Shown in pieces: positions 1 through 64,000 of a stretch of 64,000 nt of DNA. The stretch's first letter is position 1, and the number at the start of each line of letters is the position of its first letter. The notes below the pieces were generated by a model that saw only the letters and a list, made by a program, of their open reading frames with translations, did no database searches and was not told where the DNA came from. Made by a program: the position numbers and the translations under genes. The stretch is from Halarcobacter sp. GTDB taxonomy: Bacteria; Campylobacterota; Campylobacteria; Campylobacterales; Arcobacteraceae. The stretch is taken from contig JAQYVX010000010.1 of the NCBI GenBank assembly GCA_030145305.1, forward strand, positions 1-64,000, read 5' to 3'.

Positions 1-391
1 CTAAGTTATGAGCAGCTTTTCCATGTCCATGATTTGCAGCAATTGTGAAGTATTTTACAGCTTTTTTATCATCATTTAAAAAGTGTCTATATAAACTTCC
101 TAGTTGAGTATATGATTCTAAGCTTCCTTTTTTTTCACCTTTTTTAAAATATTTTTTAGCATTTTTATAATCTTTAGCTCTCATATAATAAATACCTATA
201 CAGTTATACCCTTGTATTTCGCCAGAATCTATTAGTTTGTTATATTCTTCTAAATCTTTTTTTGTGTAAGTCTCTTTATTACATTGTTGTATATCATAGT
301 TGCTTTTTTTTATTTCTATACTTTTACTCTCACAAGCTGTTATTATAAATAGTATAAATATAGAAAGAATTAGTTTTTGTAAGTAGTTCAA
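1..391 (-). CDS. Sel1/TPR-repeat lipoprotein (3' end outside window)
   Basis: This is the 5' part of a reading frame that runs off the left edge of the window. It opens with a TTG at 389-391 (complement), preceded by an AAAAGG ribosome-binding site about 7 nt upstream. The N-terminus is a lipoprotein signal: a short hydrophobic stretch ending in IITAC, with the Cys near residue 16. Further in, the residues GYNCIGIYYMRAKDYKNAKK and later YTQLGSLYR fit Sel1-like or TPR helical repeats of about 36 residues. Such proteins are usually exported solenoid adaptors. No enzymatic function can be inferred. The start codon and lipobox are clear; the length and final repeat number cannot be seen. Confidence 0.75.
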   Translation of the reverse strand, partial: MNYLQKLILSIFILFIITACESKSIEIKKSNYDIQQCNKETYTKKDLEEYNKLIDSGEIQGYNCIGIYYMRAKDYKNAKKYFKKGEKKGSLESYTQLGSLYRHFLNDDKKAVKYFTIAANHGHGKAAHNL

Positions 392-602
392 GAATAAACC
401 TTTTAATAATTTTATGAGATATTTATTATATGTAAAGTTATATTAAAAGTTTATTTTTAAATTCTATACTTATTTGATTTACTTTTATTTTAGCTGTATT
501 ACTTTAAATTGTTAAATATCTTACTTAAATATTAAGTATTTTTTTGTTTTAATATTATATATAGATATAATATATTTAAATTAGAACAAAAAAAGGATTT
601 CC

Positions 603-1829
603 TTGAATTACACTTTTGATGATATTTTAATACTAATAGTTTCAAATAGCCAAGAAGATAGAAATATTCTCAGAAATATACTTTCTAAATATTTTAAAAA
701 TATTGAAGAAGCAGAAGATGGAAAAATAGCATATGAAATATTTAAAAATAATAAAGACCTTGATATCATAATTTCAGATATAGATATGGCTGAATTTAGT
801 GGAACTAGTTTGTTAAAATTAATTAGAATGTCTAATTTAAATATTCCTTTTATACTTACAACTGATAAACTTGATACGGATGTACTTTTAAATGCTGTTG
901 AACATAATGTAAGCTCTTTTTTATTAAAACCTATTGATTTTTCTAAATTATTAGAAAAAGTTGATTTCTTTTGTGAGCAAAGAATTATAGAAAAAAAACT
1001 CGTTTTAAAACAAGAAGAGATTAGTAATTATCTAAAAGCTGTTGATAAAGTTTCTTTAATATATAAAATGCATGAAGATGGAAATATTACATATATGAAT
1101 GAAAGTATGAAAAATGTTTCAAAATATAATGATGAAGATATAAAAGATTTAAATTTCAATGATATTATTCATCCAAGTATTCCAAAAAGATATATTCAAG
1201 AGACTTGGGATCAAGTAATAAATAATAAATTATGGCAAGGAAATACAAAATTTATCTCAAAAGACAAAGAAACCTTTTATTTAAATAACACTATTTTTAA
1301 AATTAATAATTTATTAGATGATGAATATATAACAATCTCTTTTTTAAATACAAAAGAAAATTTAAAAAAAATAGATTTTCATAAAAAAGTATTATTAAGT
1401 ATATCAGAGTCAAATAAAAAAGAATCCGAACTCAAAAATATCATTAAGAATTTGAATGAGGAACTAGTAAATTGTAAAACTTTTATGCCAGCTTATGATG
1501 ACAGTTTGAATAATCTTCAGAATAAATTAGCCAGCAAAGAAAAAAAAATAAAACTTTTAGAATCAGAAATACTTGAATTCCAAGAGAAATATAGAAAAAT
1601 GCTTCAAGTTAAAAAGGATGAATTAGAACATCACATCAATAATGCACAAAAACATAAAATGATTACTGATAAAGTAAAAGAAGAAATTAAAAAACAAACG
1701 GAAGAACTTGATTTAACGCATAATAAAATTGAAACTTTATTAGAAGATAATATAGAAAAAGATAAAACTATTAAAGATTTAAGATTTATTATTGAGGAAA
1801 TGGAAAAAAAGTTAGGTTTTACAAAATAA
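603..1829 (+). CDS. Receiver-PAS-coiled-coil signalling protein
   Basis: The 408-residue protein starts at a TTG with an AAAAAGGA site just upstream. Residues 1-125 form a response-regulator receiver: the phospho-acceptor is probably Asp59 (in IISDID) and the conserved Lys is in LLKPI near residue 109. Residues about 145-250 look like a PAS domain (NITYMNESM, then FNDIIHPSIP). From about residue 270 to the end the sequence is charged and heptad-like, consistent with a long coiled coil. There is no GGDEF, EAL, HD-GYP, kinase or DNA-binding domain, so the output is probably protein-protein contact. It is monocistronic and convergent with the small gene that follows. The domain assignment is firm and the partner is unknown. 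Confidence 0.85.
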   Translation: MNYTFDDILILIVSNSQEDRNILRNILSKYFKNIEEAEDGKIAYEIFKNNKDLDIIISDIDMAEFSGTSLLKLIRMSNLNIPFILTTDKLDTDVLLNAVEHNVSSFLLKPIDFSKLLEKVDFFCEQRIIEKKLVLKQEEISNYLKAVDKVSLIYKMHEDGNITYMNESMKNVSKYNDEDIKDLNFNDIIHPSIPKRYIQETWDQVINNKLWQGNTKFISKDKETFYLNNTIFKINNLLDDEYITISFLNTKENLKKIDFHKKVLLSISESNKKESELKNIIKNLNEELVNCKTFMPAYDDSLNNLQNKLASKEKKIKLLESEILEFQEKYRKMLQVKKDELEHHINNAQKHKMITDKVKEEIKKQTEELDLTHNKIETLLEDNIEKDKTIKDLRFIIEEMEKKLGFTK

Positions 1830-1856
1830 AGAATTTAAGTTTTTTCTTTTGGGTAT

Positions 1857-2240
1857 TTACTTTACATAAACTTTTGAATCAAAAAGTTTATTTTTAAAAG
1901 AAACTTTTATATAACCATTTGTGACTTTATAATGTTTGAAAAGCATGACTTCGCCAATTTTTAACTTTCTACTTTTCCCATATATTGATTTAGTACTTTG
2001 ATATATTCCTTTTGATTTTCCTATACTCACTTTTGGTTTGACATTAAAAGAGTTTCCTACAAGAAAGATTTTTGTATAACAAATATCATTGTAGTCTGCT
2101 TTTGTTTTTCTAACATGTTGTACATTCTCTCCATTTCCACTGGCATCAAAAATTCCAATAGCATAAGCTCCCGTTACTTTTGTGTTAAATGAAAAAAGAG
2201 GTGATAAAATTAGAATTAATAGTAGAATAGATTTTTTCAT
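1857..2240 (-). CDS. Small exported protein of unknown function
   Basis: A 127-residue protein with a clear N-terminal signal sequence (MKKSILLLILILSPLFSF). The mature part is basic and predicted mostly beta, with two cysteines at most, and no family is recognised. It lies 39 bp downstream of the cytochrome c assembly gene on the same strand, so it may be the last gene of the nrf-linked cluster. A fourth small gene follows nrfI in some relatives, but the sequence alone does not establish that this is its equivalent. The reading frame, signal peptide and context support a real gene. Confidence 0.7.
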   Translation of the reverse strand: MKKSILLLILILSPLFSFNTKVTGAYAIGIFDASGNGENVQHVRKTKADYNDICYTKIFLVGNSFNVKPKVSIGKSKGIYQSTKSIYGKSRKLKIGEVMLFKHYKVTNGYIKVSFKNKLFDSKVYVK

Positions 2241-2279
2241 AAAATTATTCTACTACATTTTTGTGAATTTTTTGTATAG

Positions 2280-5200
2280 TTATACAATTTTTTTGTTTCT
2301 AAATCCTAATAAAATTGTTAAAAATATTACCACAAAGGAAATAGGTACAAAAGTAGGTATAGGAAGAGGATCACCTGCTGCATAAGAATGGAGACCAGTT
2401 AAATAATAGTTTACTCCAAAATATGTCATAACAATTGCTGAATATGCTACTAAAGATAAAGAAGCGAAGATAAAGTTACTTGATAAACCTTTTATATAAT
2501 TTAGATGTAAAATTACTGCATAAATTAATATTGAAACTAAAGTCCAAGTCTCTTTTGGATCCCAACCCCAATATCTTCCCCAAGATTCATTTGCCCAAAT
2601 TCCACCTAAAAAATTCCCTATTACTAAAAGAACTAATCCTATCATCATAGACATTTCATTTATTCTTCTAGCTTCTTTAATGGATATTTTTATTGATTCA
2701 AGTCTTTGATTAGCTTTATTTTTATTTGCAATTATAAATAAAAGCAAAGTTATAAAACCTAGAAAAGCACTTAGTGCTAAAAAGGCATAACTAGCTGTAA
2801 TAACACTTACATGAATAGTAAGCCAATATGATTTTAATACAGGAGTTAAAGTAGTGATTTGTGGCTCTAACCAAGATAAATGAGCTACAAATAGTGTAAC
2901 TCCACTTAAGACTCCTGTTGTAGCAAGAGCTAAAATTGATTGTTTAGAAAATATAACTCCAGCTAAAATAATAGCCCAAGCTATGTATATCATTGATTCA
3001 TAACCATTTGACCAAGGGGCATGGCCTGAAATATACCATCTTAAAGCTAATCCAAGGGTATGTGCAAAAAAGGCTAAAATAAAGAAAGTAAGAAATATTT
3101 TAGTGACTTTCTCAAAATTTAATTTTGGATTAAAGATTTTCGCAAAAACAAAGCCTAATAAAACTAGCCCAAGAATTAGGTATATAGGAGTTAGTTTTTT
3201 AAAAATATGATGTTTATTAAAAAATAGTTCAGCTTCTATTTTCCACTTTGTTGGAATAATTTTTCCTGCATATTTACTTTGATAAGATACTATATCTTCT
3301 AGTTTAGAATCAGCATTTTCCCAAGAACCTTTATTTTCATTTGCATTTTTTAATGCTAAAAAATAGTTGTCCATTAATGATGTGATTTCATCAGCTTCTT
3401 GTTTATTTAAAGCTCCAATATCACCTTTTAAAACTGAGATTGCTAAAGTCGGGTCTAGCCATTTATTATTTGCATCATCTTTTTTTGGAAAAAGTTTTAA
3501 AAATGCACCTGAAAAATGATTATAAATAATATTTAGTCTCTCATCTACTTTCAATAAATCTTTGTCATATCTATTTCTAGCCGAGGGCTTCTTTTTATTT
3601 GCAAGTTCTAAGTCATCTTCCAATTTATAAGAACCTAATTTTGTATATACATTGTCAAAAGCAAAGTGTGTTACATTTTTTTCTATTTCCAAAAGCTTTT
3701 TTAAGTTTTTATCAGAAACTTTTACTATTGGAAGTTTTTGCCAAAGTCTTGGGTTTATCATCATTGAGATAAAAAGTTGGTTTGCATCAAGATCGTATAA
3801 GGTATCTTTTCTTATAACTTTATTCATGATTTCAATGGCAAGGGAGTTAATTGGTTTTATTCTTCCTTGATAATCTTGAATTAAAACTGAACCTAATTTT
3901 TGGGCATGTTTTGTATCAATATTTTTAATAAGTTGCATCTGATCATTAGTTATTTCTTGAGCTTGAATATGTTGACTAGAAATAAATAGTAAAGATAATC
4001 CTATAAGAAAAGCTGAAGAGAAATTTTTTAATTCATATTTTGTTCTAGCTAATTTTTGAAATCTTCCATTTTTCATAAAAAGACTTAATACAAGTCCTGT
4101 AAAAAGTAGAAAGTATCCAATGTATGTAGGTAGGCTTCCTGGGTCTTTATTTACAGATAAAATAGTAGCTGTTTCATTCATAGCATATGAGCTTTGAAAG
4201 AATTTAAAACCTCTATAATTTAAAGTATTATTCATAGAGATTGTATATTCAAAAGTTTCATCATTTTTTGTGTCATAAACTTTTACATCACTTGAATATG
4301 TTGATGGAGAGTTAGACCCTGGGTATCTTTGAAGTTTAAAATCATTTAATAAAAGAGAAAAAGGAAGTTCAATTATTTTAGCTCCCCAAGATAGTTTTAA
4401 TTCTTTATCATCAAGTTTAATAGTTTTTGTATAACCTTCACTTGAACCACCTTTCCCAAATAAAGCTACTTCTTGAATTTTCCCTTTATAATTTAAGTTT
4501 ACTATAACTGCATTTAAAGCTTTATCTTTTTCTATTTCTTCTTTTTTTAAGCTTACAATTTCCACACTTCCATTAGCAGAAAAATCAGGAGTTGCAAATC
4601 TTGTTTGTGCAACCATATAAATAACATCATCTCTTAAAGGCAAGGCTTCATTTGATTTAATACTTCCTTCTTGCCCTGTATTCATAAACTTATATCCTAT
4701 TGCAAGACTTGATTTGATATAGAGTTGTTTATTTTGTTTTATAAAATATATTTTCGGTTTTGAATTGTCTTTTATCTCTTTATTCAAAGAAAAATTTGCA
4801 TATTTCCCTTTATAGATTTTACCATCTTGTAAATCTATACTTTGTGCCCCAAGAAGATTTGTAATAATTAGATTTACCATTGGTTTTCCATTTTCAACTG
4901 TTATTATCTTTTCAGCAGCATTTGGAACAAACCTTTGAAAACTTAAGTTAATATCATCATTTATTTTTTCGTTAAAATTTGTTTGATTTAATTGGGTCAT
5001 TAGAACTTTTGTATCTGTTTTAAGAATTTCTTTACCTTCTTTATCAAAAAGCCAAGTTTGTATATATTCATCATTTGACAGCATTTTATCTTGAATACTA
5101 TTTTCTGGAATTGTCATAATTCCTTCATATCCTAAGTATCTAGTTAATCCTGCACCAAGCAGTATAAAAATAAATGAGATATGAATCATAAAGATAAAAA

Positions 5201-5426
5201 ACTTTTTAATTTTATACATTTTAAACCAAATAATATTTGCAACAATTCCAAGAGTTAAAAGTACCATAATAGTCTCAAACCATGTTTGACCATATACTAC
5301 GGATTTAGCTCCTAGTGTTCCAAAGTCATTTTCTATAAATGTAGCAATTGCACATGAAAAGGCCAAAGCTAGTAATAGTACCGTCATGATTTCTAATGAT
5401 AAGATATTTTTTAAAAGTTTTTTCAT
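2280..5426 (-). CDS. nrfI: Fused ResB-CcsA (CcsBA) cytochrome c heme lyase, NrfI type
   Basis: This 1048-residue membrane protein combines the two halves of system II cytochrome c maturation. Residues 1 to about 460 are ResB-like, with three early membrane helices, a large periplasmic loop and a fourth helix. The C-terminal 300 residues are CcsA-like and carry the tryptophan-rich heme-handling motif from about residue 944 (WANESWGRYWGWDPKETW), with histidines in flanking helices. Fused CcsBA proteins are typical of Campylobacterota. NrfI of Wolinella is the specialised version that attaches heme to the CXXCK site of NrfA. It lies downstream of nrfA on the same strand, and the NrfA here has such a site (CWTCK), so the NrfI role is a good inference. 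A hairpin terminator lies between nrfA and this gene. Confidence 0.9.
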   Translation of the reverse strand: MKKLLKNILSLEIMTVLLLALAFSCAIATFIENDFGTLGAKSVVYGQTWFETIMVLLTLGIVANIIWFKMYKIKKFFIFMIHISFIFILLGAGLTRYLGYEGIMTIPENSIQDKMLSNDEYIQTWLFDKEGKEILKTDTKVLMTQLNQTNFNEKINDDINLSFQRFVPNAAEKIITVENGKPMVNLIITNLLGAQSIDLQDGKIYKGKYANFSLNKEIKDNSKPKIYFIKQNKQLYIKSSLAIGYKFMNTGQEGSIKSNEALPLRDDVIYMVAQTRFATPDFSANGSVEIVSLKKEEIEKDKALNAVIVNLNYKGKIQEVALFGKGGSSEGYTKTIKLDDKELKLSWGAKIIELPFSLLLNDFKLQRYPGSNSPSTYSSDVKVYDTKNDETFEYTISMNNTLNYRGFKFFQSSYAMNETATILSVNKDPGSLPTYIGYFLLFTGLVLSLFMKNGRFQKLARTKYELKNFSSAFLIGLSLLFISSQHIQAQEITNDQMQLIKNIDTKHAQKLGSVLIQDYQGRIKPINSLAIEIMNKVIRKDTLYDLDANQLFISMMINPRLWQKLPIVKVSDKNLKKLLEIEKNVTHFAFDNVYTKLGSYKLEDDLELANKKKPSARNRYDKDLLKVDERLNIIYNHFSGAFLKLFPKKDDANNKWLDPTLAISVLKGDIGALNKQEADEITSLMDNYFLALKNANENKGSWENADSKLEDIVSYQSKYAGKIIPTKWKIEAELFFNKHHIFKKLTPIYLILGLVLLGFVFAKIFNPKLNFEKVTKIFLTFFILAFFAHTLGLALRWYISGHAPWSNGYESMIYIAWAIILAGVIFSKQSILALATTGVLSGVTLFVAHLSWLEPQITTLTPVLKSYWLTIHVSVITASYAFLALSAFLGFITLLLFIIANKNKANQRLESIKISIKEARRINEMSMMIGLVLLVIGNFLGGIWANESWGRYWGWDPKETWTLVSILIYAVILHLNYIKGLSSNFIFASLSLVAYSAIVMTYFGVNYYLTGLHSYAAGDPLPIPTFVPISFVVIFLTILLGFRNKKIV

Positions 5427-5527
5427 TTTTTGCAGCCTAGTTTATAATTAAGAAATAACACTTTTTCAAGATGTTTATTGAAAGTTTACAATATATTTAT
5501 TAATGTGTGATTTCTTAATTAAAAAAT

Positions 5528-5554
5528 AAGAGAAGAAGCTAGGCTCCTTCTCTT
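5528..5554 (-). terminator. Terminator or attenuator between nrfA and nrfI
   Basis: An inverted repeat, AAGAGAAG-A-AGC / GCT-C-CTTCTCTT, closes on a 3-nt loop with one internal mismatch. Read on the minus strand it is followed at once by a run of T (complement of 5521-5526), the layout of an intrinsic terminator. It lies about 20 bp after the nrfA stop. Because nrfI continues on the same strand, partial read-through or a separate nrfI promoter in the remaining 100 bp would be needed. Confidence 0.75.
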
Positions 5555-5574
5555 TTGTAAGAATTTAAAACGGC

Positions 5575-7065
5575 TTAGTTATAAGAAGTTTTATCTTCAA
5601 TATCTTTCGTAATTTCAGGATTGTAAAGACCTTTTTTCTCAGCCTCTTTTTTCCATTCAATTAAAAGACCATTTCTAAATTTCATTTTGTCTTCAACTAA
5701 TTTGTCAAATGGAAGCCCTATAATTTCTTGAGCTTTTTCTTTAGAATCAATTGTTGGTGCAACATAGTCAATTGCTCCATATTTAGCTAATACTTTAGCT
5801 AATTTGATTCTAGCATTTCCAGCTTTTTCTAGAGATGTTCCAAGAATTCTTAAAACTTCTTCAGGTGCATGGAAGAATGCAGGATGTGATGCCACTGTGT
5901 AGTCCCATCTCCATTGAGCATGTCTAATATCTTTTAAGATAGGTGCCATTTCATCTTCAGTTGCTCCAACTTCCCAAGCTTTACCAGCTTCTAAGTGTGC
6001 AGCTGTAATCTGAGTCATAGCTTTTTTATGTAATTCATCTTTTCTATCTCTTTTTTCTTTAACAGTAGCTAATAAAGATTCTTCACTAGTTCTGTGACAA
6101 GTCATACAAGAGTTGTCCATGTTTTCTAAAGGATTTCCAATATTGTGATCTGTATATTTCACTCCACCTTCTCTTTTATATGGCATATGACAATCTGCAC
6201 ACGATACATTGTTTTTACCATGAGCTCCTGTTTTCCACATTTCATAACCAGGGTGTTGAGCTTTTAACATTGGAGTTTTAGAAATCTTGTGTGTCCAATC
6301 TTTAAAGTTTATATTATCATAGTATTTTTCCATATCTTCAACTGAAGTACCTTCAGACCATGGTAAAGTAACAACAGCTGCTTTTCCACCATCTGCTAAT
6401 GGAGTTTTCTTAAAGTAATATTCAACGTGACATTGAGCACAAACCATAGTTCTCATATCTTGATGTGTTACATCTTTAAGACCTTTTTCTCCAGAAGCTA
6501 ATAAACCTTCATTAAGGTAGTTTCTGTTTACTTGTAATTCCATTGTTTCTGGATTGTGACAATCGGCACATCCAATAGGATTGATGATATCTGAACCATA
6601 TTTAGCCCATTTACCAGTATAATATTCCATGTCACCTTTTTCGTCCATTATTCTAGGAACGTCAGGAGATTTACATGTCCAACAGGCAGTTGGCATTGGT
6701 CCAGTTTTTGCATCTGTTGGTGCACCAGTTCTTAGTGAGTTTCTATTATCTTCTATTGCATAGAAGTGACCTCTAGGAGCATTATAATCTTTTGCAAACC
6801 CATATCCAGCCCACAATACAACTAATTCAGGATATTTTTCTAACATATCCTCAATTTTATCACTTTCTCTTGTTTGTTTCCAAGAATCATATTGTCTTGG
6901 ATAGAACTTTTTAAACTCTTCGTTCTTAGTTTCCCATCTGTCCACTTTAGGAACAGCGTTAATCATTTGTTGCTCTTCTTTTTTCTCGTTAATAGATGCA
7001 AGTAGAGCCGTGATACATCCTATTGCAAGTAATGAACCAGCAAGTAAAATTTTATACTTTTTCAT
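5575..7065 (-). CDS. nrfA: Pentaheme cytochrome c nitrite reductase, catalytic subunit NrfA
   Basis: The protein (496 residues, normal for the family) reduces nitrite to ammonium with six electrons in the periplasm. Five heme motifs are visible: CWTCK at 128-132, CADCH at 166-170, CAQCH at 209-213, CADCH at 289-293 and CMTCH at 320-324. The first has the lysine ligand that marks the catalytic heme. Active-site candidates are Arg98 (NAPRGHFY), Tyr216 or Tyr217 just after the third motif, and His271 (AQHPGYEMW). The N-terminus is a signal peptide. It is 12 bp downstream of nrfH, its quinol-oxidising partner. The CWTCK heme needs a dedicated lyase, which fits the CcsBA gene downstream. Confidence 0.97.
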   Translation of the reverse strand: MKKYKILLAGSLLAIGCITALLASINEKKEEQQMINAVPKVDRWETKNEEFKKFYPRQYDSWKQTRESDKIEDMLEKYPELVVLWAGYGFAKDYNAPRGHFYAIEDNRNSLRTGAPTDAKTGPMPTACWTCKSPDVPRIMDEKGDMEYYTGKWAKYGSDIINPIGCADCHNPETMELQVNRNYLNEGLLASGEKGLKDVTHQDMRTMVCAQCHVEYYFKKTPLADGGKAAVVTLPWSEGTSVEDMEKYYDNINFKDWTHKISKTPMLKAQHPGYEMWKTGAHGKNNVSCADCHMPYKREGGVKYTDHNIGNPLENMDNSCMTCHRTSEESLLATVKEKRDRKDELHKKAMTQITAAHLEAGKAWEVGATEDEMAPILKDIRHAQWRWDYTVASHPAFFHAPEEVLRILGTSLEKAGNARIKLAKVLAKYGAIDYVAPTIDSKEKAQEIIGLPFDKLVEDKMKFRNGLLIEWKKEAEKKGLYNPEITKDIEDKTSYN

Positions 7066-7077
7066 CTCTTATTTCCT

Positions 7078-7614
7078 TTACTTCATTCTCTCTTTAACAC
7101 CAATACTATATGGAGTCGATGTTAAACTACGTACTTTGCCATGAGGTGTATACTTATGGCATTCCCAACACTTACGATCAGCATTTAAGCTCATCTCATC
7201 ACCGCTATGATATTTTGCTGCATTAATACCCATAGATTCCGTTAAGTCACTATGACATCTTATACAGTTAGCTTGTACTCTATTTGCACCATCTTCACCT
7301 ATTTGAATATTATTCTTATAAGTATTCATCGTGAATGCTACTGAGTGATTCCATCCGTCAATTGCTTTTGATTTGTATTTAGCTACTACATCACCAACAG
7401 GTAAGTGGCAGTCAATACAACCAGCAACATTTTTGTGCGAACTTTTCGACCAAGTTGTATAAGCTGAATTCATTGTATGACAGTTTATACAGGCCTTAGG
7501 GTCACTCGATAGATATGACAACATATTAGATGCATATACAGTGTAACCAAAAAGACCAATAGCGATTAGAAAACTTAAAATTGATCCATAAACAACAATC
7601 CTATTTCTTTCCAT
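7078..7614 (-). CDS. nrfH: Tetraheme quinol dehydrogenase NrfH
   Basis: A 178-residue NapC/NirT-family cytochrome c. It has one N-terminal membrane anchor (residues about 8-28) and four heme motifs: CINCH, CIDCH, CIRCH and CWECH. In this family the protein takes electrons from menaquinol and passes them to NrfA, with which it forms a membrane-bound complex. It is the first gene of the nrf cluster. It starts at an ATG preceded by AAAGGATTAAGT, and a Crp/Fnr-type palindrome with a class II promoter layout lies directly upstream (7633-7681). No napC is present in the window, so NrfH is the only NapC-family protein here. Confidence 0.96.
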   Translation of the reverse strand: MERNRIVVYGSILSFLIAIGLFGYTVYASNMLSYLSSDPKACINCHTMNSAYTTWSKSSHKNVAGCIDCHLPVGDVVAKYKSKAIDGWNHSVAFTMNTYKNNIQIGEDGANRVQANCIRCHSDLTESMGINAAKYHSGDEMSLNADRKCWECHKYTPHGKVRSLTSTPYSIGVKERMK

Positions 7615-7639
7615 ACTTAATCCTTTAAATTACAATAGA

Positions 7640-7681
7640 AGTATAAAGTTATTTTTATATAAATTTCTTGACGTAGGTCAA
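7640..7681 (-). promoter_or_regulatory. nrf promoter with Crp/Fnr-type operator
   Basis: A perfect palindrome TTGAC-GTAG-GTCAA occupies 7668-7681. A TATACT hexamer lies at 7640-7645 on the minus strand. If that hexamer is the -10 box, transcription starts near 7633 and the palindrome is centred at -41.5, the classical position for class II activation by Crp/Fnr-family proteins. The half-site TTGAC fits FNR-like recognition of TTGAN4TCAA. The same element with the same spacing precedes napA. The palindrome is seen directly; the promoter assignment is inferred from geometry. Confidence 0.8.
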
Positions 7682-8080
7682 ATTTTGAATTGGTATTCAT
7701 CCAAAATGAGCTAATTTAGTGATTAATGATAAAAGATAATTATTAAATAAATTCTTTAAGTTTAAATTAAAATCAAAGAGAATTATAATTTATAATATTA
7801 GTTAAGTAAAAATTAATTTAATAAAGTCTTGACTAGTAGTATTCTCTAAAGATTAATATAAGATTAACTTATATCAATGAATATCTATTTAGTATAAAAA
7901 TAAAATTAATTTTACAAATAATTATTAATTTATAATAATTGTATAAAAAAATAAAATCCTTTTTAAATTTTTCTAATTTAGAGAAAATTTCTAATTTAGT
8001 GATTAAAAACTTTAATAAAAATGACTTGTTTTTCAGTTTTTTTAAAAGTGAGAAATAAAAATTGATTTAAATTACTAAAT

Positions 8081-8112
8081 AAAGTATTAGAATATTTATA
8101 TTCTAATACTTT
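8081..8112 (-). terminator. Terminator of the nap operon
   Basis: A perfect 14-bp stem, AAAGTATTAGAATA / TATTCTAATACTTT, closes on the loop TTTA. It lies 17 bp past the stop codon of the last nap-linked gene. The U-tract on the minus strand is short (CTTTATTT), so this may act as an mRNA 3'-end stabiliser as much as a strong terminator. Confidence 0.7.
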
Positions 8113-8128
8113 TTTGTATTAAGAAGTT

Positions 8129-8584
8129 TTATGAACTAGGCTTTTCATAGGAAATAATTCTAGTATATTCCCCATTTTGTTTTCTAATCTCGTCATATTT
8201 TTTTTGATAGTAAACTTTATCTTCAAATGAGATTGGAACTCTAATAGATTTATATTCTACTAGTTCTGCATTTTTATAAACTCCAGAGATTTCGGCAAAT
8301 ACCCAATAGAAACTAAAGTCTTTTCTTAGATTTTTTACAAACCCTGACCATTTTCCTTTTTCTTCAAGGCTTTCCCATAATTCTTTATAAGTAGATTTAG
8401 GCATATCGGGATGTCTTACTATATTATGAGGCTGTCCAATTAGTTCGTCTACTTCATAACCACTAATTTGTGCAAATGTGTCATTTGCAAAAGTAATAAT
8501 TCCTTTTAAGTCTGTTCTTGAGACAATTAGTTCATCTTTAGGAACACTAACTTCACACAAAAATTCACTTTGATTAAATTGCAT
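8129..8584 (-). CDS. Single PAS-domain protein (Aer/CetB-like) at the end of the nap operon
   Basis: A 151-residue protein that is almost entirely one PAS domain. It shows the Aer-type N-terminal sequence TDLKGIITFANDTFAQISGY followed by HNIVRHPDMPKSTYKELW. In Campylobacterota, free-standing Aer-like PAS proteins such as CetB bind FAD and pair with a membrane chemoreceptor in energy taxis. I chose the ATG at 8582-8584 because AGGA lies 10 nt upstream; a longer frame from 8617 would overlap napD and has no better site. It begins 1 nt after napD ends, so it is almost certainly co-transcribed with nap. A FAD-binding redox sensor tied to nitrate respiration is an inference from family and position. 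Confidence 0.85.
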   Translation of the reverse strand: MQFNQSEFLCEVSVPKDELIVSRTDLKGIITFANDTFAQISGYEVDELIGQPHNIVRHPDMPKSTYKELWESLEEKGKWSGFVKNLRKDFSFYWVFAEISGVYKNAELVEYKSIRVPISFEDKVYYQKKYDEIRKQNGEYTRIISYEKPSS

Positions 8585-8585
8585 T

Positions 8586-8972
8586 TTATTTTCCTGTATT
8601 ATCAAATTGTTTTGCAAAACCCTCTAAGTTTTTCTTTTTAAGGTCACCATTATAAATAATATCTTCTGGTTTTAAATCATCATCATAAAGCATATGAGGA
8701 ACGGCATCTGCGTTTTCTAAAACATCCATATGTTCATTTAACTCATCTTCACTATATGCCATTTGCATATCAGCACTTGCCACATGAGGAATACTTTCTA
8801 TTACTTTTAGTTTTTTTAACTCTTCTGAAACACCTTCTCCTTCAATTGTAACAATAATTCTTCCAATCTCATCATGCATATGATAATCACAAACACCACA
8901 TTTTTTTAAATCTTCTACTACTTTTTCAAGGAATTCTGGCCTTGTTTGTACTACTATACTTGAAATATTCAT
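8586..8972 (-). CDS. napD: NapD, NapA maturation chaperone
   Basis: A 128-residue protein whose first 80 residues match the small NapD ferredoxin-like fold: MNISSIVVQTRPEFLEKVVE, later GRIIVTIEGEG and IPHVASADMQMAY. NapD binds the twin-arginine signal of NapA in the cytoplasm and delays export until the molybdenum cofactor is inserted. The acidic C-terminal tail from about residue 85 is longer than in enterobacterial NapD, as is common in this phylum. It lies 10 bp after napL and 1 bp before the PAS gene. Confidence 0.9.
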   Translation of the reverse strand: MNISSIVVQTRPEFLEKVVEDLKKCGVCDYHMHDEIGRIIVTIEGEGVSEELKKLKVIESIPHVASADMQMAYSEDELNEHMDVLENADAVPHMLYDDDLKPEDIIYNGDLKKKNLEGFAKQFDNTGK

Positions 8973-8982
8973 ATAATTCTCC

Positions 8983-9924
8983 TTAGTTTATTTTCCAATA
9001 ATATACTTCATTATCATCACTTGAAGTATATAATTCTTTTTCATTCTTAAAAAGTATATTCGATAGAGTCATTTTATGACCTCTTAAAGTATATAATTCT
9101 TTTTTACTTTTTGTATCAAATAAAGTAACATCATTTTCTTCATTATTTGCATATCCTGCAATTTTACCACTAGGACTTAATCCAGCACTATAAATTAGGA
9201 ATTCAGCTTTTTTATAATATTGATTAAATTTATCATAAATTGCACAACGTCTATCTTGTCCCGCTGTTATAATAACACCTTTTTTAATATCAACTTGAAA
9301 AATATTATCTACATTTACGCCTGAATATATTTTTTTAAGTTTTCCTGTTTTTGTCTCAATTGCTTTTAAACTACCACTCTCATCAGCAATTATGACTTTA
9401 CTTTTGTCTTCATTTAATGCAAAATCAGAAAACTTTGATTGAGAAACTTGTTTTTCCCAAAGTAATTTTTTTTGTTTAATATCAAATAAGAAAAGTTGAT
9501 TACTTAATAGTGATAAGATTATTTGATTATCATTTATATATTTTGCTTTTGCAATATACATTTTTTTTTCAATTGTAATTAGTGGATTTAATTTTTCATC
9601 TGTATATTCATAAATTTTTCTAAATCCATGTTCTCCTTGAGAAACAATAATTATTCTATCATTCAATACATCAATTGAATAAACTTTTGCATTAATAATA
9701 TCACCTACAAAATCTTTTATTTTAGGCATTTTTATGCTCTTTACTAATTCATGGCTTTGAGTGTCAAAAACATCTACTGCACTATTAGCAGTTGCAATAT
9801 ATAAAAGATTATCTTTTAAGACTAAATCAGTTACTCCACCACTTGCTAAATAAGTGTGAAGAGGTTTTAATTGTTGTGAAAAAAGAAAAGAAAAACAAAA
9901 TATTAGTGAAAAAAGAAGTTTCAT
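8983..9924 (-). CDS. napL: NapL, periplasmic WD40-like repeat protein
   Basis: A 313-residue exported protein with a signal peptide (residues 1-16) and beta-propeller-type repeats, for example YIATANSAVDVFDTQSHELV near the start and YTLRGHKMTLSNILF near the end. A WD40-like napL between napF and napD is characteristic of epsilonproteobacterial nap clusters. Its exact job is not settled; a supporting role in periplasmic nitrate reductase assembly or electron flow is assumed from conservation. It lies 13 bp after napF and 10 bp before napD. Identification rests mostly on gene order plus the propeller-like sequence. Confidence 0.85.
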   Translation of the reverse strand: MKLLFSLIFCFSFLFSQQLKPLHTYLASGGVTDLVLKDNLLYIATANSAVDVFDTQSHELVKSIKMPKIKDFVGDIINAKVYSIDVLNDRIIIVSQGEHGFRKIYEYTDEKLNPLITIEKKMYIAKAKYINDNQIILSLLSNQLFLFDIKQKKLLWEKQVSQSKFSDFALNEDKSKVIIADESGSLKAIETKTGKLKKIYSGVNVDNIFQVDIKKGVIITAGQDRRCAIYDKFNQYYKKAEFLIYSAGLSPSGKIAGYANNEENDVTLFDTKSKKELYTLRGHKMTLSNILFKNEKELYTSSDDNEVYYWKIN

Positions 9925-9937
9925 AATTATCCTTAAA

Positions 9938-10438
9938 TTAGAAATTTATTTCTATAGCATTCGTTGGACAGCTTTTTATACAAAAACCACAAGAAGTGCA
10001 TTTGTCAGATATTATTTCAGGTCTAAACATTCCTAAAAATTCTATTGCATCATCTAAACATGGATCTTTACAAGAAAAACACATTGTTTGATTCCAACTA
10101 AGACACTTTACAATATTAATACTTATCACAGCATTGATTAGTTTCTTATTTTCAATATTTAAAACATCATACTCATCACATGCTTTTGCACATTCATCGC
10201 AGTAAGTACAACCACTATTAGAAAAATCAAGATATGGCGTTTTATCCTGAGCTATTTTTATTATATGTTCTTCACAAAAATTGCTGCATTTTCCATCACA
10301 GTTTATGCAATTTTTGAGAAAATCAGATTCCTCTTTAAAGTATGGCGGTCGTAGTACTTTTCTCTTACTCTCTTCTTTTGAATCACTTTGTTTTGTAAAA
10401 GAAGAAGTAAGAGAGCTAAAAAGCTCTCTTCTTTCCAT
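9938..10438 (-). CDS. napF: NapF, cytoplasmic ferredoxin-type protein
   Basis: A 166-residue polyferredoxin without a signal peptide, rich in cysteine clusters. The C-terminal CTSCGFCIKSCP is a canonical 4Fe-4S motif, CTYCDECAKAC is another, and the CINCDGKC and CFSCKDPC regions are variant sites. NapF proteins are thought to help load or activate NapA in the cytoplasm. The N-terminus RRELFSSL is the NapF-typical start. It follows napB by 3 bp and precedes napL by 13 bp. Confidence 0.92.
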   Translation of the reverse strand: MERRELFSSLTSSFTKQSDSKEESKRKVLRPPYFKEESDFLKNCINCDGKCSNFCEEHIIKIAQDKTPYLDFSNSGCTYCDECAKACDEYDVLNIENKKLINAVISINIVKCLSWNQTMCFSCKDPCLDDAIEFLGMFRPEIISDKCTSCGFCIKSCPTNAIEINF

Positions 10439-10441
10439 AGT

Positions 10442-11044
10442 TTATTTTACACCTTCATTGATATTATCAATTAAGTTTGATCTACTATTTAATCCTTCGC
10501 TTCTGAAATCTCCTTGGAAATTATTTGCAGGAGCTACTGTTTCCATAGATTGTGGAGCATGACATAAAGTACAGTTAAATCTTGTACCCGATAATGCATC
10601 TAAAGATTTACTTGTTGTTTTAAAATCACTTGTATTTTCAACCATCTTCCCATTTTTTACAATACTACCATCTTTTGCTAAAGAAGTATCAGGTCTAAAG
10701 TCTGTAAAATGAGATTTAGGAATTGGTGTTGCATTCATAGCTTCAGCAATTCCAGGAGTATGACAAGATGTACACATATTATTATTAATAGTAATAGGTA
10801 ACATTCCTTCCACACTATGTGAAATCATAGGAGGTGCATTTTCAAATGCTCTTTCAATTAATTTGCTTTCTCCCGCCGCTTTTTGATTATATACTGTTTT
10901 ATCACCAACAGTTGTATCTTCAGTGTATAAATTTGTTTTTCTTAAACCTAAAGATTCTTCGCTTACAGTTTGATTAGCAGTACAACCAGCTGTGAAGATT
11001 GCTGCTGCTGTAAAAAATCCTAAAGCTATATTAGTTATTTTCAT
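10442..11044 (-). CDS. napB: NapB, diheme electron-transfer subunit of nitrate reductase
   Basis: The protein carries two c-type heme motifs, CTSCH (91-95) and CTLCH (158-162), with distal histidines in between. NapB passes electrons to NapA in the periplasm. I start it at the ATG at 11042-11044 because GGAG sits 7 nt upstream; the longer frame would begin at a TTG inside that ribosome-binding site. The N-terminus has a signal sequence ending in FTAGC (Cys21), so it may be lipid-anchored, which is unusual for NapB and worth noting. It overlaps the end of napH by 14 nt. Confidence 0.94.
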   Translation of the reverse strand: MKITNIALGFFTAAAIFTAGCTANQTVSEESLGLRKTNLYTEDTTVGDKTVYNQKAAGESKLIERAFENAPPMISHSVEGMLPITINNNMCTSCHTPGIAEAMNATPIPKSHFTDFRPDTSLAKDGSIVKNGKMVENTSDFKTTSKSLDALSGTRFNCTLCHAPQSMETVAPANNFQGDFRSEGLNSRSNLIDNINEGVK

Positions 11045-11861
11045 TTTCTTCTCCAATTTTTTTATTTCTCAATGTAAATATTAGAGCATCATCATCACAA
11101 ACTTCAATACATCGACCGCAATTTGTACATTCACCAGATAAAACTGGCTTTGTCTCTTTTGCAACCATATGTAAAACTTGCATTTCTGGACAAACTTCCT
11201 TACATTTCATACATGCAGTACATTTATCAGAATCATGATTTACTCTTATTAAACTAAATTTTCCAACAAGTGAATAAAATCCACCTAGTGGGCAAAAATG
11301 ACCACACCAGCCATTTTTTAAAACAAATAAGTCAAAAAGAAATATTACGAGCATTGCTGCCCATCCAAGACCAAGACCAAATATTATTCCTCTATGGATC
11401 ATAGAGATTGGTGAAATAAATTCAAATGCTGTAATTCCTAAAATAACAGATATTATAAGGCTTAAAACAATAGCCCAATATCTGATATTTCTAGAAGCTG
11501 GTTGTTTTTTTTGAATCTGATTGAACCCTAAGACTCTTCTTAAATAGTTTGCTAAATCAGTAATCATATTCACAGGACAAACCCATGAACAAAAAACTCT
11601 ACCACCAACAATTGCATAAAAAGTTAAAATTATAAATGCGCCTATAATTACATCAAATGTTAAAATAGCACCCGCAAAGAACATTTGCGTCACTGCATAA
11701 GGATCGCTTAAAGGAATAAGTCCTAAAAATAATGAAGAACTTAAATTACCCATTAGGATATTAATTCCATAAACATTTGCAATAACATATAAAAACATAA
11801 TCAAAATTTGGGTAAATCTTCTTAAAAATAAGAATCGGTTTTTATATAAAAATTTTTTCAT
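11031..11861 (-). CDS. napH: NapH, membrane quinol dehydrogenase iron-sulfur protein
   Basis: A 276-residue protein with four predicted membrane helices in the first 190 residues. It has two CX3CP motifs on the cytoplasmic side (CSWVCP and CGHFCP) and two C-terminal 4Fe-4S motifs (CTACMKCKEVCP and CTNCGRCIEVC). NapG and NapH together form a quinol dehydrogenase that feeds NapB-NapA. In nap clusters without napC, as here, this is the expected electron entry route. It overlaps napG by 4 nt and napB by 14 nt, suggesting translational coupling. Confidence 0.95.
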   Translation of the reverse strand: MKKFLYKNRFLFLRRFTQILIMFLYVIANVYGINILMGNLSSSLFLGLIPLSDPYAVTQMFFAGAILTFDVIIGAFIILTFYAIVGGRVFCSWVCPVNMITDLANYLRRVLGFNQIQKKQPASRNIRYWAIVLSLIISVILGITAFEFISPISMIHRGIIFGLGLGWAAMLVIFLFDLFVLKNGWCGHFCPLGGFYSLVGKFSLIRVNHDSDKCTACMKCKEVCPEMQVLHMVAKETKPVLSGECTNCGRCIEVCDDDALIFTLRNKKIGEENENN

Positions 11862-12718
11862 TTTAATAAATCCTCCAATCCGCTATTTAAAGTATCTACT
11901 GCTTTGTTTTTGCTTCTTTCTGTTGTTGTAATCTCACTTGTTGCATTTTCTAATCTTTTTTCATCATCTTTATCCCAACCTTTGATATAGTAATCACCAG
12001 CATGACCCAGTGCTATTTCTCTTGGTAGAATAAAAATAGAGGCTTTTTCAGTTACACATGCTTTTTCACAAAGACCACATCCAGTACAAACATCACTATT
12101 GACAACAGGTTTCATGAAAGCATGCTTCCCTGTTCTTTTATTTTTTGTATATTCAATAGTAATAGCTTCACCTAAAAGTGGGCAGGCTCTATAACATGCG
12201 TCACACTGAATTCCCCAAAATGCAATACAATTTGTTTGATCAACAATTGCAACACCCATATCAGCTTTATTTATATCTAACTTTTTATTTTCACCTGATA
12301 CGCTCAAGATATCCAAAGCTCCTGTAGGACATACAGGAACACAAGGAATATCAGGACACATATAACAAGGAATATCTCTTGGAATAAAATATGGTGTTCC
12401 TAAAGGTTTATTATCGCCTGGTTTAGCAAGGCTTAATGTATCAAAAGGACATGCTTCAACACACATTCCACATTTGATACAAGTGCTTAAAAAATCTTCT
12501 TCTTTTAAAGCTCCTGGAGGTCTTAATGTTAATTTTGAAGCAGAAACTTCACTAACATAAGCGCTCCAAGTAAGCCCACCTAGTGTTGCAAGACCAACTG
12601 ATCTTGCAATATCTAGGAAGAATCTTCTTCTCTCGCTAATAGGTTGTTTTTTAGTTACACCACTTTTCATCTTTTTTTCCAACTTTTGTTTTTCTTTATG
12701 AGGATTAATATTGCTCAA
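11858..12718 (-). CDS. napG: NapG, periplasmic 4Fe-4S ferredoxin of the quinol dehydrogenase
   Basis: A 286-residue protein with a twin-arginine-type region (SERRRFFLDIARSVGLATLG) at about residues 28-47 and four ferredoxin-like cysteine clusters: CIKCGMCVEACP, CYMCPDIPCVPVCP, CIAFWGIQCDACYRACP and CTGCGLCEKAC. NapG accepts electrons from NapH at the periplasmic face. The long basic stretch before the RR motif is somewhat unusual; a shorter start is not obvious from ribosome-binding sites. It lies 19 bp after napA and overlaps napH by 4 nt. Confidence 0.95.
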   Translation of the reverse strand: MSNINPHKEKQKLEKKMKSGVTKKQPISERRRFFLDIARSVGLATLGGLTWSAYVSEVSASKLTLRPPGALKEEDFLSTCIKCGMCVEACPFDTLSLAKPGDNKPLGTPYFIPRDIPCYMCPDIPCVPVCPTGALDILSVSGENKKLDINKADMGVAIVDQTNCIAFWGIQCDACYRACPLLGEAITIEYTKNKRTGKHAFMKPVVNSDVCTGCGLCEKACVTEKASIFILPREIALGHAGDYYIKGWDKDDEKRLENATSEITTTERSKNKAVDTLNSGLEDLLK

Positions 12719-12737
12719 AACAATATACCCTCCTTAT

Positions 12738-15548
12738 TTATGCTTTATAAATTTTTACAGCACATTTTTTAAAGTCAGTTTGTTTTGACTGTGGACAAGT
12801 CGCATCTAAACATACTTTATTGATAAATACTTTTTCATCAAACCAAGGTACAAATACAAGTCCTCTTGAAGGTCTATTTCTTCCTCTAGTTTCAACTCTA
12901 GCTTTTACTTTTCCACGTCTAGATTCAACCCAACAAAGACCACCTTGTTTAACATCATATTTTTTTGCATCTTCAGGATGCATATAACATAATGCTTCAG
13001 GAACAGCTCTGTATAATTCTGGAACTCTCATCGTCATAGTTCCTGAATGCCAGTGTTCTAATACTCTACCTGTACATAACCATGCTGGATACTCAGCATC
13101 TGGAACTTCTGGTGGATCCATATAAGGACGAGCAAAAATTTTAGCTTTATTTTTAAGTGATTTTTTAGCTTTATCTTTTACACCTAATAAATCACCTTGA
13201 GATAGTGCTTTAGCTAATGTTCCATAGAATGCGAAATCACTATTTGGACTAGCTTTTTTTGCATAAGGGTCATATTTAGTATTAAATCTCCATTGAGTTT
13301 CTTTACCATCAACAACTGGCCATTTTAATCCTCTTACTCTATGATAAGTATCAAAGTCAGCTAAATCATGTGCATGACCTCTACCAAATTCTGCATACTC
13401 TTCAAATAAGTATTTTTGAATAAAGAATCCGTAACCTTTCCATACTTTTCCATCTGAACCAACAACATTTCTGCTATCTCCATAACCTTCTGAGTTATCA
13501 TATCCAGCTTGAATTGGATCATCTTGGCTTAGTTTGTAAGATTTAGCTTTTTCATTAGCAAATAGAATATCAAACATTGTAGTGTCTTCTGTATATCCCA
13601 TTTTCTTAGCTTGAGCAATTACATCTGGAAGTTTTTTCTTATTTCCTGTACTTAATAGACCTTGTTCGCTCCATAAGTCTTTAACAGTAAATCTTTTTGA
13701 AAGTTCAACCCATTGCCATGTATCAGACATAGAATCACCAACAGGAATTACTTGTTGTCTCCAATGTTGAGTTCTTCTTTCAGCATTTCCATATGCTCCC
13801 CATTTTTCATAAATCATTGCAGATGGTAAAATTAAATCAGAAACTTTTGCAGAAATACCAGGGTATCCATCAGAAGTTACGATAAAGTTATCCATTTCTC
13901 TAGCAGCTTTTAACCAGTGAGTTGCAGATGCTGTATCTTGGTAAGGATTACAAACATTTACCCATGCAAATTTCATAGTACCATCTTCAAGGTCTCTATG
14001 AATTTTCATAATATGTTGGTGACCTTTTGGATTTAAAGTACCTTCTGGAATTTTCCATGCATTTTCTGTAATTTTTCTATGTTTTGGATTTGCTACCATC
14101 ATATCAGCTGGTAATCTATGTGCAAATGTTCCAACTTCTCTTGCAGTTCCACAGGCACTTGGTTGTCCTGTAAGTGAAAATGCACCAGAACCTGGTTTAG
14201 CTTGTTTATTTAATAAGAAGTGAACGTTATAAGCTAAAGTATTAACCCATGTTCCTCTTGTATGTTGATTCATTCCCATAGTCCAGAAAGATACAACTTT
14301 TCTATTTTTTTCAATATATAAATTAGCTAACTCTTGTAACTTAGCTTTAAATTCATTGATATCTTCATCAGGATTACCTTTTGAAATTTTTGCAACATAA
14401 TCTAAAGTATATGGTTCTAAGAATTTTTTATACTCTTCAAAAGAAATTTCCCAGTGTTTTAAACCAGCAGGTTTATTAACCATTTTATCGCCAGCTTTAT
14501 ATCCATAAGGTTTAAGTGCAGGTGCTTCAGTCTCAGAAACAACTTTTACCATTTCTTTATCAATAATTTCCATTTCAGCTTTTGAATATTTTCCATCAAC
14601 TAATGATTTCTCACCAGCTCTTCTTAATCCATAACCCATATTAACTGGACTTGCTGCAAAAACGATATGTTCTTTTACAAAATCCCAATCAATTGATTCA
14701 GGTGCATTATATACGATTTCTCTTGCAATATAATTCCATAAAGCTAAGTCAGTATTTGGAGTAAAAATAATTTCACTATCAGCTAAATCTGAAGTTCTAT
14801 GTCTATAAGTTGAAATATTAATAACTTTTACATTTTTTGGATCAGATAATTTTCTATCAGTAACTCTTGACCATAAAATAGGGTGCATTTCTGCCATATT
14901 TGATCCCCAAGATACGATAGTGTCAGTTAACTCAATATCATCATAACAACCAGAAGGCTCATCAATACCAAATGTTTGATAGAAACCAACAACAGCAGAT
15001 GCCATACAGTGTCTAGCATTTGGATCAATTGCATTTGATCTAAATCCAGCTTTCATCATTTTTTGAGCTGCATATCCTTCCATAACAGTATATTGCCCAC
15101 TTGCAAATACTCCAATACCTTCAGGTCCAGAAGCTTTAAGCGCTTTTTTTATGTGAAATTCCATTTCATCATAAGCTCTTTCCCAAGAAACAGGAGCGAA
15201 CTTACCATTTTTATCAAACTTACCATCAGCACCTATTCTTAATAATGGTTGCTTTAATCTATCCGCACCATACATAATTTTAGCATTGAAGTAACCTTTA
15301 ATACAGTTAAGTCCTCTATTGACAGGAGCCGCAGGGTCCCCTTTTACTGCAACAATTTTACCACCTTTTGTAGCTAGCATAATACCACAACCTGTACCAC
15401 AGAATCTACAAGCTGCCTTGTCCCATCTCCAGCCACCTTCAGCATTTTTAGCTGCTGCTTGCATTTGTGTAGGAACATTCATCCCTACCGCTGCTGCTGC
15501 AGAAGCTGCTGCTGAACTTTTAAGAAAATCTCTTCTTGAAAGTGCCAT
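12738..15548 (-). CDS. napA: NapA, periplasmic nitrate reductase catalytic subunit
   Basis: A 936-residue molybdopterin oxidoreductase, the length expected for epsilonproteobacterial NapA. It starts with a twin-arginine signal (SRRDFLKS, residues 4-11). The 4Fe-4S ligands are Cys47, Cys50, Cys54 and Cys82. The molybdenum ligand is Cys181 in [19 protein letters not shown]. The enzyme carries a bis-MGD cofactor and reduces nitrate to nitrite, receiving electrons from NapB. It is the first gene of the operon, with AAGGAG upstream of the ATG, and a regulatory palindrome precedes it. moaA for the cofactor lies 7 kb away in the window. Confidence 0.97.
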
Positions 15549-15578
15549 ATATTTCTCCTTTAGTAAATTTCAATAACA

Positions 15579-15620
15579 ATTCTATCACTTAGCTAATACA
15601 TAATCTTTGACTTTAGTCAA
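15579..15620 (-). promoter_or_regulatory. nap promoter with Crp/Fnr-type operator
   Basis: A perfect palindrome TTGAC-TTTA-GTCAA lies at 15607-15620. A TAGAAT hexamer on the minus strand occupies 15579-15584, with its centre 32 bp from the palindrome centre. This gives the same -41.5 class II layout as upstream of nrfH, with transcription predicted to begin near 15572, 24 nt before the napA ATG. The identical half-sites and identical spacing at two respiratory operons make a shared Crp/Fnr-family activator likely. Confidence 0.82.
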
Positions 15621-15777
15621 TTAACTTAAGTTTTAAATAAGATATAAATTGTCCTATTTTAGAAAGTGAAGGTTTTACGGTGCTAAAAGCCATTATTATA
15701 TTTAAAATGTATTATAAAATTTAAAAGAAGAAAAGAAAAAATCGATTTTTTTGCTACATTTTCCTTAGTTATTTAAG

Positions 15778-15807
15778 CAGTTTAAAGAGATATTCCTCTT
15801 TAAACTG
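15778..15807 (-). terminator. Hairpin after the amino-acid ABC transporter operon
   Basis: A perfect 12-bp stem, CAGTTTAAAGAG / CTCTTTAAACTG, closes on a 6-nt loop. It lies 6 bp past the stop of the ABC ATPase gene. The plus-strand side has a T-run (TATTTTTT), while the minus-strand side is only weakly T-rich, so termination of the minus-strand operon may be partial. Position and stem quality still favour a transcript 3' end. Confidence 0.6.
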
Positions 15808-15813
15808 TATTTT

Positions 15814-16560
15814 TTAGTGGTCTAAAATTTGTTCTAAAAAGAGTTTTAACCTATCAGATTTTGGATTTTCAAAAAATTCAATCGGAGTATTTTCTTCAAC
15901 GATTTGACCTTCATCCATAAAAATCACTCTATCAGCTACTTTTTTTGCAAAACCCATTTCATGAGTTACACAAACCATTGTAATTCCATCATTAGCTAAT
16001 TCAGTCATTACATCAAGGACTTCTCCAATCATTTCAGGATCAAGTGCTGCTGTTGGTTCATCAAATAACATAATATCAGGGTCAGAACATAAACACCTAG
16101 CAATGGCGACTCTTTGCTGTTGTCCTCCACTTAATTGATTTGGGTATTTGTCAGCTTGATCGGCAATCTTTACTCTTTCTAAATAATGCATTGCAATTTT
16201 AATAGCTTCTTTTCTTGATTTTTTGCCTACCCAAGTAGGAGCTAAGATTAGGTTTTCTAAAATTGAAAGATGAGGGAAAAGATTAAAGTGTTGAAAAACC
16301 ATACCAACTTTTGTTCTAACTTCTCTAATTCTTTTTACATCTTCTGTTAATTCTAAACCTTTTACAAATATTTCGCCTTCTTGAAAAGGTTCAAGTCTAT
16401 TGATACATCTAATAGTTGTAGATTTCCCTGAACCTGAAGGTCCACAGATGACTACTCTTTCACCTTTTTTTACTTTTAGATTAACATCTTTTAGTACGTG
16501 AAAGTCTCCATACCATTTGTTGATTTCATTCATTTCTATCATATATTCTAATTCACTCAT
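15814..16560 (-). CDS. aapP: Polar amino-acid ABC transporter ATP-binding protein (AapP/BztD type)
   Basis: A 248-residue ATPase with Walker [10 protein letters not shown], the Q-loop in [10 protein letters not shown], the signature [15 protein letters not shown], Walker [14 protein letters not shown] and the switch His in [10 protein letters not shown]. Sequence type and gene order (binding protein, two permeases, ATPase) match general or glutamate-glutamine-aspartate transporters of the Aap/Bzt family. It energises import by the two permeases encoded upstream (16602-18865). It is the last gene of the set, 41 bp after the second permease. Substrate within the polar amino acids cannot be fixed from sequence. 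Confidence 0.93.
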
Positions 16561-16601
16561 AATTTTTCCTATTTATTTCATTTGTCATTTATTTATGATT
16601 T

Positions 16602-17681
16602 TCATCTATGATTTGTATTAAATCTATCTTCAATTGATTTAGCATATTTAGACATACTAAAACAAATTATCCAATAAATCATTGTGACAAAAACATAACC
16701 TTCTGTTTCAAATCCAAGCCATTTTGCATCTGTTGATGTTAGTGTTACCATTGCAAGTACATCAAACAATCCAATAATTAAGATTAGAGTTGTGTCTTTA
16801 AACAAGGATATAAAAGTTCCTACAATATTTGGAATTGATATTTTAAGTGCTTGGGGAAGAATAATTAATCCCATAGCTTGCCAATATGTAAGTCCCATTG
16901 CATCCGCTGCTTCGTATTGTCCTTTTGGTATTGCTTGTAATCCACCACGAATAACTTCAGCTATATATGCAGATTGAAACATTGTAATTCCAATTAATGC
17001 TCTTAATAATTTGTCAAAATCCATTCCTTCAGGGAAAAATAAAGGCAAAATTACAGAAGACATAAAAAGTAAAGTAATTAAAGGAACACCTCTAATAAAC
17101 TCAATATATATAACAGAGATAGTTTTAATAATAGGCATATTAGATTGTCGTCCAAGAGCAAATAAAATTCCAATTGGAAAAGAAGCTATAATCCCAACAG
17201 ATGCCACAACAATAGTAAGTAGTAAGCCGCCCCATTTTGTAGTAGGCACAACATCTAAACCAAATCCTCCATATAATAATAAAAAAGATAAAATAGGAAA
17301 AGATATAAGTATAAAAGCTCTAAGTAAAGTACTTTTTGTTTTTTTAAAACCTATTACATAAATAAAAAATATAGCTAGGATTAAATTTGGTCTCCAATAT
17401 TGCTCTTCTGGATAAAATCCATAAATAAATTGATTGAATTTCTCAAAAATAAATATCCATCTAGCTCCACTTCCTGTAATTTCTTCTTTTGTTCCACTCC
17501 AAGTTGCATCAAATATCATCCAATCTAAAAGTGGTGGGATAGTATAATATAATAATAAAAAAGATAAAAAAGTTAATACAGAACTGGTAATAGAAGGGAA
17601 TAAATTCTCTTTTATCCAATAAATAATTCCTTTTGTTCCTAAAGGAGCTGGTCTTGTTTTTAGTTTTTTATAAATTGCCAT
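16602..17681 (-). CDS. aapM: Amino-acid ABC transporter permease (AapM/BztC type)
   Basis: A 359-residue inner-membrane permease of the HisMQ class. The C-terminal half carries the EAA loop (EAADAMGLTYWQAMGLIILP) that contacts the ATPase, and IEFIRGVPLITLLFM is the usual helix-1 signature of the core domain. The long N-terminal extension with extra helices and a periplasmic segment is typical of AapM/BztC. It shares 1 nt with the preceding permease gene, so the two are translated together and probably form the heterodimeric channel. Confidence 0.92.
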   Translation of the reverse strand: MAIYKKLKTRPAPLGTKGIIYWIKENLFPSITSSVLTFLSFLLLYYTIPPLLDWMIFDATWSGTKEEITGSGARWIFIFEKFNQFIYGFYPEEQYWRPNLILAIFFIYVIGFKKTKSTLLRAFILISFPILSFLLLYGGFGLDVVPTTKWGGLLLTIVVASVGIIASFPIGILFALGRQSNMPIIKTISVIYIEFIRGVPLITLLFMSSVILPLFFPEGMDFDKLLRALIGITMFQSAYIAEVIRGGLQAIPKGQYEAADAMGLTYWQAMGLIILPQALKISIPNIVGTFISLFKDTTLILIIGLFDVLAMVTLTSTDAKWLGFETEGYVFVTMIYWIICFSMSKYAKSIEDRFNTNHR

Positions 17682-18865
17682 TATCTCTCCTTTATTTGCA
17701 TTTTTGCATTTGCATAGTTCATTATCATTGAAATAACTATACTAATTGTTAAGTACACAGCCATTGTCATTAGAATAATTTCAATTGCTTGACCAACTTG
17801 GTTCAAAGATGTTCCTGCAAATACTGTTACTAGTTCAGGGTAACCAATTGCCGTTGCTAAAGATGAATTCTTAACTAAGTTAAGGTATTGATTAATAACA
17901 GGCGGAATAATTACTCTTAAAGCTTGAGGAAGTACAACTTTTTTTAATATAGTAGAATCTTTTAAACCCAAAGCATGAGCCGCTTCTTTTTGTCCATTTG
18001 GAACTGCTTCAATACCAGCTCTTACTGCTTCTGCTATATAAGTTGCTGTGTAAATACTAAGTGCAAAAGCAAGGGCAAGAAGTTCAGGAATTAAAGTCCA
18101 TCCACCTTTGAAGTTAAATCCTTTTAAAACTGCAATTTCTAAGGAGGCAGGCATTCCACTTAAAAAAAATACTAAAGTAGGGGATATTATTAAAATTGCA
18201 AGAGATGTAGAAATTAAAGGAAAAACTTCTCCTGTTTCATCATGTCTTTTTTTAGCCCATTTTGATAAGTAAAAAACAGCTGCAATTGCAATTACAAAAG
18301 CAATAAGAACAGCAGAAAACCCATTTTCTAAAATAGGTCTTGGAATATAAAGACCTCTATTGTTTAAGAAAATAGTATCAAGATATGATAAAGATTGTCT
18401 AGGGCTAGGAAGTGAGGCTAATACAACATTGTACCAAAATAGAATTTGTAATAAAATTGGAATATTCCTAAACGTTTCCACATAAATCATTGATAGTTTA
18501 GCAATCATATAATTTTTTGATAATCTACCAATACCAATTAGTAAACCAATAATAGTAGCAAAGAAAATACCAATTGTTGATACTAAAATAGTATTTGCAA
18601 GGCCAACAAAAAATACTCTACCATGAGAGTTAGCTTCATCATATTCTATAAGTGATTGTAAAATTCCAAAACCAGCTTCGCTGCTTAGGAAATCAAATCC
18701 TGTATTAATCCCACGTTTTTCTATATTTACAAACATATTATTTAAAACGAAATATGTAAATAAAAAGATAGCTATAAGTGCAACAATTTGATAAATAATA
18801 GACCTGTTTTCGGGGTTGTTATAAAAGGCAACCGAGGGTTGTGGCTTTCGTTTGTGTTTTGTCAT
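17681..18865 (-). CDS. aapQ: Amino-acid ABC transporter permease (AapQ/BztB type)
   Basis: A 394-residue HisMQ-type permease with about eight membrane segments. It has the core signature YVETFRNIPILLQILFWYN and the coupling loop EAAHALGLKDSTILKKVVLP. The large insertion between the first core helices is characteristic of AapQ/BztB. It overlaps its partner permease by 1 nt. It is separated from the upstream binding-protein gene by a strong hairpin, so its expression probably depends on read-through. Confidence 0.92.
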   Translation of the reverse strand: MTKHKRKPQPSVAFYNNPENRSIIYQIVALIAIFLFTYFVLNNMFVNIEKRGINTGFDFLSSEAGFGILQSLIEYDEANSHGRVFFVGLANTILVSTIGIFFATIIGLLIGIGRLSKNYMIAKLSMIYVETFRNIPILLQILFWYNVVLASLPSPRQSLSYLDTIFLNNRGLYIPRPILENGFSAVLIAFVIAIAAVFYLSKWAKKRHDETGEVFPLISTSLAILIISPTLVFFLSGMPASLEIAVLKGFNFKGGWTLIPELLALAFALSIYTATYIAEAVRAGIEAVPNGQKEAAHALGLKDSTILKKVVLPQALRVIIPPVINQYLNLVKNSSLATAIGYPELVTVFAGTSLNQVGQAIEIILMTMAVYLTISIVISMIMNYANAKMQIKER

Positions 18866-18884
18866 TTTATTTTACCTTATTACG

Positions 18885-18916
18885 AAAAAAGGGGAAGTTA
18901 TTCTTCCCCTTTTTTT
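18885..18916 (-). terminator. Strong hairpin between binding-protein and permease genes
   Basis: A perfect 13-bp stem, AAAAAAGGGGAAG / CTTCCCCTTTTTT, closes on a 5-nt loop. It has T-runs on both strands and so would be a terminator in either direction. It lies inside the transporter operon, 3' to the solute-binding-protein gene. This is a common arrangement that yields more binding protein than permease. Confidence 0.85.
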
Positions 18917-18949
18917 GTTAAGTAGTTGTAGCAAAAAAACTTTTACTAC

Positions 18950-19966
18950 TTATCTAATTGGAGCTCCATATTGAAGACCACCATCTTTCCATAATGCATT
19001 TAATCCTCTATTAATTTTTAAAGGTGAATCTTTACCGATATTTCTATCGAATACTTCACCATAATTACCTACATTTTTAATAATATTATAAGCCCATTTT
19101 GCATCAAGACCTAAATTTTTACCAATATCTCCTGTAACACCCAATAATCTTTTGATATTTGGATTATCTGATTTTAACATTGCATCTACATTTTTAGAAT
19201 CTATTCCTAGTTCTTCAGCATTCAGCATTGCTATATGAGTCCATTTTACTATGTTAAACCAAGTATCATCACCTTGTCTTACAACAGGACCTAAAGGCTC
19301 TTTAGAGATAATTTCAGGTAATACAATAGCAGAACTAGAATCTTTTAATTGAGTTCTTAATGCATATAATTGAGAAGCATCAGATGTAACAGCATCACAT
19401 CTTCCAGCACTAAATCCTTCAATTGTTTGAGCAGAAGTATCATATGTTACAGGTTTGTATTCCATATTATTAGCTTTAAAATAATCAGTTAAGTTAAGCT
19501 CAGTAGTAGTTCCAGCTTGAATACAAAAAGTAGCACCATCTAATTCTTTTGCAGATTTAACACCTAAGTTTTTAGAAACTAAAAAACCTTGACCATCATA
19601 ATAATTTACACCAGCAAAGTTTAATCCTAATGAAGTGTCTCTTGTAGCTGTCCAAGTAGTATTTCTAGCAAGAACATCAATTTCACCACTTTGAAGTGCA
19701 GTTAATCTCTCTTTTGCATTTAAGTGAGCGTACTTAACTTTTGAAGCGTCTCCAAAAACTGCAGAAGCAACTGCTCTACAGAAATCAACATCAATCCCTT
19801 TCCAAACACCTTTTGTATCAGGTGCAGCAAATCCTGCAAGACCAGTATTTAGTCCACAACTAACTTCTCCATTTTTCTTTGTAGTCTCTAAAGTATCAGC
19901 GCTTGAAACTGTAGCACTCAAAGCAAGTGCAACTATACTTAATGAGGCGATTTTTAATAATTTCAT
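18950..19966 (-). CDS. aapJ: Periplasmic polar amino-acid binding protein (AapJ/BztA type)
   Basis: A 338-residue solute-binding protein with a cleavable signal peptide (residues 1-23, ending SSADT). The motif GVWKGIDVDFCRAVASAVFG and the ligand-loop residues ALQSGEIDVLARNTTWTATR are typical of family 3 binding proteins, and the length fits AapJ/BztA. It delivers glutamate, glutamine, aspartate or related amino acids to the permeases. It is the first gene of the transporter set, with AAGGAAA upstream of its ATG. Confidence 0.93.
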   Translation of the reverse strand: MKLLKIASLSIVALALSATVSSADTLETTKKNGEVSCGLNTGLAGFAAPDTKGVWKGIDVDFCRAVASAVFGDASKVKYAHLNAKERLTALQSGEIDVLARNTTWTATRDTSLGLNFAGVNYYDGQGFLVSKNLGVKSAKELDGATFCIQAGTTTELNLTDYFKANNMEYKPVTYDTSAQTIEGFSAGRCDAVTSDASQLYALRTQLKDSSSAIVLPEIISKEPLGPVVRQGDDTWFNIVKWTHIAMLNAEELGIDSKNVDAMLKSDNPNIKRLLGVTGDIGKNLGLDAKWAYNIIKNVGNYGEVFDRNIGKDSPLKINRGLNALWKDGGLQYGAPIR

Positions 19967-20129
19967 TCTTTTTCCTTAGTTTTAATTTCTCAATCACAAT
20001 TGTAATGGTATAAAATAGCAATTGGATAGCATTTAAAATTATATTTGTTATTTATGAAATTATTTGAATTATTTGTATAATTAATATGCAATTTTTAATT
20101 TTTTTGAAAAAAGAGAAAAATTAACTATA

Positions 20130-20178
20130 ATAAGGAATATATAAAATAAAAAGAGAAAATATAAGGAATATATAAAAT
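20130..20178. repeat. 18-bp direct repeat overlapping a ribosome-binding site
   Basis: ATAAGGAATATATAAAAT occurs at 20130-20147 and again at 20161-20178, a period of 31 bp. The second copy supplies the only AAGGA in front of the crp-like gene at 20180, with a long spacing of 12 nt. The repeat looks like a small local duplication of the leader. Confidence 0.85.
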
Positions 20179-20179
20179 T

Positions 20180-20806
20180 ATGAAATTAAAAGATATATAT
20201 CTATTTGAAGGCTTAGACGAAGATACATTAAAAAAAATTGAAGCTATTTCAAGTATAGAAAAACTAAATAAACACAATATTCTATTTTATGAGGGGGATG
20301 AACCACAATATTTATATATACTTTTAAAAGGAATTATAAAGCTTTATAAAGTAACCTCTGTGGATAAAGAACTTGTTTTAAAATATTTTCATGAAAATGA
20401 GTTTATAGCTGAAGTTGCAAATTTTGAAGAGATAAATTACCCAGCAACAGCTCAAGCTTTTTCAAACATAGAAGTTCTAAAAATTGATTTTATAAAATTC
20501 AAAGAAGAAATTTTATCGAATCCAAGTTTATCTTTTTTGATTACTAAATCACTAATCAATAAAATTAGAAATCTTGAAAACTTAGTATCCATGCATTTAG
20601 TTTTGGATTCAAAAGAAAGAGTTGCAAAATATATTTATGAAAATCCTGAAGATTTTTTTATTACAAAAAATGTAATAATTGCTGAGATTTTAAATATCAC
20701 TCCTGAAACTTTATCAAGAATTTTAAGAGTTTTTAAAAATGATGACTTGATAGATACAAAAGAGAAAATAGTAAATAAAGTTGGTTTGAAAGCTTATTTT
20801 AGCTAA
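20180..20806 (+). CDS. Crp/Fnr-family transcription regulator
   Basis: A 208-residue protein with a cyclic-nucleotide-binding-type beta barrel at about residues 5-115 (LFYEGDEPQYLYILLKGIIK), a dimer helix and a C-terminal winged helix. The recognition helix ITPETLSRILRVF has the E-SR pattern used by FNR-like proteins to read TTGA half-sites. It has no cysteine, so it cannot hold an FNR-type iron-sulfur cluster, and the residues that bind cAMP phosphate are not evident. It is transcribed alone and converges on the PilJ-sensor/Crp pair. It is one of two candidates in this block for the regulator that binds the TTGAC-N4-GTCAA operators of nap and nrf. Confidence 0.88.
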   Translation: MKLKDIYLFEGLDEDTLKKIEAISSIEKLNKHNILFYEGDEPQYLYILLKGIIKLYKVTSVDKELVLKYFHENEFIAEVANFEEINYPATAQAFSNIEVLKIDFIKFKEEILSNPSLSFLITKSLINKIRNLENLVSMHLVLDSKERVAKYIYENPEDFFITKNVIIAEILNITPETLSRILRVFKNDDLIDTKEKIVNKVGLKAYFS

Positions 20807-20825
20807 TCAAACCATTTTTTATTTT
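20783..20825 (+). terminator. Terminator of the crp-like gene
   Basis: The interrupted stem GGTTTGA-A-AGCT / AGCT-AA-TCAAACC includes the end of the coding region and is followed by ATTTTTTATTTT. It separates two convergent units. Confidence 0.65.
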
Positions 20826-20828
20826 AAT

Positions 20829-21851
20829 CTAGAGTTTTCCTTGGTTATTAATACTAACATTTTTTGCTGCACTAATTAGCTTATCAAGTTCAGATTTCAA
20901 TTCTTGAAGTTTTTGAGTTGAACTTATAAGCTCTTCAGTTGTTTCAATAACCATATCTTCACTTTTGTCAAGTTGCTTTGAGACTTCTGTAGAATGATTT
21001 AACTCTTCAATTACTTTATCAAATTCATCTGTAATTTCTTCAAGTTTCATTGAAGCATTTCTAGATTGTTCTATAGCTTCTGCTGAATAACCCATCGCTG
21101 AGTTAACTTTATTTATAAAAGCATTTAGAGTATCAGTAGCCTGGACAATCTCAACTTCTGCTTCTATTTGAATAGGCTCTAAGTTGTCCATGTCTCCATG
21201 CATTAATTTTTGAGAATATTCAAGAAATTTATTTGCATTGTTCTCTATCGCTTTTAGTTGAGATAGACTATATAAAAACAGAAGTATAATTATAGCAATA
21301 AAGACATATTGAAAGTATTTTATTGTTTCAGTTTTATTTTCACTATAAATTGTATACATAGTTACAAGATTGTCAACTTCTTGTAATAAGTTGTTGTTTG
21401 TATTATAGATTGCATTTACATAACTTTTTATAAGAACTTCATTTTGTGCATTATTTCTTATTGATAAAAGTTTTTTAAATTGATTTACATTATTATCGAA
21501 TGTATTCCATAGAATATCAATTTTCGTAATCTGATTAAAAATAGAATCAGTAGGTGCCTTTGGCATGCCTGTTAATTTATTTCCATCTCTCAAAGAGTGA
21601 AGATTATAAATAAACTCCTCTTTTGCAGAATCAAGTTCATTTGTATTACTTGAATTGTTATGATATAAATAAAAAATATTCTTAGATATCCTTTGTGTTA
21701 ACATTCTTTCTTTTCCCGCAATATTAATAACAAATGCATCTTTTTTATTTTTTGCATTTAAATATATTGTGGTTCCAACAATAAGTAGCATTAGTAAAAT
21801 GAAAAATGCTCCGATGATTTTTATTTTTGTTCGTATAGTATTTGTTGTCAT
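20829..21851 (-). CDS. PilJ-type membrane sensor without an output domain
   Basis: A 340-residue protein with a membrane helix at about 11-31, a periplasmic helical domain, a second helix at about 178-198, then a HAMP-like segment and a coiled coil to the C-terminus. The periplasmic domain opens with NIAGKERMLTQRISKN, matching the PilJ/NarX-type ligand-binding domain that senses nitrate or nitrite in NarX and NarQ. There is no kinase, GGDEF or chemoreceptor signalling hairpin. Its start overlaps the end of the upstream Crp/Fnr gene by 4 nt, so they are co-translated. A role as a nitrate/nitrite sensor acting through that regulator is an inference from domain and context. Confidence 0.82.
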   Translation of the reverse strand: MTTNTIRTKIKIIGAFFILLMLLIVGTTIYLNAKNKKDAFVINIAGKERMLTQRISKNIFYLYHNNSSNTNELDSAKEEFIYNLHSLRDGNKLTGMPKAPTDSIFNQITKIDILWNTFDNNVNQFKKLLSIRNNAQNEVLIKSYVNAIYNTNNNLLQEVDNLVTMYTIYSENKTETIKYFQYVFIAIIILLFLYSLSQLKAIENNANKFLEYSQKLMHGDMDNLEPIQIEAEVEIVQATDTLNAFINKVNSAMGYSAEAIEQSRNASMKLEEITDEFDKVIEELNHSTEVSKQLDKSEDMVIETTEELISSTQKLQELKSELDKLISAAKNVSINNQGKL

Positions 21852-22525
21852 ACGCCAACTCCTCTGAAAGTTGAAAAGAGCATCTCTTTATTTAAAATTT
21901 TTACATTTCCTTCATTAACTTCAATTATATTGTTTCTTGAAAGTCTTTTTAATACTCTAGAAAGAGTTTCAGGTTGAATATGAAGCATGAAAGAAACTTC
22001 TTGTCGTTTAAGTTTATTGAACATTTCTAAGTCATCATTTAGCATAAATGCGACTTTTGCAGTAGCATCAAATACTAGTTCTCTATTTACTATAGATTGT
22101 AATTGGTGTGTCTTTTTAAGTAAAGTATTCATTAGTTTTATTGTTAAAATATTTTTTTCTAAAAAGAATTCTTTAAATTTTTTGTAATCAATTGTAAGGA
22201 CAGCTGAATCTTCTTTAAACTCAGCATTTGAAAAACAATAAATTCCGTCATCTTCTAATCTTGTTAATTCAGAAATCATGGAGTTTTCATGAATATGATA
22301 AAGAAATATTTCATTATCAAATTTATCCAATTTATAAATCTTAATTAATCCAGAGACTAAAAACATTATTTGTGTATTTATATCACTTTCATAATAGAGT
22401 ATAGACTTCTCAGGATAAGTGACTACATTAGAGATAGATGTTAATAATTCTACTTGTTCATTACTTAGTTCATCAAAGAAATTTATAGACTTAATAGTAT
22501 CTTGAATAATGATTTCACCTTTCAA
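21848..22525 (-). CDS. Crp/Fnr-family regulator coupled to the PilJ-type sensor
   Basis: A 225-residue Crp/Fnr protein: a beta-barrel sensor domain at about 10-125 and a winged helix whose recognition helix reads IQPETLSRVLKRLSR. It has one cysteine only (Cys97, IYCFSN) and therefore no Fnr cluster. It is only distantly similar to the regulator at 20180, although the recognition helices nearly match (PETLSR), so both may read the same TTGA-type half-site. It is followed by the membrane sensor with a 4-nt overlap and is divergent from moaA (62 bp apart). This context points to control of nitrate respiration genes. Confidence 0.88.
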   Translation of the reverse strand: MKGEIIIQDTIKSINFFDELSNEQVELLTSISNVVTYPEKSILYYESDINTQIMFLVSGLIKIYKLDKFDNEIFLYHIHENSMISELTRLEDDGIYCFSNAEFKEDSAVLTIDYKKFKEFFLEKNILTIKLMNTLLKKTHQLQSIVNRELVFDATAKVAFMLNDDLEMFNKLKRQEVSFMLHIQPETLSRVLKRLSRNNIIEVNEGNVKILNKEMLFSTFRGVGV

Positions 22526-22587
22526 AAAAGTTTTTGTTTAAGGAATTTTATAATATGCTAACGAAATTTTTAATTAAGTAGGTCAAA

Positions 22588-23556
22588 ATGTTAGTTGATG
22601 GATATGGAAGAAAGGTTGATTACTTAAGAGTTTCAGTCACAGAAAGATGTAATTTTAGATGTCAATATTGTATGCCAGAAAAGCCGTTTTCTTGGGTTCC
22701 CAAAGAGAATTTACTCTCATATGAAGAACTCTTTAAATTTGTCAAAGTTTCAATCGATGAAGGAATTACGAAAGTTAGGATTACAGGTGGTGAACCACTA
22801 CTAAGAGAAGGCCTAGAAAAGTTCATAAAGATGATTTCAGAATATAAAGAAGGTATTGATTTAGCTCTTACAACAAATGCTTACTTGCTTCCAAAAGCTG
22901 CGCAAAAGCTTGCTGATGCAGGATTGAAAAGAATAAATGTTTCATTAGATTCTTTGCAAGATGCGGTGGCTGCAAAAATTGCTCAAAAAGATGTTTTAAA
23001 AACAGTTTTAAAAGGTATACAAGCAGCTTCTGATGCAGGATTAAAGATAAAAGTAAACTGTGTTCCTATGAAAGGAATAAATGACGGTGAACTTGTAGAT
23101 ATACTAGAATACTGTAAGGAAAAAGGTTATCCTGTAAGATATATTGAATACATGGAAAATAAGCATGCTACTGATATTGCAAAAGGACTTAATTCAGATG
23201 AAATAAAGGCGATTATTGCAGAAAAGTATAAGTTTAAAAAACTAGAAAGAAGTGGAAGTTCACCTTCTCAAGATTATGAAACAGAAGATGGATATGTTTT
23301 TGGAATAATTGAACCACACAAAGATGACTTTTGTGCTACTTGTAATCGTATTCGATTAACAGCAAGTGGAGTTTTAATTCCTTGTTTATATTTTGAAGAT
23401 TCTCAAAGTATTAAAGCAGCTATTCAAGCAAATGATATTGATAAAGCAGCTTCAATTCTAAAAGATGTTTTAGCAAATAAACCTGAAAAAAATAAGTGGT
23501 CAGAAGCAGATGGAACAGAGACTTCTTCTCGAGCATTTTATGAAACTGGTGGCTGA
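22588..23556 (+). CDS. moaA: GTP 3',8-cyclase MoaA
   Basis: A 322-residue radical-SAM enzyme that makes the first intermediate of molybdopterin from GTP. The SAM cluster ligands are Cys21, Cys25 and Cys28 (CNFRCQYC), with [10 protein letters not shown] as the second radical-SAM signature. The C-terminal cluster is carried by [18 protein letters not shown]. The protein ends in the double glycine that is essential in this family. It is divergent from the Crp/Fnr-PilJ pair, and the cofactor is needed by NapA. Confidence 0.97.
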
Positions 23557-23586
23557 GAAGTAAAAAAGCTAAATAAAAATTTATCT

Positions 23587-23614
23587 AAAAGATAGGTTTA
23601 GAATCCTATCTTTT
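23587..23614. terminator. Bidirectional terminator between moaA and a convergent gene
   Basis: A perfect 10-bp stem, AAAAGATAGG / CCTATCTTTT, closes on an 8-nt loop with A/T tracts on both sides. It overlaps the stop codon of the minus-strand gene at 23598. Confidence 0.75.
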
Positions 23615-24431
23615 GTCTTTTACCCATCTCTTTTAAAGTTTTTAATTCTTCTTTTCTTTTTACATTATGAAATTCGACCATTAATCCAATGGCATTTGAT
23701 CTTAAATAAATATGACTATCTTTTATAGTATCTGATTCTAAAAAATACTCATTTGCAGCATTTTTCCCAACTTTTTTGTAATCTTTGTATAAAGATTCAA
23801 TTTGTAATCTCAAAGACAAAAACTCTTTTTTATTTTTTGAAATTACACCTACAAAATAGTAATTATTATCTTTTTTTGTAAATTTTTGCTCTTTTGAAAT
23901 ATCAATGTCCAAAGCTCTTGTAAGCTTAGCAAATTTTATATCTTGATAATGACCTAAATCATTATCTAAAAGAAATCTACAAAGCTCCTCTGCTTTTTTT
24001 AATCCAAAGTCATAAAATAAACCATCAGTTAAAACAACTTCATTTTCTTCTTCTTGTGAATCTTCATTTTTTAAAACAAAAGTTATGCTAAAAGTAGAAT
24101 AAATATTTCCTGTAAGATAATTAATCTCAGTACGAACATCTTTTATTTGATCTCTTTTCACGCTTTGTAGCTTGTAAGATTTTTTATTATCAATGAATCT
24201 CCATGAAATATACTTTTCATCTATAGTAATTTCAACACTTCTTTTAACAAAAATCACATAAAAAATAGAAGCAATCTGAAAAGCAATCAGAGCCGTTGAT
24301 GCAAAGAAAAGAAAAGTATAAATTCCACCTTTGATTATATAGCCTTGGTACATAACAGAAGAAAAAATCGAGAAGGCTAAAAGCATAAAAAGCTTATATC
24401 CAAAACCTTTTTGTAAAATAAAAGTTTGCAT
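23598..24431 (-). CDS. Membrane-anchored protein of unknown function
   Basis: A 277-residue protein with two hydrophobic helices near the N-terminus (about 12-30 and 36-62). A soluble region follows that starts with a YcxB/PH-like beta pattern (VEITIDEKYISWRFIDNKKS) and continues as an alpha/beta segment. I do not recognise a characterised family. It stands alone, convergent with moaA and separated by unrelated genes on the other side. It has ordinary codon and base use for the region. Confidence 0.7.
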   Translation of the reverse strand: MQTFILQKGFGYKLFMLLAFSIFSSVMYQGYIIKGGIYTFLFFASTALIAFQIASIFYVIFVKRSVEITIDEKYISWRFIDNKKSYKLQSVKRDQIKDVRTEINYLTGNIYSTFSITFVLKNEDSQEEENEVVLTDGLFYDFGLKKAEELCRFLLDNDLGHYQDIKFAKLTRALDIDISKEQKFTKKDNNYYFVGVISKNKKEFLSLRLQIESLYKDYKKVGKNAANEYFLESDTIKDSHIYLRSNAIGLMVEFHNVKRKEELKTLKEMGKRQKIGF

Positions 24432-24518
24432 AATATAAAATCCTTTGAAATAATTAGCTAAGTTTTAAAAGTATATTTATATCAAAAATTTATGATAAGT
24501 TTATTAAAGTGAGTATTT

Positions 24519-25169
24519 TTACATATAAGTGTCAAAAAGTTTTTTATTATCTTCTTTTTCTTTTGAATTTTCATTGAACATTTTTACACCAGATTTTAAA
24601 AGTAATTCTTGGTGAGTATTCCTATATGCAGTTATTAATTCTTCTTTATCTTTTCTTCTACGCTTTAAATTTGAGTTTTCAGAAGGGAATCTATTTTTAT
24701 TTCTTTGATCGATTTTAAATTCACTTAAAAAAAGATTTTTTTCTATTAAATTAACTATAGAAAAAACTTCTTCTTTATCAATATTTCTTCTTTTTTCTTC
24801 ATTAGTATTAGACTTCATCCAATATAAAGCTGTAATAAAATCATGTGTTATGTGATTGATTATATTAATTCTTTGTGCATAATTTATTAGATTAAATTCA
24901 TTTATACTCAACCATCTATCTTTTAAAGTATTGCCATCTTTATTAAAAGTATCATCTTTCTCAATAATATTCAAAAAAATTTCTATTCCAAAGTTCTCTA
25001 TTCTTCTTTGAATATTTATTATAACAGCAGACCAAATAGCAAAAAGTGAATAAGAATATTTTTCTAAGATAATTAATTCATTAGCTTCTTTTAAAGAGTA
25101 TATTTCATCTTCAACTAGATTAAAAATAGGGTTTTCAGGATTATTAAGTAATGTAGGTATACTTATCAT
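24519..25169 (-). CDS. Hypothetical helical protein
   Basis: A 216-residue cytoplasmic protein with no signal peptide or membrane helix. The first 150 residues are predicted alpha-helical, and the last 50 are very charged (NSNLKRRRKDKEELITAYRN). No conserved motif is recognised. An AAAGGAG site precedes the ATG. It lies between an unrelated ABC ATPase and the membrane protein at 23598 with gaps on both sides, so operon context says little. Confidence 0.65.
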   Translation of the reverse strand: MISIPTLLNNPENPIFNLVEDEIYSLKEANELIILEKYSYSLFAIWSAVIINIQRRIENFGIEIFLNIIEKDDTFNKDGNTLKDRWLSINEFNLINYAQRINIINHITHDFITALYWMKSNTNEEKRRNIDKEEVFSIVNLIEKNLFLSEFKIDQRNKNRFPSENSNLKRRRKDKEELITAYRNTHQELLLKSGVKMFNENSKEKEDNKKLFDTYM

Positions 25170-25218
25170 AATAAACTCCTTTTCTTTATATTAGTTTAAA
25201 AGTATAGCATATTATTTA

Positions 25219-26019
25219 CTAATTTATTGTTTTTATATAATATCTTTGTTTTTTATTTTTATTCTCCTTTGCAATTTCTAAGTCTATATCAAAAATTTTA
25301 GATAAGTTTTTAGAAGTTAAAATATCTTCTTTTAATCCTTGTTTATAAATAGTTTGATTATGAATTAAAGCAATATGTGATATTTCTGGAAATATTTCTT
25401 CAATATGATGAGTAACTATTATTATACTTGCTGTTTTAGAAAGTTTTTGAAGTAATTTAATAAAATTGTTTTGTGCTTTTAAATCAAGTCCTACTGTAGG
25501 CTCATCTAAGATAAAGGCTTTTGGATTATGAATTAAAGCCCGGCCAATTATACAACGTCTTAGTTGCCCTGTACTCATTGCGTGTACTTCTTTATCTTTT
25601 ATATGTGAAATTTCAAGATATTCTAAAACTTCTAGTGCTTTATTATGCTGTTCTTGGGTGAAATCTTGATGCTTAAAAACCCCAACAGAAGAATAATATC
25701 CACTAAGTATAACCTCATAAGCACTTAAAAAATTGCCATGAAGTTCAAAATAGTTATGCAAATCATTTGTAATAATACCAAGATTTTTTTTTAAATCAAA
25801 AATACTCCAACGATCTTTTCCAAATATTTCTTTTGTAAATTTATATTTTGTATTTGGATATAAATCATTAGAAATTAGTTTTATAAGTGTTGATTTACCG
25901 CTTCCATTTGAACCTAATATGGCCCAATGTTCTTTTTCATTTATTTGCAAGTTTATATTTTTTAAAATAGGATTTAAATCATAATTTACGTAAATATTTT
26001 GAAAATTTATAATATTCAT
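25219..26019 (-). CDS. Stand-alone ABC-type ATPase (ModF/YlmA-like)
   Basis: An ATPase of about 266 residues with Walker A GSNGSGKST, Walker B KAFILDEPTVGLD and switch His in IVTHHIEEIFPE. The signature motif is divergent (MSTGQLRRCIIGRAL), as in the ModF/YlmA group of soluble single-domain ABC proteins linked to metal or molybdate uptake. I start it at the ATG at 26017-26019, which has AAGGA 8 nt upstream; the frame could extend 8 codons, but that would place the ribosome-binding site inside the gene. No permease or binding protein is nearby. Its substrate is unknown. Confidence 0.8.
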   Translation of the reverse strand: MNIINFQNIYVNYDLNPILKNINLQINEKEHWAILGSNGSGKSTLIKLISNDLYPNTKYKFTKEIFGKDRWSIFDLKKNLGIITNDLHNYFELHGNFLSAYEVILSGYYSSVGVFKHQDFTQEQHNKALEVLEYLEISHIKDKEVHAMSTGQLRRCIIGRALIHNPKAFILDEPTVGLDLKAQNNFIKLLQKLSKTASIIIVTHHIEEIFPEISHIALIHNQTIYKQGLKEDILTSKNLSKIFDIDLEIAKENKNKKQRYYIKTIN

Positions 26020-26141
26020 TTTTTTATCCTTTTTCAGATTCATTATCTCAAAGCTTACTTAAAGAAGCTTTAAAGTTCTTTTATATATAATTCGCGTCCA
26101 CTTTGTAAAAAGTGAGATAATATACCTATTAGGAGGTCATT

Positions 26142-26414
26142 ATGGCTTTAGATCAGGACGTAAAAGCAGAGATTATTTCTCAACATAGAAGAGATGAAAA
26201 AGATACAGGTTCAGCGGAAGTACAAATCGCTATTTTAACAAAGCAAATTAAAGTATTAACAGAGCACTTAAAAATCAACAAAAAAGATCATTCATCAAGA
26301 TTAGGTCTTTTAAAAATGGTTGGAAAAAGAAAAAGACTTCTTAAATACTTAAGAAGAAAAGATTATACTAAATTCGTTTCATTAGTTGCTGATTTAGGAA
26401 TTAGAGCTAAATAG
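26142..26414 (+). CDS. rpsO: 30S ribosomal protein S15
   Basis: A 90-residue protein with the S15 core [20 protein letters not shown] and the RNA-contact segment [21 protein letters not shown]15 binds the central domain of 16S rRNA early in small-subunit assembly. It has a near-consensus ribosome-binding site (AGGAGGT) 4 nt before the ATG, the strongest in the window. It is monocistronic with its own terminator. Confidence 0.98.
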
Positions 26415-26438
26415 TTTTAGTTTTTAATCATTTTTTTT

Positions 26439-26472
26439 AAAGGTTGCAAGTTTTCTTGCAACCTTTTTTTTT
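26439..26472 (+). terminator. rpsO terminator
   Basis: A perfect 12-bp stem, AAAGGTTGCAAG / CTTGCAACCTTT, with a TTTT loop and a following run of six Ts. It lies 25 bp past the rpsO stop. Confidence 0.92.
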
Positions 26473-26568
26473 AAATTTAGCTATAAAGAAAAAGATTAAT
26501 TTTTAAATACAATTAGGATTAATCAATCTTCTAGTAGAATATAATAAAAATTTATAATTAGGAAATAT

Positions 26569-26970
26569 ATGTTACTTACAAAAAAGAGTGAGTATGCCCT
26601 GCTATCTTTAGTATCCATTGCAAGAAGTAATAGTCCAAAAAATGTAGATGTATTATCACGTGAGTTAAATATTCCTAAATCATTTCTAGCAAAGATTATG
26701 CAAAATCTTGCAAAAAATGATATTGTTATTTCTCACAGAGGAGTTAATGGTGGCTTTGTATTAAAAAAACCATATGATGAGATTACAATTTTAGAAATTA
26801 CAACTGTTGCAGAAGAAAAAATCCCTTCTGTATTTGAATGTTCTCCTTCAATAGCTTCTTGTCCATCAGATGTTGGAAATGCTTGTAGTATTTGGCCTTT
26901 GTTAAATAATTTACAAGGTAAAATTAATATATTTTTAGAAGAATTAACATTAAAGGATATTGCTACATGA
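26569..26970 (+). CDS. Rrf2-family transcription regulator with three cysteines
   Basis: A 133-residue winged-helix protein that opens with the Rrf2 sequence MLLTKKSEYALLSLVSIA and the recognition region IPKSFLAKIMQNLAK, followed by the wing HRGVNGGFVL. Three cysteines near residues 95-111 (FECSPSIASCPSDVGNACSIW region) have a C-x6-C-x7-C spacing, a layout that can hold an iron-sulfur cluster as in IscR or NsrR. It overlaps the downstream DHH phosphoesterase by 4 nt. Targets and the signal are not known from sequence. Confidence 0.88.
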   Translation: MLLTKKSEYALLSLVSIARSNSPKNVDVLSRELNIPKSFLAKIMQNLAKNDIVISHRGVNGGFVLKKPYDEITILEITTVAEEKIPSVFECSPSIASCPSDVGNACSIWPLLNNLQGKINIFLEELTLKDIAT

Positions 26971-28013
26971 AGTTTTTTCATTTATCTCATACAGATTTAG
27001 ATGGGTACTCTTGTCAACTAATTACAAAAGAATTTTTTAAAGAAGGATTCTTTTTTAATGCTAACTATGGCTTAGAAGTAAAATTAAATATAAAGAAAAT
27101 ATTAGAAGATATTAAACTATTTAAAGAAGAAGAGATACTTTTTATTATTTCAGATTTAAATCTTACAATAACTGAATCAAAAGATTTAGATAAAGCAATT
27201 TCAAGTTTAAATGAAGAGGGCTTTAATATAAAACTTCAATTATTAGATCATCATGCAACAGGTAAAAAAAGTTCAGATGCCTATGAGTGGTATTTTTTAG
27301 ATACAAAAAGATGTGCTGCTAAAATAGTATATGATTATATTAATACTGAATATAAAGGTTTCTCTCCTGAAGTAGACTCTTGGCTAAGTCCTTTGATTGA
27401 TGCAGTGAATGCAATTGATATTTGGCTAGACCATGAAATAAAAAACTTCGAATTTGGAAAAGTTTTACTAAGTATGGTTTCTAAAGTTAGAGAAGTAAAT
27501 AATGTATTATTTCCAGATTTAAATAGAGATTTTAGATTACATTTATTAAGAGAATCAGCAAATTATTTAACAAAAGAAAATGGAAATATAAAACTTGATA
27601 ATGAAATACATTTTCTAAAAAAGAATTATTTAATGCAAGATAATCAAGATGATACAATTGATAATCTAAGTGCAAAATATTTAGTAGACTCTTTAGAAAA
27701 ATTAAAAGAAGAACTAACAATAACATACAAAGGGCATAAAGGACTTCTAACTTATACTTTAGGTTCTATATCAATACCTGCAAATGCATTTTTAAAAGCA
27801 AATGAAGATTATGATTTCTTTATTGACATTGGTAAAAAAGGAAATAGTTCTTTAAGAGCAGATGGGGTAGTAGATGTTTCCTATATAGCTCAAAAGTTAG
27901 CAAATGGAGGTGGCCACGTAAATGCTAGTGGCTGTAGATTTGATGATTTTAAAGAAACTATAAACTACCAAGACGTAAGAACTTTCATTCAAAATAAACT
28001 TGATACTTTATAG
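26967..28013 (+). CDS. DHH/DHHA1 phosphoesterase
   Basis: A 348-residue protein with the DHH-family metal motifs: HTDLDGY near residue 8, ISDLN near residue 61 and LLDHHATG near residue 92. The C-terminal DHHA1 region ends in GGGHVNASGCRF. The family includes NrnA-type nanoRNases and cyclic-dinucleotide or pAp phosphatases. The distribution of motifs suggests a small-nucleotide phosphodiesterase, but the substrate is not determinable. Its ATG lies in the end of the Rrf2 gene (4-nt overlap), so the regulator probably controls its own operon including this enzyme. Confidence 0.85.
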   Translation: MKFFHLSHTDLDGYSCQLITKEFFKEGFFFNANYGLEVKLNIKKILEDIKLFKEEEILFIISDLNLTITESKDLDKAISSLNEEGFNIKLQLLDHHATGKKSSDAYEWYFLDTKRCAAKIVYDYINTEYKGFSPEVDSWLSPLIDAVNAIDIWLDHEIKNFEFGKVLLSMVSKVREVNNVLFPDLNRDFRLHLLRESANYLTKENGNIKLDNEIHFLKKNYLMQDNQDDTIDNLSAKYLVDSLEKLKEELTITYKGHKGLLTYTLGSISIPANAFLKANEDYDFFIDIGKKGNSSLRADGVVDVSYIAQKLANGGGHVNASGCRFDDFKETINYQDVRTFIQNKLDTL

Positions 28014-28042
28014 TAAATATTTAGTATCAAGATTTATTTTTT
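27999..28042 (+). terminator. Terminator after the DHH gene
   Basis: The stem CTTGATACT / AGTATCAAG spans the stop codon and is followed by a T-rich tract (ATTTATTTTTT). Confidence 0.65.
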
Positions 28043-28049
28043 AGATATA

Positions 28050-28391
28050 TTAGCCACATTTATTATTTGAGAAGTCTGTTTGTAAAACAGAATTATCTTT
28101 ATGTTTAAATTCTATTTTTATCTTCTCTTCTAAACTCTCAACTTCAAAATCAAAGTTTGCACTTATTCTAGGAAATAAAGCATTTGGAATAGAATGATTT
28201 ATCATTATTAGTCTTTTATTTTTATTATCTAAAAGTTGAAGTCCTAGCATTGCATTTACCATTGGATCTGGTGGGGTAGTTAAAGAAGTGTCAAAGAAGT
28301 AATATATTAAATCTTCTTCTTTATATTCGAAGAATTCAACAGTTGCCCCTTCTAAGTCTATTTTTGTCATATCATTTGGTATTTTATACAT
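28050..28391 (-). CDS. Hypothetical protein
   Basis: A 113-residue soluble protein with no recognised family. The sequence shows an alternating beta-like N-terminus (TVEFFEYKEEDLIYYFFDTS) and a PPDPMVNAMLGLQLL turn that suggests a small alpha/beta fold. It is isolated between a convergent DHH gene and a divergent CoA-binding protein gene. The Phe-, Glu- and Lys-rich composition is ordinary for this genome. The reading frame and start look sound, but no function is proposed. Confidence 0.7.
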   Translation of the reverse strand: MYKIPNDMTKIDLEGATVEFFEYKEEDLIYYFFDTSLTTPPDPMVNAMLGLQLLDNKNKRLIMINHSIPNALFPRISANFDFEVESLEEKIKIEFKHKDNSVLQTDFSNNKCG

Positions 28392-28552
28392 TTTTGCCTC
28401 TATTTTTAAATTTTTAATATGATATTATCAAATATATAATAAGACGCTAAATTAACAGAAATAAATTAGATTTCAAGAACTATATTAAAAAATAATTTAG
28501 GTATTAATTTATTGAAATTTGATATACTTTATAAAAATAATAAGGAGTAAAA

Positions 28553-28984
28553 ATGGAATGTGAAGTTCCTTCTGTAAATAGTAATATAGATGAGATTAAA
28601 GAGATTTTTGAAAACACTAAAACGATTGCGATTATTGGACTATCTCCAAATGAAGAGAAAGCTAGTAATATGGTTGCTAAATATCTACAAAATGCTGGTT
28701 TTACAATAGTTCCTGTATATCCAAAAGAAGATGAAATTTTAGGACAAAAAGTATATAGAAGTCTAAAAGAGATTCCTTTTAAAGTTGATATGATAGATAT
28801 TTTTAGAAAGCCTGATGTAATTGCTTTAGTAATTGATGAAGCTATTGAACGTGGTGATATTGATTGTGTTTGGACTCAGTTAGGTTTAGTAAACAATGAT
28901 GCTGCAGAAAAAGCTTTAGAAAAAGGTATGAAAGTAGTACAAAATAAATGTACTAAGATAGAACATAGAAATATTTTTACTTAG
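28553..28984 (+). CDS. CoA-binding-domain protein (YccU-like)
   Basis: A 143-residue single Rossmann-fold protein. The sequence AIIGLSPNEEKASNMVAKYL and later YPVKEDEI-type and VWTQLGLVNNDAAEKA segments match the small CoA_binding_2 family, related to the N-terminal domain of succinyl-CoA synthetase alpha. The biochemical role is not established for this family. It has AAGGAG before its ATG and converges with the histidine kinase gene, overlapping it by 8 nt at the 3' end. Confidence 0.88.
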   Translation: MECEVPSVNSNIDEIKEIFENTKTIAIIGLSPNEEKASNMVAKYLQNAGFTIVPVYPKEDEILGQKVYRSLKEIPFKVDMIDIFRKPDVIALVIDEAIERGDIDCVWTQLGLVNNDAAEKALEKGMKVVQNKCTKIEHRNIFT

Positions 28985-30269
28985 GTTTATTCAATCTGGT
29001 GTGTGGTAAGATAATACTTGCCTCACAACCACTAATATCATCTGAACGGTTTTTTAAGAAAATAGCAGCTCCTAAAGCATCGGCTGCATTTTTAGCTAAG
29101 AACAGTCCAAGTCCTGCTCCACTTTCTTCTCCCATTCTTTTAAAAGGTGCAAATAAATCTATTGATTCATCAATTCCTTTTCCTTCGTCAGTAATAGTTA
29201 TTTTTGTTAAGTCTTTTTCTTTTTCAAGTCTTATTGCAATTGCTTTATCATCAGGTGTAAACTTAATTGCATTTTGTACAAAGTTTTGAATTATTTGATT
29301 TAAAAGTGTAGATTGTAAATATACTTGATGATGATTTACATTTGAAAAAAATGTAAGTATAATTTTTTTCTTAGCACTTAACATTCTATAATCGTTTGTT
29401 TTTCTTTGTAAATATTGTACTAAATCTATCTCTTCAGGTTTTTCAAATTGCGCACCTTCTGCTCTTCCTATATCTAAAATTGAACTAATCATCTTATTCA
29501 TTTCATCTATTTGATCAACTGTTAATCTCATAGTTTCTTGATATTTTTGTGGATCTCTAATTTTCATTAAAGTTACTTCATTTTTCAATTTCATTACAGC
29601 AAGTGGAGTTTTCAATTCATGAGCAACTCCAATAAAAAGTTCTTTTTTAAATCTAATATTAGTTTCAATTCTCATTGTAAGAGAGTTAATAGAGTTTGCT
29701 AAAGGATGAAATTCAATTGGTAAATTATTTTTGTTTATTTGTGTTAAAAAGTTTTCATCCATGTGTGATAATTTTTTTGTTATATCAATAATAGGTTTAA
29801 GTAAAGTTTTTGATACTGTAAATGCATATAAAATGACCATTATTAATCCACCTAATGAGATTAGTAATAAATTATTAAAAATTTTATTTAGCATTTCGAT
29901 TGAGGAGTTTATATTTTTTATAATTTTTATATATTGTTTTTTATCTTCATCAAATAGAAATAAAACTTGCATGAAAGTGCCACTTTTTGTCTTAAAAGTG
30001 ATAAATGGAGATTCTGGCATTTGCTCTAAAGTTACAATATCGATGTTTATTCCATTATGCGTAATAACATTAAAATTTTTTGAATTTACTTGTGCATTTT
30101 TACTAACGCTTAGAATAAGTTCAGCATCTGAATATAAAGAATCTCTTATTTCTTGAAAAATTGTTGATTTTGTGTAACCATAAAAAATAAATGACAATAT
30201 AATAAGAAAAAGTGAAGTAGCAATTATTAGTTTTTGGTAAAACTGTTTATATATACTCTTCACTTGCAT
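28977..30269 (-). CDS. Sensor histidine kinase paired with the CosR/HsrA-like regulator
   Basis: A 430-residue membrane kinase. Helix 1 is at about 14-32, a periplasmic segment runs to about 131 and helix 2 is at about 132-153. A HAMP-like linker, then the H-box GVAHELKTPLAVMKLKNEV with His217, follow. The ATP-binding boxes include IIQNFVQNAIKF (N), ITDEGKGIDES (G1) and GAGLGLFLAKN (G2). It lies 26 bp downstream of the response-regulator gene on the same strand. Related CosR and HsrA regulators in Campylobacter and Helicobacter are orphans, so this adjacency is informative. The signal is unknown. Confidence 0.92.
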   Translation of the reverse strand: MQVKSIYKQFYQKLIIATSLFLIILSFIFYGYTKSTIFQEIRDSLYSDAELILSVSKNAQVNSKNFNVITHNGINIDIVTLEQMPESPFITFKTKSGTFMQVLFLFDEDKKQYIKIIKNINSSIEMLNKIFNNLLLISLGGLIMVILYAFTVSKTLLKPIIDITKKLSHMDENFLTQINKNNLPIEFHPLANSINSLTMRIETNIRFKKELFIGVAHELKTPLAVMKLKNEVTLMKIRDPQKYQETMRLTVDQIDEMNKMISSILDIGRAEGAQFEKPEEIDLVQYLQRKTNDYRMLSAKKKIILTFFSNVNHHQVYLQSTLLNQIIQNFVQNAIKFTPDDKAIAIRLEKEKDLTKITITDEGKGIDESIDLFAPFKRMGEESGAGLGLFLAKNAADALGAAIFLKNRSDDISGCEASIILPHTRLNKPK

Positions 30270-30295
30270 CTTATTTGTCTACTTTCTATTAATTT

Positions 30296-30976
30296 CTATT
30301 TTTCTTCATCAGCTGTAGGGTAACAGAATCTGTAACCTCTTCTTCTGATAGTTTCAATAGTAGAAATATTTAATGGTTTATCCATTTTTTGTCTAATTTG
30401 ATTAATTGCAACTTCAATTACATTTGGAGTTACTAATTCAGGCTCTTCCCAGATTGCATCTAGTAATTGTTCTTTTGAAACAATTTGATCTCTGTGACGT
30501 GCTAGGTGAGTTAATACTTCAAAAGGTTTACCTTTTAATTCAATCTCTTCACCATTGTATTCAATTTTTTCTTCATCTGGATTGATTACTAAGTCTTCAA
30601 TCTCAATTACATTAGTTCCACCAAATCTTAATCTAGCTTCAATTCTAGCTAATAAGATATCAAAGTCAAATGGTTTTTTAATATAATCATCAGCCCCTGA
30701 TTTTAAAGCTTCAATTTCTGAATCTTTGTCATCTCTTGCAGATAAAATTACAACTGCAGTTCTTGAACTTCTATTTTTTACAATTTTACATAGTTCAATT
30801 CCATCACCGTCTGGAAGCATCCAGTCTGTTAAAACTAAATCATAATTTCTGATGTCAATGAAATACTCTGCATCTTTATAATTTTCTGCTGAATCTACTT
30901 GGTAACCAAAATCAGTTAATCCTTCTTGTAGTGTTCTATTTAGTGTAATTTCATCTTCAATAATTAATATTCTCAT
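30296..30976 (-). CDS. cosR: CosR/HsrA-type OmpR-family response regulator with intact phospho-acceptor
   Basis: A 226-residue receiver plus winged-helix protein. The C-terminal half, including GKPFEVLTHLARHRDQIVSK and NVIEVAINQIRQKMDKPLNI, is what I recall as the nearly invariant DNA-binding region of Campylobacter CosR and Helicobacter HsrA. Those are essential, atypical regulators that lack the usual phosphorylation site. Here the receiver is canonical: acidic pocket EDE at 7-9, Asp51 in LTDWMLPDG, and Lys in KKPFDFD. A histidine kinase gene follows. Orthology rests on memory of the family and is likely; activation by phosphorylation is inferred. Confidence 0.85.
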   Translation of the reverse strand: MRILIIEDEITLNRTLQEGLTDFGYQVDSAENYKDAEYFIDIRNYDLVLTDWMLPDGDGIELCKIVKNRSSRTAVVILSARDDKDSEIEALKSGADDYIKKPFDFDILLARIEARLRFGGTNVIEIEDLVINPDEEKIEYNGEEIELKGKPFEVLTHLARHRDQIVSKEQLLDAIWEEPELVTPNVIEVAINQIRQKMDKPLNISTIETIRRRGYRFCYPTADEEK

Positions 30977-31164
30977 TATAGATTTTCCTTGTTTTTCTTA
31001 ACTTAAATTTAAGTTAAGTTTAAATTTTGTCGGCATTATAGCATAAATATAGTTGAATTTAAAGGTATTTTAAGCTAAATTTGAAAATTCACTATAAGGA
31101 TAAATTAATCCTTTGTTAATGTGAAAATGCTAAAATATCATTTATAAAATTTATAAGGATTATA

Positions 31165-31989
31165 ATGATTAAAAGTACAAGTAAAAAAATAGTATCAAGT
31201 CTAATAGCAACAATAGCTATTTCAGCTGTTTCTCTAAGTGCGGCAGATACCTTTGGTTCAGTTAATGGAGATAAAATCACAAAAGAAGATATCTCGATTG
31301 TATTAAGAAATCCAAATATTGATTTCAATTCTTTACCAAAAAAAAGTAAAGATCAGGTTTTAGAGCAAATTATTGAGAAAAAACTTTTAACACAAAAAGC
31401 CCTAAAAAGTGGTGTTAACAAAGAATCATCATACAAAGAAGCTTTAGAAAAATTAAAGAAAGATTTGTCTTTAGAAATCTGGATGCAAAAAGAGTACAAA
31501 AAAATATCTGTTTCTGCAAAAGATAAAAAAGATTACTATAACAAAAACAAAGAACAATTTAAAGTTCCAGCTACTTTAGAAGCTAGACATATCTTAACTA
31601 AAACAGAAAAAGAAGCAAAAGATATTATTAAAGCTTTAGATAAATCATCAAATAAAAAAGATGAATTTGTTAAGTTAGCAAAAACTAAATCAGTAGGTCC
31701 AAGTGGTCCTAAAGGTGGATATTTAGGTAAATTTCCTGAAACTCAAATGGTTCCAGAATTTTCAGCAGCAGCAAAAACTCTAAGTAAAGGTAAATATTCT
31801 AAAACACCTGTTAAAACACAATTTGGATATCATATTATTTATTTAGAAGATAAAATTGCTTCTCAAACTTTAGCTTATGACAAAGTTGAGGCTAAGATTA
31901 ATCAAGTTTTATTACAAGAAAAATTTAGAGAGCATGTTAAAAAAGAATCTAATTCTTTAAGAAAAAATGCAAAAATTGTAATTAAATAA
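31165..31989 (+). CDS. peb4: PEB4-type periplasmic peptidyl-prolyl isomerase/chaperone
   Basis: A 274-residue SurA-like protein with a signal peptide (residues 1-27, ending SLSAADT). An N-terminal chaperone segment is followed by one parvulin domain at about 130-235: LEARHILTKTEKEA, then GPSGPKGGYLGKF and VKTQFGYHIIYLED. It is the usual length for Campylobacter PEB4 (Cbf2), which helps fold outer-membrane proteins. It stands immediately upstream of fba, the same order as in Campylobacter jejuni. AAGGA precedes the ATG. Confidence 0.93.
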   Translation: MIKSTSKKIVSSLIATIAISAVSLSAADTFGSVNGDKITKEDISIVLRNPNIDFNSLPKKSKDQVLEQIIEKKLLTQKALKSGVNKESSYKEALEKLKKDLSLEIWMQKEYKKISVSAKDKKDYYNKNKEQFKVPATLEARHILTKTEKEAKDIIKALDKSSNKKDEFVKLAKTKSVGPSGPKGGYLGKFPETQMVPEFSAAAKTLSKGKYSKTPVKTQFGYHIIYLEDKIASQTLAYDKVEAKINQVLLQEKFREHVKKESNSLRKNAKIVIK

Positions 31990-32010
31990 TCATTCAAAGG
32001 AAGAAAAATT

Positions 32011-33078
32011 ATGGCCATATTAGATATTGTTAAACCTGGTGTGCTAAGCGGAAGCGAAGCAAAAAAACTTTTTGCCTATGCAAAAGAAAATAAATTTGCA
32101 ATTCCAGCAGTGAATGTAGTGGGAAGTGATTCTGTAAATGCAGTTTTAGAAGTAGCTGCAAAAGTTAATTCTCCTATTATTATTCAATTTTCAAATGGTG
32201 GAGCAGGATTTTATGCAGGAAAAGGTCTTAAAACTTCAGACGCTGCCGTTTTAGGTGGAATTTCAGGTGCAAAGCACGTTCATACTATGGCAGAAGCTTA
32301 TGGCATTCCAGTTATTTTACATACAGATCATGCGGCAAAAAAACTTTTACCTTGGATTGATGGTTTAATAGAAGCTGGAAAAGCACATTTTGAAAAGACA
32401 GGAAGACCTTTATACACTTCACATATGTTAGATTTATCTGAAGAGCCTTTAGAAGAAAATATTTCTATATGTGTAGATTATTTTAAAACTATGAGCTCAA
32501 TTGATATGATGATTGAAATAGAACTTGGAATTACAGGTGGAGAAGAAGATGGTGTTGATAACTCAGAAGTTGACAATGCTTTATTATATACTCAGCCTGA
32601 AGAAGTTTGTTATGCTTTTGAAGAGTTAAGTAAAGTTAGTCCAAACTTTACAATTGCTGCATCTTTTGGAAATGTACATGGAGTTTATAAGCCAGGAAAT
32701 GTGCAACTTTCACCAAAGATTTTAGATAATTCTCAAAAATATATAAAAGAAAAACATTCAAGTGTTGATAAGCCAGTTGATTTTGTATTCCATGGTGGTT
32801 CAGGTTCTGCTTTAAGTGAAATTAGAGAAGCGCTCGATTATGGTGTTATTAAAATGAATATTGATACAGATACTCAATGGTCATTTTGGGATGGTGTAAG
32901 AAATTTCGTAGCTAAAAATCATGACTATTTACAAGGTCAAATAGGAAACCCAGAAGGTGACGAAAAACCTAATAAGGGATATTATGATCCAAGAAAATGG
33001 ATTAGAGCAGGGCAAGAATCTATGATAGCTAGACTTGAAACTGCTTATTCTAATTTATCTTCAATAAATAAAAACTAA
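32011..33078 (+). CDS. fba: Class II fructose-bisphosphate aldolase
   Basis: A 355-residue zinc aldolase that splits or forms fructose 1,6-bisphosphate. Visible motifs include the metal site VILHTDHAAKKLLPW, IEIELGITGGEEDG and the phosphate-binding FVFHGGSGSALSEI and IKMNIDTDTQWSFW. The length fits the E. coli-type class IIA enzymes. It lies 21 bp after peb4, with AAGGAAGAA upstream of the ATG. In this phylum the enzyme probably works mainly in gluconeogenesis, since glycolysis is often incomplete. Confidence 0.96.
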   Translation: MAILDIVKPGVLSGSEAKKLFAYAKENKFAIPAVNVVGSDSVNAVLEVAAKVNSPIIIQFSNGGAGFYAGKGLKTSDAAVLGGISGAKHVHTMAEAYGIPVILHTDHAAKKLLPWIDGLIEAGKAHFEKTGRPLYTSHMLDLSEEPLEENISICVDYFKTMSSIDMMIEIELGITGGEEDGVDNSEVDNALLYTQPEEVCYAFEELSKVSPNFTIAASFGNVHGVYKPGNVQLSPKILDNSQKYIKEKHSSVDKPVDFVFHGGSGSALSEIREALDYGVIKMNIDTDTQWSFWDGVRNFVAKNHDYLQGQIGNPEGDEKPNKGYYDPRKWIRAGQESMIARLETAYSNLSSINKN

Positions 33079-33095
33079 GCTTTTAGCTTAGTTTT
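33071..33095. terminator. Bidirectional terminator between fba and exbD
   Basis: A perfect 10-bp stem, AAAACTAAGC / GCTTAGTTTT, closes on TTTTA. It contains the stop codons of both convergent genes and has A/T tracts on both sides. Confidence 0.88.
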
Positions 33096-33477
33096 TATCT
33101 TCATTTGTTACTAAAGCTAAATTATTTAGATTATACTTTTGAAGTAAATCTAATACTTTAATTACTCTTTCATATTTTGTATTTTTATCTATTCTGACTA
33201 TTACTGCTTTTTTATTATCTTTTATTTCTTGCAAGTTTGCTTCTAAAGATTCAAAAGAAACTTCGATTCCTTTTATTGCTAACTTATTTTCATTTAATTC
33301 TATAAATATTTGATCATCTTTAATTTCGGTTGTTTTTGCATTAGCTTCTGGCAAATCTAAGATTAAAGCTAGTTCATCTTTTTTAAATACAGAACTTACA
33401 ATAAAAAAAATCAGTAAAATAAAAACTACATCAATAACAGGAGTTAAATCGATTCCTAGTTGTTCTCTTCTTTTCAT
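33088..33477 (-). CDS. exbD: ExbD/TolR-family energy-transduction protein
   Basis: A 129-residue protein with a single membrane helix at about 12-33 that contains the proton-path Asp in LTPVIDVVFILLIFF (Asp16). A periplasmic domain follows. ExbD and TolR couple the proton gradient to TonB- or Tol-driven outer-membrane processes. It overlaps the exbB-like gene by 4 nt. No tonB or tolB is adjacent, so the choice between ExbD and TolR is not decided by context. Confidence 0.92.
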   Translation of the reverse strand: MKRREQLGIDLTPVIDVVFILLIFFIVSSVFKKDELALILDLPEANAKTTEIKDDQIFIELNENKLAIKGIEVSFESLEANLQEIKDNKKAVIVRIDKNTKYERVIKVLDLLQKYNLNNLALVTNEDKN

Positions 33478-33971
33478 TGCTCACCAAGTTTAGTAATTTT
33501 ACCAAGAATCTCTTTTTTAGCTTTAAGTTCAATTGTATCAATCATTGATATAAAGTGATTATATGCTATATGATGAGGAATTGCGACAATCAGTCCTGCT
33601 ATTGTAGTAATAAGAGCAATAGAAATACCACCTGAAAAGATTGTAGGATCACCAAGACCTTTTAAGGTTATTGCTTCAAAAGCTTTATAAACTCCATAAA
33701 CAGTTCCAAGTAATCCTAATAATGGAGCTACTGAGGCTATATTTTTGATATAAGTTAATCCACTTTCTAATCTTTTTACTTCATACTCTATTTGTACAGC
33801 CATGGTGTTAGTATTTGAGGTATCAATTTTTGATTCAATTTTTCTTATCATTGCGTTTTTTCTAGGAATAGTAAAAAACTTCCAAAGGATAATTGTAAAT
33901 CCTATAATGTTTAAAAAGATAAGAATATAAACTATTATTCCACCCTTATCAATATATTCTAATAAATTCAT
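33474..33971 (-). CDS. exbB: ExbB/TolQ-family proton channel subunit
   Basis: A 165-residue membrane protein with three helices. Conserved segments are IASVAPLLGLLGTVYGVYKAF and GGISIALITTIAGLIVAIPHH in the MotA/TolQ/ExbB core. It forms the channel with the ExbD-like protein downstream. I start it at the ATG at 33969-33971; five extra codons from a TTG are open but have no ribosome-binding site. Its promoter side now faces the left direct repeat of the NACHT insertion, 27 bp upstream. Confidence 0.92.
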   Translation of the reverse strand: MNLLEYIDKGGIIVYILIFLNIIGFTIILWKFFTIPRKNAMIRKIESKIDTSNTNTMAVQIEYEVKRLESGLTYIKNIASVAPLLGLLGTVYGVYKAFEAITLKGLGDPTIFSGGISIALITTIAGLIVAIPHHIAYNHFISMIDTIELKAKKEILGKITKLGEQ

Positions 33972-33997
33972 TTTCACTTCTTTCAATACTATATATA

Positions 33998-34021
33998 ATT
34001 TTGTGACATTTTAGTATAATA
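33998..34021 (+). repeat. Left copy of a 24-bp direct repeat bounding the NACHT insertion
   Basis: The 24 bp, containing TTTTGTGACATTTTAGTATA, are identical to 36961-36984. They include a TATAAT at 34015-34020. The copy lies in the leader of exbB, 27 bp from its start. Together the copies delimit a unit of 2963 bp. Confidence 0.92.
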
Positions 34022-34262
34022 CATTAAAAATAAAACTCTTAATAATCATCTAAAATATATCATTCTTAGCTCTATTAATATCATAAAATTACTTATATTT
34101 TAGTTAGTAGATTCTTGTACTCTTTTTATAAATTTTATTTAATGGCAATAGTTTTTTATTTCAAGAATTAATTTATAGTATTAAAATTAAATCTTTTAAT
34201 AAACCAATTTTTTAAATAATATTTTGATATTATATTTGTAGATTTGTTATAAAAGGAAAAAT
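34022..34262. other. Leader region of the NACHT gene
   Basis: 241 bp of AT-rich DNA with no gene on either strand. AAAAGGAAAA lies just before the NACHT ATG. A TATAAT in the left repeat (34015-34020) could start a transcript of about 236 nt leader; TATATT and TATAAA boxes nearer the gene (around 34230-34255) are alternatives. Confidence 0.5.
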
Positions 34263-36725
34263 ATGCCAGATTTTATAAATGAGGGAAAGAAAAAAGATAT
34301 TTTACGTAGTTATAGAGAAATTGATATGCACAAAGAATTAAAAATTCTTTTTGAACATATTCATAAAGAGTATACAAATGTATACATTACTCATGGACCT
34401 GAAGAATATGGTAGAGACCTTATAATTTCTACACAAGGTCCAATGAGAAAAAATAATACTTCAATTGTCGTCAAAATGGATAAACTTTCAGGTAAGAATA
34501 TTGATCCTTCGGTTCATGAGATTAGTATGCAAACAAAACAATCCTTTGAAATTGATTTGAATGTCAAAGACGAAATAGATGTACTTAAAACTGATTTTGT
34601 ATATATTCTTATATTTGGAGAAATTTCAAAACAAGCAAGAATAAATCTAGATATTAGTATAAAAGAATATAAAGGTAGATACAAAATTTATGATATTACA
34701 GATATTACAAAATTATTCACTCAACATTATTCAGAAGTTTTTTTAGGAGCATCCGGGTATGAGGCTCTTAGCAGGAAATTTATTGAACTAGAAGATGTAT
34801 TAAAGCGAAAGAGTAATTTACTTGCAACTAGTTATATTGAGCCAAATTTAAAATCATATGATAGAACAAAACAATTATTAGCATCTACGGGAAAAGTTAA
34901 TAAAGACTCTTTAGTTGAAAATATATTTGGAAAGAAAGAGACAATATCAAGTCTTATAAAAAGAATGTCTTCACATAATATAAATATGTTTATTGATGGA
35001 GGTGCAGGTTCAGGGAAGACAGTTTTTACAATAAAATTAATTCAAAGAATGATAAGTGATGTTATAAATAATATTTCTTCAAAAAAAAGTAAGACTTCTT
35101 CTCCAAAAATAAAAGTTCCCATTCTAATAAGTGCAACATCTTTAAAAAATGGAAATATTAAAAACCTTGAAATAATTATAGAAAAATATTATATTGATGC
35201 ATCTTTTAAACTCGAACCTAGTATTTTAATAATTGATGGATTAGATGAAGTAGCCCAAAAAGATAGAGAATATATTGTTGCTGCAGTAACATCGTACACA
35301 GTAAATAAATGTTCTTTACTTATTACATCAAGGAAAAGTGCTGAGATTAGAGAGCTTTTAACTACTTTTCTACACCTTGAATTATTAGAATTTGAATCTT
35401 CTCAAGTTATTAATTTTATTCAAAAAACACTTCAAGGAAATGAAATTTTAATTCAATCTCTTGTAAAAGGGGTAGAGCAATTAAAAAAACAAATTCCTAT
35501 GTATCCAATGTCTCTTACTCTATTAATTGAAATTGCACAAACACAAAAAGAAGTTCCAGCTTCAATTGCTGAACTTTATTCAAGATATTTAGAATTGGTA
35601 ATTGGAGATAAAAACAATGGAGAGAATAGTATTCATATTCTATTTGAACCAAAAATAAAAGAAGAATTCCTAACTAACCTTGCCTTTGATCTTTTTTATA
35701 AAAATAATGCATCTGTTATAAGTAAATCTAGTTTTGATTCTTATTTAGAAACTTACGTAAAAGAACATTCTCATATTTCTTCTACTGAAGACTTTATGCA
35801 TGATATATCAAGACTATCTATACTTGTTCTTGATAATGATGTGCATTTTTTACATAAATCTTTTTTAGATTACTTTATTGCAAAATATTTCATTAAAGAA
35901 GTTGATTCTATGGAAACTAACGAGCATGAATCTATATATAGATTATATTATAGTTCATTATGGGAAGACGTCACTTTTTTTTACTTTGGTATAAAAAGTA
36001 AAATTTCAAGAATACAAATAGAGAAAATATTGAGTTTTTCAAGAGATGAAATTCAAAAGTCAGGAAAAGAAATAGAAAAATTTGACAATAATTCACAACT
36101 AATAGAATTCTTATCTCAATATCAATTAGGAAGATTGATTCAATATGCTTGGAATACAAAGAACGATGACAAAATATTTGCTATTGAAGTTAGTGCAAAA
36201 GCTTCATTAGAATTAAAAATCGCCATGTATAAATTTCAAAATGAAGATACAGGGATGGAACTTCCTGGAATTGTAAGTGATGTAGCAATGTTACACTTTA
36301 CAGATTTAAACTTTTCAAGTTTATTTCTTGAAAGTCAAGTTACAGAAGTCATAACTAAAACTTTAGAAACACTCAATAACATAGAAGAAGATTCATTTAA
36401 AAAAAATATGGCATTTCAATCAGAATTTTATTTTTCAAATCTTTATATTTTAGCAAATATAAAAAAACTTGATAAAGATTATATCAAATTATTTATATCA
36501 ACACTTATAAAAAATGAATCAAAAATACCCGCTGAATTGTCTCTTCCCCTTTTTGCTTTATTTGACTTATTAAAGAAAAATAGAACTGCAGTTGAAAAAG
36601 ATCAACATGAACAAATCGATAAGATTAGAAAGAAATTAATTAAAAAATATGGTAAATTATCAAATGAGATTTTTATCTTTAAGAATAAAATTCATCAAAG
36701 TAGATTGAAAAAACTAACTAACTAA
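34263..36725 (+). CDS. Nuclease-like domain fused to NACHT NTPase, candidate anti-phage protein
   Basis: An 820-residue soluble protein. Residues about 20-160 look like a restriction-endonuclease fold: GPEEYGRDLII with Asp52, then IVVKMD with Lys71. The usual acidic or Gln residue two before the Lys is replaced by Val, so activity is uncertain. Residues about 240-400 are a NACHT-type STAND NTPase: Walker A GGAGSGKT at 246-253, Walker B ILIIDGLDEV at 321-330 and LLITSRKS at about 352-359. FLHKSFLDYFIAKYF at about 555-570 is the typical NACHT C-terminal helical motif. The remainder is a helical region that probably senses a trigger. Similar effector-NACHT proteins act in bacterial abortive-infection defence. 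It is the only gene of an insertion bounded by direct repeats. Confidence 0.88.
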   Translation: MPDFINEGKKKDILRSYREIDMHKELKILFEHIHKEYTNVYITHGPEEYGRDLIISTQGPMRKNNTSIVVKMDKLSGKNIDPSVHEISMQTKQSFEIDLNVKDEIDVLKTDFVYILIFGEISKQARINLDISIKEYKGRYKIYDITDITKLFTQHYSEVFLGASGYEALSRKFIELEDVLKRKSNLLATSYIEPNLKSYDRTKQLLASTGKVNKDSLVENIFGKKETISSLIKRMSSHNINMFIDGGAGSGKTVFTIKLIQRMISDVINNISSKKSKTSSPKIKVPILISATSLKNGNIKNLEIIIEKYYIDASFKLEPSILIIDGLDEVAQKDREYIVAAVTSYTVNKCSLLITSRKSAEIRELLTTFLHLELLEFESSQVINFIQKTLQGNEILIQSLVKGVEQLKKQIPMYPMSLTLLIEIAQTQKEVPASIAELYSRYLELVIGDKNNGENSIHILFEPKIKEEFLTNLAFDLFYKNNASVISKSSFDSYLETYVKEHSHISSTEDFMHDISRLSILVLDNDVHFLHKSFLDYFIAKYFIKEVDSMETNEHESIYRLYYSSLWEDVTFFYFGIKSKISRIQIEKILSFSRDEIQKSGKEIEKFDNNSQLIEFLSQYQLGRLIQYAWNTKNDDKIFAIEVSAKASLELKIAMYKFQNEDTGMELPGIVSDVAMLHFTDLNFSSLFLESQVTEVITKTLETLNNIEEDSFKKNMAFQSEFYFSNLYILANIKKLDKDYIKLFISTLIKNESKIPAELSLPLFALFDLLKKNRTAVEKDQHEQIDKIRKKLIKKYGKLSNEIFIFKNKIHQSRLKKLTN

Positions 36726-36874
36726 TTATTAAAAAATAGGTCTATCCTTTTAACTAAGTCTAATTTTTCATGTTTATTAGAAGTATCTTTAAGTATGATT
36801 TTAGATTCAGTTAGACCAAGTTTGTCTTGATATTTCTCTGGTATTGCTTTTCTATAGTATTTATATTTGTACAT
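36722..36874 (-). pseudogene. 50-codon ORF resembling the N-terminus of a tyrosine recombinase
   Basis: A short minus-strand frame lies between the NACHT gene and the right repeat. It translates to a 50-residue peptide that starts MYKYKYYRKAIPEKYQDKLG and continues with LTESKIILKDTSNKHEKLDL. The pattern (aromatic strand, R-x-IP, short helix, S/I-L-K-T/D, helix) resembles the N-terminal arm (DUF6538-like) of phage and island integrases. No catalytic domain follows; the frame stops at 36722, overlapping the NACHT stop by 2 nt. The open frame extends about 15 codons upstream of the ATG. It is best read as an integrase remnant, but the match is short and it could be an unrelated small protein. 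Confidence 0.4.
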
Positions 36875-36960
36875 TTTTCTTAAATCTTTTGATTTTAAAA
36901 GTGAACGCAGAAATTTCAGGATTTACAAAAACTAATCTTTAAATAAAGGTTTTAAAATAC

Positions 36961-36984
36961 ATTTTGTGACATTTTAGTATAATA
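36961..36984 (+). repeat. Right copy of the 24-bp direct repeat
   Basis: Identical over 24 bp to 33998-34021. It ends 6 bp before the ATG of the PLP-enzyme gene and provides its likely -10 box. Confidence 0.92.
36978..36983 (+). promoter_or_regulatory. -10 box giving a leaderless transcript
   Basis: TATAAT, preceded by TTTTAG, ends 7 bp before the ATG at 36991. Transcription would start at about 36990, leaving virtually no 5' leader, and no ribosome-binding site is present upstream of the ATG. Confidence 0.6.
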
Positions 36985-36990
36985 ATATTA

Positions 36991-37884
36991 ATGAATTGTA
37001 AAAACTCCCCAATAACAAAAACAAAATTTAGAAATAAGATACTTTATGTAAAAAGAGATGATTTATTACATAAAGATTTCTCAGGAAATAAAGCAAGAAA
37101 ATTTTACTATTTTCTAGAAAATGATTTTCCAAATATCAAAAAAATAGTAAGCTATGGTTCAGCCCAAGCTAACTCTTTATATTCACTTTCAGTTTTAGCA
37201 AAAATAAAAGGAATGAAATTAGATTTTTATGTAAATCATATAAGCTCATTTTTAAAACAAAATCCTCAAGGAAATTATAAAGCAGCCTTAGAAAATGGCG
37301 CGAATATTATTGAAAAAACTGAAAATAATATACAAAGATATATAGAAGAAAATTTGCTAAATGAAGAGACTTTATTTATAGAAGAGGGTGGAAGAGTAAC
37401 TGAAGCCCAATATGGAATAGAAATTTTAGCACAAGAAATTAAACTTTGGGCAGAAGAAAATAATATAAATGATTTCAATAATCTAAAAATCGTGCTTCCA
37501 AGCGGAACAGGAACGACAGCACTTTTTTTGCAAAAGAACCTTCCTTTTGAGGTCTTAAGTGTATCTTGTGTTGGAGGAAGTGAATATTTAAAAAAACAAT
37601 TTTTTCATTTAGAAGAAAATGAAAAATATCATCCTACAATAATAACTATGCCAAAAAAATATCACTTTGGAAAGTTATACAAAGAGTTTTATGAGATTTG
37701 GCAAGAAGTAAAAAATGAGACAAAAATTGAGTTTGATTTACTTTATGACCCTTTAGGTTTTTTAGCTTTAAACACTTTAAAATATTTTGAAGAAAATATT
37801 GAAGAAAATAAAATATTATATATTCATCAAGGTGGTCTTTTAGGAAATGAAACTATGCTTGAAAGATATAAAAGAAAATACTAA
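36991..37884 (+). CDS. PLP-dependent ACC deaminase/D-cysteine desulfhydrase-like enzyme
   Basis: A 297-residue fold-type II PLP enzyme. The motif RDDLLHKDFSGNKARK includes the probable Schiff-base lysine (Lys34), ILPSG-type glycine loop VLPSGTGTT binds the cofactor phosphate, and YGSAQANSLYSLS aligns with the substrate loop. Family members deaminate 1-aminocyclopropane-1-carboxylate or desulfurate D-cysteine; the substrate here is not resolved. No ribosome-binding site precedes the ATG, and its -10 box sits within the right direct repeat, suggesting leaderless translation. It converges with an HPP-family gene, overlapping by 4 nt. Confidence 0.88.
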   Translation: MNCKNSPITKTKFRNKILYVKRDDLLHKDFSGNKARKFYYFLENDFPNIKKIVSYGSAQANSLYSLSVLAKIKGMKLDFYVNHISSFLKQNPQGNYKAALENGANIIEKTENNIQRYIEENLLNEETLFIEEGGRVTEAQYGIEILAQEIKLWAEENNINDFNNLKIVLPSGTGTTALFLQKNLPFEVLSVSCVGGSEYLKKQFFHLEENEKYHPTIITMPKKYHFGKLYKEFYEIWQEVKNETKIEFDLLYDPLGFLALNTLKYFEENIEENKILYIHQGGLLGNETMLERYKRKY

Positions 37885-38456
37885 TTATCACTTAAATGTT
37901 TCTCATTATATTTTTTAAATGATAGAGGATAATACCTATGTGAAGGTATATTATTAACAATTAGAGCAATAACTAATAAAATAAAAGAACCAGATAAAAC
38001 AGGTATAAAAATATACATATAACCTAAGTCATGGATATTAGGACTTCCTATAACTGCAATTAAGGCAGTTGCTCCTCCTGGGGGATGCAAAGTTAAAGTT
38101 ATTTGCATTGCTAAAATTGATAATGAAACAGCTAAAGCAGAACATAAAATTATATTTTCAGGAAAGATTTTAAAAATAGTAACGCCTATAATTGCAGATA
38201 ATAAATGACCTCCAATTAAGTTTCTAGGTTGAGATAAAGGAGAATTAACCGCACCATATATTAATACAGCACTTGCCCCAAAAGAACCTATTATTAAAGA
38301 TAAATCTGTTCCTTTCATAATATCTAAATGAAAAAATGAAATTGCTAATATTCCTGTAAATGAGCCAATCCATGTCCAAAGGATATTTGATATATCAAGA
38401 GGTTCAGAATTTATTTTTTTAAATTTTTTTAAAAATTTCTTTAAGGTTTTTTTCAT
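37881..38456 (-). CDS. HPP-family membrane protein
   Basis: A 191-residue membrane protein with about five helices and the family signature LTLHPPGGATALIAV. HPP proteins are small integral membrane proteins; some plant and cyanobacterial members have been linked to nitrite transport, but function in this phylum is unproven. The N-terminus is strongly basic (MKKTLKKFLKKFKKI). The gene is monocistronic and converges with the PLP-enzyme gene. Confidence 0.88.
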   Translation of the reverse strand: MKKTLKKFLKKFKKINSEPLDISNILWTWIGSFTGILAISFFHLDIMKGTDLSLIIGSFGASAVLIYGAVNSPLSQPRNLIGGHLLSAIIGVTIFKIFPENIILCSALAVSLSILAMQITLTLHPPGGATALIAVIGSPNIHDLGYMYIFIPVLSGSFILLVIALIVNNIPSHRYYPLSFKKYNEKHLSDN

Positions 38457-38685
38457 TTTAGAAGCTACTTTTATTTATTTTTTGTTTACATGAATTTTTG
38501 ATTTTGAGATTATAGCAATTTTTCTTAAATTAATTAAATAAACCAGTTAATTAAAAAAAATAGTAGAAAAGAGTGTTAATATAGTACTAATAAATTTGTC
38601 TTGATTTTAGTCATTAAAAGTTTTACCTTTATTTGGATATAATCTTCAGATTTAGTCATTTACAATAGATATTAGGAAGTTTAAA

Positions 38686-39198
38686 TTGAATAAAAAAAAT
38701 AATATTATTTTAATTGGATTTATGGGAGTTGGAAAAGGAACAGTTGCTAGAGCACTTGTTAATTCTTCTTCATATTTTGCAATTGATACTGATGATTTAA
38801 TAGAAAGTATAGAAAGTACAACTGTTAAAAAGATTTTTAGTATTAAAGGTGAAGCCCATTTTAGAGCTTTAGAAAAAAGATGTGCTTTGTGGCTTGAAAA
38901 TAATGTTGATAATACAATTATTTCTACAGGTGGGGGATTTTTTAAACAAGAAAATATCAGTAGAATTGGAAAAATTATTTACTTAGAATCAAGTTTCGAT
39001 GGTATTTTAAATAGAATAAATAACTCAGAGAATGCAAAAGCAAAACTTAAAAAAAGACCACTACTTCAAGATTTAGATGAGGCAAAAAAACTTTATAATC
39101 AAAGAATTGAAGATTATAAAAAAGTTTCAGATATTACTGTAAATGTTGAAAATAAAGATATGAAAGATATCGTAAAAGAGATATTAGGGAATATATAA
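38686..39198 (+). CDS. aroK: Shikimate kinase
   Basis: A 170-residue P-loop kinase that phosphorylates shikimate in aromatic amino-acid synthesis. Visible motifs are DTDDLIES (shikimate-binding Asp), RALEKRCALWL, ISTGGGFF and KKRPLLQD (lid Arg). The P-loop reads GFMGVGKGTVAR, with Gly in place of the usual Ser/Thr after GK and Thr one position later. It starts at a TTG preceded by AGGAAGT. It shares 1 nt with hisD. Confidence 0.93.
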   Translation: MNKKNNIILIGFMGVGKGTVARALVNSSSYFAIDTDDLIESIESTTVKKIFSIKGEAHFRALEKRCALWLENNVDNTIISTGGGFFKQENISRIGKIIYLESSFDGILNRINNSENAKAKLKKRPLLQDLDEAKKLYNQRIEDYKKVSDITVNVENKDMKDIVKEILGNI

Positions 39199-40496
39199 TG
39201 AAGATAATAAAAACTACAGATTCAAATTTTAAAGAAGAGTTTGAAAATATACAAGCACGCGCAAAAACAGATATTAAAGAAGTATCTAGCATTGTTACAA
39301 ATATAATTGATGAGATTGTAGAAAATGGAAATGAAGCTTTAAAATCTCATATAAAAAAGTTTGATAAATGGGAAGTTAAATCTAATGAAGATTTAATGAT
39401 TTCACAAGATGAAATGAAAGCTGCCTATGAAAATATAAATGATGATTTAAAAAATGCTTTACATACAGCTTACGATAGAATCAAAAATTATCATGAAAAA
39501 CAAATTCCAAAATCTTGGATAGATTTTGAAAAAAATGGAACAATCTTAGGGCAAAAAGTATCTCCTGTAGATAGTGCAGGGCTTTATATTCCAGGTGGAA
39601 AAGCTGCATATCCAAGTTCTCTTTTAATGAATGCAATTCCTGCTATTGTTGCAGGTGTTGAAGAGATTATAGTTTGTACGCCAACTCCAAATAATGAAAT
39701 AAATGAATTATTACTAGCTGCTTGTCATATTTGTAACATTAAAAAAGCTTTTAAAGTGGGAGGAGCAAGTGCTATTGCTGCTTTGGCATATGGAACTGAA
39801 ACTATTCCTAAAGTTGATGTTATAACTGGACCTGGAAATATATTTGTTGCAACTGCTAAAAAATTGGTATTTGGTGAAGTAAATATTGATATGATTGCAG
39901 GACCATCTGAAATTGGAATTTTAAGTGATAGTACTGCAAATCCAAAATACCTAGCAATTGATTTACTTTCTCAAGCAGAGCATGATGAAATGGCTAGTTC
40001 TATTATGATTACTATTGATGAAGAAATAGCAAATAAAACTTCAATTGAAGTTGATAAATATTTGAAAACTTTAAGTAGACGTGAGATTGCAAAAAAATCA
40101 ATTGATGAAAGAGGAGCTATTATTGTAGCCTCTTCTATGGATGAAGCTATTGCTCTTATGAATGAAATTGCTCCTGAACATTTAGAAGTAATGACAGCAA
40201 ATGCTTTTGAACTTTTACCAAAAATCAAACACGCTGGGGCTATTTTCTTAGGTGAAAATACTCCTGAACCAATTGGTGATTATATAGCAGGGCCTAATCA
40301 TACTCTTCCTACTGGAAGTACGGCTAAGTTTTATAGTCCTTTAAATGTAGAGAATTTTATGAAAAAAAGTTCAATTATAAACTTTTCAAAACAAGCAATT
40401 GATGAACTTGGCGAAGCTTGTGCTTTATTAGCTGATACAGAAGGTTTAACAGCTCATGCTGAATCTGTTAGAGTTAGATTAAGAGAAGGAAAGTAA
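39198..40496 (+). CDS. hisD: Histidinol dehydrogenase
   Basis: A 432-residue enzyme for the last two steps of histidine synthesis (histidinol to histidine with NAD). Conserved segments are YIPGGKAAYPSSLLMNAIPA, VDVITGPGNIFVATAKKLVFG, DMIAGPSEIGILSD and LLSQAEHDEMA with the zinc ligands Gln and His, then EHLEVMT and AGPNHTLPT. Length is normal. It overlaps aroK by 1 nt and is followed after 2 bp by a DUF2018 gene, forming a mixed biosynthetic operon. Confidence 0.97.
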   Translation: MKIIKTTDSNFKEEFENIQARAKTDIKEVSSIVTNIIDEIVENGNEALKSHIKKFDKWEVKSNEDLMISQDEMKAAYENINDDLKNALHTAYDRIKNYHEKQIPKSWIDFEKNGTILGQKVSPVDSAGLYIPGGKAAYPSSLLMNAIPAIVAGVEEIIVCTPTPNNEINELLLAACHICNIKKAFKVGGASAIAALAYGTETIPKVDVITGPGNIFVATAKKLVFGEVNIDMIAGPSEIGILSDSTANPKYLAIDLLSQAEHDEMASSIMITIDEEIANKTSIEVDKYLKTLSRREIAKKSIDERGAIIVASSMDEAIALMNEIAPEHLEVMTANAFELLPKIKHAGAIFLGENTPEPIGDYIAGPNHTLPTGSTAKFYSPLNVENFMKKSSIINFSKQAIDELGEACALLADTEGLTAHAESVRVRLREGK

Positions 40497-40498
40497 TT

Positions 40499-40795
40499 AT
40501 GAGCAAAGATTGGTTTTTAGAAGATGAAGATGATATTTTTGTTGGAAGTCCAAAATCTAAATATTTCGATATTTCAAATCAAGCAAACCATGAGATTGTT
40601 GAAGATGAATTTGATAAGCTTTTAGAAAAATTTGCAATTATGGAAATGCTGTTATCAAAAGACCAAGATGTGGATTTTGATATTAATAAAATGATTAGTC
40701 AATATGCTTTTGAGCATGCAGATGAGGTAAATGAAATGAAAAAAGGTTTGTACATAGAACTTACAGGCGATATCGTTTGTAGATTAGATTCATAA
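40499..40795 (+). CDS. DUF2018-family protein
   Basis: A 98-residue soluble acidic protein. The sequence WFLEDEDDIFVGSPKSKYFD and the helical middle part EFDKLLEKFAIMEMLL match the small DUF2018 family found in Campylobacterota, of unknown function. It lies 2 bp after hisD and 9 bp before the polyprenyl synthase gene, clearly within the operon. Confidence 0.85.
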   Translation: MSKDWFLEDEDDIFVGSPKSKYFDISNQANHEIVEDEFDKLLEKFAIMEMLLSKDQDVDFDINKMISQYAFEHADEVNEMKKGLYIELTGDIVCRLDS

Positions 40796-40804
40796 GGTTT
40801 TTAA

Positions 40805-41707
40805 GTGGAAGAATTACAAAAAGTAAAAGAACAAATAAAAAAATTTATAATAGAAGTTGATGATAAAAAAAGCTTAGAGCTTTTGGATTTATTAGCAACA
40901 GGAAAAATGTTAAGATCAAAACTAATTCTTAAAATTGCAGGAATTAGTGAAGAATCAATCAAGTTATGTGCTGTTGTGGAGATGATTCACGCAGCCTCAT
41001 TACTTCATGATGATGTAATAGATGAAGCAGATACAAGAAGAGGAAAACCTTCTATAAATGCACTTTTTGATAATAAAACTTCTATTATGTTTGGGGATAT
41101 TTTATATTCAAAAGCATTTACCCAGCTTAGTCAAATGGATAAAGAGATTGCCTATACAGTCTCAAATGCAGTTACTCTTTTAAGTATTGGAGAAATGGCA
41201 GATGTTGATTTAACTCAAAATTTCAATACTTCATATGATAAATATTTTGATATGATTTATAAAAAAACTGCTTCACTAATTGAAGCTAGTGCAAAAGCTG
41301 CTGCAATTATGGCAGGCTTAGATAAAGACAAATATGCACTTTATGGGAAAAATTTAGGGCTTGCTTTTCAAATGATTGATGATATTTTAGATATTACACA
41401 AGATAGTAAAACTTTAGGAAAACCTGCAATGCTTGATTTTGTAGAAGGAAAAGTAACTATTCCTTATTTACTTTTACATGATAGACTTGAAAAAGAAGAT
41501 AAAGAAAAGTTAAAAGCTTTATATAAAAAACCTTTAAATGAAGAAGAGAGTTCTTGGGTGAAAAATCAAATAGAAAGTACAAAAGCTTTGGAAGACTCTA
41601 TTATAAAAGCAAAAAACTTAGGTCAAGAAGCAATAGCTGCTGTTGAAGATGAAGATAATGAATCACTTGTTTTAATTATGAGTGCAATGATAAATAGAGA
41701 GTTTTAA
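40805..41707 (+). CDS. ispB: Polyprenyl diphosphate synthase
   Basis: A 300-residue trans-isoprenyl diphosphate synthase. The first aspartate-rich motif is LLHDDVIDEADTRRG and the second is QMIDDILDI; GKMLRSKLIL and KTASLIEASAKAAAIM are also typical. These enzymes make the side chain of menaquinone or a related quinone. Chain length is not certain from sequence. It starts at a GTG with AAGG nearby and is followed by hemA after 2 bp. Menaquinone would serve both NapGH and NrfH. Confidence 0.92.
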   Translation: MEELQKVKEQIKKFIIEVDDKKSLELLDLLATGKMLRSKLILKIAGISEESIKLCAVVEMIHAASLLHDDVIDEADTRRGKPSINALFDNKTSIMFGDILYSKAFTQLSQMDKEIAYTVSNAVTLLSIGEMADVDLTQNFNTSYDKYFDMIYKKTASLIEASAKAAAIMAGLDKDKYALYGKNLGLAFQMIDDILDITQDSKTLGKPAMLDFVEGKVTIPYLLLHDRLEKEDKEKLKALYKKPLNEEESSWVKNQIESTKALEDSIIKAKNLGQEAIAAVEDEDNESLVLIMSAMINREF

Positions 41708-41709
41708 TT

Positions 41710-43008
41710 ATGAGTTATTTAGTAATAAGTTTTTCCCATAAGAATACTGATATTCAAACAAGAGAGAAACTTGCCTTTCCTAGTGAAGAAAATAAAGATA
41801 GGTTTTTGAAGCAACTTTTAGAAGATGATATTATAAATGAAGCTATTTTATTATCAACCTGTAATAGAGTTGAGATTATAACAGCTGTTTCATACACAGA
41901 AACAGCCGCAAAATCAATTATCAAAAAGTTGTCAAAATATTCAGGGATTGATTTTGATGATTTATATGAAAGAGCAGATATATATGAACATAATGGTGCA
42001 GTTCATCATCTTTTTTCAGTAGCCTCAGCTCTTGATTCTTTAGTAATTGGTGAAACACAAATTGTAGGACAATTAAAAGATGCCTTTAGATTTTCTATTG
42101 CAAAAAAATATTGTGAGCAAAAGTTACCTCGAGCTTTACATTACTCTTTCAAATGTGCAGCAGCGGTTAGAAATGCTACAAGCTTAGGAACAGGTTCTGT
42201 TTCAGTAGCTTCAACAGCAGTTGCAAGAGCAAAAGAAATTATAGGTAATACCTGTGGAGTTAAAGCTCTTGTAATTGGGGCAGGAGAAATGAGTGAGCTT
42301 ACTATTAAGCATCTTTTATCTTCAGGCTTTGATGTTGTTTTAACAAGTAGAGATACAAGAAAAGCACAGATATTAGCAGATACTTATGAGCAGCATGTGG
42401 CTGTTGAAGAGTATTCAAAATTGCAAGATTTATTAAATGAAATACCTGTAATGATAACAGCAACTGCCGCTCCTTATCCAATAATAACACAAGATATAGT
42501 TCAAGAATGTGATTTTGAAAGATATTGGTTTGATATAGCAGTTCCAAGAGATATAGCTGATATTGAATCTGATAAATTAATGGTTTATTCAGTTGATGAT
42601 TTACAAGATATTGTTGATTCTAATATGAGTTTAAGAGCAGAGCAAGCGAAGACTGCATATTCAATTGTAAATAAAATGTCTTTAGAATTTTTCGAGTGGT
42701 TAAAATCACTTGAAGTAGAACCTGTAATAAAACATATGTATACAAAAGGTCACGAAATAATTGATAAAAAAATACAAACAGCTATAAAAAAAGGTTTTAT
42801 AAATCGTGAAGATGAAGAAAATATTAAAAAACTTTGTGAAACTGTTATAACTGAGTATTTACATCAACCCTCAAAAAAATTAAAATGTATTTCAAAAGAT
42901 ATGGAATGTGACATGATAGTTGGAACAGTTCAATCAATCTTTGGATTAAAATCAGACGTAAATATGCTAAATAAGTATAAATGCGATCATGTAGAAGAAA
43001 ACAAATAA
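41710..43008 (+). CDS. hemA: Glutamyl-tRNA reductase
   Basis: A 432-residue enzyme that reduces glutamyl-tRNA to glutamate-1-semialdehyde, the first step in tetrapyrrole synthesis. The catalytic cysteine is in ILLSTCNRVEI, the SVASALDSLVIGETQIVGQ and FKCAAAVRNATSLGTGSVSV segments follow, and ALVIGAGEMSELT is the NADPH-binding loop. The C-terminal dimerisation helix is present. It lies 2 bp after the polyprenyl synthase gene and 14 bp before proS. Confidence 0.96.
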   Translation: MSYLVISFSHKNTDIQTREKLAFPSEENKDRFLKQLLEDDIINEAILLSTCNRVEIITAVSYTETAAKSIIKKLSKYSGIDFDDLYERADIYEHNGAVHHLFSVASALDSLVIGETQIVGQLKDAFRFSIAKKYCEQKLPRALHYSFKCAAAVRNATSLGTGSVSVASTAVARAKEIIGNTCGVKALVIGAGEMSELTIKHLLSSGFDVVLTSRDTRKAQILADTYEQHVAVEEYSKLQDLLNEIPVMITATAAPYPIITQDIVQECDFERYWFDIAVPRDIADIESDKLMVYSVDDLQDIVDSNMSLRAEQAKTAYSIVNKMSLEFFEWLKSLEVEPVIKHMYTKGHEIIDKKIQTAIKKGFINREDEENIKKLCETVITEYLHQPSKKLKCISKDMECDMIVGTVQSIFGLKSDVNMLNKYKCDHVEENK

Positions 43009-43022
43009 TAGGATTAAAATAA

Positions 43023-44729
43023 ATGAAATTTTCTCAAATGTTTATGCCAACAACAAAAGAAACTCCAAGTGATGCGACTCTACCTTCACATCAATTTTTA
43101 GTAAGAGGTGGATTTATCTCTCAAAGTGGTGCAGGTTTATATGACTTTATGCCATTAGGAAAAATTGTATTAGACAAAATTAGAACTATTGTAAAAGAAG
43201 AGATGGACAAAACAGGAGCAAATGAGATGTTATGCTCTTTTGTTACACCACAATCTTTCTGGGATGAATCTGGGCGATCTACTACTATGGGGAATGAACT
43301 ATTACGTTTTAAAGATAGAAAAAATGCCCAGTATGTATTAAGTCCTACAAATGAAGAGTCTGTTGTTAATATGATTAAAAATAGAATCACTTCTTACAAA
43401 AATTTACCTATTAATCTTTATCATATTAACTTAAAATTTAGAGATGAAGCAAGACCACGGTTTGGACTAATGAGAGGAAGAGAATTCTTAATGAAAGATG
43501 CTTACTCTTTCCATGCAACAAATGAAGACTTAGTAAGAGAATTCCATGTTATGGAAGAAGCGTATAAAAAAGTTTATACAAGACTTGGATTGGAATTTAG
43601 AGTTGTTGATGCGGATTCTGGAGCTATTGGTGGTTCGGGTTCAAAAGAGTTCCACGTTTTAGCTAATAGTGGTGAAGATACAATTGTTGTATGTCCTGAT
43701 TGTGAATATGGAGCTAATATTGAAGCAGCTATTAGAAAGCCTAATAAGAGAGAATCTTTAGAAACAATCACACTTGAAAAAGTTGAAACTCCAAATTGTA
43801 AAACAATAGATGAGGTAAGTACTTTTTTAAATGCAGATTCATACTACTCAATGAAAGCAGTTATAAAAAAAGCTATTTATGAAGATAGAGAAGAAGTTGT
43901 TTTATTCTTTGTAAGAGGAACTGATGAATTAGAAGAAACAAAAGCTTGTAATGCAGTTGGTGCTTTAGATTTAGAAGATGCTTCTGAAGAAGAGTTAGTA
44001 AAAGCTGGTTTAGTTGCTGGTTATTGTGGAATAGTTGGATTACATGAAAATATTCAAGTAGTAGTTGATACTGAGTTAAAAGATGATAACAATTTAGTTT
44101 GTGGTGCAAATGAAGAAAACTATCATTATAAAGGCGTTGATTTAACTTCAATAAATGGATTAGAGTATAAAGATTTAATTGCAGTTAAAGAAGGTGATAT
44201 TTGTTCTTGTTGTGGTGGAAAGTTAGAATATACAAAAGGAATTGAAGCTGGGCATATTTTCCAACTAGGAACAAAATATTCAGAAGCTATGGATGCTAAA
44301 TTTTTAGATGAAAATGGAAAAGCACAGCCATTTATTATGGGATGTTATGGAATTGGAGTTTCAAGATTAGTAGCAGCTGTAATTGAACAAAATCATGATG
44401 AAAAAGGCTGTATTTGGACAAAAGAAACGGCACCATTTTTAGTTGATGTTATTGTTTCAAGTGCAAAAAAAGAGGATGAATTAGAAGCTGGATTAAAAAT
44501 TTATGAAGAGTTAAAAGCTTTAGGAATTAGTACAATTATTGATGATAGAAAAAAAGAAAGATTTGGCTTTAAAATGGGTGATTTTGAACTTATTGGTTTC
44601 CCTTATGCAGTTGTTGTTGGAAAAAAATTGCAAGATGGTTTAGTTGAAATTATTGATAGAAAAACTTTAGAAAAAGAAGAAGTTGAGATAGGGAAAGTAG
44701 CAGAAATACTTTTCAATAAAATCAAATAA
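43023..44729 (+). CDS. proS: Prolyl-tRNA synthetase
   Basis: A 568-residue class II aminoacyl-tRNA synthetase of the bacterial type. Motif 1 lies around [16 protein letters not shown], motif 2 around [20 protein letters not shown] and motif 3 around [14 protein letters not shown]. The editing insertion domain (about residues 230-390) and the C-terminal anticodon-binding domain ([18 protein letters not shown]) are present. An AATAGGATTAAAATAA leader precedes the ATG, and the gene is the last of the aroK-proS series. Confidence 0.97.
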
Positions 44730-44790
44730 TTAAGACTCAAAAGTGTATAAAATTGTGATATAATCATAAAAATTGTTATTAGGAGAGAAG

Positions 44791-45600
44791 ATGGATAGTG
44801 TTCAAACTGTTAGTGATATGGTTGGTTTATATGCCTTAAATATTGCAACTGCAATTGTAATATTTGTAATTGGAAAATGGTTAGCAAAAAAAGTTGCGGA
44901 TGTGGCACATAGTTTAATGATGAAAAATGATAAAGTTGATGAAACTTTAGCAAAATTTTTAGATGGAATCATCTATTATGTACTAATGGTAATGGTTGTT
45001 TTAACGTCATTAAAACAATTAGGAGTTGATACAACTTCATTTTTTGCAATCTTAGGAGCAGCTGGTCTTGCTATTGGTTTGGCATTAAAAGATTCTTTAG
45101 GAAATTTTGCTTCTGGAGTTATGATTATAATGTTCAGACCTTTTAAAGTTGGTGATTTCATCAATGCAGGTGGAGTTAGTGGTTCAGTTGAAGAAGTTAC
45201 TATTTTCAATACTATTTTAAAAACACCAGATAACCAAAAGTTAATTGTGCCAAATGGAGCAATTACAGGTGGAACTATCACAAATGTTAATGCAAAACCA
45301 GAAAGAAGAGTAGATTTACTTGTTGGTATTGGATACGATGATGATATTAAAAAAGCAAAAGATACTTTAAAATCAATTGTTGAAGCTGATGAAAGAGTAT
45401 TACTTGACAAAGGAATTACAATAGCTGTTTCTGAACTTGCAGATTCTTCAGTTAATTTTGTAGTTCGTGCTTGGGTTAAAACTCCTGATTACTGGGGCGT
45501 TAAATTTGATTTAACAGAAAATATAAAAATTACATTTGATAAAGAAGGAATTTCAATTCCTTATCCACAACAGGATGTTCATCACTACAACAACGATTAA
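44791..45600 (+). CDS. Small-conductance mechanosensitive channel (MscS family)
   Basis: A protein of about 269 residues with three membrane helices. The third carries the glycine/alanine-rich pore sequence AAGLAIGLALKDSLGNFASG. The beta domain (FKVGDFINAGGVSGSVEEV, TPDNQKLIVPNGAITGGTI) and C-terminal cytosolic domain follow. I start it at the ATG at 44791, with AGGAGAG immediately upstream; six extra codons to a TTG are open but unsupported. It protects against osmotic down-shock by opening under membrane tension. Confidence 0.94.
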   Translation: MDSVQTVSDMVGLYALNIATAIVIFVIGKWLAKKVADVAHSLMMKNDKVDETLAKFLDGIIYYVLMVMVVLTSLKQLGVDTTSFFAILGAAGLAIGLALKDSLGNFASGVMIIMFRPFKVGDFINAGGVSGSVEEVTIFNTILKTPDNQKLIVPNGAITGGTITNVNAKPERRVDLLVGIGYDDDIKKAKDTLKSIVEADERVLLDKGITIAVSELADSSVNFVVRAWVKTPDYWGVKFDLTENIKITFDKEGISIPYPQQDVHHYNND

Positions 45601-46966
45601 TATCCCCCAAGTCTTAGAAGAGATTCTTTTTGACTTAACAAGTATTGGTGCCTTGCCAATACTTGTTGGTGGCTGTGTGAGAGACAGCTTTTTGGGACTT
45701 CCTATAAAAGATTATGATATTGAAATTTTCAATATTGATTCCTTAGAAATTATACAAAAGCATTTAAAAAAGTATGGACATATAAAAGAGGTTGGAAAAT
45801 CTTTTGGTGTATTAACTTTAAGTGTTGAAAAATATGATTTTGATTTTGCACTTGCACGAGTTGAAAAAAAAGTTGCTTTAGGACATAAGGGTTTTGAAGT
45901 TACTACAAATTCAAAGTTAAATTTTAAAGAAGCTAGCCTTAGAAGAGATTTCACAATTAATTCAATTGGCTACGACTTTTTCAAAAAAGAATTCTTAGAC
46001 CCAAATAATGGAATTAAAGATTTAAATAATAGAATTCTACGACATATAAATGATGAAACTTTTATAGAAGATCCTTTAAGAGTTTATAGAGCTATTCAAT
46101 TTGCTTCAAGATTTGAGTTAAAATTAGAGAAGAAGACTTTTGATTTATGCCTAAAAATGTCAAAAAGTGGACAACTTAAAGAACTAGCAAAAGAGAGAGT
46201 TTTTGAAGAGTTTAAAAAATTATTTTTAAAATCAAAAAAACCTTCTTTGGGGTTTTCCTTATTAAAAGACTTAGAAGTTATAAAGCTTTTCCCTGAGCTT
46301 GAAGCTTTAGTAGCTTGTATACAAGATGAAGAATATCATCCTGAAGGAGATGTTTGGATTCACACTCTAATGACCTTAGATGAGATGGTAGAACATAAGA
46401 CAGGAGATGATTATAAGGATTTGTATCTTTTTTATGCCTTACTTTGTCATGACTTAGGAAAACCTTTTTGTACAAAAGAGATAAATGGACGAATAACTTC
46501 ATATAAACATGAAAGTTTAGGAATTAAACCTACAATTAGTTTTTTATCAAGAATAACAAATGAAAAAAAATTTATAGAAAAAATCCTCCCTTTAGTTAAA
46601 AACCATTTAGCACCTTTCCAACTTTTTAAAGCTGAATCTTCATTAAAAGCTATAAAAAGATTATCTTTAAAATGTAATATCGAAGATTTATGTATTGTTT
46701 GTCTTTCTGATTGTAAGGGAAGGGCAATTTCAAATAAAGAAAAATGTGATGAAGCTATTTCTTGGGTTTTGGAAAAAGCAAAAGAAATGAATATCTCAAA
46801 AGAGCCTTTAAAAGCTTTAGTCCAAGGTAGAGATTTAATAAACTTAGGACTAAAACCTTCAAAAGATTTTAAAGAAATTTTAGATTTTGCCCTAAATTTA
46901 CAAATAGAAGAAAACTTAAATAAAGAAGAAATTCTAGAAAAACTTAAATTTAAAATCAATAATTAA
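45575..46966 (+). CDS. CCA-adding/poly(A)-polymerase-like tRNA nucleotidyltransferase with HD domain
   Basis: A protein of about 463 residues. The nucleotidyltransferase head has LVGGCVRDSFLGLPIKDYDIE (positions 45662 onward; GG and DxD metal motif), followed by LRRDFTINSIGYD and EDPLRVYRAIQFASRF of class II enzymes. The C-terminal half contains an HD hydrolase motif (LLCHDLGKPF). Such proteins add or repair CCA ends; HD-containing forms also have phosphodiesterase activity. The start is uncertain: the ATG at 45575 overlaps the MscS gene by 26 nt, and a TTG 39 nt upstream is also open. Confidence 0.88.
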   Translation: MFITTTTINIPQVLEEILFDLTSIGALPILVGGCVRDSFLGLPIKDYDIEIFNIDSLEIIQKHLKKYGHIKEVGKSFGVLTLSVEKYDFDFALARVEKKVALGHKGFEVTTNSKLNFKEASLRRDFTINSIGYDFFKKEFLDPNNGIKDLNNRILRHINDETFIEDPLRVYRAIQFASRFELKLEKKTFDLCLKMSKSGQLKELAKERVFEEFKKLFLKSKKPSLGFSLLKDLEVIKLFPELEALVACIQDEEYHPEGDVWIHTLMTLDEMVEHKTGDDYKDLYLFYALLCHDLGKPFCTKEINGRITSYKHESLGIKPTISFLSRITNEKKFIEKILPLVKNHLAPFQLFKAESSLKAIKRLSLKCNIEDLCIVCLSDCKGRAISNKEKCDEAISWVLEKAKEMNISKEPLKALVQGRDLINLGLKPSKDFKEILDFALNLQIEENLNKEEILEKLKFKINN

Positions 46967-46970
46967 ATTT

Positions 46971-48203
46971 TCATGGTCTTATTATATAATTTGGACTTCC
47001 ATTTATTGAATGTAATATTGTTATATTGTATTTTTTTGCATAATATTTAAGCAAAAACTTCTGCAAAATAGGTTCAATTGAAGGGGTAAACCAAGCATTA
47101 TTTGAAATGGCAATCATATATTCAATACCATTTAAATTTTGATAAATTTCCTCACTCGTAGCTTCATAACAAATTGCATTTCTAAATTTTATTCCATTTA
47201 TTAAAAAATCTGTTGGATTATTCGCTTTTTTATAATCTTGTGCACCATTGTAAAAAGTGTCATTTATTAAATCAACAAAAAACTTTGGTAAAGGAATTTC
47301 TTCTCCAAAAGGAACTAAAACAATCTTTTTTGCTATTTTTACTTTTTCTTTTGAAAAATGATAACTTGCGTTGTAATATTGCTTATTCTCTAAATATAAA
47401 GCTCCTGCAACAATATCAATTTTTTTTGATTTTTCTTCAAGAATAGAATATAAAAAGTTCTCTTTGTTTAATAAAACAGGGAAAACTGTCTCAGGCAAAA
47501 TAATTAAATCTTTTTTTTCTTCTATGGCTTTGTCAATCAATTTGAGATTATTTTCAATTATTATATTTCGACTTTCTTTAATCCATTTTAAATCTTGAGA
47601 TACACTTAATTGAGGCATTGCAATATTTATTTTTGGATTATCAATTAACATTCCATTATTTTCATAGATAAAAAATAGAGGAATCAAAGCTAAGATTTTT
47701 AGTTTATTATTTAAATTTATAAATAAATAAACTAAGGCTAAAAGTAGAACAAAATACTCTTTAGAAGTAGGAAAATAACTATTAATAAATATTAATTCAG
47801 GAATAAACCAATTAAAACCAAAAGGGTTTATAAAAGAGAGTAAAGAAATTATAAAAATTCTAAAAATAGGGTGATCAAAAAGTGCTATTAAATAAAATAA
47901 AACAGCGTAACATAGCCCAACTCCTATTATAATCAAAGGAGAAAGATAAGATAAATCATAATATTGAAAACTAATTCCAATCCAATAAAACCATAAAATA
48001 CCAACAAAAAAACCAGTAAAGAAAAGTGCTTTTCTTTCAATTTTTAATAATAAATATAGAGATATTAATCCAAAAATAGTATTTATAATTTTGTCTTCAA
48101 TATTAAAGTAAGCAAGGTATATAAAAGAACTAAGGAATAAGGCAGTTATCAAGCCTTTTATTATGTAAATTTTGTTAGAATTATCGCGTTTTACTAAAAA
48201 CAT
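46971..48203 (-). CDS. lnt: Apolipoprotein N-acyltransferase
   Basis: A 410-residue inner-membrane enzyme that adds the third acyl chain to lipoproteins. About seven N-terminal helices are followed by a nitrilase-like domain with the catalytic Glu in LIILPETVFPVL, the Lys in the VLVPFGEEIPLP neighbourhood and the catalytic Cys in RNAICYEATSEEIY. It is shorter than the E. coli enzyme, as is usual in this phylum. It is divergent from yajC, with only 28 bp between starts, and convergent with the tRNA nucleotidyltransferase gene. Confidence 0.9.
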   Translation of the reverse strand: MFLVKRDNSNKIYIIKGLITALFLSSFIYLAYFNIEDKIINTIFGLISLYLLLKIERKALFFTGFFVGILWFYWIGISFQYYDLSYLSPLIIIGVGLCYAVLFYLIALFDHPIFRIFIISLLSFINPFGFNWFIPELIFINSYFPTSKEYFVLLLALVYLFINLNNKLKILALIPLFFIYENNGMLIDNPKINIAMPQLSVSQDLKWIKESRNIIIENNLKLIDKAIEEKKDLIILPETVFPVLLNKENFLYSILEEKSKKIDIVAGALYLENKQYYNASYHFSKEKVKIAKKIVLVPFGEEIPLPKFFVDLINDTFYNGAQDYKKANNPTDFLINGIKFRNAICYEATSEEIYQNLNGIEYMIAISNNAWFTPSIEPILQKFLLKYYAKKYNITILHSINGSPNYIIRP

Positions 48204-48231
48204 ACAAAAATACTTTTTAAAAGGAAATTTG

Positions 48232-48504
48232 ATGGAAGGTCAAAGTGCAGATTTAATAAGCTCATTATTACCCCTAGTTGCATTGTTTGCGATTTTTTAT
48301 TTTTTAATTATAAGACCGCAACAAAAGCAAGCTAAACAGCATAAGAGTATGATCTTAGAACTTAAAAAAGGTGATAAGATTGTAACAAATGGTGGCTTAA
48401 TGGTAGAAATTACTAAAGTAGAAGATGGCTTCTTCGTAGTAAAAAATCATGATAACTCTGAAATGAAACTTGCAAAAGAGTTTGTTTCTAAACTTTCAGA
48501 ATAA
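48232..48504 (+). CDS. yajC: YajC, preprotein translocase auxiliary subunit
   Basis: A 90-residue single-helix membrane protein. The helix LISSLLPLVALFAIFYFLI is followed by the family signature RPQQKQAKQHK and a small beta domain. I start it at the ATG at 48232, preceded by AAAAGGAAATTTG; a longer open frame would run into lnt. YajC associates with SecDF, which are encoded next. Confidence 0.95.
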   Translation: MEGQSADLISSLLPLVALFAIFYFLIIRPQQKQAKQHKSMILELKKGDKIVTNGGLMVEITKVEDGFFVVKNHDNSEMKLAKEFVSKLSE

Positions 48505-48510
48505 TAGATG

Positions 48511-48545
48511 TTTAAAAATGTGAGCTGAAAGCTCATGTTTTTAAA
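48511..48545 (+). terminator. Stem-loop between yajC and secD
   Basis: A 15-bp stem, TTTAAAAATGTGAGC / GCTCATGTTTTTAAA with two G-U pairs, closes on TGAAA. It lies 6 bp after yajC. The T-run is within the stem arm, so this may be a weak terminator or a processing site between co-directional genes. Confidence 0.6.
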
Positions 48546-48583
48546 CCCTATATTTACACTCACTCACTTATTAAAGGAAAGAA

Positions 48584-50149
48584 TTGAAAATCTTTAATTA
48601 TAGATTAGTTATATTTATTTTAAGTATTATTTTTGGAATTGTTTTCTCCGTTCCATCTTTTTTGCAAACAGAATCTGGAAAAAAAATATCATTAGGACTT
48701 GATTTACAAGGTGGATTACATATGCTCTTAGGTGTAAATACCCAAGACGCAGTAGTTTCTAAAATGAAATCAATCGCAACTTCTATTAAATATTTTACAG
48801 ATGATGAAGATGTATTAATAGAAGACTTAACAATTAGAAATGGTAAGGTATTATTTACAGTTTTAGATAAAGACGAACTTCCAAAAATTGATAAAATGTT
48901 GACTAAAATACCTGGTTTAAACATTGTAAAAACTGATTTGGAATATATTCTTAATTTATCAGCAGCAGAAGAAGTTAAAACAAAAGACCAAGCAGTTTCT
49001 CAAGCAGTTGAAACTATTAGAAATAGACTTGATCAATTTGGTTTAGCAGAACCAAATGTTGTTAGACAAGGTGAAACTGATATTGTTGTTCAATTACCTG
49101 GAATAAAAACATTAGAAGAAGAAAAAGCAGCAAGAGAATTAATCTCAAAGCCAGCAAATCTTGAGCTTATGGCTGTTGATGAAGAAAGAGCTGACCAAGT
49201 TTATACTCTAAGTCCTGGCTCTGCTTCTGAGTACGGAGATATTATTTTAGAAGATTCAAGAGATCCTAATATTAAATATCTTGTAAAAGAGATTCCTATT
49301 TTAAATGGCTCTCAAGTAATAGATGCTCAAGTTTCATTTGACCAAGCTAATCAACCAATTATTAACTTTACACTTAATACAAGTGGAGCAAGAATTTTTG
49401 GAGATTTTACAGCTAAAAGTGTAGGAAAAAGATTAGCCGTTGTTCTTGATGGTAAGGTTTATTCAGCACCAAATATTAGAGAAAGAATCGGTGGTGGTTC
49501 TGGACAAATCTCTGGTGGTTTTTCAGTAATCGAAGCAGGAAGCGTTGCTATTGCTTTAAGAAGTGGTGCATTACCGGCTTCTGTTGATTTATTAGAAAAA
49601 AGAAGTGTAGGACCAAGTTTAGGGGCTGATTCAATTAAAGCTTCAACTATTGCTTTAGTATCTGGATTCTTAGTTGTATTTATTTTTATGATTGTATATT
49701 ATAGACATGCCGGAATCATTGCAAATGTAGCATTGATAACAAATATATTTATCATCATCTCAGTCATGGCGATGTTTGGTGCAACCTTAACCCTTCCTGG
49801 TATGGCTGGAATTGTATTAACCGTAGGTATGGCCGTTGATGCCAATGTAATTATTGGGGAAAGAATTAGAGAACTTCTTAAACAAGGAGTCTCAATTCCA
49901 AAGGCTATTGAAGATGGATATGCAAATGCAATGAGTGCAATTCTTGATGCAAATATTACGACTTTACTTGTTGCTGTTATTTTATATGCATATGGAACAG
50001 GACCTATTAAAGGTTTTGCTGTAACTATTTCTATTGGTATTTTGGCTTCTATGTTAACAGCAATCTTAGGAACTCATGGTATTTATGAAGCATTAATGCC
50101 AAAAATAACAAAAGATAAAAACTTAAGAAAATGGTTTGGGATTAAATAA
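48584..50149 (+). CDS. secD: SecD, protein export membrane protein
   Basis: A 521-residue RND-fold protein with the periplasmic P1 region after helix 1. The hallmark LGLDLQGGLHMLLG is near residue 40, and the C-terminal membrane core includes GMAVDANVIIGERIRELL. With SecF it uses the proton gradient to complete protein export. It starts at a TTG preceded by AAAGGAAAGAA. The stop overlaps the secF start by 1 nt. Confidence 0.97.
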   Translation: MKIFNYRLVIFILSIIFGIVFSVPSFLQTESGKKISLGLDLQGGLHMLLGVNTQDAVVSKMKSIATSIKYFTDDEDVLIEDLTIRNGKVLFTVLDKDELPKIDKMLTKIPGLNIVKTDLEYILNLSAAEEVKTKDQAVSQAVETIRNRLDQFGLAEPNVVRQGETDIVVQLPGIKTLEEEKAARELISKPANLELMAVDEERADQVYTLSPGSASEYGDIILEDSRDPNIKYLVKEIPILNGSQVIDAQVSFDQANQPIINFTLNTSGARIFGDFTAKSVGKRLAVVLDGKVYSAPNIRERIGGGSGQISGGFSVIEAGSVAIALRSGALPASVDLLEKRSVGPSLGADSIKASTIALVSGFLVVFIFMIVYYRHAGIIANVALITNIFIIISVMAMFGATLTLPGMAGIVLTVGMAVDANVIIGERIRELLKQGVSIPKAIEDGYANAMSAILDANITTLLVAVILYAYGTGPIKGFAVTISIGILASMLTAILGTHGIYEALMPKITKDKNLRKWFGIK

Positions 50150-51117
50150 TGGAAATTTTTAAAAGCGGAAAAACTTATAATTTTATGGGTAAAAGAATCC
50201 CATTTTTAGGATTCTCAAGTATTTTAGTTATTATCTCTCTTGTTTTACTTTTTTCAAAGGGAGTAAATTTTGGTATTGATTTTGCAGGTGGGACAATTGT
50301 TCAAGTTAAATATGAGCAAAAAGCACCAATTGAAAAAATTAGAGATGTTTTAAATAATACAAAATATAAAGGTTCTTCAATCACTGAATTTGGAAGTCCT
50401 GAAGAAGTAGTTATTAGAATTACAGGTACTTCTTCAAACCTTGCAACTGATATTGGTGATGAAATGCACAAAATTTTAGATGCCACAGGTAACTTCGAAG
50501 TTAGACGAGTTGATATGGTTGGACCTAAAGTTGGTGGAGAATTAAGAACTCAAGGACTTATGGCTCTTGGACTTTCCATGTTGATGATTTTAATTTATGT
50601 ATCATTTAGATTTGAATGGAGATTTGCTATAGCTTCTATATTATCTTTAGCGCATGATGTTACTATTGCACTTGGAGCAATTTCTTTATTTAATATTGAA
50701 GTTAATCTTGATATTTTAGCAGCAATTCTTACAATCTTAGGGTATTCATTAAATGATACAATTATTGTATTTGATAGAATTAGAGAAGGAATTCAAACTT
50801 CTAAAGAAGAAGGTTTAGATAGATTAGTAAATGATTCTGTTTCAAAAACTTTATCAAGAACAACTCTTACTTCATTAACAACTTTCTTTGTTGTTATTAC
50901 TCTATTCTTATTTGGTGGAGAAATTATTCACGGCTTTGCCTTTACAATGCTTGTAGGTATTATAGTTGGAACTTATTCATCTATCTTTATCGCAGCTTCA
51001 CTTTTAGCACAATTGAAATTCTCAATGGCTAATTTTAGAGCAAAAGAAGCTTTAAAACTTAAAAGACAAAAAGAGAAAGATAAGTTAAGAGCGATGTATG
51101 AGCAAGGTACAGTCTAA
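50149..51117 (+). CDS. secF: SecF, protein export membrane protein
   Basis: A 322-residue partner of SecD with six membrane helices. The signatures are GVNFGIDFAGGTIVQVKY near residue 40, LTILGYSLNDTIIVFDRIRE in the core and SRTTLTSLTTFFVVITLFLFGG near the end. It overlaps secD by 1 nt, indicating coupled synthesis of the two subunits. A compound palindromic element follows it. Confidence 0.97.
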   Translation: MEIFKSGKTYNFMGKRIPFLGFSSILVIISLVLLFSKGVNFGIDFAGGTIVQVKYEQKAPIEKIRDVLNNTKYKGSSITEFGSPEEVVIRITGTSSNLATDIGDEMHKILDATGNFEVRRVDMVGPKVGGELRTQGLMALGLSMLMILIYVSFRFEWRFAIASILSLAHDVTIALGAISLFNIEVNLDILAAILTILGYSLNDTIIVFDRIREGIQTSKEEGLDRLVNDSVSKTLSRTTLTSLTTFFVVITLFLFGGEIIHGFAFTMLVGIIVGTYSSIFIAASLLAQLKFSMANFRAKEALKLKRQKEKDKLRAMYEQGTV

Positions 51118-51435
51118 CTTGTCATAAAACATAAGCTTTAGCGCTAACTCTGCGTTGAAGCTTATATTTTAAACACTCACGTACTTTAGTACGCTCCTAT
51201 TTAAAATATAATCTCCGCCTTGATTTAACCCAAAATCTCATATTTCCTAACAAGCTAGAAAAAATTAAATTTTAATCATATTTTTACATATTTGATATAT
51301 ATAAATAGTTATATTAATGATACAAATTTAAATGAAGTCATAATTGCAATAAGGTTTTTAACATATCTTTAATATACAAATATGATATAATAATTTTTAA
51401 AATTAATTAAATATATTTTTTATATCGAGGATGAT
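51118..51435. other. 318-bp intergenic region with compound palindrome
   Basis: The first 120 bp hold two adjacent stem-loops and are less AT-rich than the rest (described at 51131-51209). The remaining 200 bp are AT-rich and hold no visible gene; TATAAT-like boxes near 51380-51395 and GAGGATGAT lie upstream of the GTG at 51436. Confidence 0.6.
51131..51209. repeat. Two-stem palindromic element after secF
   Basis: Stem 1 is ATAAGCTT (51131-51138) with AAGCTTAT (51158-51165), around a 19-nt loop. Stem 2 is ATATTTTAAA (51164-51173) with TTTAAAATAT (51200-51209), and inside it CGTAC-TTTA-GTACG (51180-51193). The stems abut, sharing 2 bp. The shape and higher GC of the loops suggest an interspersed palindromic repeat rather than a plain terminator; it has no long T-run. 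Confidence 0.6.
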
Positions 51436-51915
51436 GTGAGTACAGAGAACAAAAACAAATTATTAAAAGCAAAAAATGGTTTTGATAAAATAACATCAAA
51501 AAATGCTACAGATTGGAAACTTGTCCTTTTTTGGATTATAGTTTTTGAATTTATAGCTTCAATTATAGAATTTCTTTATGTAGATACTTCAACTAGTTTC
51601 TCCGTTCCTATTCCACATAATTTCTTAACACAATTTTTAGTGGCTTTAATGGTAACTCTTTATGCTTGGTTTTTTATTTGGAATATAATTTTTGAAAATA
51701 GAAGAAATCTTTTTAAACTAGCTATTTTTAGTATGATAGGCCTCTATTTTATAATAACTAATGATTTTACTTTACAATTTTTACTTCAAAATTTAAATCC
51801 TTTTCATTTTTTTGATTTAGATTTTGGCATTGTATTTTTTATTGAATTATTTTTTAAACTTATCATTACTTACTTAATATATCAATTTGTCATTAGTTTT
51901 AAGAGCGTAGCATAA
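51436..51915 (+). CDS. Four-helix membrane protein of unknown function
   Basis: A 159-residue protein that starts at a GTG with GAGGATGAT upstream. After a charged N-terminal 25 residues there are four hydrophobic segments, including LVLFWIIVFEFIASIIEFLY and FLVALMVTLYAWFFIWNIIF. No domain is recognised. It lies between secF and a DUF6394-like gene, with its own terminator. Composition is normal for the region. Confidence 0.72.
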   Translation: MSTENKNKLLKAKNGFDKITSKNATDWKLVLFWIIVFEFIASIIEFLYVDTSTSFSVPIPHNFLTQFLVALMVTLYAWFFIWNIIFENRRNLFKLAIFSMIGLYFIITNDFTLQFLLQNLNPFHFFDLDFGIVFFIELFFKLIITYLIYQFVISFKSVA

Positions 51916-51933
51916 TTATTAAGTAAGAAATCC

Positions 51934-51962
51934 TATGCTAAAAGTGATTTTTAGCATATTTT
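51934..51962 (+). terminator. Terminator after the four-helix membrane protein gene
   Basis: A perfect 10-bp stem, TATGCTAAAA / TTTTAGCATA, with a 5-nt loop and following TTTTA. Confidence 0.65.
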
Positions 51963-52003
51963 AGATAAAATCAACGCCTTAAGAAAACAACAAAAGGATA
52001 GTC

Positions 52004-52348
52004 ATGGATTGGGGTAAGGTAACTTATATTTTCTTTTCACTTATGTCTTTAACGACAACTGCAGGATTTTTATACGAGCCAAACGCAGTAGCACTTTTTC
52101 TAGCAGCAGGGGTAAATGTTATCTCTACTATTTTAAAAATAGGTGTTAAAAACTTATTAGCAGCAGAATTATTAGCAAGTTCTTTAGTTGCAGATTTACA
52201 CCTTATACCTGCTTTTATGGTTTTAACTTTTATTGGTGATGAGCCAATGGCTACTTCATTAGCAATAGGAGCAGTTGTTGCAAATATATTTTCAATTGCA
52301 CTAGCCTTAATTGAGAGTGCAAAAAGTCAAGATAAGGAAGAGTATTAG
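52004..52348 (+). CDS. DUF6394-like small membrane protein
   Basis: A 114-residue protein with four short hydrophobic helices ([19 protein letters not shown], then [20 protein letters not shown] and others) and an acidic C-terminus. It resembles an uncharacterised family conserved upstream of leuS in Campylobacterota. AAAAGGA precedes the ATG. Its stop is 2 bp before leuS, so it is probably the first gene of the leuS operon. Confidence 0.78.
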
Positions 52349-52350
52349 AA

Positions 52351-54816
52351 ATGGAATATATTCCAAAGCAGATTGAACAAAAATGGCAAAACTATTGGAC
52401 TAAAAATAATAGTTTTGAGCCAGAAGATGATTATAAAAAAGAGAAAAAATTTATTTTAAGTATGTTTCCTTATCCTAGTGGTAGAATTCATATGGGGCAT
52501 GTTAGAAATTATTGTTTAGGCGATGCTTTTGCGAGATTTTTTAGAAAATCAAATTTTAATGTACTTCACCCAATTGGTTGGGATAGTTTTGGAATGCCAG
52601 CAGAAAATGCTGCTATTAAACATAAACTTCATCCAAAAAAATGGACTTATGAAAATATTGATTATATGAGAACTGAATTAAATGCCCTAGGATTATCTTT
52701 TTCAAAAACTAGAGAATTTGCTACGTCTGATGAACTTTATACAAAATGGGAACAAGAATTTATTATAAAGATGTATGAAGAAAAACTTCTTTATAGAAAA
52801 TCTACAACAGTAAACTGGTGTGAAGATTGTCACACAGTTTTAGCAAATGAGCAAGTAGAAGAGGGTTGTTGTTGGAGATGTGATAATGAAGTTGAACAAA
52901 AAGAAATGCCTGGATATTATGTAGCAATTACAAAATATGCACAAGATTTACTTGATGATTTAAAAGATTTAGAAAAAGATTGGCCTTCACAAGTTTTAAC
53001 AATGCAAGAAAACTGGATTGGAAGAAGTGAAGGGTTAGAGTTTAAATTAGAACTTTCAAAGGAATCTAGATATAGACTTGATAAAAGATTTGCTTCATTT
53101 GATGTTTTTACAACAAGACCTGATACTATTTATGGAGTTTCATATTCAGCTTTAGCTCCTGAACATCCAATTGTTCAGTATCTAGTTGATAATAAACTTC
53201 TTTCTCCTGCAAAATTAGATGCAATTAAAGCTATGCAAAAAGTAAGTGAAAGAGACAGAGCTATAATGCCAAAAGAAGGTGTTTCTTTAGAGCTTGATGT
53301 TATTCATCCTTTAACAGCTGAAAAAATTCCTGTATGGGTTGCAAACTTTGTTTTAAGTTCATATGGTGGAGGGGCTGTTATGGCTGTTCCTGCTCATGAC
53401 CAAAGAGATTTTGAATTTGCTTGTGAGTATAACTTACCTCTAAAGCAAGTAATTGTTGGTCCTGATGGAATAATTGAAAAAATGACTGAAGCCTACACAG
53501 GTGAAGGTGAACTTATAAATTCAGAAAGTTTCACTGGAATTAAAAATACAAAAGCAAAAAAAGCAATTATATATCATTTTGAACAAAACTCTTTTGGCTT
53601 TAAAAAAGTTAATTATAAATTAAGAGATTGGGGAGTTTCAAGACAAAGATATTGGGGTGCTCCTCTTCCTTTTGTACATTGTGAAGATTGTGGTTTAGTT
53701 CCTGAAAAAATAGAAAACTTACCAATTGCACTTCCTGAAGATGTTGAAATAACAGGAGAGGGAAATCCTCTTGACTCTCATCCAACATGGAAACATTGTA
53801 AATGTCCTTCATGTGGAAAAGATGCAATAAGAGAAACTGATACATTAGATACTTTTGTACAATCTTCATGGTACTTTTTAAGATATGCAACAAATCCAAA
53901 AAAATGGAATGAAGAAGGAATCAATAAAGAAGATTCTGATTATTGGATGGATGTTGACCAATATATTGGTGGTATTGAACATGCAATTTTACATTTACTT
54001 TATGCAAGATTTTTTACAAAAGCATTAAATGGTTTAGGATATACAAATTCTAAAGAGCCTTTTAAAAAGTTACTTACACAAGGAATGGTTTTAAAAGATG
54101 GTGCTAAAATGTCAAAATCTAAAGGAAATGTAGTAGATCCTGATTCTATTATTGAAAAATATGGAGCTGATACAGCTAGATTATTTATGCTTTTTGCTGC
54201 TCCTCCTACAAAAGAGTTAGAGTGGAATGATTCGGCAGTTGAAGGTGCTTTTAGATTTATTAGAAAATTTGCGGAACGAAGTTCTCATGTAACACAAGAT
54301 GCTATAAATAACTTTAAAAATATTGACCATTCAAGTTTAGATAAAAAAGAGAAAGAAGCTAGAAGAAAAGTATATGAAGCTTTAGAAAAATCTAATGATG
54401 TATTTAATAAAACTTATGCTTTTAATACTTTAATTGCTTCATCAATGGAAGCTATGAATGCTCTTCAGACTCAAGAAAATGAGCTTATCTGGGCAGAAGG
54501 TTATTATATTTTAACAAATATCTTAGAACCTATTATTCCTCATTTAGCTTGGGAAATAGCAGATAGTTTATTTGCAAGAAAAAACTTTAACAATAAAATC
54601 GAAGTAAAAAAAGAAGTATTTACTTTAGATTCTATACTATTAGCTGTTACAATTAATGGTAAAAAAAGATGTGAAATTGAAGTTCCACCTGAACTTTCAA
54701 AAGAAGATATTTTAGTTCAAGCTAAAACAGCTTCTGCTAAATGGATCGATGGCAAAACAATTATAAAAGAAATTGTTGTGCCAAATAAATTAGTGAATCT
54801 AGTAATAAAGGGATAA
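52351..54816 (+). CDS. leuS: Leucyl-tRNA synthetase
   Basis: An 821-residue class I synthetase. The HIGH-type motif is [16 protein letters not shown] near residue 40, the KMSKS motif is [11 protein letters not shown] near residue 582, and the CP1 editing domain carries the [13 protein letters not shown] and [13 protein letters not shown] segments. A zinc-like cluster [13 protein letters not shown] is present. It charges tRNA-Leu. It is 1 bp upstream of lptE. Confidence 0.97.
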
Positions 54817-54817
54817 A

Positions 54818-55339
54818 ATGAAATTAAGTCAATTGCTATTTTCTTTTTTATTGATATTTGTAATCACAGGACTAACAGCTTGTGGTTATAAACCAACAAG
54901 TCATTATGCAAAAGAGCAACTAAAAGGAAAAATCTTTGTAAATTTAATTATTGATTTAAAAGACCCAAGAAATGCTGTTTTAATTAAAGATGCGATGAAT
55001 GAGATTCTAGTACATAGACTTGATTCTAAAATTGTTTATGATAGAAAGTTAGCTGACACAATTATGGATGTAGAGCTCAAATCTGTATCTATGAATGTTT
55101 TACAAGATGATGAAGCTGGATATAATAAACTTTATAAAGCTGTTGCTAATATATATGTAAAATATACAAATAAAATAGAATCAAGATCATTTAATGTATC
55201 AGGAGATTATGATTTCTCTATTGATGATGGAAGTTCAATTACTGATACAAAAAGATTTGAAGCAATTAAAAATGCCTCTACGGAAGCTTTGGAAGAAGTT
55301 ATTTCTAAAATTGCTGTAAACTCTTTTAAAAAAAATTAA
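54818..55339 (+). CDS. lptE: LptE-like outer-membrane lipoprotein
   Basis: A 173-residue lipoprotein with signal and lipobox FVITGLTACGYKP (Cys near residue 22). The rest fits the LptE fold: a beta-alpha-beta-beta pattern with conserved GYKPTSHYAKEQL and DYDFSIDDGSSI. LptE plugs LptD in lipopolysaccharide export. The position between leuS and folC matches the Campylobacter order. It is followed directly by folC. Confidence 0.8.
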   Translation: MKLSQLLFSFLLIFVITGLTACGYKPTSHYAKEQLKGKIFVNLIIDLKDPRNAVLIKDAMNEILVHRLDSKIVYDRKLADTIMDVELKSVSMNVLQDDEAGYNKLYKAVANIYVKYTNKIESRSFNVSGDYDFSIDDGSSITDTKRFEAIKNASTEALEEVISKIAVNSFKKN

Positions 55340-56506
55340 ATGATAGACTTTAAAACTGCTCCTTTGGAGCAGGTTCTTAATCATAAAACTATGTATTATG
55401 ATAAAATTGATTTTTCAATAATCAAAAAATCTTATGATATTATCTCAAAATATATTACTTTACCATACGTTATTCATATAGTTGGAACAAATGGAAAAGG
55501 AAGCACAGGAAGATTTTTAGCTCATTATTTATGGAAAAAATCTTTCAAAACTTTACATTATAGTTCACCTCACATTTTAAAATTTAATGAAAGAATCTGG
55601 ATAAATGGAAAAGACTCTAAAGACCTTGAATTAAATTTTGCATCTAGAAAACTTCAACAATACTTACCTTTAAATCTTTTAGAAAAATTGACATATTTTG
55701 AATATACAACACTTTTAGCTTTTGTTTTATCTGATAACTTAGATTATTTAGTTTTAGAAGCAGGTTTAGGTGGTGAATTTGACGCTACGAATGTAACTTC
55801 TAGTGATTTATCTTTAATTACTACTATTGATTTAGACCATCAAAACTTTTTGGGTAATACAATAGAAGAAATTGCACGAACAAAAATGCGTTCAGTTGAT
55901 AATAAAATGTTAATTGGATATCAAATACATGAAGAAGTCTATGAAGTCTCAAAAGAAGTAAAAAAAGAGTTAAAAAAAGAGTTTGGGAAAGAAATAATTA
56001 TTCAAAATGTAAAAGAATTTGATAAATATAGTTTAAATAAGAAATTTGCAAACTATTTAAAAACAAATTTGCACTTAGTAATTGAAAGTTTAAAAGAGTT
56101 AAACATAGAGCTTGATTTAGAGCTTTTTGATGAAGTAAAACTATTTGGAAGATGTGAAAAGATAGTTCCTAACATCACCATTGATGTAGGACATAATCCA
56201 TTAGCTGCAAGAGTTTTACTAAAAGAGTTTGAAGATAAAAAAATAACTCTTATATATAACTCTTATGCGGATAAAGATTATGCAAAAGTCTTAAGTATAT
56301 TAAAACCAATTATTAAAAAGATAATTATTCTAGATATTGAAGATAAAAGGATAGTAAATAAAAATAATTTATTAGAAATTTGCCAAACTTTGAATATAAT
56401 GGTCACCAAATTAGAAAAAATTGAAGAAACTGAGGAATATTTGGTATTCGGTTCTTTTTTAGTTGTGGAAAAATTTATAAGAAATATGGAATTAAATGAA
56501 AAATAG
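55340..56506 (+). CDS. folC: Folylpolyglutamate/dihydrofolate synthase
   Basis: A 388-residue Mur-ligase-type enzyme with the ATP-binding loop IVGTNGKGSTGRF, LHYSSPHILKFNERI and VLEAGLGGEFDATNV, and the C-terminal region TIDVGHNPLAARVL. It adds glutamate to dihydropteroate and folates. The ATG follows the lptE stop directly without a ribosome-binding site, implying translational coupling. It is shorter than the E. coli enzyme but complete, and overlaps the M23 peptidase gene by 11 nt. Confidence 0.93.
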   Translation: MIDFKTAPLEQVLNHKTMYYDKIDFSIIKKSYDIISKYITLPYVIHIVGTNGKGSTGRFLAHYLWKKSFKTLHYSSPHILKFNERIWINGKDSKDLELNFASRKLQQYLPLNLLEKLTYFEYTTLLAFVLSDNLDYLVLEAGLGGEFDATNVTSSDLSLITTIDLDHQNFLGNTIEEIARTKMRSVDNKMLIGYQIHEEVYEVSKEVKKELKKEFGKEIIIQNVKEFDKYSLNKKFANYLKTNLHLVIESLKELNIELDLELFDEVKLFGRCEKIVPNITIDVGHNPLAARVLLKEFEDKKITLIYNSYADKDYAKVLSILKPIIKKIIILDIEDKRIVNKNNLLEICQTLNIMVTKLEKIEETEEYLVFGSFLVVEKFIRNMELNEK

Positions 56507-57419
56507 ATTAATAATAACTATTTCAGATGTAGCTGGAACAAGAGCTTTTAATGTACATCAAATTGCAAAAAAGATTATAGTTATTGTAATCTTAATTGTA
56601 ATGATTATAATGGGTGGAGCATTTTGGTTTATTTCTGAGCTAAATGGCAGAATGGATAATTTAAAAATCCAAAAACAAAAAGAGATACAATCAAAAGAAC
56701 AAGAGATTAGCGTTCTTGGAGAAAAAGAAAAAAAACTCCAAGCTCAAAATCAATTTTATTCAATGCAAATAAAAGGTAAAGTTCAAGATATTGAAGCTTT
56801 AAGTTCAAAGTTAGATCATATAGAAGAGATGATTGGCTTAAAAGAAGATGAGAAAAAAGAAGAGATTACAAGAGAAACTTTAGCTTCAATTAGTGATAAA
56901 ATCAAAATGTATATGCTTACAACTATTCCAAATGGTGCACCATTAAAAAGTACGAGAGTGACTTCAAACTATGGATATAGATATCATCCAATTTTAAAAA
57001 AGAAAAAATTTCATAGAGGAATTGATTTAAAAGCAAAAAAAGGTACAGTTGTTTATTCAACAGCTGATGGAGTAGTTTCTTTTGTACAACCTAAGAATAT
57101 TGGTGATTTTGGAAGAGTTGTTAAAATACAACATAACTATGGTTTTGAAACAGTTTATGCGCATTTAAGTAAAACAAACGTTAAAGCTGGTGATATAATT
57201 AGAAAAAATCAACAAATTGCATTAAGTGGAAATAGTGGGAGAAGTACGGCTGCTCATTTACATTATGAAATTAGATATGGTTCAAAAATTTTAAATCCAA
57301 ATGAGTTTATTAAATGGCAACTTGGAAATTATGATAATATATTAAAAAAAGAGAGGAGAGTTCAGTGGGAATCTTTGGTAAGGCTAATAAACGAACAGCA
57401 CAGAATGGTGCAACAGTAA
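56496..57419 (+). CDS. csd1: M23 family peptidoglycan endopeptidase, Csd1/Csd2-like
   Basis: A 307-residue membrane-anchored peptidase: one helix at about 26-48, a coiled coil at about 50-115, and an M23 (LytM) domain from about 150. Zinc residues are visible in KKKFHRGIDLKAK (H-x3-D) and TAAHLHYEIRYG (H-x-H). Csd1 and Csd2 of Helicobacter trim peptidoglycan cross-links to generate helical shape and lie next to the bactofilin gene ccmA, as here. Only one such gene is present, so assignment to Csd1 rather than Csd2 is tentative. It overlaps ccmA by 55 nt. Confidence 0.87.
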   Translation: MKNRLIITISDVAGTRAFNVHQIAKKIIVIVILIVMIIMGGAFWFISELNGRMDNLKIQKQKEIQSKEQEISVLGEKEKKLQAQNQFYSMQIKGKVQDIEALSSKLDHIEEMIGLKEDEKKEEITRETLASISDKIKMYMLTTIPNGAPLKSTRVTSNYGYRYHPILKKKKFHRGIDLKAKKGTVVYSTADGVVSFVQPKNIGDFGRVVKIQHNYGFETVYAHLSKTNVKAGDIIRKNQQIALSGNSGRSTAAHLHYEIRYGSKILNPNEFIKWQLGNYDNILKKERRVQWESLVRLINEQHRMVQQ

Positions 57420-57802
57420 TAGCACAAGGTACGTGTATCATTGGAGGTATTTCTACAGAAGGATCTGTTCATATAGATGGAAAATTCGAAGGAGTTATCT
57501 TAGAAGCTGATATTATTACAATTGGTAGAACAGGCGAAGTTATTGGTGATATTAAAGCTAATAGCTTAATTGTAAGTGGACTTTTAGATGGAAAAATAGA
57601 TTGTAATATAGTACAAATCTTAGCTCAAGGAAAAGTTATTGGAACTATGAAATATAATGAATTAGTTATTGATCCAGATGGTAATTTTGAGGGTGAAGGA
57701 ATTAAAAAAGGTTCAAAACTTAAAAGTCGTTATGATGAAATTGAAAATAAAATCAATAATATCATAGTAAGCCCATCACATCAAATTGAGCATGAATCAT
57801 AA
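57365..57802 (+). CDS. ccmA: Bactofilin CcmA
   Basis: A 145-residue bactofilin with a core of beta-helix repeats (STEGSVHIDGKFEGVILEAD and following GEVIGDIKANSLIVSGLLDG) and short unstructured ends. Bactofilins polymerise without nucleotide; CcmA of Helicobacter sets helical shape with Csd proteins. It starts at a GTG with GGAGAG upstream, inside the end of the M23 gene, and its 3' end overlaps the helicase gene by 11 nt. Confidence 0.94.
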   Translation: MGIFGKANKRTAQNGATVIAQGTCIIGGISTEGSVHIDGKFEGVILEADIITIGRTGEVIGDIKANSLIVSGLLDGKIDCNIVQILAQGKVIGTMKYNELVIDPDGNFEGEGIKKGSKLKSRYDEIENKINNIIVSPSHQIEHES

Positions 57803-59903
57803 GATTAAGCAAAGATTAAATTATCTCTATTTAAAAAGACAAGAGATAGAAAAAGAGATAACAAAGCTTGAATCACAATTAGAAAAAGATAAAAATAGAC
57901 AACTAACTAAAGATGAAAAAATAGAGCTTTTTAAAACTTTATTTTTCTCTCGTGAAGACATCTTTGCTAAAAAATGGATTAGTAAAGATGGCTTGAAGCA
58001 ATCATATTATGCAGTAACACAAACCTTTAAATCTGATGATTATTTAACTCTTACAAACAATGATATAGAACAACATTTAAGAGGACAGGTTCAATTAGCT
58101 TCTTATTTAATTAATAAAGATAATAAATCAAAATATATTGTATTAGAGATTTCAAAAAAAGATATAAATTATTTGAAAAGCAATTTAAATATTTTAAAAA
58201 TAGATGCTTTGTATGAATACAGTTCATATAATTCTATTTTAGTATGGATATTTTTTGAGGATTTAATTAATGCAAAAAATGCAAGAAAATTTGCAGAGTA
58301 TATTTTAAAAAAATCAAAAATAACAGCAAAAATATATCCAAATATCGACTTTGTAAATAATGCTAGTTTAGGTGATTTAATTGAATTGCCCCTTCATTTA
58401 AAATATAGAGACGAAAATAAAACTATTTTTTTTAATCCACATACAGATGAAATTTATAAAGACCAATGGAATATCTTACAAAATCTTAGAAAAGTTGAGC
58501 AAAATATAGTTTCAAAGTTTTTGGATTTTGAAGAAGTTGATAATTCAAATCTTATGTTTGCAGATATTGAAATTCCACCTTTTAAATTAGAAGTTAAGAT
58601 TTACGATTATTTATATATTCCAACACGAGACTTATCAAAAAGTTTTATCAATAAATTAAAAAGCTTTGCGACTTTTGATAATCCACAAATAAAAGTATTA
58701 TTATCCTTAAGAAAGCCACTATATAATACTCCTCGAGTTATTAAAAATTTTGATGAAGATGAAACTTATTTAAAAATTCCAAGAGGATTAATATTTCAAA
58801 TAAAGAAGTTCTTTTTAGAATATTCTGTAAATTATGAGATAATAAATAAAACATATTTTGAAAAAGTAGAAACAAAAAAAGTAAAATTTGAACTACGTCC
58901 TGAGCAAAATATTGCAATAGAAAAAATTGTTCAAAATGACTTTTGTATTTGTGTTGCTCCTCCTGGGTTTGGAAAAACTTTACTTGGTGCTAAGATGTTT
59001 GAACTTCGAGCTTGTAATACTTTAATAGTAGTAAATAAAAATATGCTTCTTAATCAATGGATTGAAAGATTTGTTGATTATTTTGGCTATTCAAAAAAAG
59101 ATATAGGTTATCTTGGAAAAGGTAAAAACAAGTTAAATGGACAAATAGATGTAGCTACTATGCAAAGCTTGAAAAACAATCCAGATATTATAAATCAATA
59201 TTCTTTTGTAATAGTTGATGAGTGCCATCATATTCCTGCAATTACTTTTGAATTGATTGTAAAACAATTTTTTGGGAAATATATTTTAGGCTTAAGTGCA
59301 ACCCCAAATAGAAAAGATGGTTTAGAACCAATATTATTTCAACAATTAGGGAAAATAGCTTATGAACATAAAAGTAAAAAAACTCTAAATAATAAACTTG
59401 AACTAATAAGAACAAACTTTACTAGCCAAACGGATGTTTATGCAACGCTTATAAATGAGTTATGTGCAAATGAAGAAAGAAATAATTTGCTAATTAATCA
59501 AATTATAAAGTATAAAGATAGGAAAATTTTAGTTTTAACTGATAGAATTGAACATATTAATATTCTTGAAGAAAAATTATTAGAACAGAATTTAGATTTT
59601 GTATCAATTCATGGAAGTTTGCCAAAAAAAGAGCAAGAAGAAAAGATGAAGTTGGTTGATAAAAAAAATCTTATCTTAGCTACAACTTCTTATTTTGGGG
59701 AAGGAATAGATTTCCCTCATTTAAATACAATAATTTTTGCAACACCAATCTCATATTATGGTAGATTGGTACAATATCTAGGAAGAGTAGGAAGAGGAAA
59801 TCAAGAGTGTTTGGCAATTGATTTTTTAGACAACAAACATGCAATGCTTAATTCAGCTTATAAAAAAAGACTTGAAGGTTATAAGCAAATGCATTATTTA
59901 TAA
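57792..59903 (+). CDS. SF2 helicase with TOTE-type primase-like N-terminal domain
   Basis: A protein of about 703 residues. A coiled-coil start (to about 40) is followed by a region resembling the archaeo-eukaryotic primase domain of TOTE conflict systems: FSREDIFAKKWISKDGL, EQHLRGQVQLASYLIN, SILVWIFFEDLINAKNARKF and LGDLIELPLH. The catalytic acidic pair expected after SKYIVL reads EIS, so primase activity is doubtful. A helicase core follows: Walker A APPGFGKT near residue 391, IVDECHH near 476, LSATPNRKDG near 503 and QYLGRVGRG near 675. The ATG at 57792 is preferred to a TTG 6 nt upstream. It overlaps ccmA by 11 nt. Role inferred as DNA repair or defence only. Confidence 0.82.
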   Translation: MNHKIKQRLNYLYLKRQEIEKEITKLESQLEKDKNRQLTKDEKIELFKTLFFSREDIFAKKWISKDGLKQSYYAVTQTFKSDDYLTLTNNDIEQHLRGQVQLASYLINKDNKSKYIVLEISKKDINYLKSNLNILKIDALYEYSSYNSILVWIFFEDLINAKNARKFAEYILKKSKITAKIYPNIDFVNNASLGDLIELPLHLKYRDENKTIFFNPHTDEIYKDQWNILQNLRKVEQNIVSKFLDFEEVDNSNLMFADIEIPPFKLEVKIYDYLYIPTRDLSKSFINKLKSFATFDNPQIKVLLSLRKPLYNTPRVIKNFDEDETYLKIPRGLIFQIKKFFLEYSVNYEIINKTYFEKVETKKVKFELRPEQNIAIEKIVQNDFCICVAPPGFGKTLLGAKMFELRACNTLIVVNKNMLLNQWIERFVDYFGYSKKDIGYLGKGKNKLNGQIDVATMQSLKNNPDIINQYSFVIVDECHHIPAITFELIVKQFFGKYILGLSATPNRKDGLEPILFQQLGKIAYEHKSKKTLNNKLELIRTNFTSQTDVYATLINELCANEERNNLLINQIIKYKDRKILVLTDRIEHINILEEKLLEQNLDFVSIHGSLPKKEQEEKMKLVDKKNLILATTSYFGEGIDFPHLNTIIFATPISYYGRLVQYLGRVGRGNQECLAIDFLDNKHAMLNSAYKKRLEGYKQMHYL

Positions 59904-59915
59904 ATTAGGAAGAAA

Positions 59916-61553
59916 ATGTTAGGAATTATCGTTTGGACATTGCTTATTGCAATTATAGTTAATTTAGTACTTAAAAGATTTAATTTACCCACAATTATTG
60001 GATATATATTAACAGGTATTATAATCACATATACTTTTGGCTTGCATACAGCTGCTGATAATCATGAATTAAAAATAATTGCAGAGTTTGGTATAGTTTT
60101 TTTAATGTTTACAATTGGATTAGAGTTTTCACTTGAACATTTAAAAAAGATGAAAATGGAAGTTTTCTTCACAGGAAGTATTCAAATTATAGTTACAACT
60201 GTAATTGTTTTACTTATTTGTTTGTATATTTTAGATTTTGGATTAAAGACTTCTTTAGTTATTGGAGCAGCTTTATCTTTATCTTCAACAGCAATAGTTT
60301 TAAAAATATATAATGAAACAAATGATATTAAAAAAAGACATGGACAAAGAGTTTTAGGAATATTAATTATGCAAGATATTGCAGTTATTCCCATTCTTTT
60401 GATGATTTCAATTTTTTCAGGAGATGGAAAAGCTGATATTAGTTCTGTTATTATTCAAACAACTTTTGCTGCTATTCTTCTTCTTGCCTTATTATATTTT
60501 TCAGGAAAGTATTTATTAGAACCATTTTTTGAACATGTAACAAAATCAAAATCTGATGAGCTTTTTGTAGGTTCTGTTTTATTAATTGCAATTGGGGCTT
60601 CATATCTTGCTCACTATTTTGGATTTACATACTCTTTAGGAGCTTTTGTTGCTGGAATGATGATTAGTGAAACAAAATTTAAACATCAAGTTGAGGCGGA
60701 TTTAACACCTTTTAGAAATCTATTATTAGGAGTTTTCTTTATAACAGTTGGAATGCAAATTAATTTTTCAGTAATTAAAGAATATATCCTTACAATTTTA
60801 ATTTTACTTCCTATTTTACTTGTTTTGAAATATTTAATAATTTATATGGTTGTAAGAATTAATGATACAAAAAGAGTTGCTTTTAAAACAGCTCTTTCTT
60901 TAGTTCAAACAGGAGAATTTTCTTTAGCTATTTTAGAACTTGCTAGAAGTGGAAGTTTAATTGATCCGGCATATTCTCAAATTTTAATAGTTACAATTGT
61001 AATTTCAATGATTTTAACTCCAATTGTATTAAAAAATTTATCATCTCTTGCAGGAAGATTATTACCTGAAGATACAATGATGATACCTGATACTCATAAT
61101 ATAGAAAAAGATACAAAAGGGCATATTGTAATTCTTGGATTTGGACATTTAGGACAAGAAATTGCTCATAATTTGAGACTTGAAGGTCATGAATATGTAA
61201 TTATAGAACACAACCTAAAATTCTTTGAAATGGGATATAAAGCTGATGAACCAATAATCTTTGGAAATGCTGCCCATAAACATATATTAGAATCAGTAAA
61301 TATAAAAAATGCTTGTGCTGTTATTGTGGCTATTGATAACCCAGAAAAACTACATTTAATTTGTGAAGTAATTGATGACTTAACACATAACACTAAAACA
61401 ATAGTAAAAGTAACTAGGTTTTCAGAAAAAGAAGAGCTTAAATCACTGCATTTAGAACATATAATTGTAGAAGATGATGTAGTTGCAAGAGCTTTAGTTA
61501 ATGAAACAAAAGAGTGTAAACTAGATTTTATAGAAGAAGTTAAGAATACTTAA
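59916..61553 (+). CDS. KefB/KefC-type cation:proton antiporter with TrkA-N domain
   Basis: A 545-residue CPA2-family protein. About twelve membrane helices run to residue 390 and include FGIVFLMFTIGLEFSLEHLKK, LSLSSTAIVLKIYNE and YSLGAFVAGMMISETKF. A cytosolic Rossmann domain, GHIVILGFGHLGQEIAHNLR, binds NAD(H)-type ligands near residue 405. It likely exchanges K+ or Na+ for protons; glutathione gating as in E. coli KefC cannot be assumed. AGGAAGAAA precedes the ATG, 12 bp after the helicase. Confidence 0.92.
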   Translation: MLGIIVWTLLIAIIVNLVLKRFNLPTIIGYILTGIIITYTFGLHTAADNHELKIIAEFGIVFLMFTIGLEFSLEHLKKMKMEVFFTGSIQIIVTTVIVLLICLYILDFGLKTSLVIGAALSLSSTAIVLKIYNETNDIKKRHGQRVLGILIMQDIAVIPILLMISIFSGDGKADISSVIIQTTFAAILLLALLYFSGKYLLEPFFEHVTKSKSDELFVGSVLLIAIGASYLAHYFGFTYSLGAFVAGMMISETKFKHQVEADLTPFRNLLLGVFFITVGMQINFSVIKEYILTILILLPILLVLKYLIIYMVVRINDTKRVAFKTALSLVQTGEFSLAILELARSGSLIDPAYSQILIVTIVISMILTPIVLKNLSSLAGRLLPEDTMMIPDTHNIEKDTKGHIVILGFGHLGQEIAHNLRLEGHEYVIIEHNLKFFEMGYKADEPIIFGNAAHKHILESVNIKNACAVIVAIDNPEKLHLICEVIDDLTHNTKTIVKVTRFSEKEELKSLHLEHIIVEDDVVARALVNETKECKLDFIEEVKNT

Positions 61554-61590
61554 AAAAGATATTAGGGGTTATTCCCCTATATATCTTTTT
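61552..61590. terminator. Bidirectional terminator after the antiporter gene
   Basis: A long stem (about 16 bp with one bulge), AAAAAGATATTAGGGG / CCCCTATATATCTTTTT, closes on TTATT with A/T tracts on both sides. It ends the plus-strand antiporter unit and the minus-strand acyltransferase gene, and contains the stop codon region of both. Confidence 0.9.
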
Positions 61591-63278
61591 CTTTGACTCT
61601 CTTTTATTTTTTGAACATCAACTAAAATAAAACCATCTGTACAATCTGAAAAATTTGTATCAACATTAAATCCTAAAAATTTAACTCCACCTTCTTCACA
61701 AATATCAGAATATTGTTTATATAAAGTTGGAACTGTAGTTCCCATACTATTTAGAGTAGATTTTAAAGTTTTAAAATCTTTTTTTCTATCATCTAAAACA
61801 AAATTATTTTTTAAATCTTGTATATGAGAAGAGTATTGGTAAGGCATTTTTGATTCTACCATTTCATCTTTATTTGAAAAATAGTGTGAATAATAAAAGA
61901 CTAACATATCTTTTGCAGCACTTGGAAGTGTTCCTGAAATTGATACTGGACCAAACATATATTTTACATTTGGGTGTGTTTTTAAATAAGCTCCAATTCC
62001 ATACCATAAATAATCTAATGCTCTAGTTCCCCAATATTTTGGTTGAACAAAACTACGTCCTAGTTCAATTGAGTCATTTAAATAATCATTAAAGGTATCA
62101 TGGTATTTAAATAAGCTATTAGAATAAAATCCTTTTACTCCAGCACTTTCATTTATAAATTTCCCATTCCCAATTCTATAAGAGCCTACAATTTCTAGGT
62201 CATTTTCATCCCAAAGAATAATATGTTGATAGTAAATATCATATTTATCAGTATCTCTTTTTTTATTAATTCCTTCACCAACTTTTCTAAAAGACAATTC
62301 TCTTAAACGTCCAAGCTCTTTTAATACAGTTGAATCATCCTCATAATCATATAAATATATTTTTTTGCCATCAGATGTTTCTCCAATCAGTTTTGATTTT
62401 TTTAATTCTTTAATAACATCATCTTTTTTTTGTGGATGAGCAATAGCTTTTTGTGTTTTAAAAAAAGATTTTTTTCCTTTTTTTAGCGCATACAAATGTT
62501 TTTTGTATATATCAACAATATACTTTTTATCCAAACCTCTGGGTTTTATATTTTCATTTGGAATTATTTCACCAATTTTTATATTGATATTTGTTGATTT
62601 CTTCTTGAACATTTCATGGGATAAAAGAAAAGTTGAAAATGTTTTATTTATTACTGACATCGTATAAAATGCTTTTGAGTTCTTTCCTCCAATATAGATT
62701 GGAAGAATAGGAGCATTTGCATTGGATGCAAAATTTAAAAAGCCCTTATTCCAAAGAGGATCTTTCACCCCTTTTGCACTAGCTCTACTAACTTCCCCTG
62801 CTGGAAAAATAATAAGAGCATAATCTTTATTCAAAGTATCATAGACTGTTTGAATATCTTTTTTTGCTTGTCTAATTTTGTAATTATCAATTGGAATAAG
62901 AAGAGGTTTTAAAGAATCAATACCAACTAAAAAATCATTTGCAATAATTTTTACATCTTTTCTTACTGTACCAACTAATTTTAGTAGTGATAAGGCATCT
63001 AAAGCACCTAAAGGATGATTTGCAATTATTACAACTTTTCCAGAACTTGGAATATTTTGAATATCATTACTTGAAACACTATAATCAAATTCAAAATAAT
63101 CTAATACTGCATCAACAAATTCAAAACCTTTTAAATGAGAATTGTTTAGAAGAAACTCATTGATAGAGTTCTCATGTATCACTTTTTTTGCAATTTTTAT
63201 TACAGATTTACTTAAAAAATTTGGCTTTTTTGCAAGCTTAGGGAACTTTTTTTCTATCTCTTTTTGTACATCGATCAT
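61569..63278 (-). CDS. Two-domain acyltransferase, OlsF-like (ornithine lipid synthesis candidate)
   Basis: A 569-residue protein. The first 280 residues are a PlsC-type O-acyltransferase with the H-x4-D motif ANHPLGALDAL and the substrate loop IIFPAGEVSRA. Residues about 310-560 resemble GNAT/hemolysin-type N-acyltransferases of the OlsB kind (ELGRLRELSFRKVGEG, then SIELGRSFVQPKYWG). That order is the domain plan of OlsF, the bifunctional ornithine lipid synthase, which makes phosphorus-free membrane lipid. The assignment rests on domain order; other lipid targets are possible. The gene is alone, divergent from the DUF445 gene. Confidence 0.82.
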   Translation of the reverse strand: MIDVQKEIEKKFPKLAKKPNFLSKSVIKIAKKVIHENSINEFLLNNSHLKGFEFVDAVLDYFEFDYSVSSNDIQNIPSSGKVVIIANHPLGALDALSLLKLVGTVRKDVKIIANDFLVGIDSLKPLLIPIDNYKIRQAKKDIQTVYDTLNKDYALIIFPAGEVSRASAKGVKDPLWNKGFLNFASNANAPILPIYIGGKNSKAFYTMSVINKTFSTFLLSHEMFKKKSTNINIKIGEIIPNENIKPRGLDKKYIVDIYKKHLYALKKGKKSFFKTQKAIAHPQKKDDVIKELKKSKLIGETSDGKKIYLYDYEDDSTVLKELGRLRELSFRKVGEGINKKRDTDKYDIYYQHIILWDENDLEIVGSYRIGNGKFINESAGVKGFYSNSLFKYHDTFNDYLNDSIELGRSFVQPKYWGTRALDYLWYGIGAYLKTHPNVKYMFGPVSISGTLPSAAKDMLVFYYSHYFSNKDEMVESKMPYQYSSHIQDLKNNFVLDDRKKDFKTLKSTLNSMGTTVPTLYKQYSDICEEGGVKFLGFNVDTNFSDCTDGFILVDVQKIKESQRKRYIGE

Positions 63279-63430
63279 AGATTCTCCTTGAATTAATAAT
63301 TTTAGGAAAAATCTATTACAAGATAGTTACAAAGAAAGCCAGAAAGTAAAAGATAATATAAATATCTGACTTTCTCTTTACTAAGTTTATGATAAAATTC
63401 TGTTTTTATAATTAGATAAGGATTTGAAAA

Positions 63431-64000
63431 ATGAATAAATCAGATATTACAAATATACTTACAATCTTACTTTTAGCATATGGTTATGGAAATGATAATC
63501 AAGTACTTTTTACAATCGGACTTTTTGCTTTTAGTGGAGCTATTACCAATACTCTTGCTATTCATATGCTTTTTGAAAAAGTGCCATTTTTATATGGTTC
63601 AGGAGTTATAGAAAAGAAATTTGGACAATTTAAATTGTCTATTCATAATCTTATGATGAATCAATTTTTCAATAAAGAAAACTTAAAAAAATTCTTTCAA
63701 GAAGAAGTTTCAAGTGCAAAAAATACAATAGACTTTGAAAAACTTTTAAAGAAAACGGATTTTACACCTGCTTATGATTCTTTAAAAGAAGCAGTTTTAG
63801 AATCTTCTTTTGGAAGTATGTTAGGTATGTTTGGAGGAGTTGCTGCTTTAGAACCTCTAAAAAAACCATTTACAAAAAAGCTTCAAGCTTCAATTATTAA
63901 TATTTCAAAAACAGAATCTTTTCAAAATGTTTTAAATGACGCCTTGAAATCAGATGATTTAAGTGATGATATTCACGAAAAATTAAGCACAATTGTAAAC
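63431..64000 (+). CDS. DUF445-family membrane protein (3' end outside window)
   Basis: The frame is open from the ATG at 63431 (AAGGATTTG upstream) to the window end, 190 codons. The N-terminus has hydrophobic segments (ILTILLLAYGYG and FTIGLFAFSGAITNTLAIHM) followed by the DUF445 pattern MLFEKVPFLYGSGVIEKKFG, where Campylobacterota members guide a long helical cytoplasmic region. Function is not established for the family. It is divergent from the acyltransferase gene, 152 bp away. Confidence 0.85.
   Translation, partial: MNKSDITNILTILLLAYGYGNDNQVLFTIGLFAFSGAITNTLAIHMLFEKVPFLYGSGVIEKKFGQFKLSIHNLMMNQFFNKENLKKFFQEEVSSAKNTIDFEKLLKKTDFTPAYDSLKEAVLESSFGSMLGMFGGVAALEPLKKPFTKKLQASIINISKTESFQNVLNDALKSDDLSDDIHEKLSTIVN

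Follow-up and report, generated by a model that had tools for sequence, protein, structure and literature searches.

A transmitter-less PilJ-type sensor co-encoded with a Crp/Fnr regulator in Halarcobacter: a candidate nitrate receptor for Nss-type regulation in Campylobacterota

Described nitrate-responsive systems

NarX and NarQ of E. coli combine a periplasmic four-helix nitrate domain carrying a P-box with transmembrane and HAMP segments, and replacement of the arginine by lysine gives a ligand-insensitive protein (PMC8199190). The Halarcobacter membrane sensor analysed here has this nitrate domain, P-box and TM plus HAMP layout in common with them, but lacks the DHp/CA kinase part as well as NarL/NarP, and has a Crp/Fnr regulator as its cognate partner instead. 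McpN of P. aeruginosa likewise possesses a PilJ domain with an N-box, whose arginine hydrogen-bonds nitrate and whose R61A exchange abolishes binding (PMC6381276). In contrast to McpN, our sensor has no MCP signalling domain, and an E replaces the Q of the N-box.

According to excerpts of PMC6682613, Campylobacterota are without FNR, ArcA and NarP-type regulators. In W. succinogenes, nap, nrf and cnos are controlled by the Crp/Fnr regulators NssA, NssB and NssC via the operator TTGA-N6-TCAA (Kern and Simon 2016, as relayed in excerpts of PMC8139620 and PMC6682613), the gene targets and operator being those to which we relate our regulator below. In these excerpts, however, NssA, NssB and NssC are described as regulators alone, with no co-encoded sensor mentioned, and according to the 2021 review it has yet to be discovered how the three proteins sense nitrate, NO and N2O (PMC8139620). 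The excerpts of PMC11539149 use the same operator as Nss consensus and report a nap-linked Crp/Fnr gene of N. labii that is 44.8% identical to NssA. The sensor gene goes unmentioned in the portions of the Nss literature surveyed; it could be mentioned in the original description of the Nss regulators (Kern and Simon 2016) or in the paper on the S. denitrificans genome. A literature search for a PilJ/Crp pair returned nothing relevant. The nearest functional precedent found is DnrST with DrpAB of Thermus thermophilus, in which separate envelope proteins confer nitrate responsiveness on DnrS/DnrT (excerpts of PMC6282519). DrpAB are nevertheless encoded by different genes, for a periplasmic and a membrane protein, and these excerpts contain no pointer to a PilJ receptor. 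The pair described below is a concrete candidate for the nitrate receptor of Nss-type regulation, and may answer how Campylobacterota sense nitrate and nitrous oxide.

The sensor, the regulator and their surroundings

The window, i.e. the whole 64-kb stretch of DNA that was analysed, encodes on its minus strand a 225-aa Crp/Fnr regulator (21848..22525) and, directly downstream, a 340-aa membrane sensor with an ATG start (20829..21851). The stop codon of the former and the start codon of the latter share the letters ATGA, in agreement with the 4-nt overlap noted by an earlier, sequence-only reading of this locus. Pfam assigned a PilJ domain to sensor residues 30-125 (PF13675, E 9.3e-17), returned no match above cut-off for kinase, MCP, GGDEF, HAMP or a HisKA_3/HATPase transmitter, and recognised no domain past the second membrane helix. 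Since neither domain is present, a fragment of an MCP or of a kinase was rejected as an identity for this protein, which the sequence-only reading had correctly taken to be devoid of both. The sensor is the sole PilJ protein found by a genome search, and a domain search of the same genome found no NarX/NarQ-type HisKA_3 kinase, in keeping with the prior suggestion of a one-step response in place of a NarXL relay.

In an AlphaFold2 model computed with 22 relatives, the periplasmic bundle and the membrane part reached a pLDDT of about 80-92, and the cytoplasmic hairpin 40-60. Foldseek against the PDB returned NarQ entries as the first six matches (best 5jgp, E 9.7e-6; TM 0.78 on target over 252 aligned columns spanning sensor, TM and HAMP), followed by McpN (6gcv), which together with PF13675 places the sensor within the PilJ/NarX-like four-helix fold. 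The HAMP-like coil proposed earlier thus fared unevenly, as it has no Pfam match, whereas the model aligns with NarQ through HAMP. TM1 comprises approximately residues 12-32 (21756-21818, minus strand), and TM2, a hydrophobic run within model helix 135-218, approximately residues 179-199 (21255..21317, minus). The P-box or N-box segment NIAGKERMLTQRISKN, already recognised in the sequence-only reading, covers residues 43-58 (21678..21725, minus), and the family profile aligned it with the nitrate-binding segments INIAGSLRM of NarQ and TINVAGAQRMLSQK of McpN. It contains the nitrate motif G-x-x-R as G46-K-E-R49 (R49 codon at 21705-21707, minus). From the strict N-box (PMC6381276) it deviates at one position, Q to E (K-E-R versus x-Q-R), which lies outside the listed McpN contacts G58, A59, R61 and M62. 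The strict N-box is present in 38 of 47 napA-linked relatives, and G-x-x-R is retained by every nap/nrf-linked relative except one poor-quality MAG sequence (L020). Judged by sequence and fold, this protein is a NarQ/McpN-type PilJ sensor without kinase or MCP output, and nitrate is its predicted ligand.

The regulator combines cNMP_binding and HTH_Crp_2 domains, i.e. the beta-roll plus HTH_Crp architecture of the Crp/Fnr superfamily. It contains one cysteine, C97, and therefore cannot hold an FNR-type four-cysteine Fe-S cluster, which bears out the earlier description of the protein as cluster-less. C97 is located in the beta-roll, is invariant among 50 paired regulators, and might represent a redox or NO site. 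The recognition helix QPETLSRVLKRL (E-x-x-S-R; 21941..21976, minus) includes P185-E-T-L-S-R190, invariant in the same number of regulators. With nap linkage and a TTGA-N6-TCAA operator at nap, the protein qualifies as Nss-type, and probably belongs with NssA as described in Wolinella succinogenes. At locus L103, whose genome we take to be W. succinogenes, the pair is located upstream of napA. Genomes G263, G403, G226 and G221 of our survey are presumably W. succinogenes, S. denitrificans, S. autotrophica and Sulfurospirillum deleyianum, respectively.

As the sequence-only reading had observed, the pair lies next to moaA (22588..23556, plus strand; TIGR02666, 354 bits), a divergent neighbour 62 bp away that adjoins the pair in many genomes, and close to nap and nrf, with the napA start at 5.3 kb and the nrfH start at 13.2 kb. 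All of these respiratory genes are on the minus strand: napA for the periplasmic nitrate reductase (12738..15548; TIGR01706, 1367 bits) within a nap cluster at approximately 8129-15548, nrfA for the ammonia-forming nitrite reductase (5575-7065; NF008339, 712 bits), and nrfH, identified by position and operon order (7078-7614). The operator TTGAC-N4-GTCAA singled out earlier occurs in two perfect copies in the window, against about 0.05 expected, one being TTGACTTTAGTCAA (15607..15620), 59 bp from the napA ATG, and the other TTGACGTAGGTCAA (7668..7681), 54 bp from the nrfH ATG. Across loci, TTGA-N6-TCAA lies no more than 250 bp ahead of 53/60 napA, 20/20 nosZ and 2/7 nrfH genes, compared with 0/13, 0/7 and 2/118 for control genes and with 0.036 sites expected as background in a 250-bp stretch. 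Control of nap and nrf by the paired regulator through TTGAC-N4-GTCAA is accordingly a probable assignment by sequence criteria. The regulator's own promoter and moaA were also considered as operator carriers and rejected, the site occurring in only 20/118 and 6/34 loci, respectively; here, the gap between both genes (22525-22588) holds no operator within one mismatch.

The pair across Campylobacterota and its nosZ-linked sister

Our genome-level survey covered Campylobacterota, in which the sensor profile matched 145 of 397 genomes. Within the Arcobacteraceae, PilJ was detected in 85/104 genomes, mostly as an ORF of ~335 aa without transmitter. In the loci analysed, practically every full-length member of the sensor family follows directly on the regulator gene, most of them with a 4-nt overlap. 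Such gene pairing is far beyond chance and recurs throughout the phylum. In many genera the pair immediately precedes napA and in some it lies downstream of nap, it adjoins nrfHA in Sulfurospirillum-type genomes, and tandem double-PilJ sensors exist in several families. The sequence-only reading had named absence of the pair from nitrate-respiring relatives as grounds for giving it up; instead, napA is present in 79 of 81 sensor-bearing Arcobacteraceae genomes (Fisher p 3e-4) and less than 30 kb from the sensor in 66 of the 68 cases in which a single contig carries the two. Phylum-wide, 139 of 145 sensor-bearing genomes encode napA (p 9e-8). By gene context and operators the pair is tied to nitrate and, as detailed below, N2O respiration. 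The interpretation given in the sequence-only reading is thereby partly supported; overlooked in it were this phylum-wide occurrence, a nosZ version lacking the nitrate site and the probable NssA-type identity of the regulator.

Two observations count against regarding the pair as a receptor-regulator unit. First, the sensor was undetected in 16 Arcobacteraceae genomes that have nap; therefore, nap does not strictly require the unit and other routes exist. Second, a paired-type regulator stands beside napA without a sensor in one clear case (G069), although this regulator itself has diverged; where the remaining sensor-negative genomes tested possess a paired-type regulator, it lies at a contig end, goes with a broken sensor or is part of a nos-type pair. 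In G069 (L183) the regulator and napA point away from each other, a perfect operator lies in between, and the otherwise invariant C97 is replaced.

The pair is also plasmid-borne. On pSULKU01 of Sulfuricurvum kujiense (L148, NC_014754.1 56170-75072), nap genes, Crp/Fnr, sensor and moaA are compact and co-directional, and the nap cluster in addition contains a PAS-domain gene, so that it possibly constitutes a transferable nitrate-respiration unit. A search of plasmid records, aimed at occurrences beyond the phylum, matched only this true pair of Sulfuricurvum and a Salinibacter chemoreceptor.

A paralogous pair is found at most 150 bp upstream of Sec-dependent clade II nosZ (TIGR04246). In its sensors R49 is changed to K in 19/19 (among them L088, L104, L114 and L128-L139) and G46 to N in 89%, whereas the flanking T52, Q53, I55 and K57 are kept. 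Because these nos-type sensors fall mostly into one clade, the contrast is good but the evolutionary events behind it are few. They are candidate receptors for N2O or another signal connected with nosZ, which would be of interest for the control of a greenhouse gas. A further pair of this nos-type occurs in an Arcobacteraceae genome with nosZ and without detected napA (G051; L165/L184). As an exception, G085 (L076/L185) harbours a nitrate-type pair directly upstream of nosZ, with napA 36 kb off, an apparent re-wiring. In G407 (L162:7913-8885), the nosZ-linked sensor extends over two frames, owing to a broken gene or a sequence error, and the nap-linked copy is intact.

Possible signalling from sensor to regulator

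We propose that receptor and regulator work as one unit encoded by both genes. On the periplasmic side, nitrate, possibly also nitrite, would bind at the P-box where two PilJ domains meet, and would shift the TM and HAMP-like helices in a NarQ-like manner, upon which the conserved coiled-coil tail would act on the co-made Crp/Fnr protein and not on a kinase. We favour a regulator that is held or allosterically gated by the tail via its effector (beta-roll) domain, and that would activate nap and nrf from TTGAC-N4-GTCAA. Taken as a whole, a nitrate-bound periplasmic dimer whose tail directly gates an NssA-like activator is a plausible mechanism and, in our estimation, a fairly probable one, with contact, ligand and direction of control as its inferred elements. 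If true, a membrane receptor would work on a transcription factor by contact, without phosphorylation. The operator at nrfH in only 2/7 loci and the low pLDDT of the tail (40-60) both count against it.

The proposed regulator-contact module is the cytoplasmic tail, residues 251-335 (20847..21101, minus), with the core SEDxxIxSxExLxxSxxKLxxLKxxLxxL, of which ED..I.S.E.L..S..KL..LK..L is common to nap- and nos-type sensors. Its retention in the nos-type, where the nitrate residues are lost, is as expected if the tail served both versions as output and the periplasmic part were a changeable input. With napA distances removed, tail distances followed those of the regulator more closely (partial r 0.82) than did the periplasmic domain (0.63), and for the N-terminal domain of the regulator the values were 0.77 and 0.41, all from 29 loci that are non-independent data. 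From indirect evidence, namely the constant pairing, the gene overlap, the joint duplication and this correlated divergence, we infer that the tail acts directly on the regulator. The nosZ unit, with its tail kept and its nitrate arginine lost, would probably respond to another signal, perhaps N2O. A more tentative generalisation, to which we give somewhat less than even credence, is a phylum-wide class of enzyme-less one-step receptors, in which the shared tail gates a Crp/Fnr protein and an interchangeable domain reads nitrate (nap/nrf) or, after the R to K exchange, N2O or another denitrification signal (nosZ).

Alternatively, the regulator might sense a signal of its own, such as NO or another small molecule as in DNR and NssR, the sensor being a separate regulon member that signals elsewhere, e.g. 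to chemoreceptor arrays or a kinase encoded at another locus. Among relatives with a solved structure, the NO sensor DNR is indeed the nearest to the regulator in sequence, and the invariant C97 would fit such a role. Yet sensor and regulator move jointly, the nosZ locus included, paired-type regulators almost never occur without a sensor, and the tail bears no MCP or kinase signature. When its profile was run on six genomes, the strong matches were these sensors only, the one other being a weak coiled coil, and no MCP was matched. We therefore deem this alternative unlikely, though it is the best of the competing explanations. That weak tail match, in a Wolinella-like genome (1060791, E 0.002), was discarded because the coiled-coil protein is unrelated and no Crp/Fnr gene adjoins it.

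The regulator profile recovered just two proteins from the genome, the paired regulator and a second Crp/Fnr protein encoded in the same cluster (20180-20806, plus strand), which falls outside the clade of sensor-paired regulators. Its recognition helix has the identical letters E-T-L-S-R, and hence the operators single out neither protein; it may share them with the paired regulator. Conceivably, then, this second protein mainly owns the operators and the control of nap and nrf, leaving the pair a minor or different role. In most Campylobacterota loci, however, it is the paired regulator that sits at operator-bearing nap and nosZ promoters, and we hold such a division of labour to be quite improbable. 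Weakest of all, and slightly less credible again, is a split two-component system, with a histidine kinase or phosphatase recruited in trans by the tail and the Crp/Fnr gene a mere neighbour. Docking of a kinase on the helical hairpin is conceivable in principle, and other kinase types probably exist in the genome, but HisKA_3 was not found there and the Crp/Fnr regulator is the constant partner gene.

Throughout the genus Halarcobacter the regulator has no ATG start and uses TTG or GTG (22500-22525 here, where the TTG is a mechanically assigned start). A weak regulator start ahead of a strong, coupled sensor ATG would leave the sensor in excess. At L019 (9330 region), ATG, GTG and TTG are all absent before the conserved part and an AGGTG motif is present, which suggests an ATT or ATC start for this regulator.
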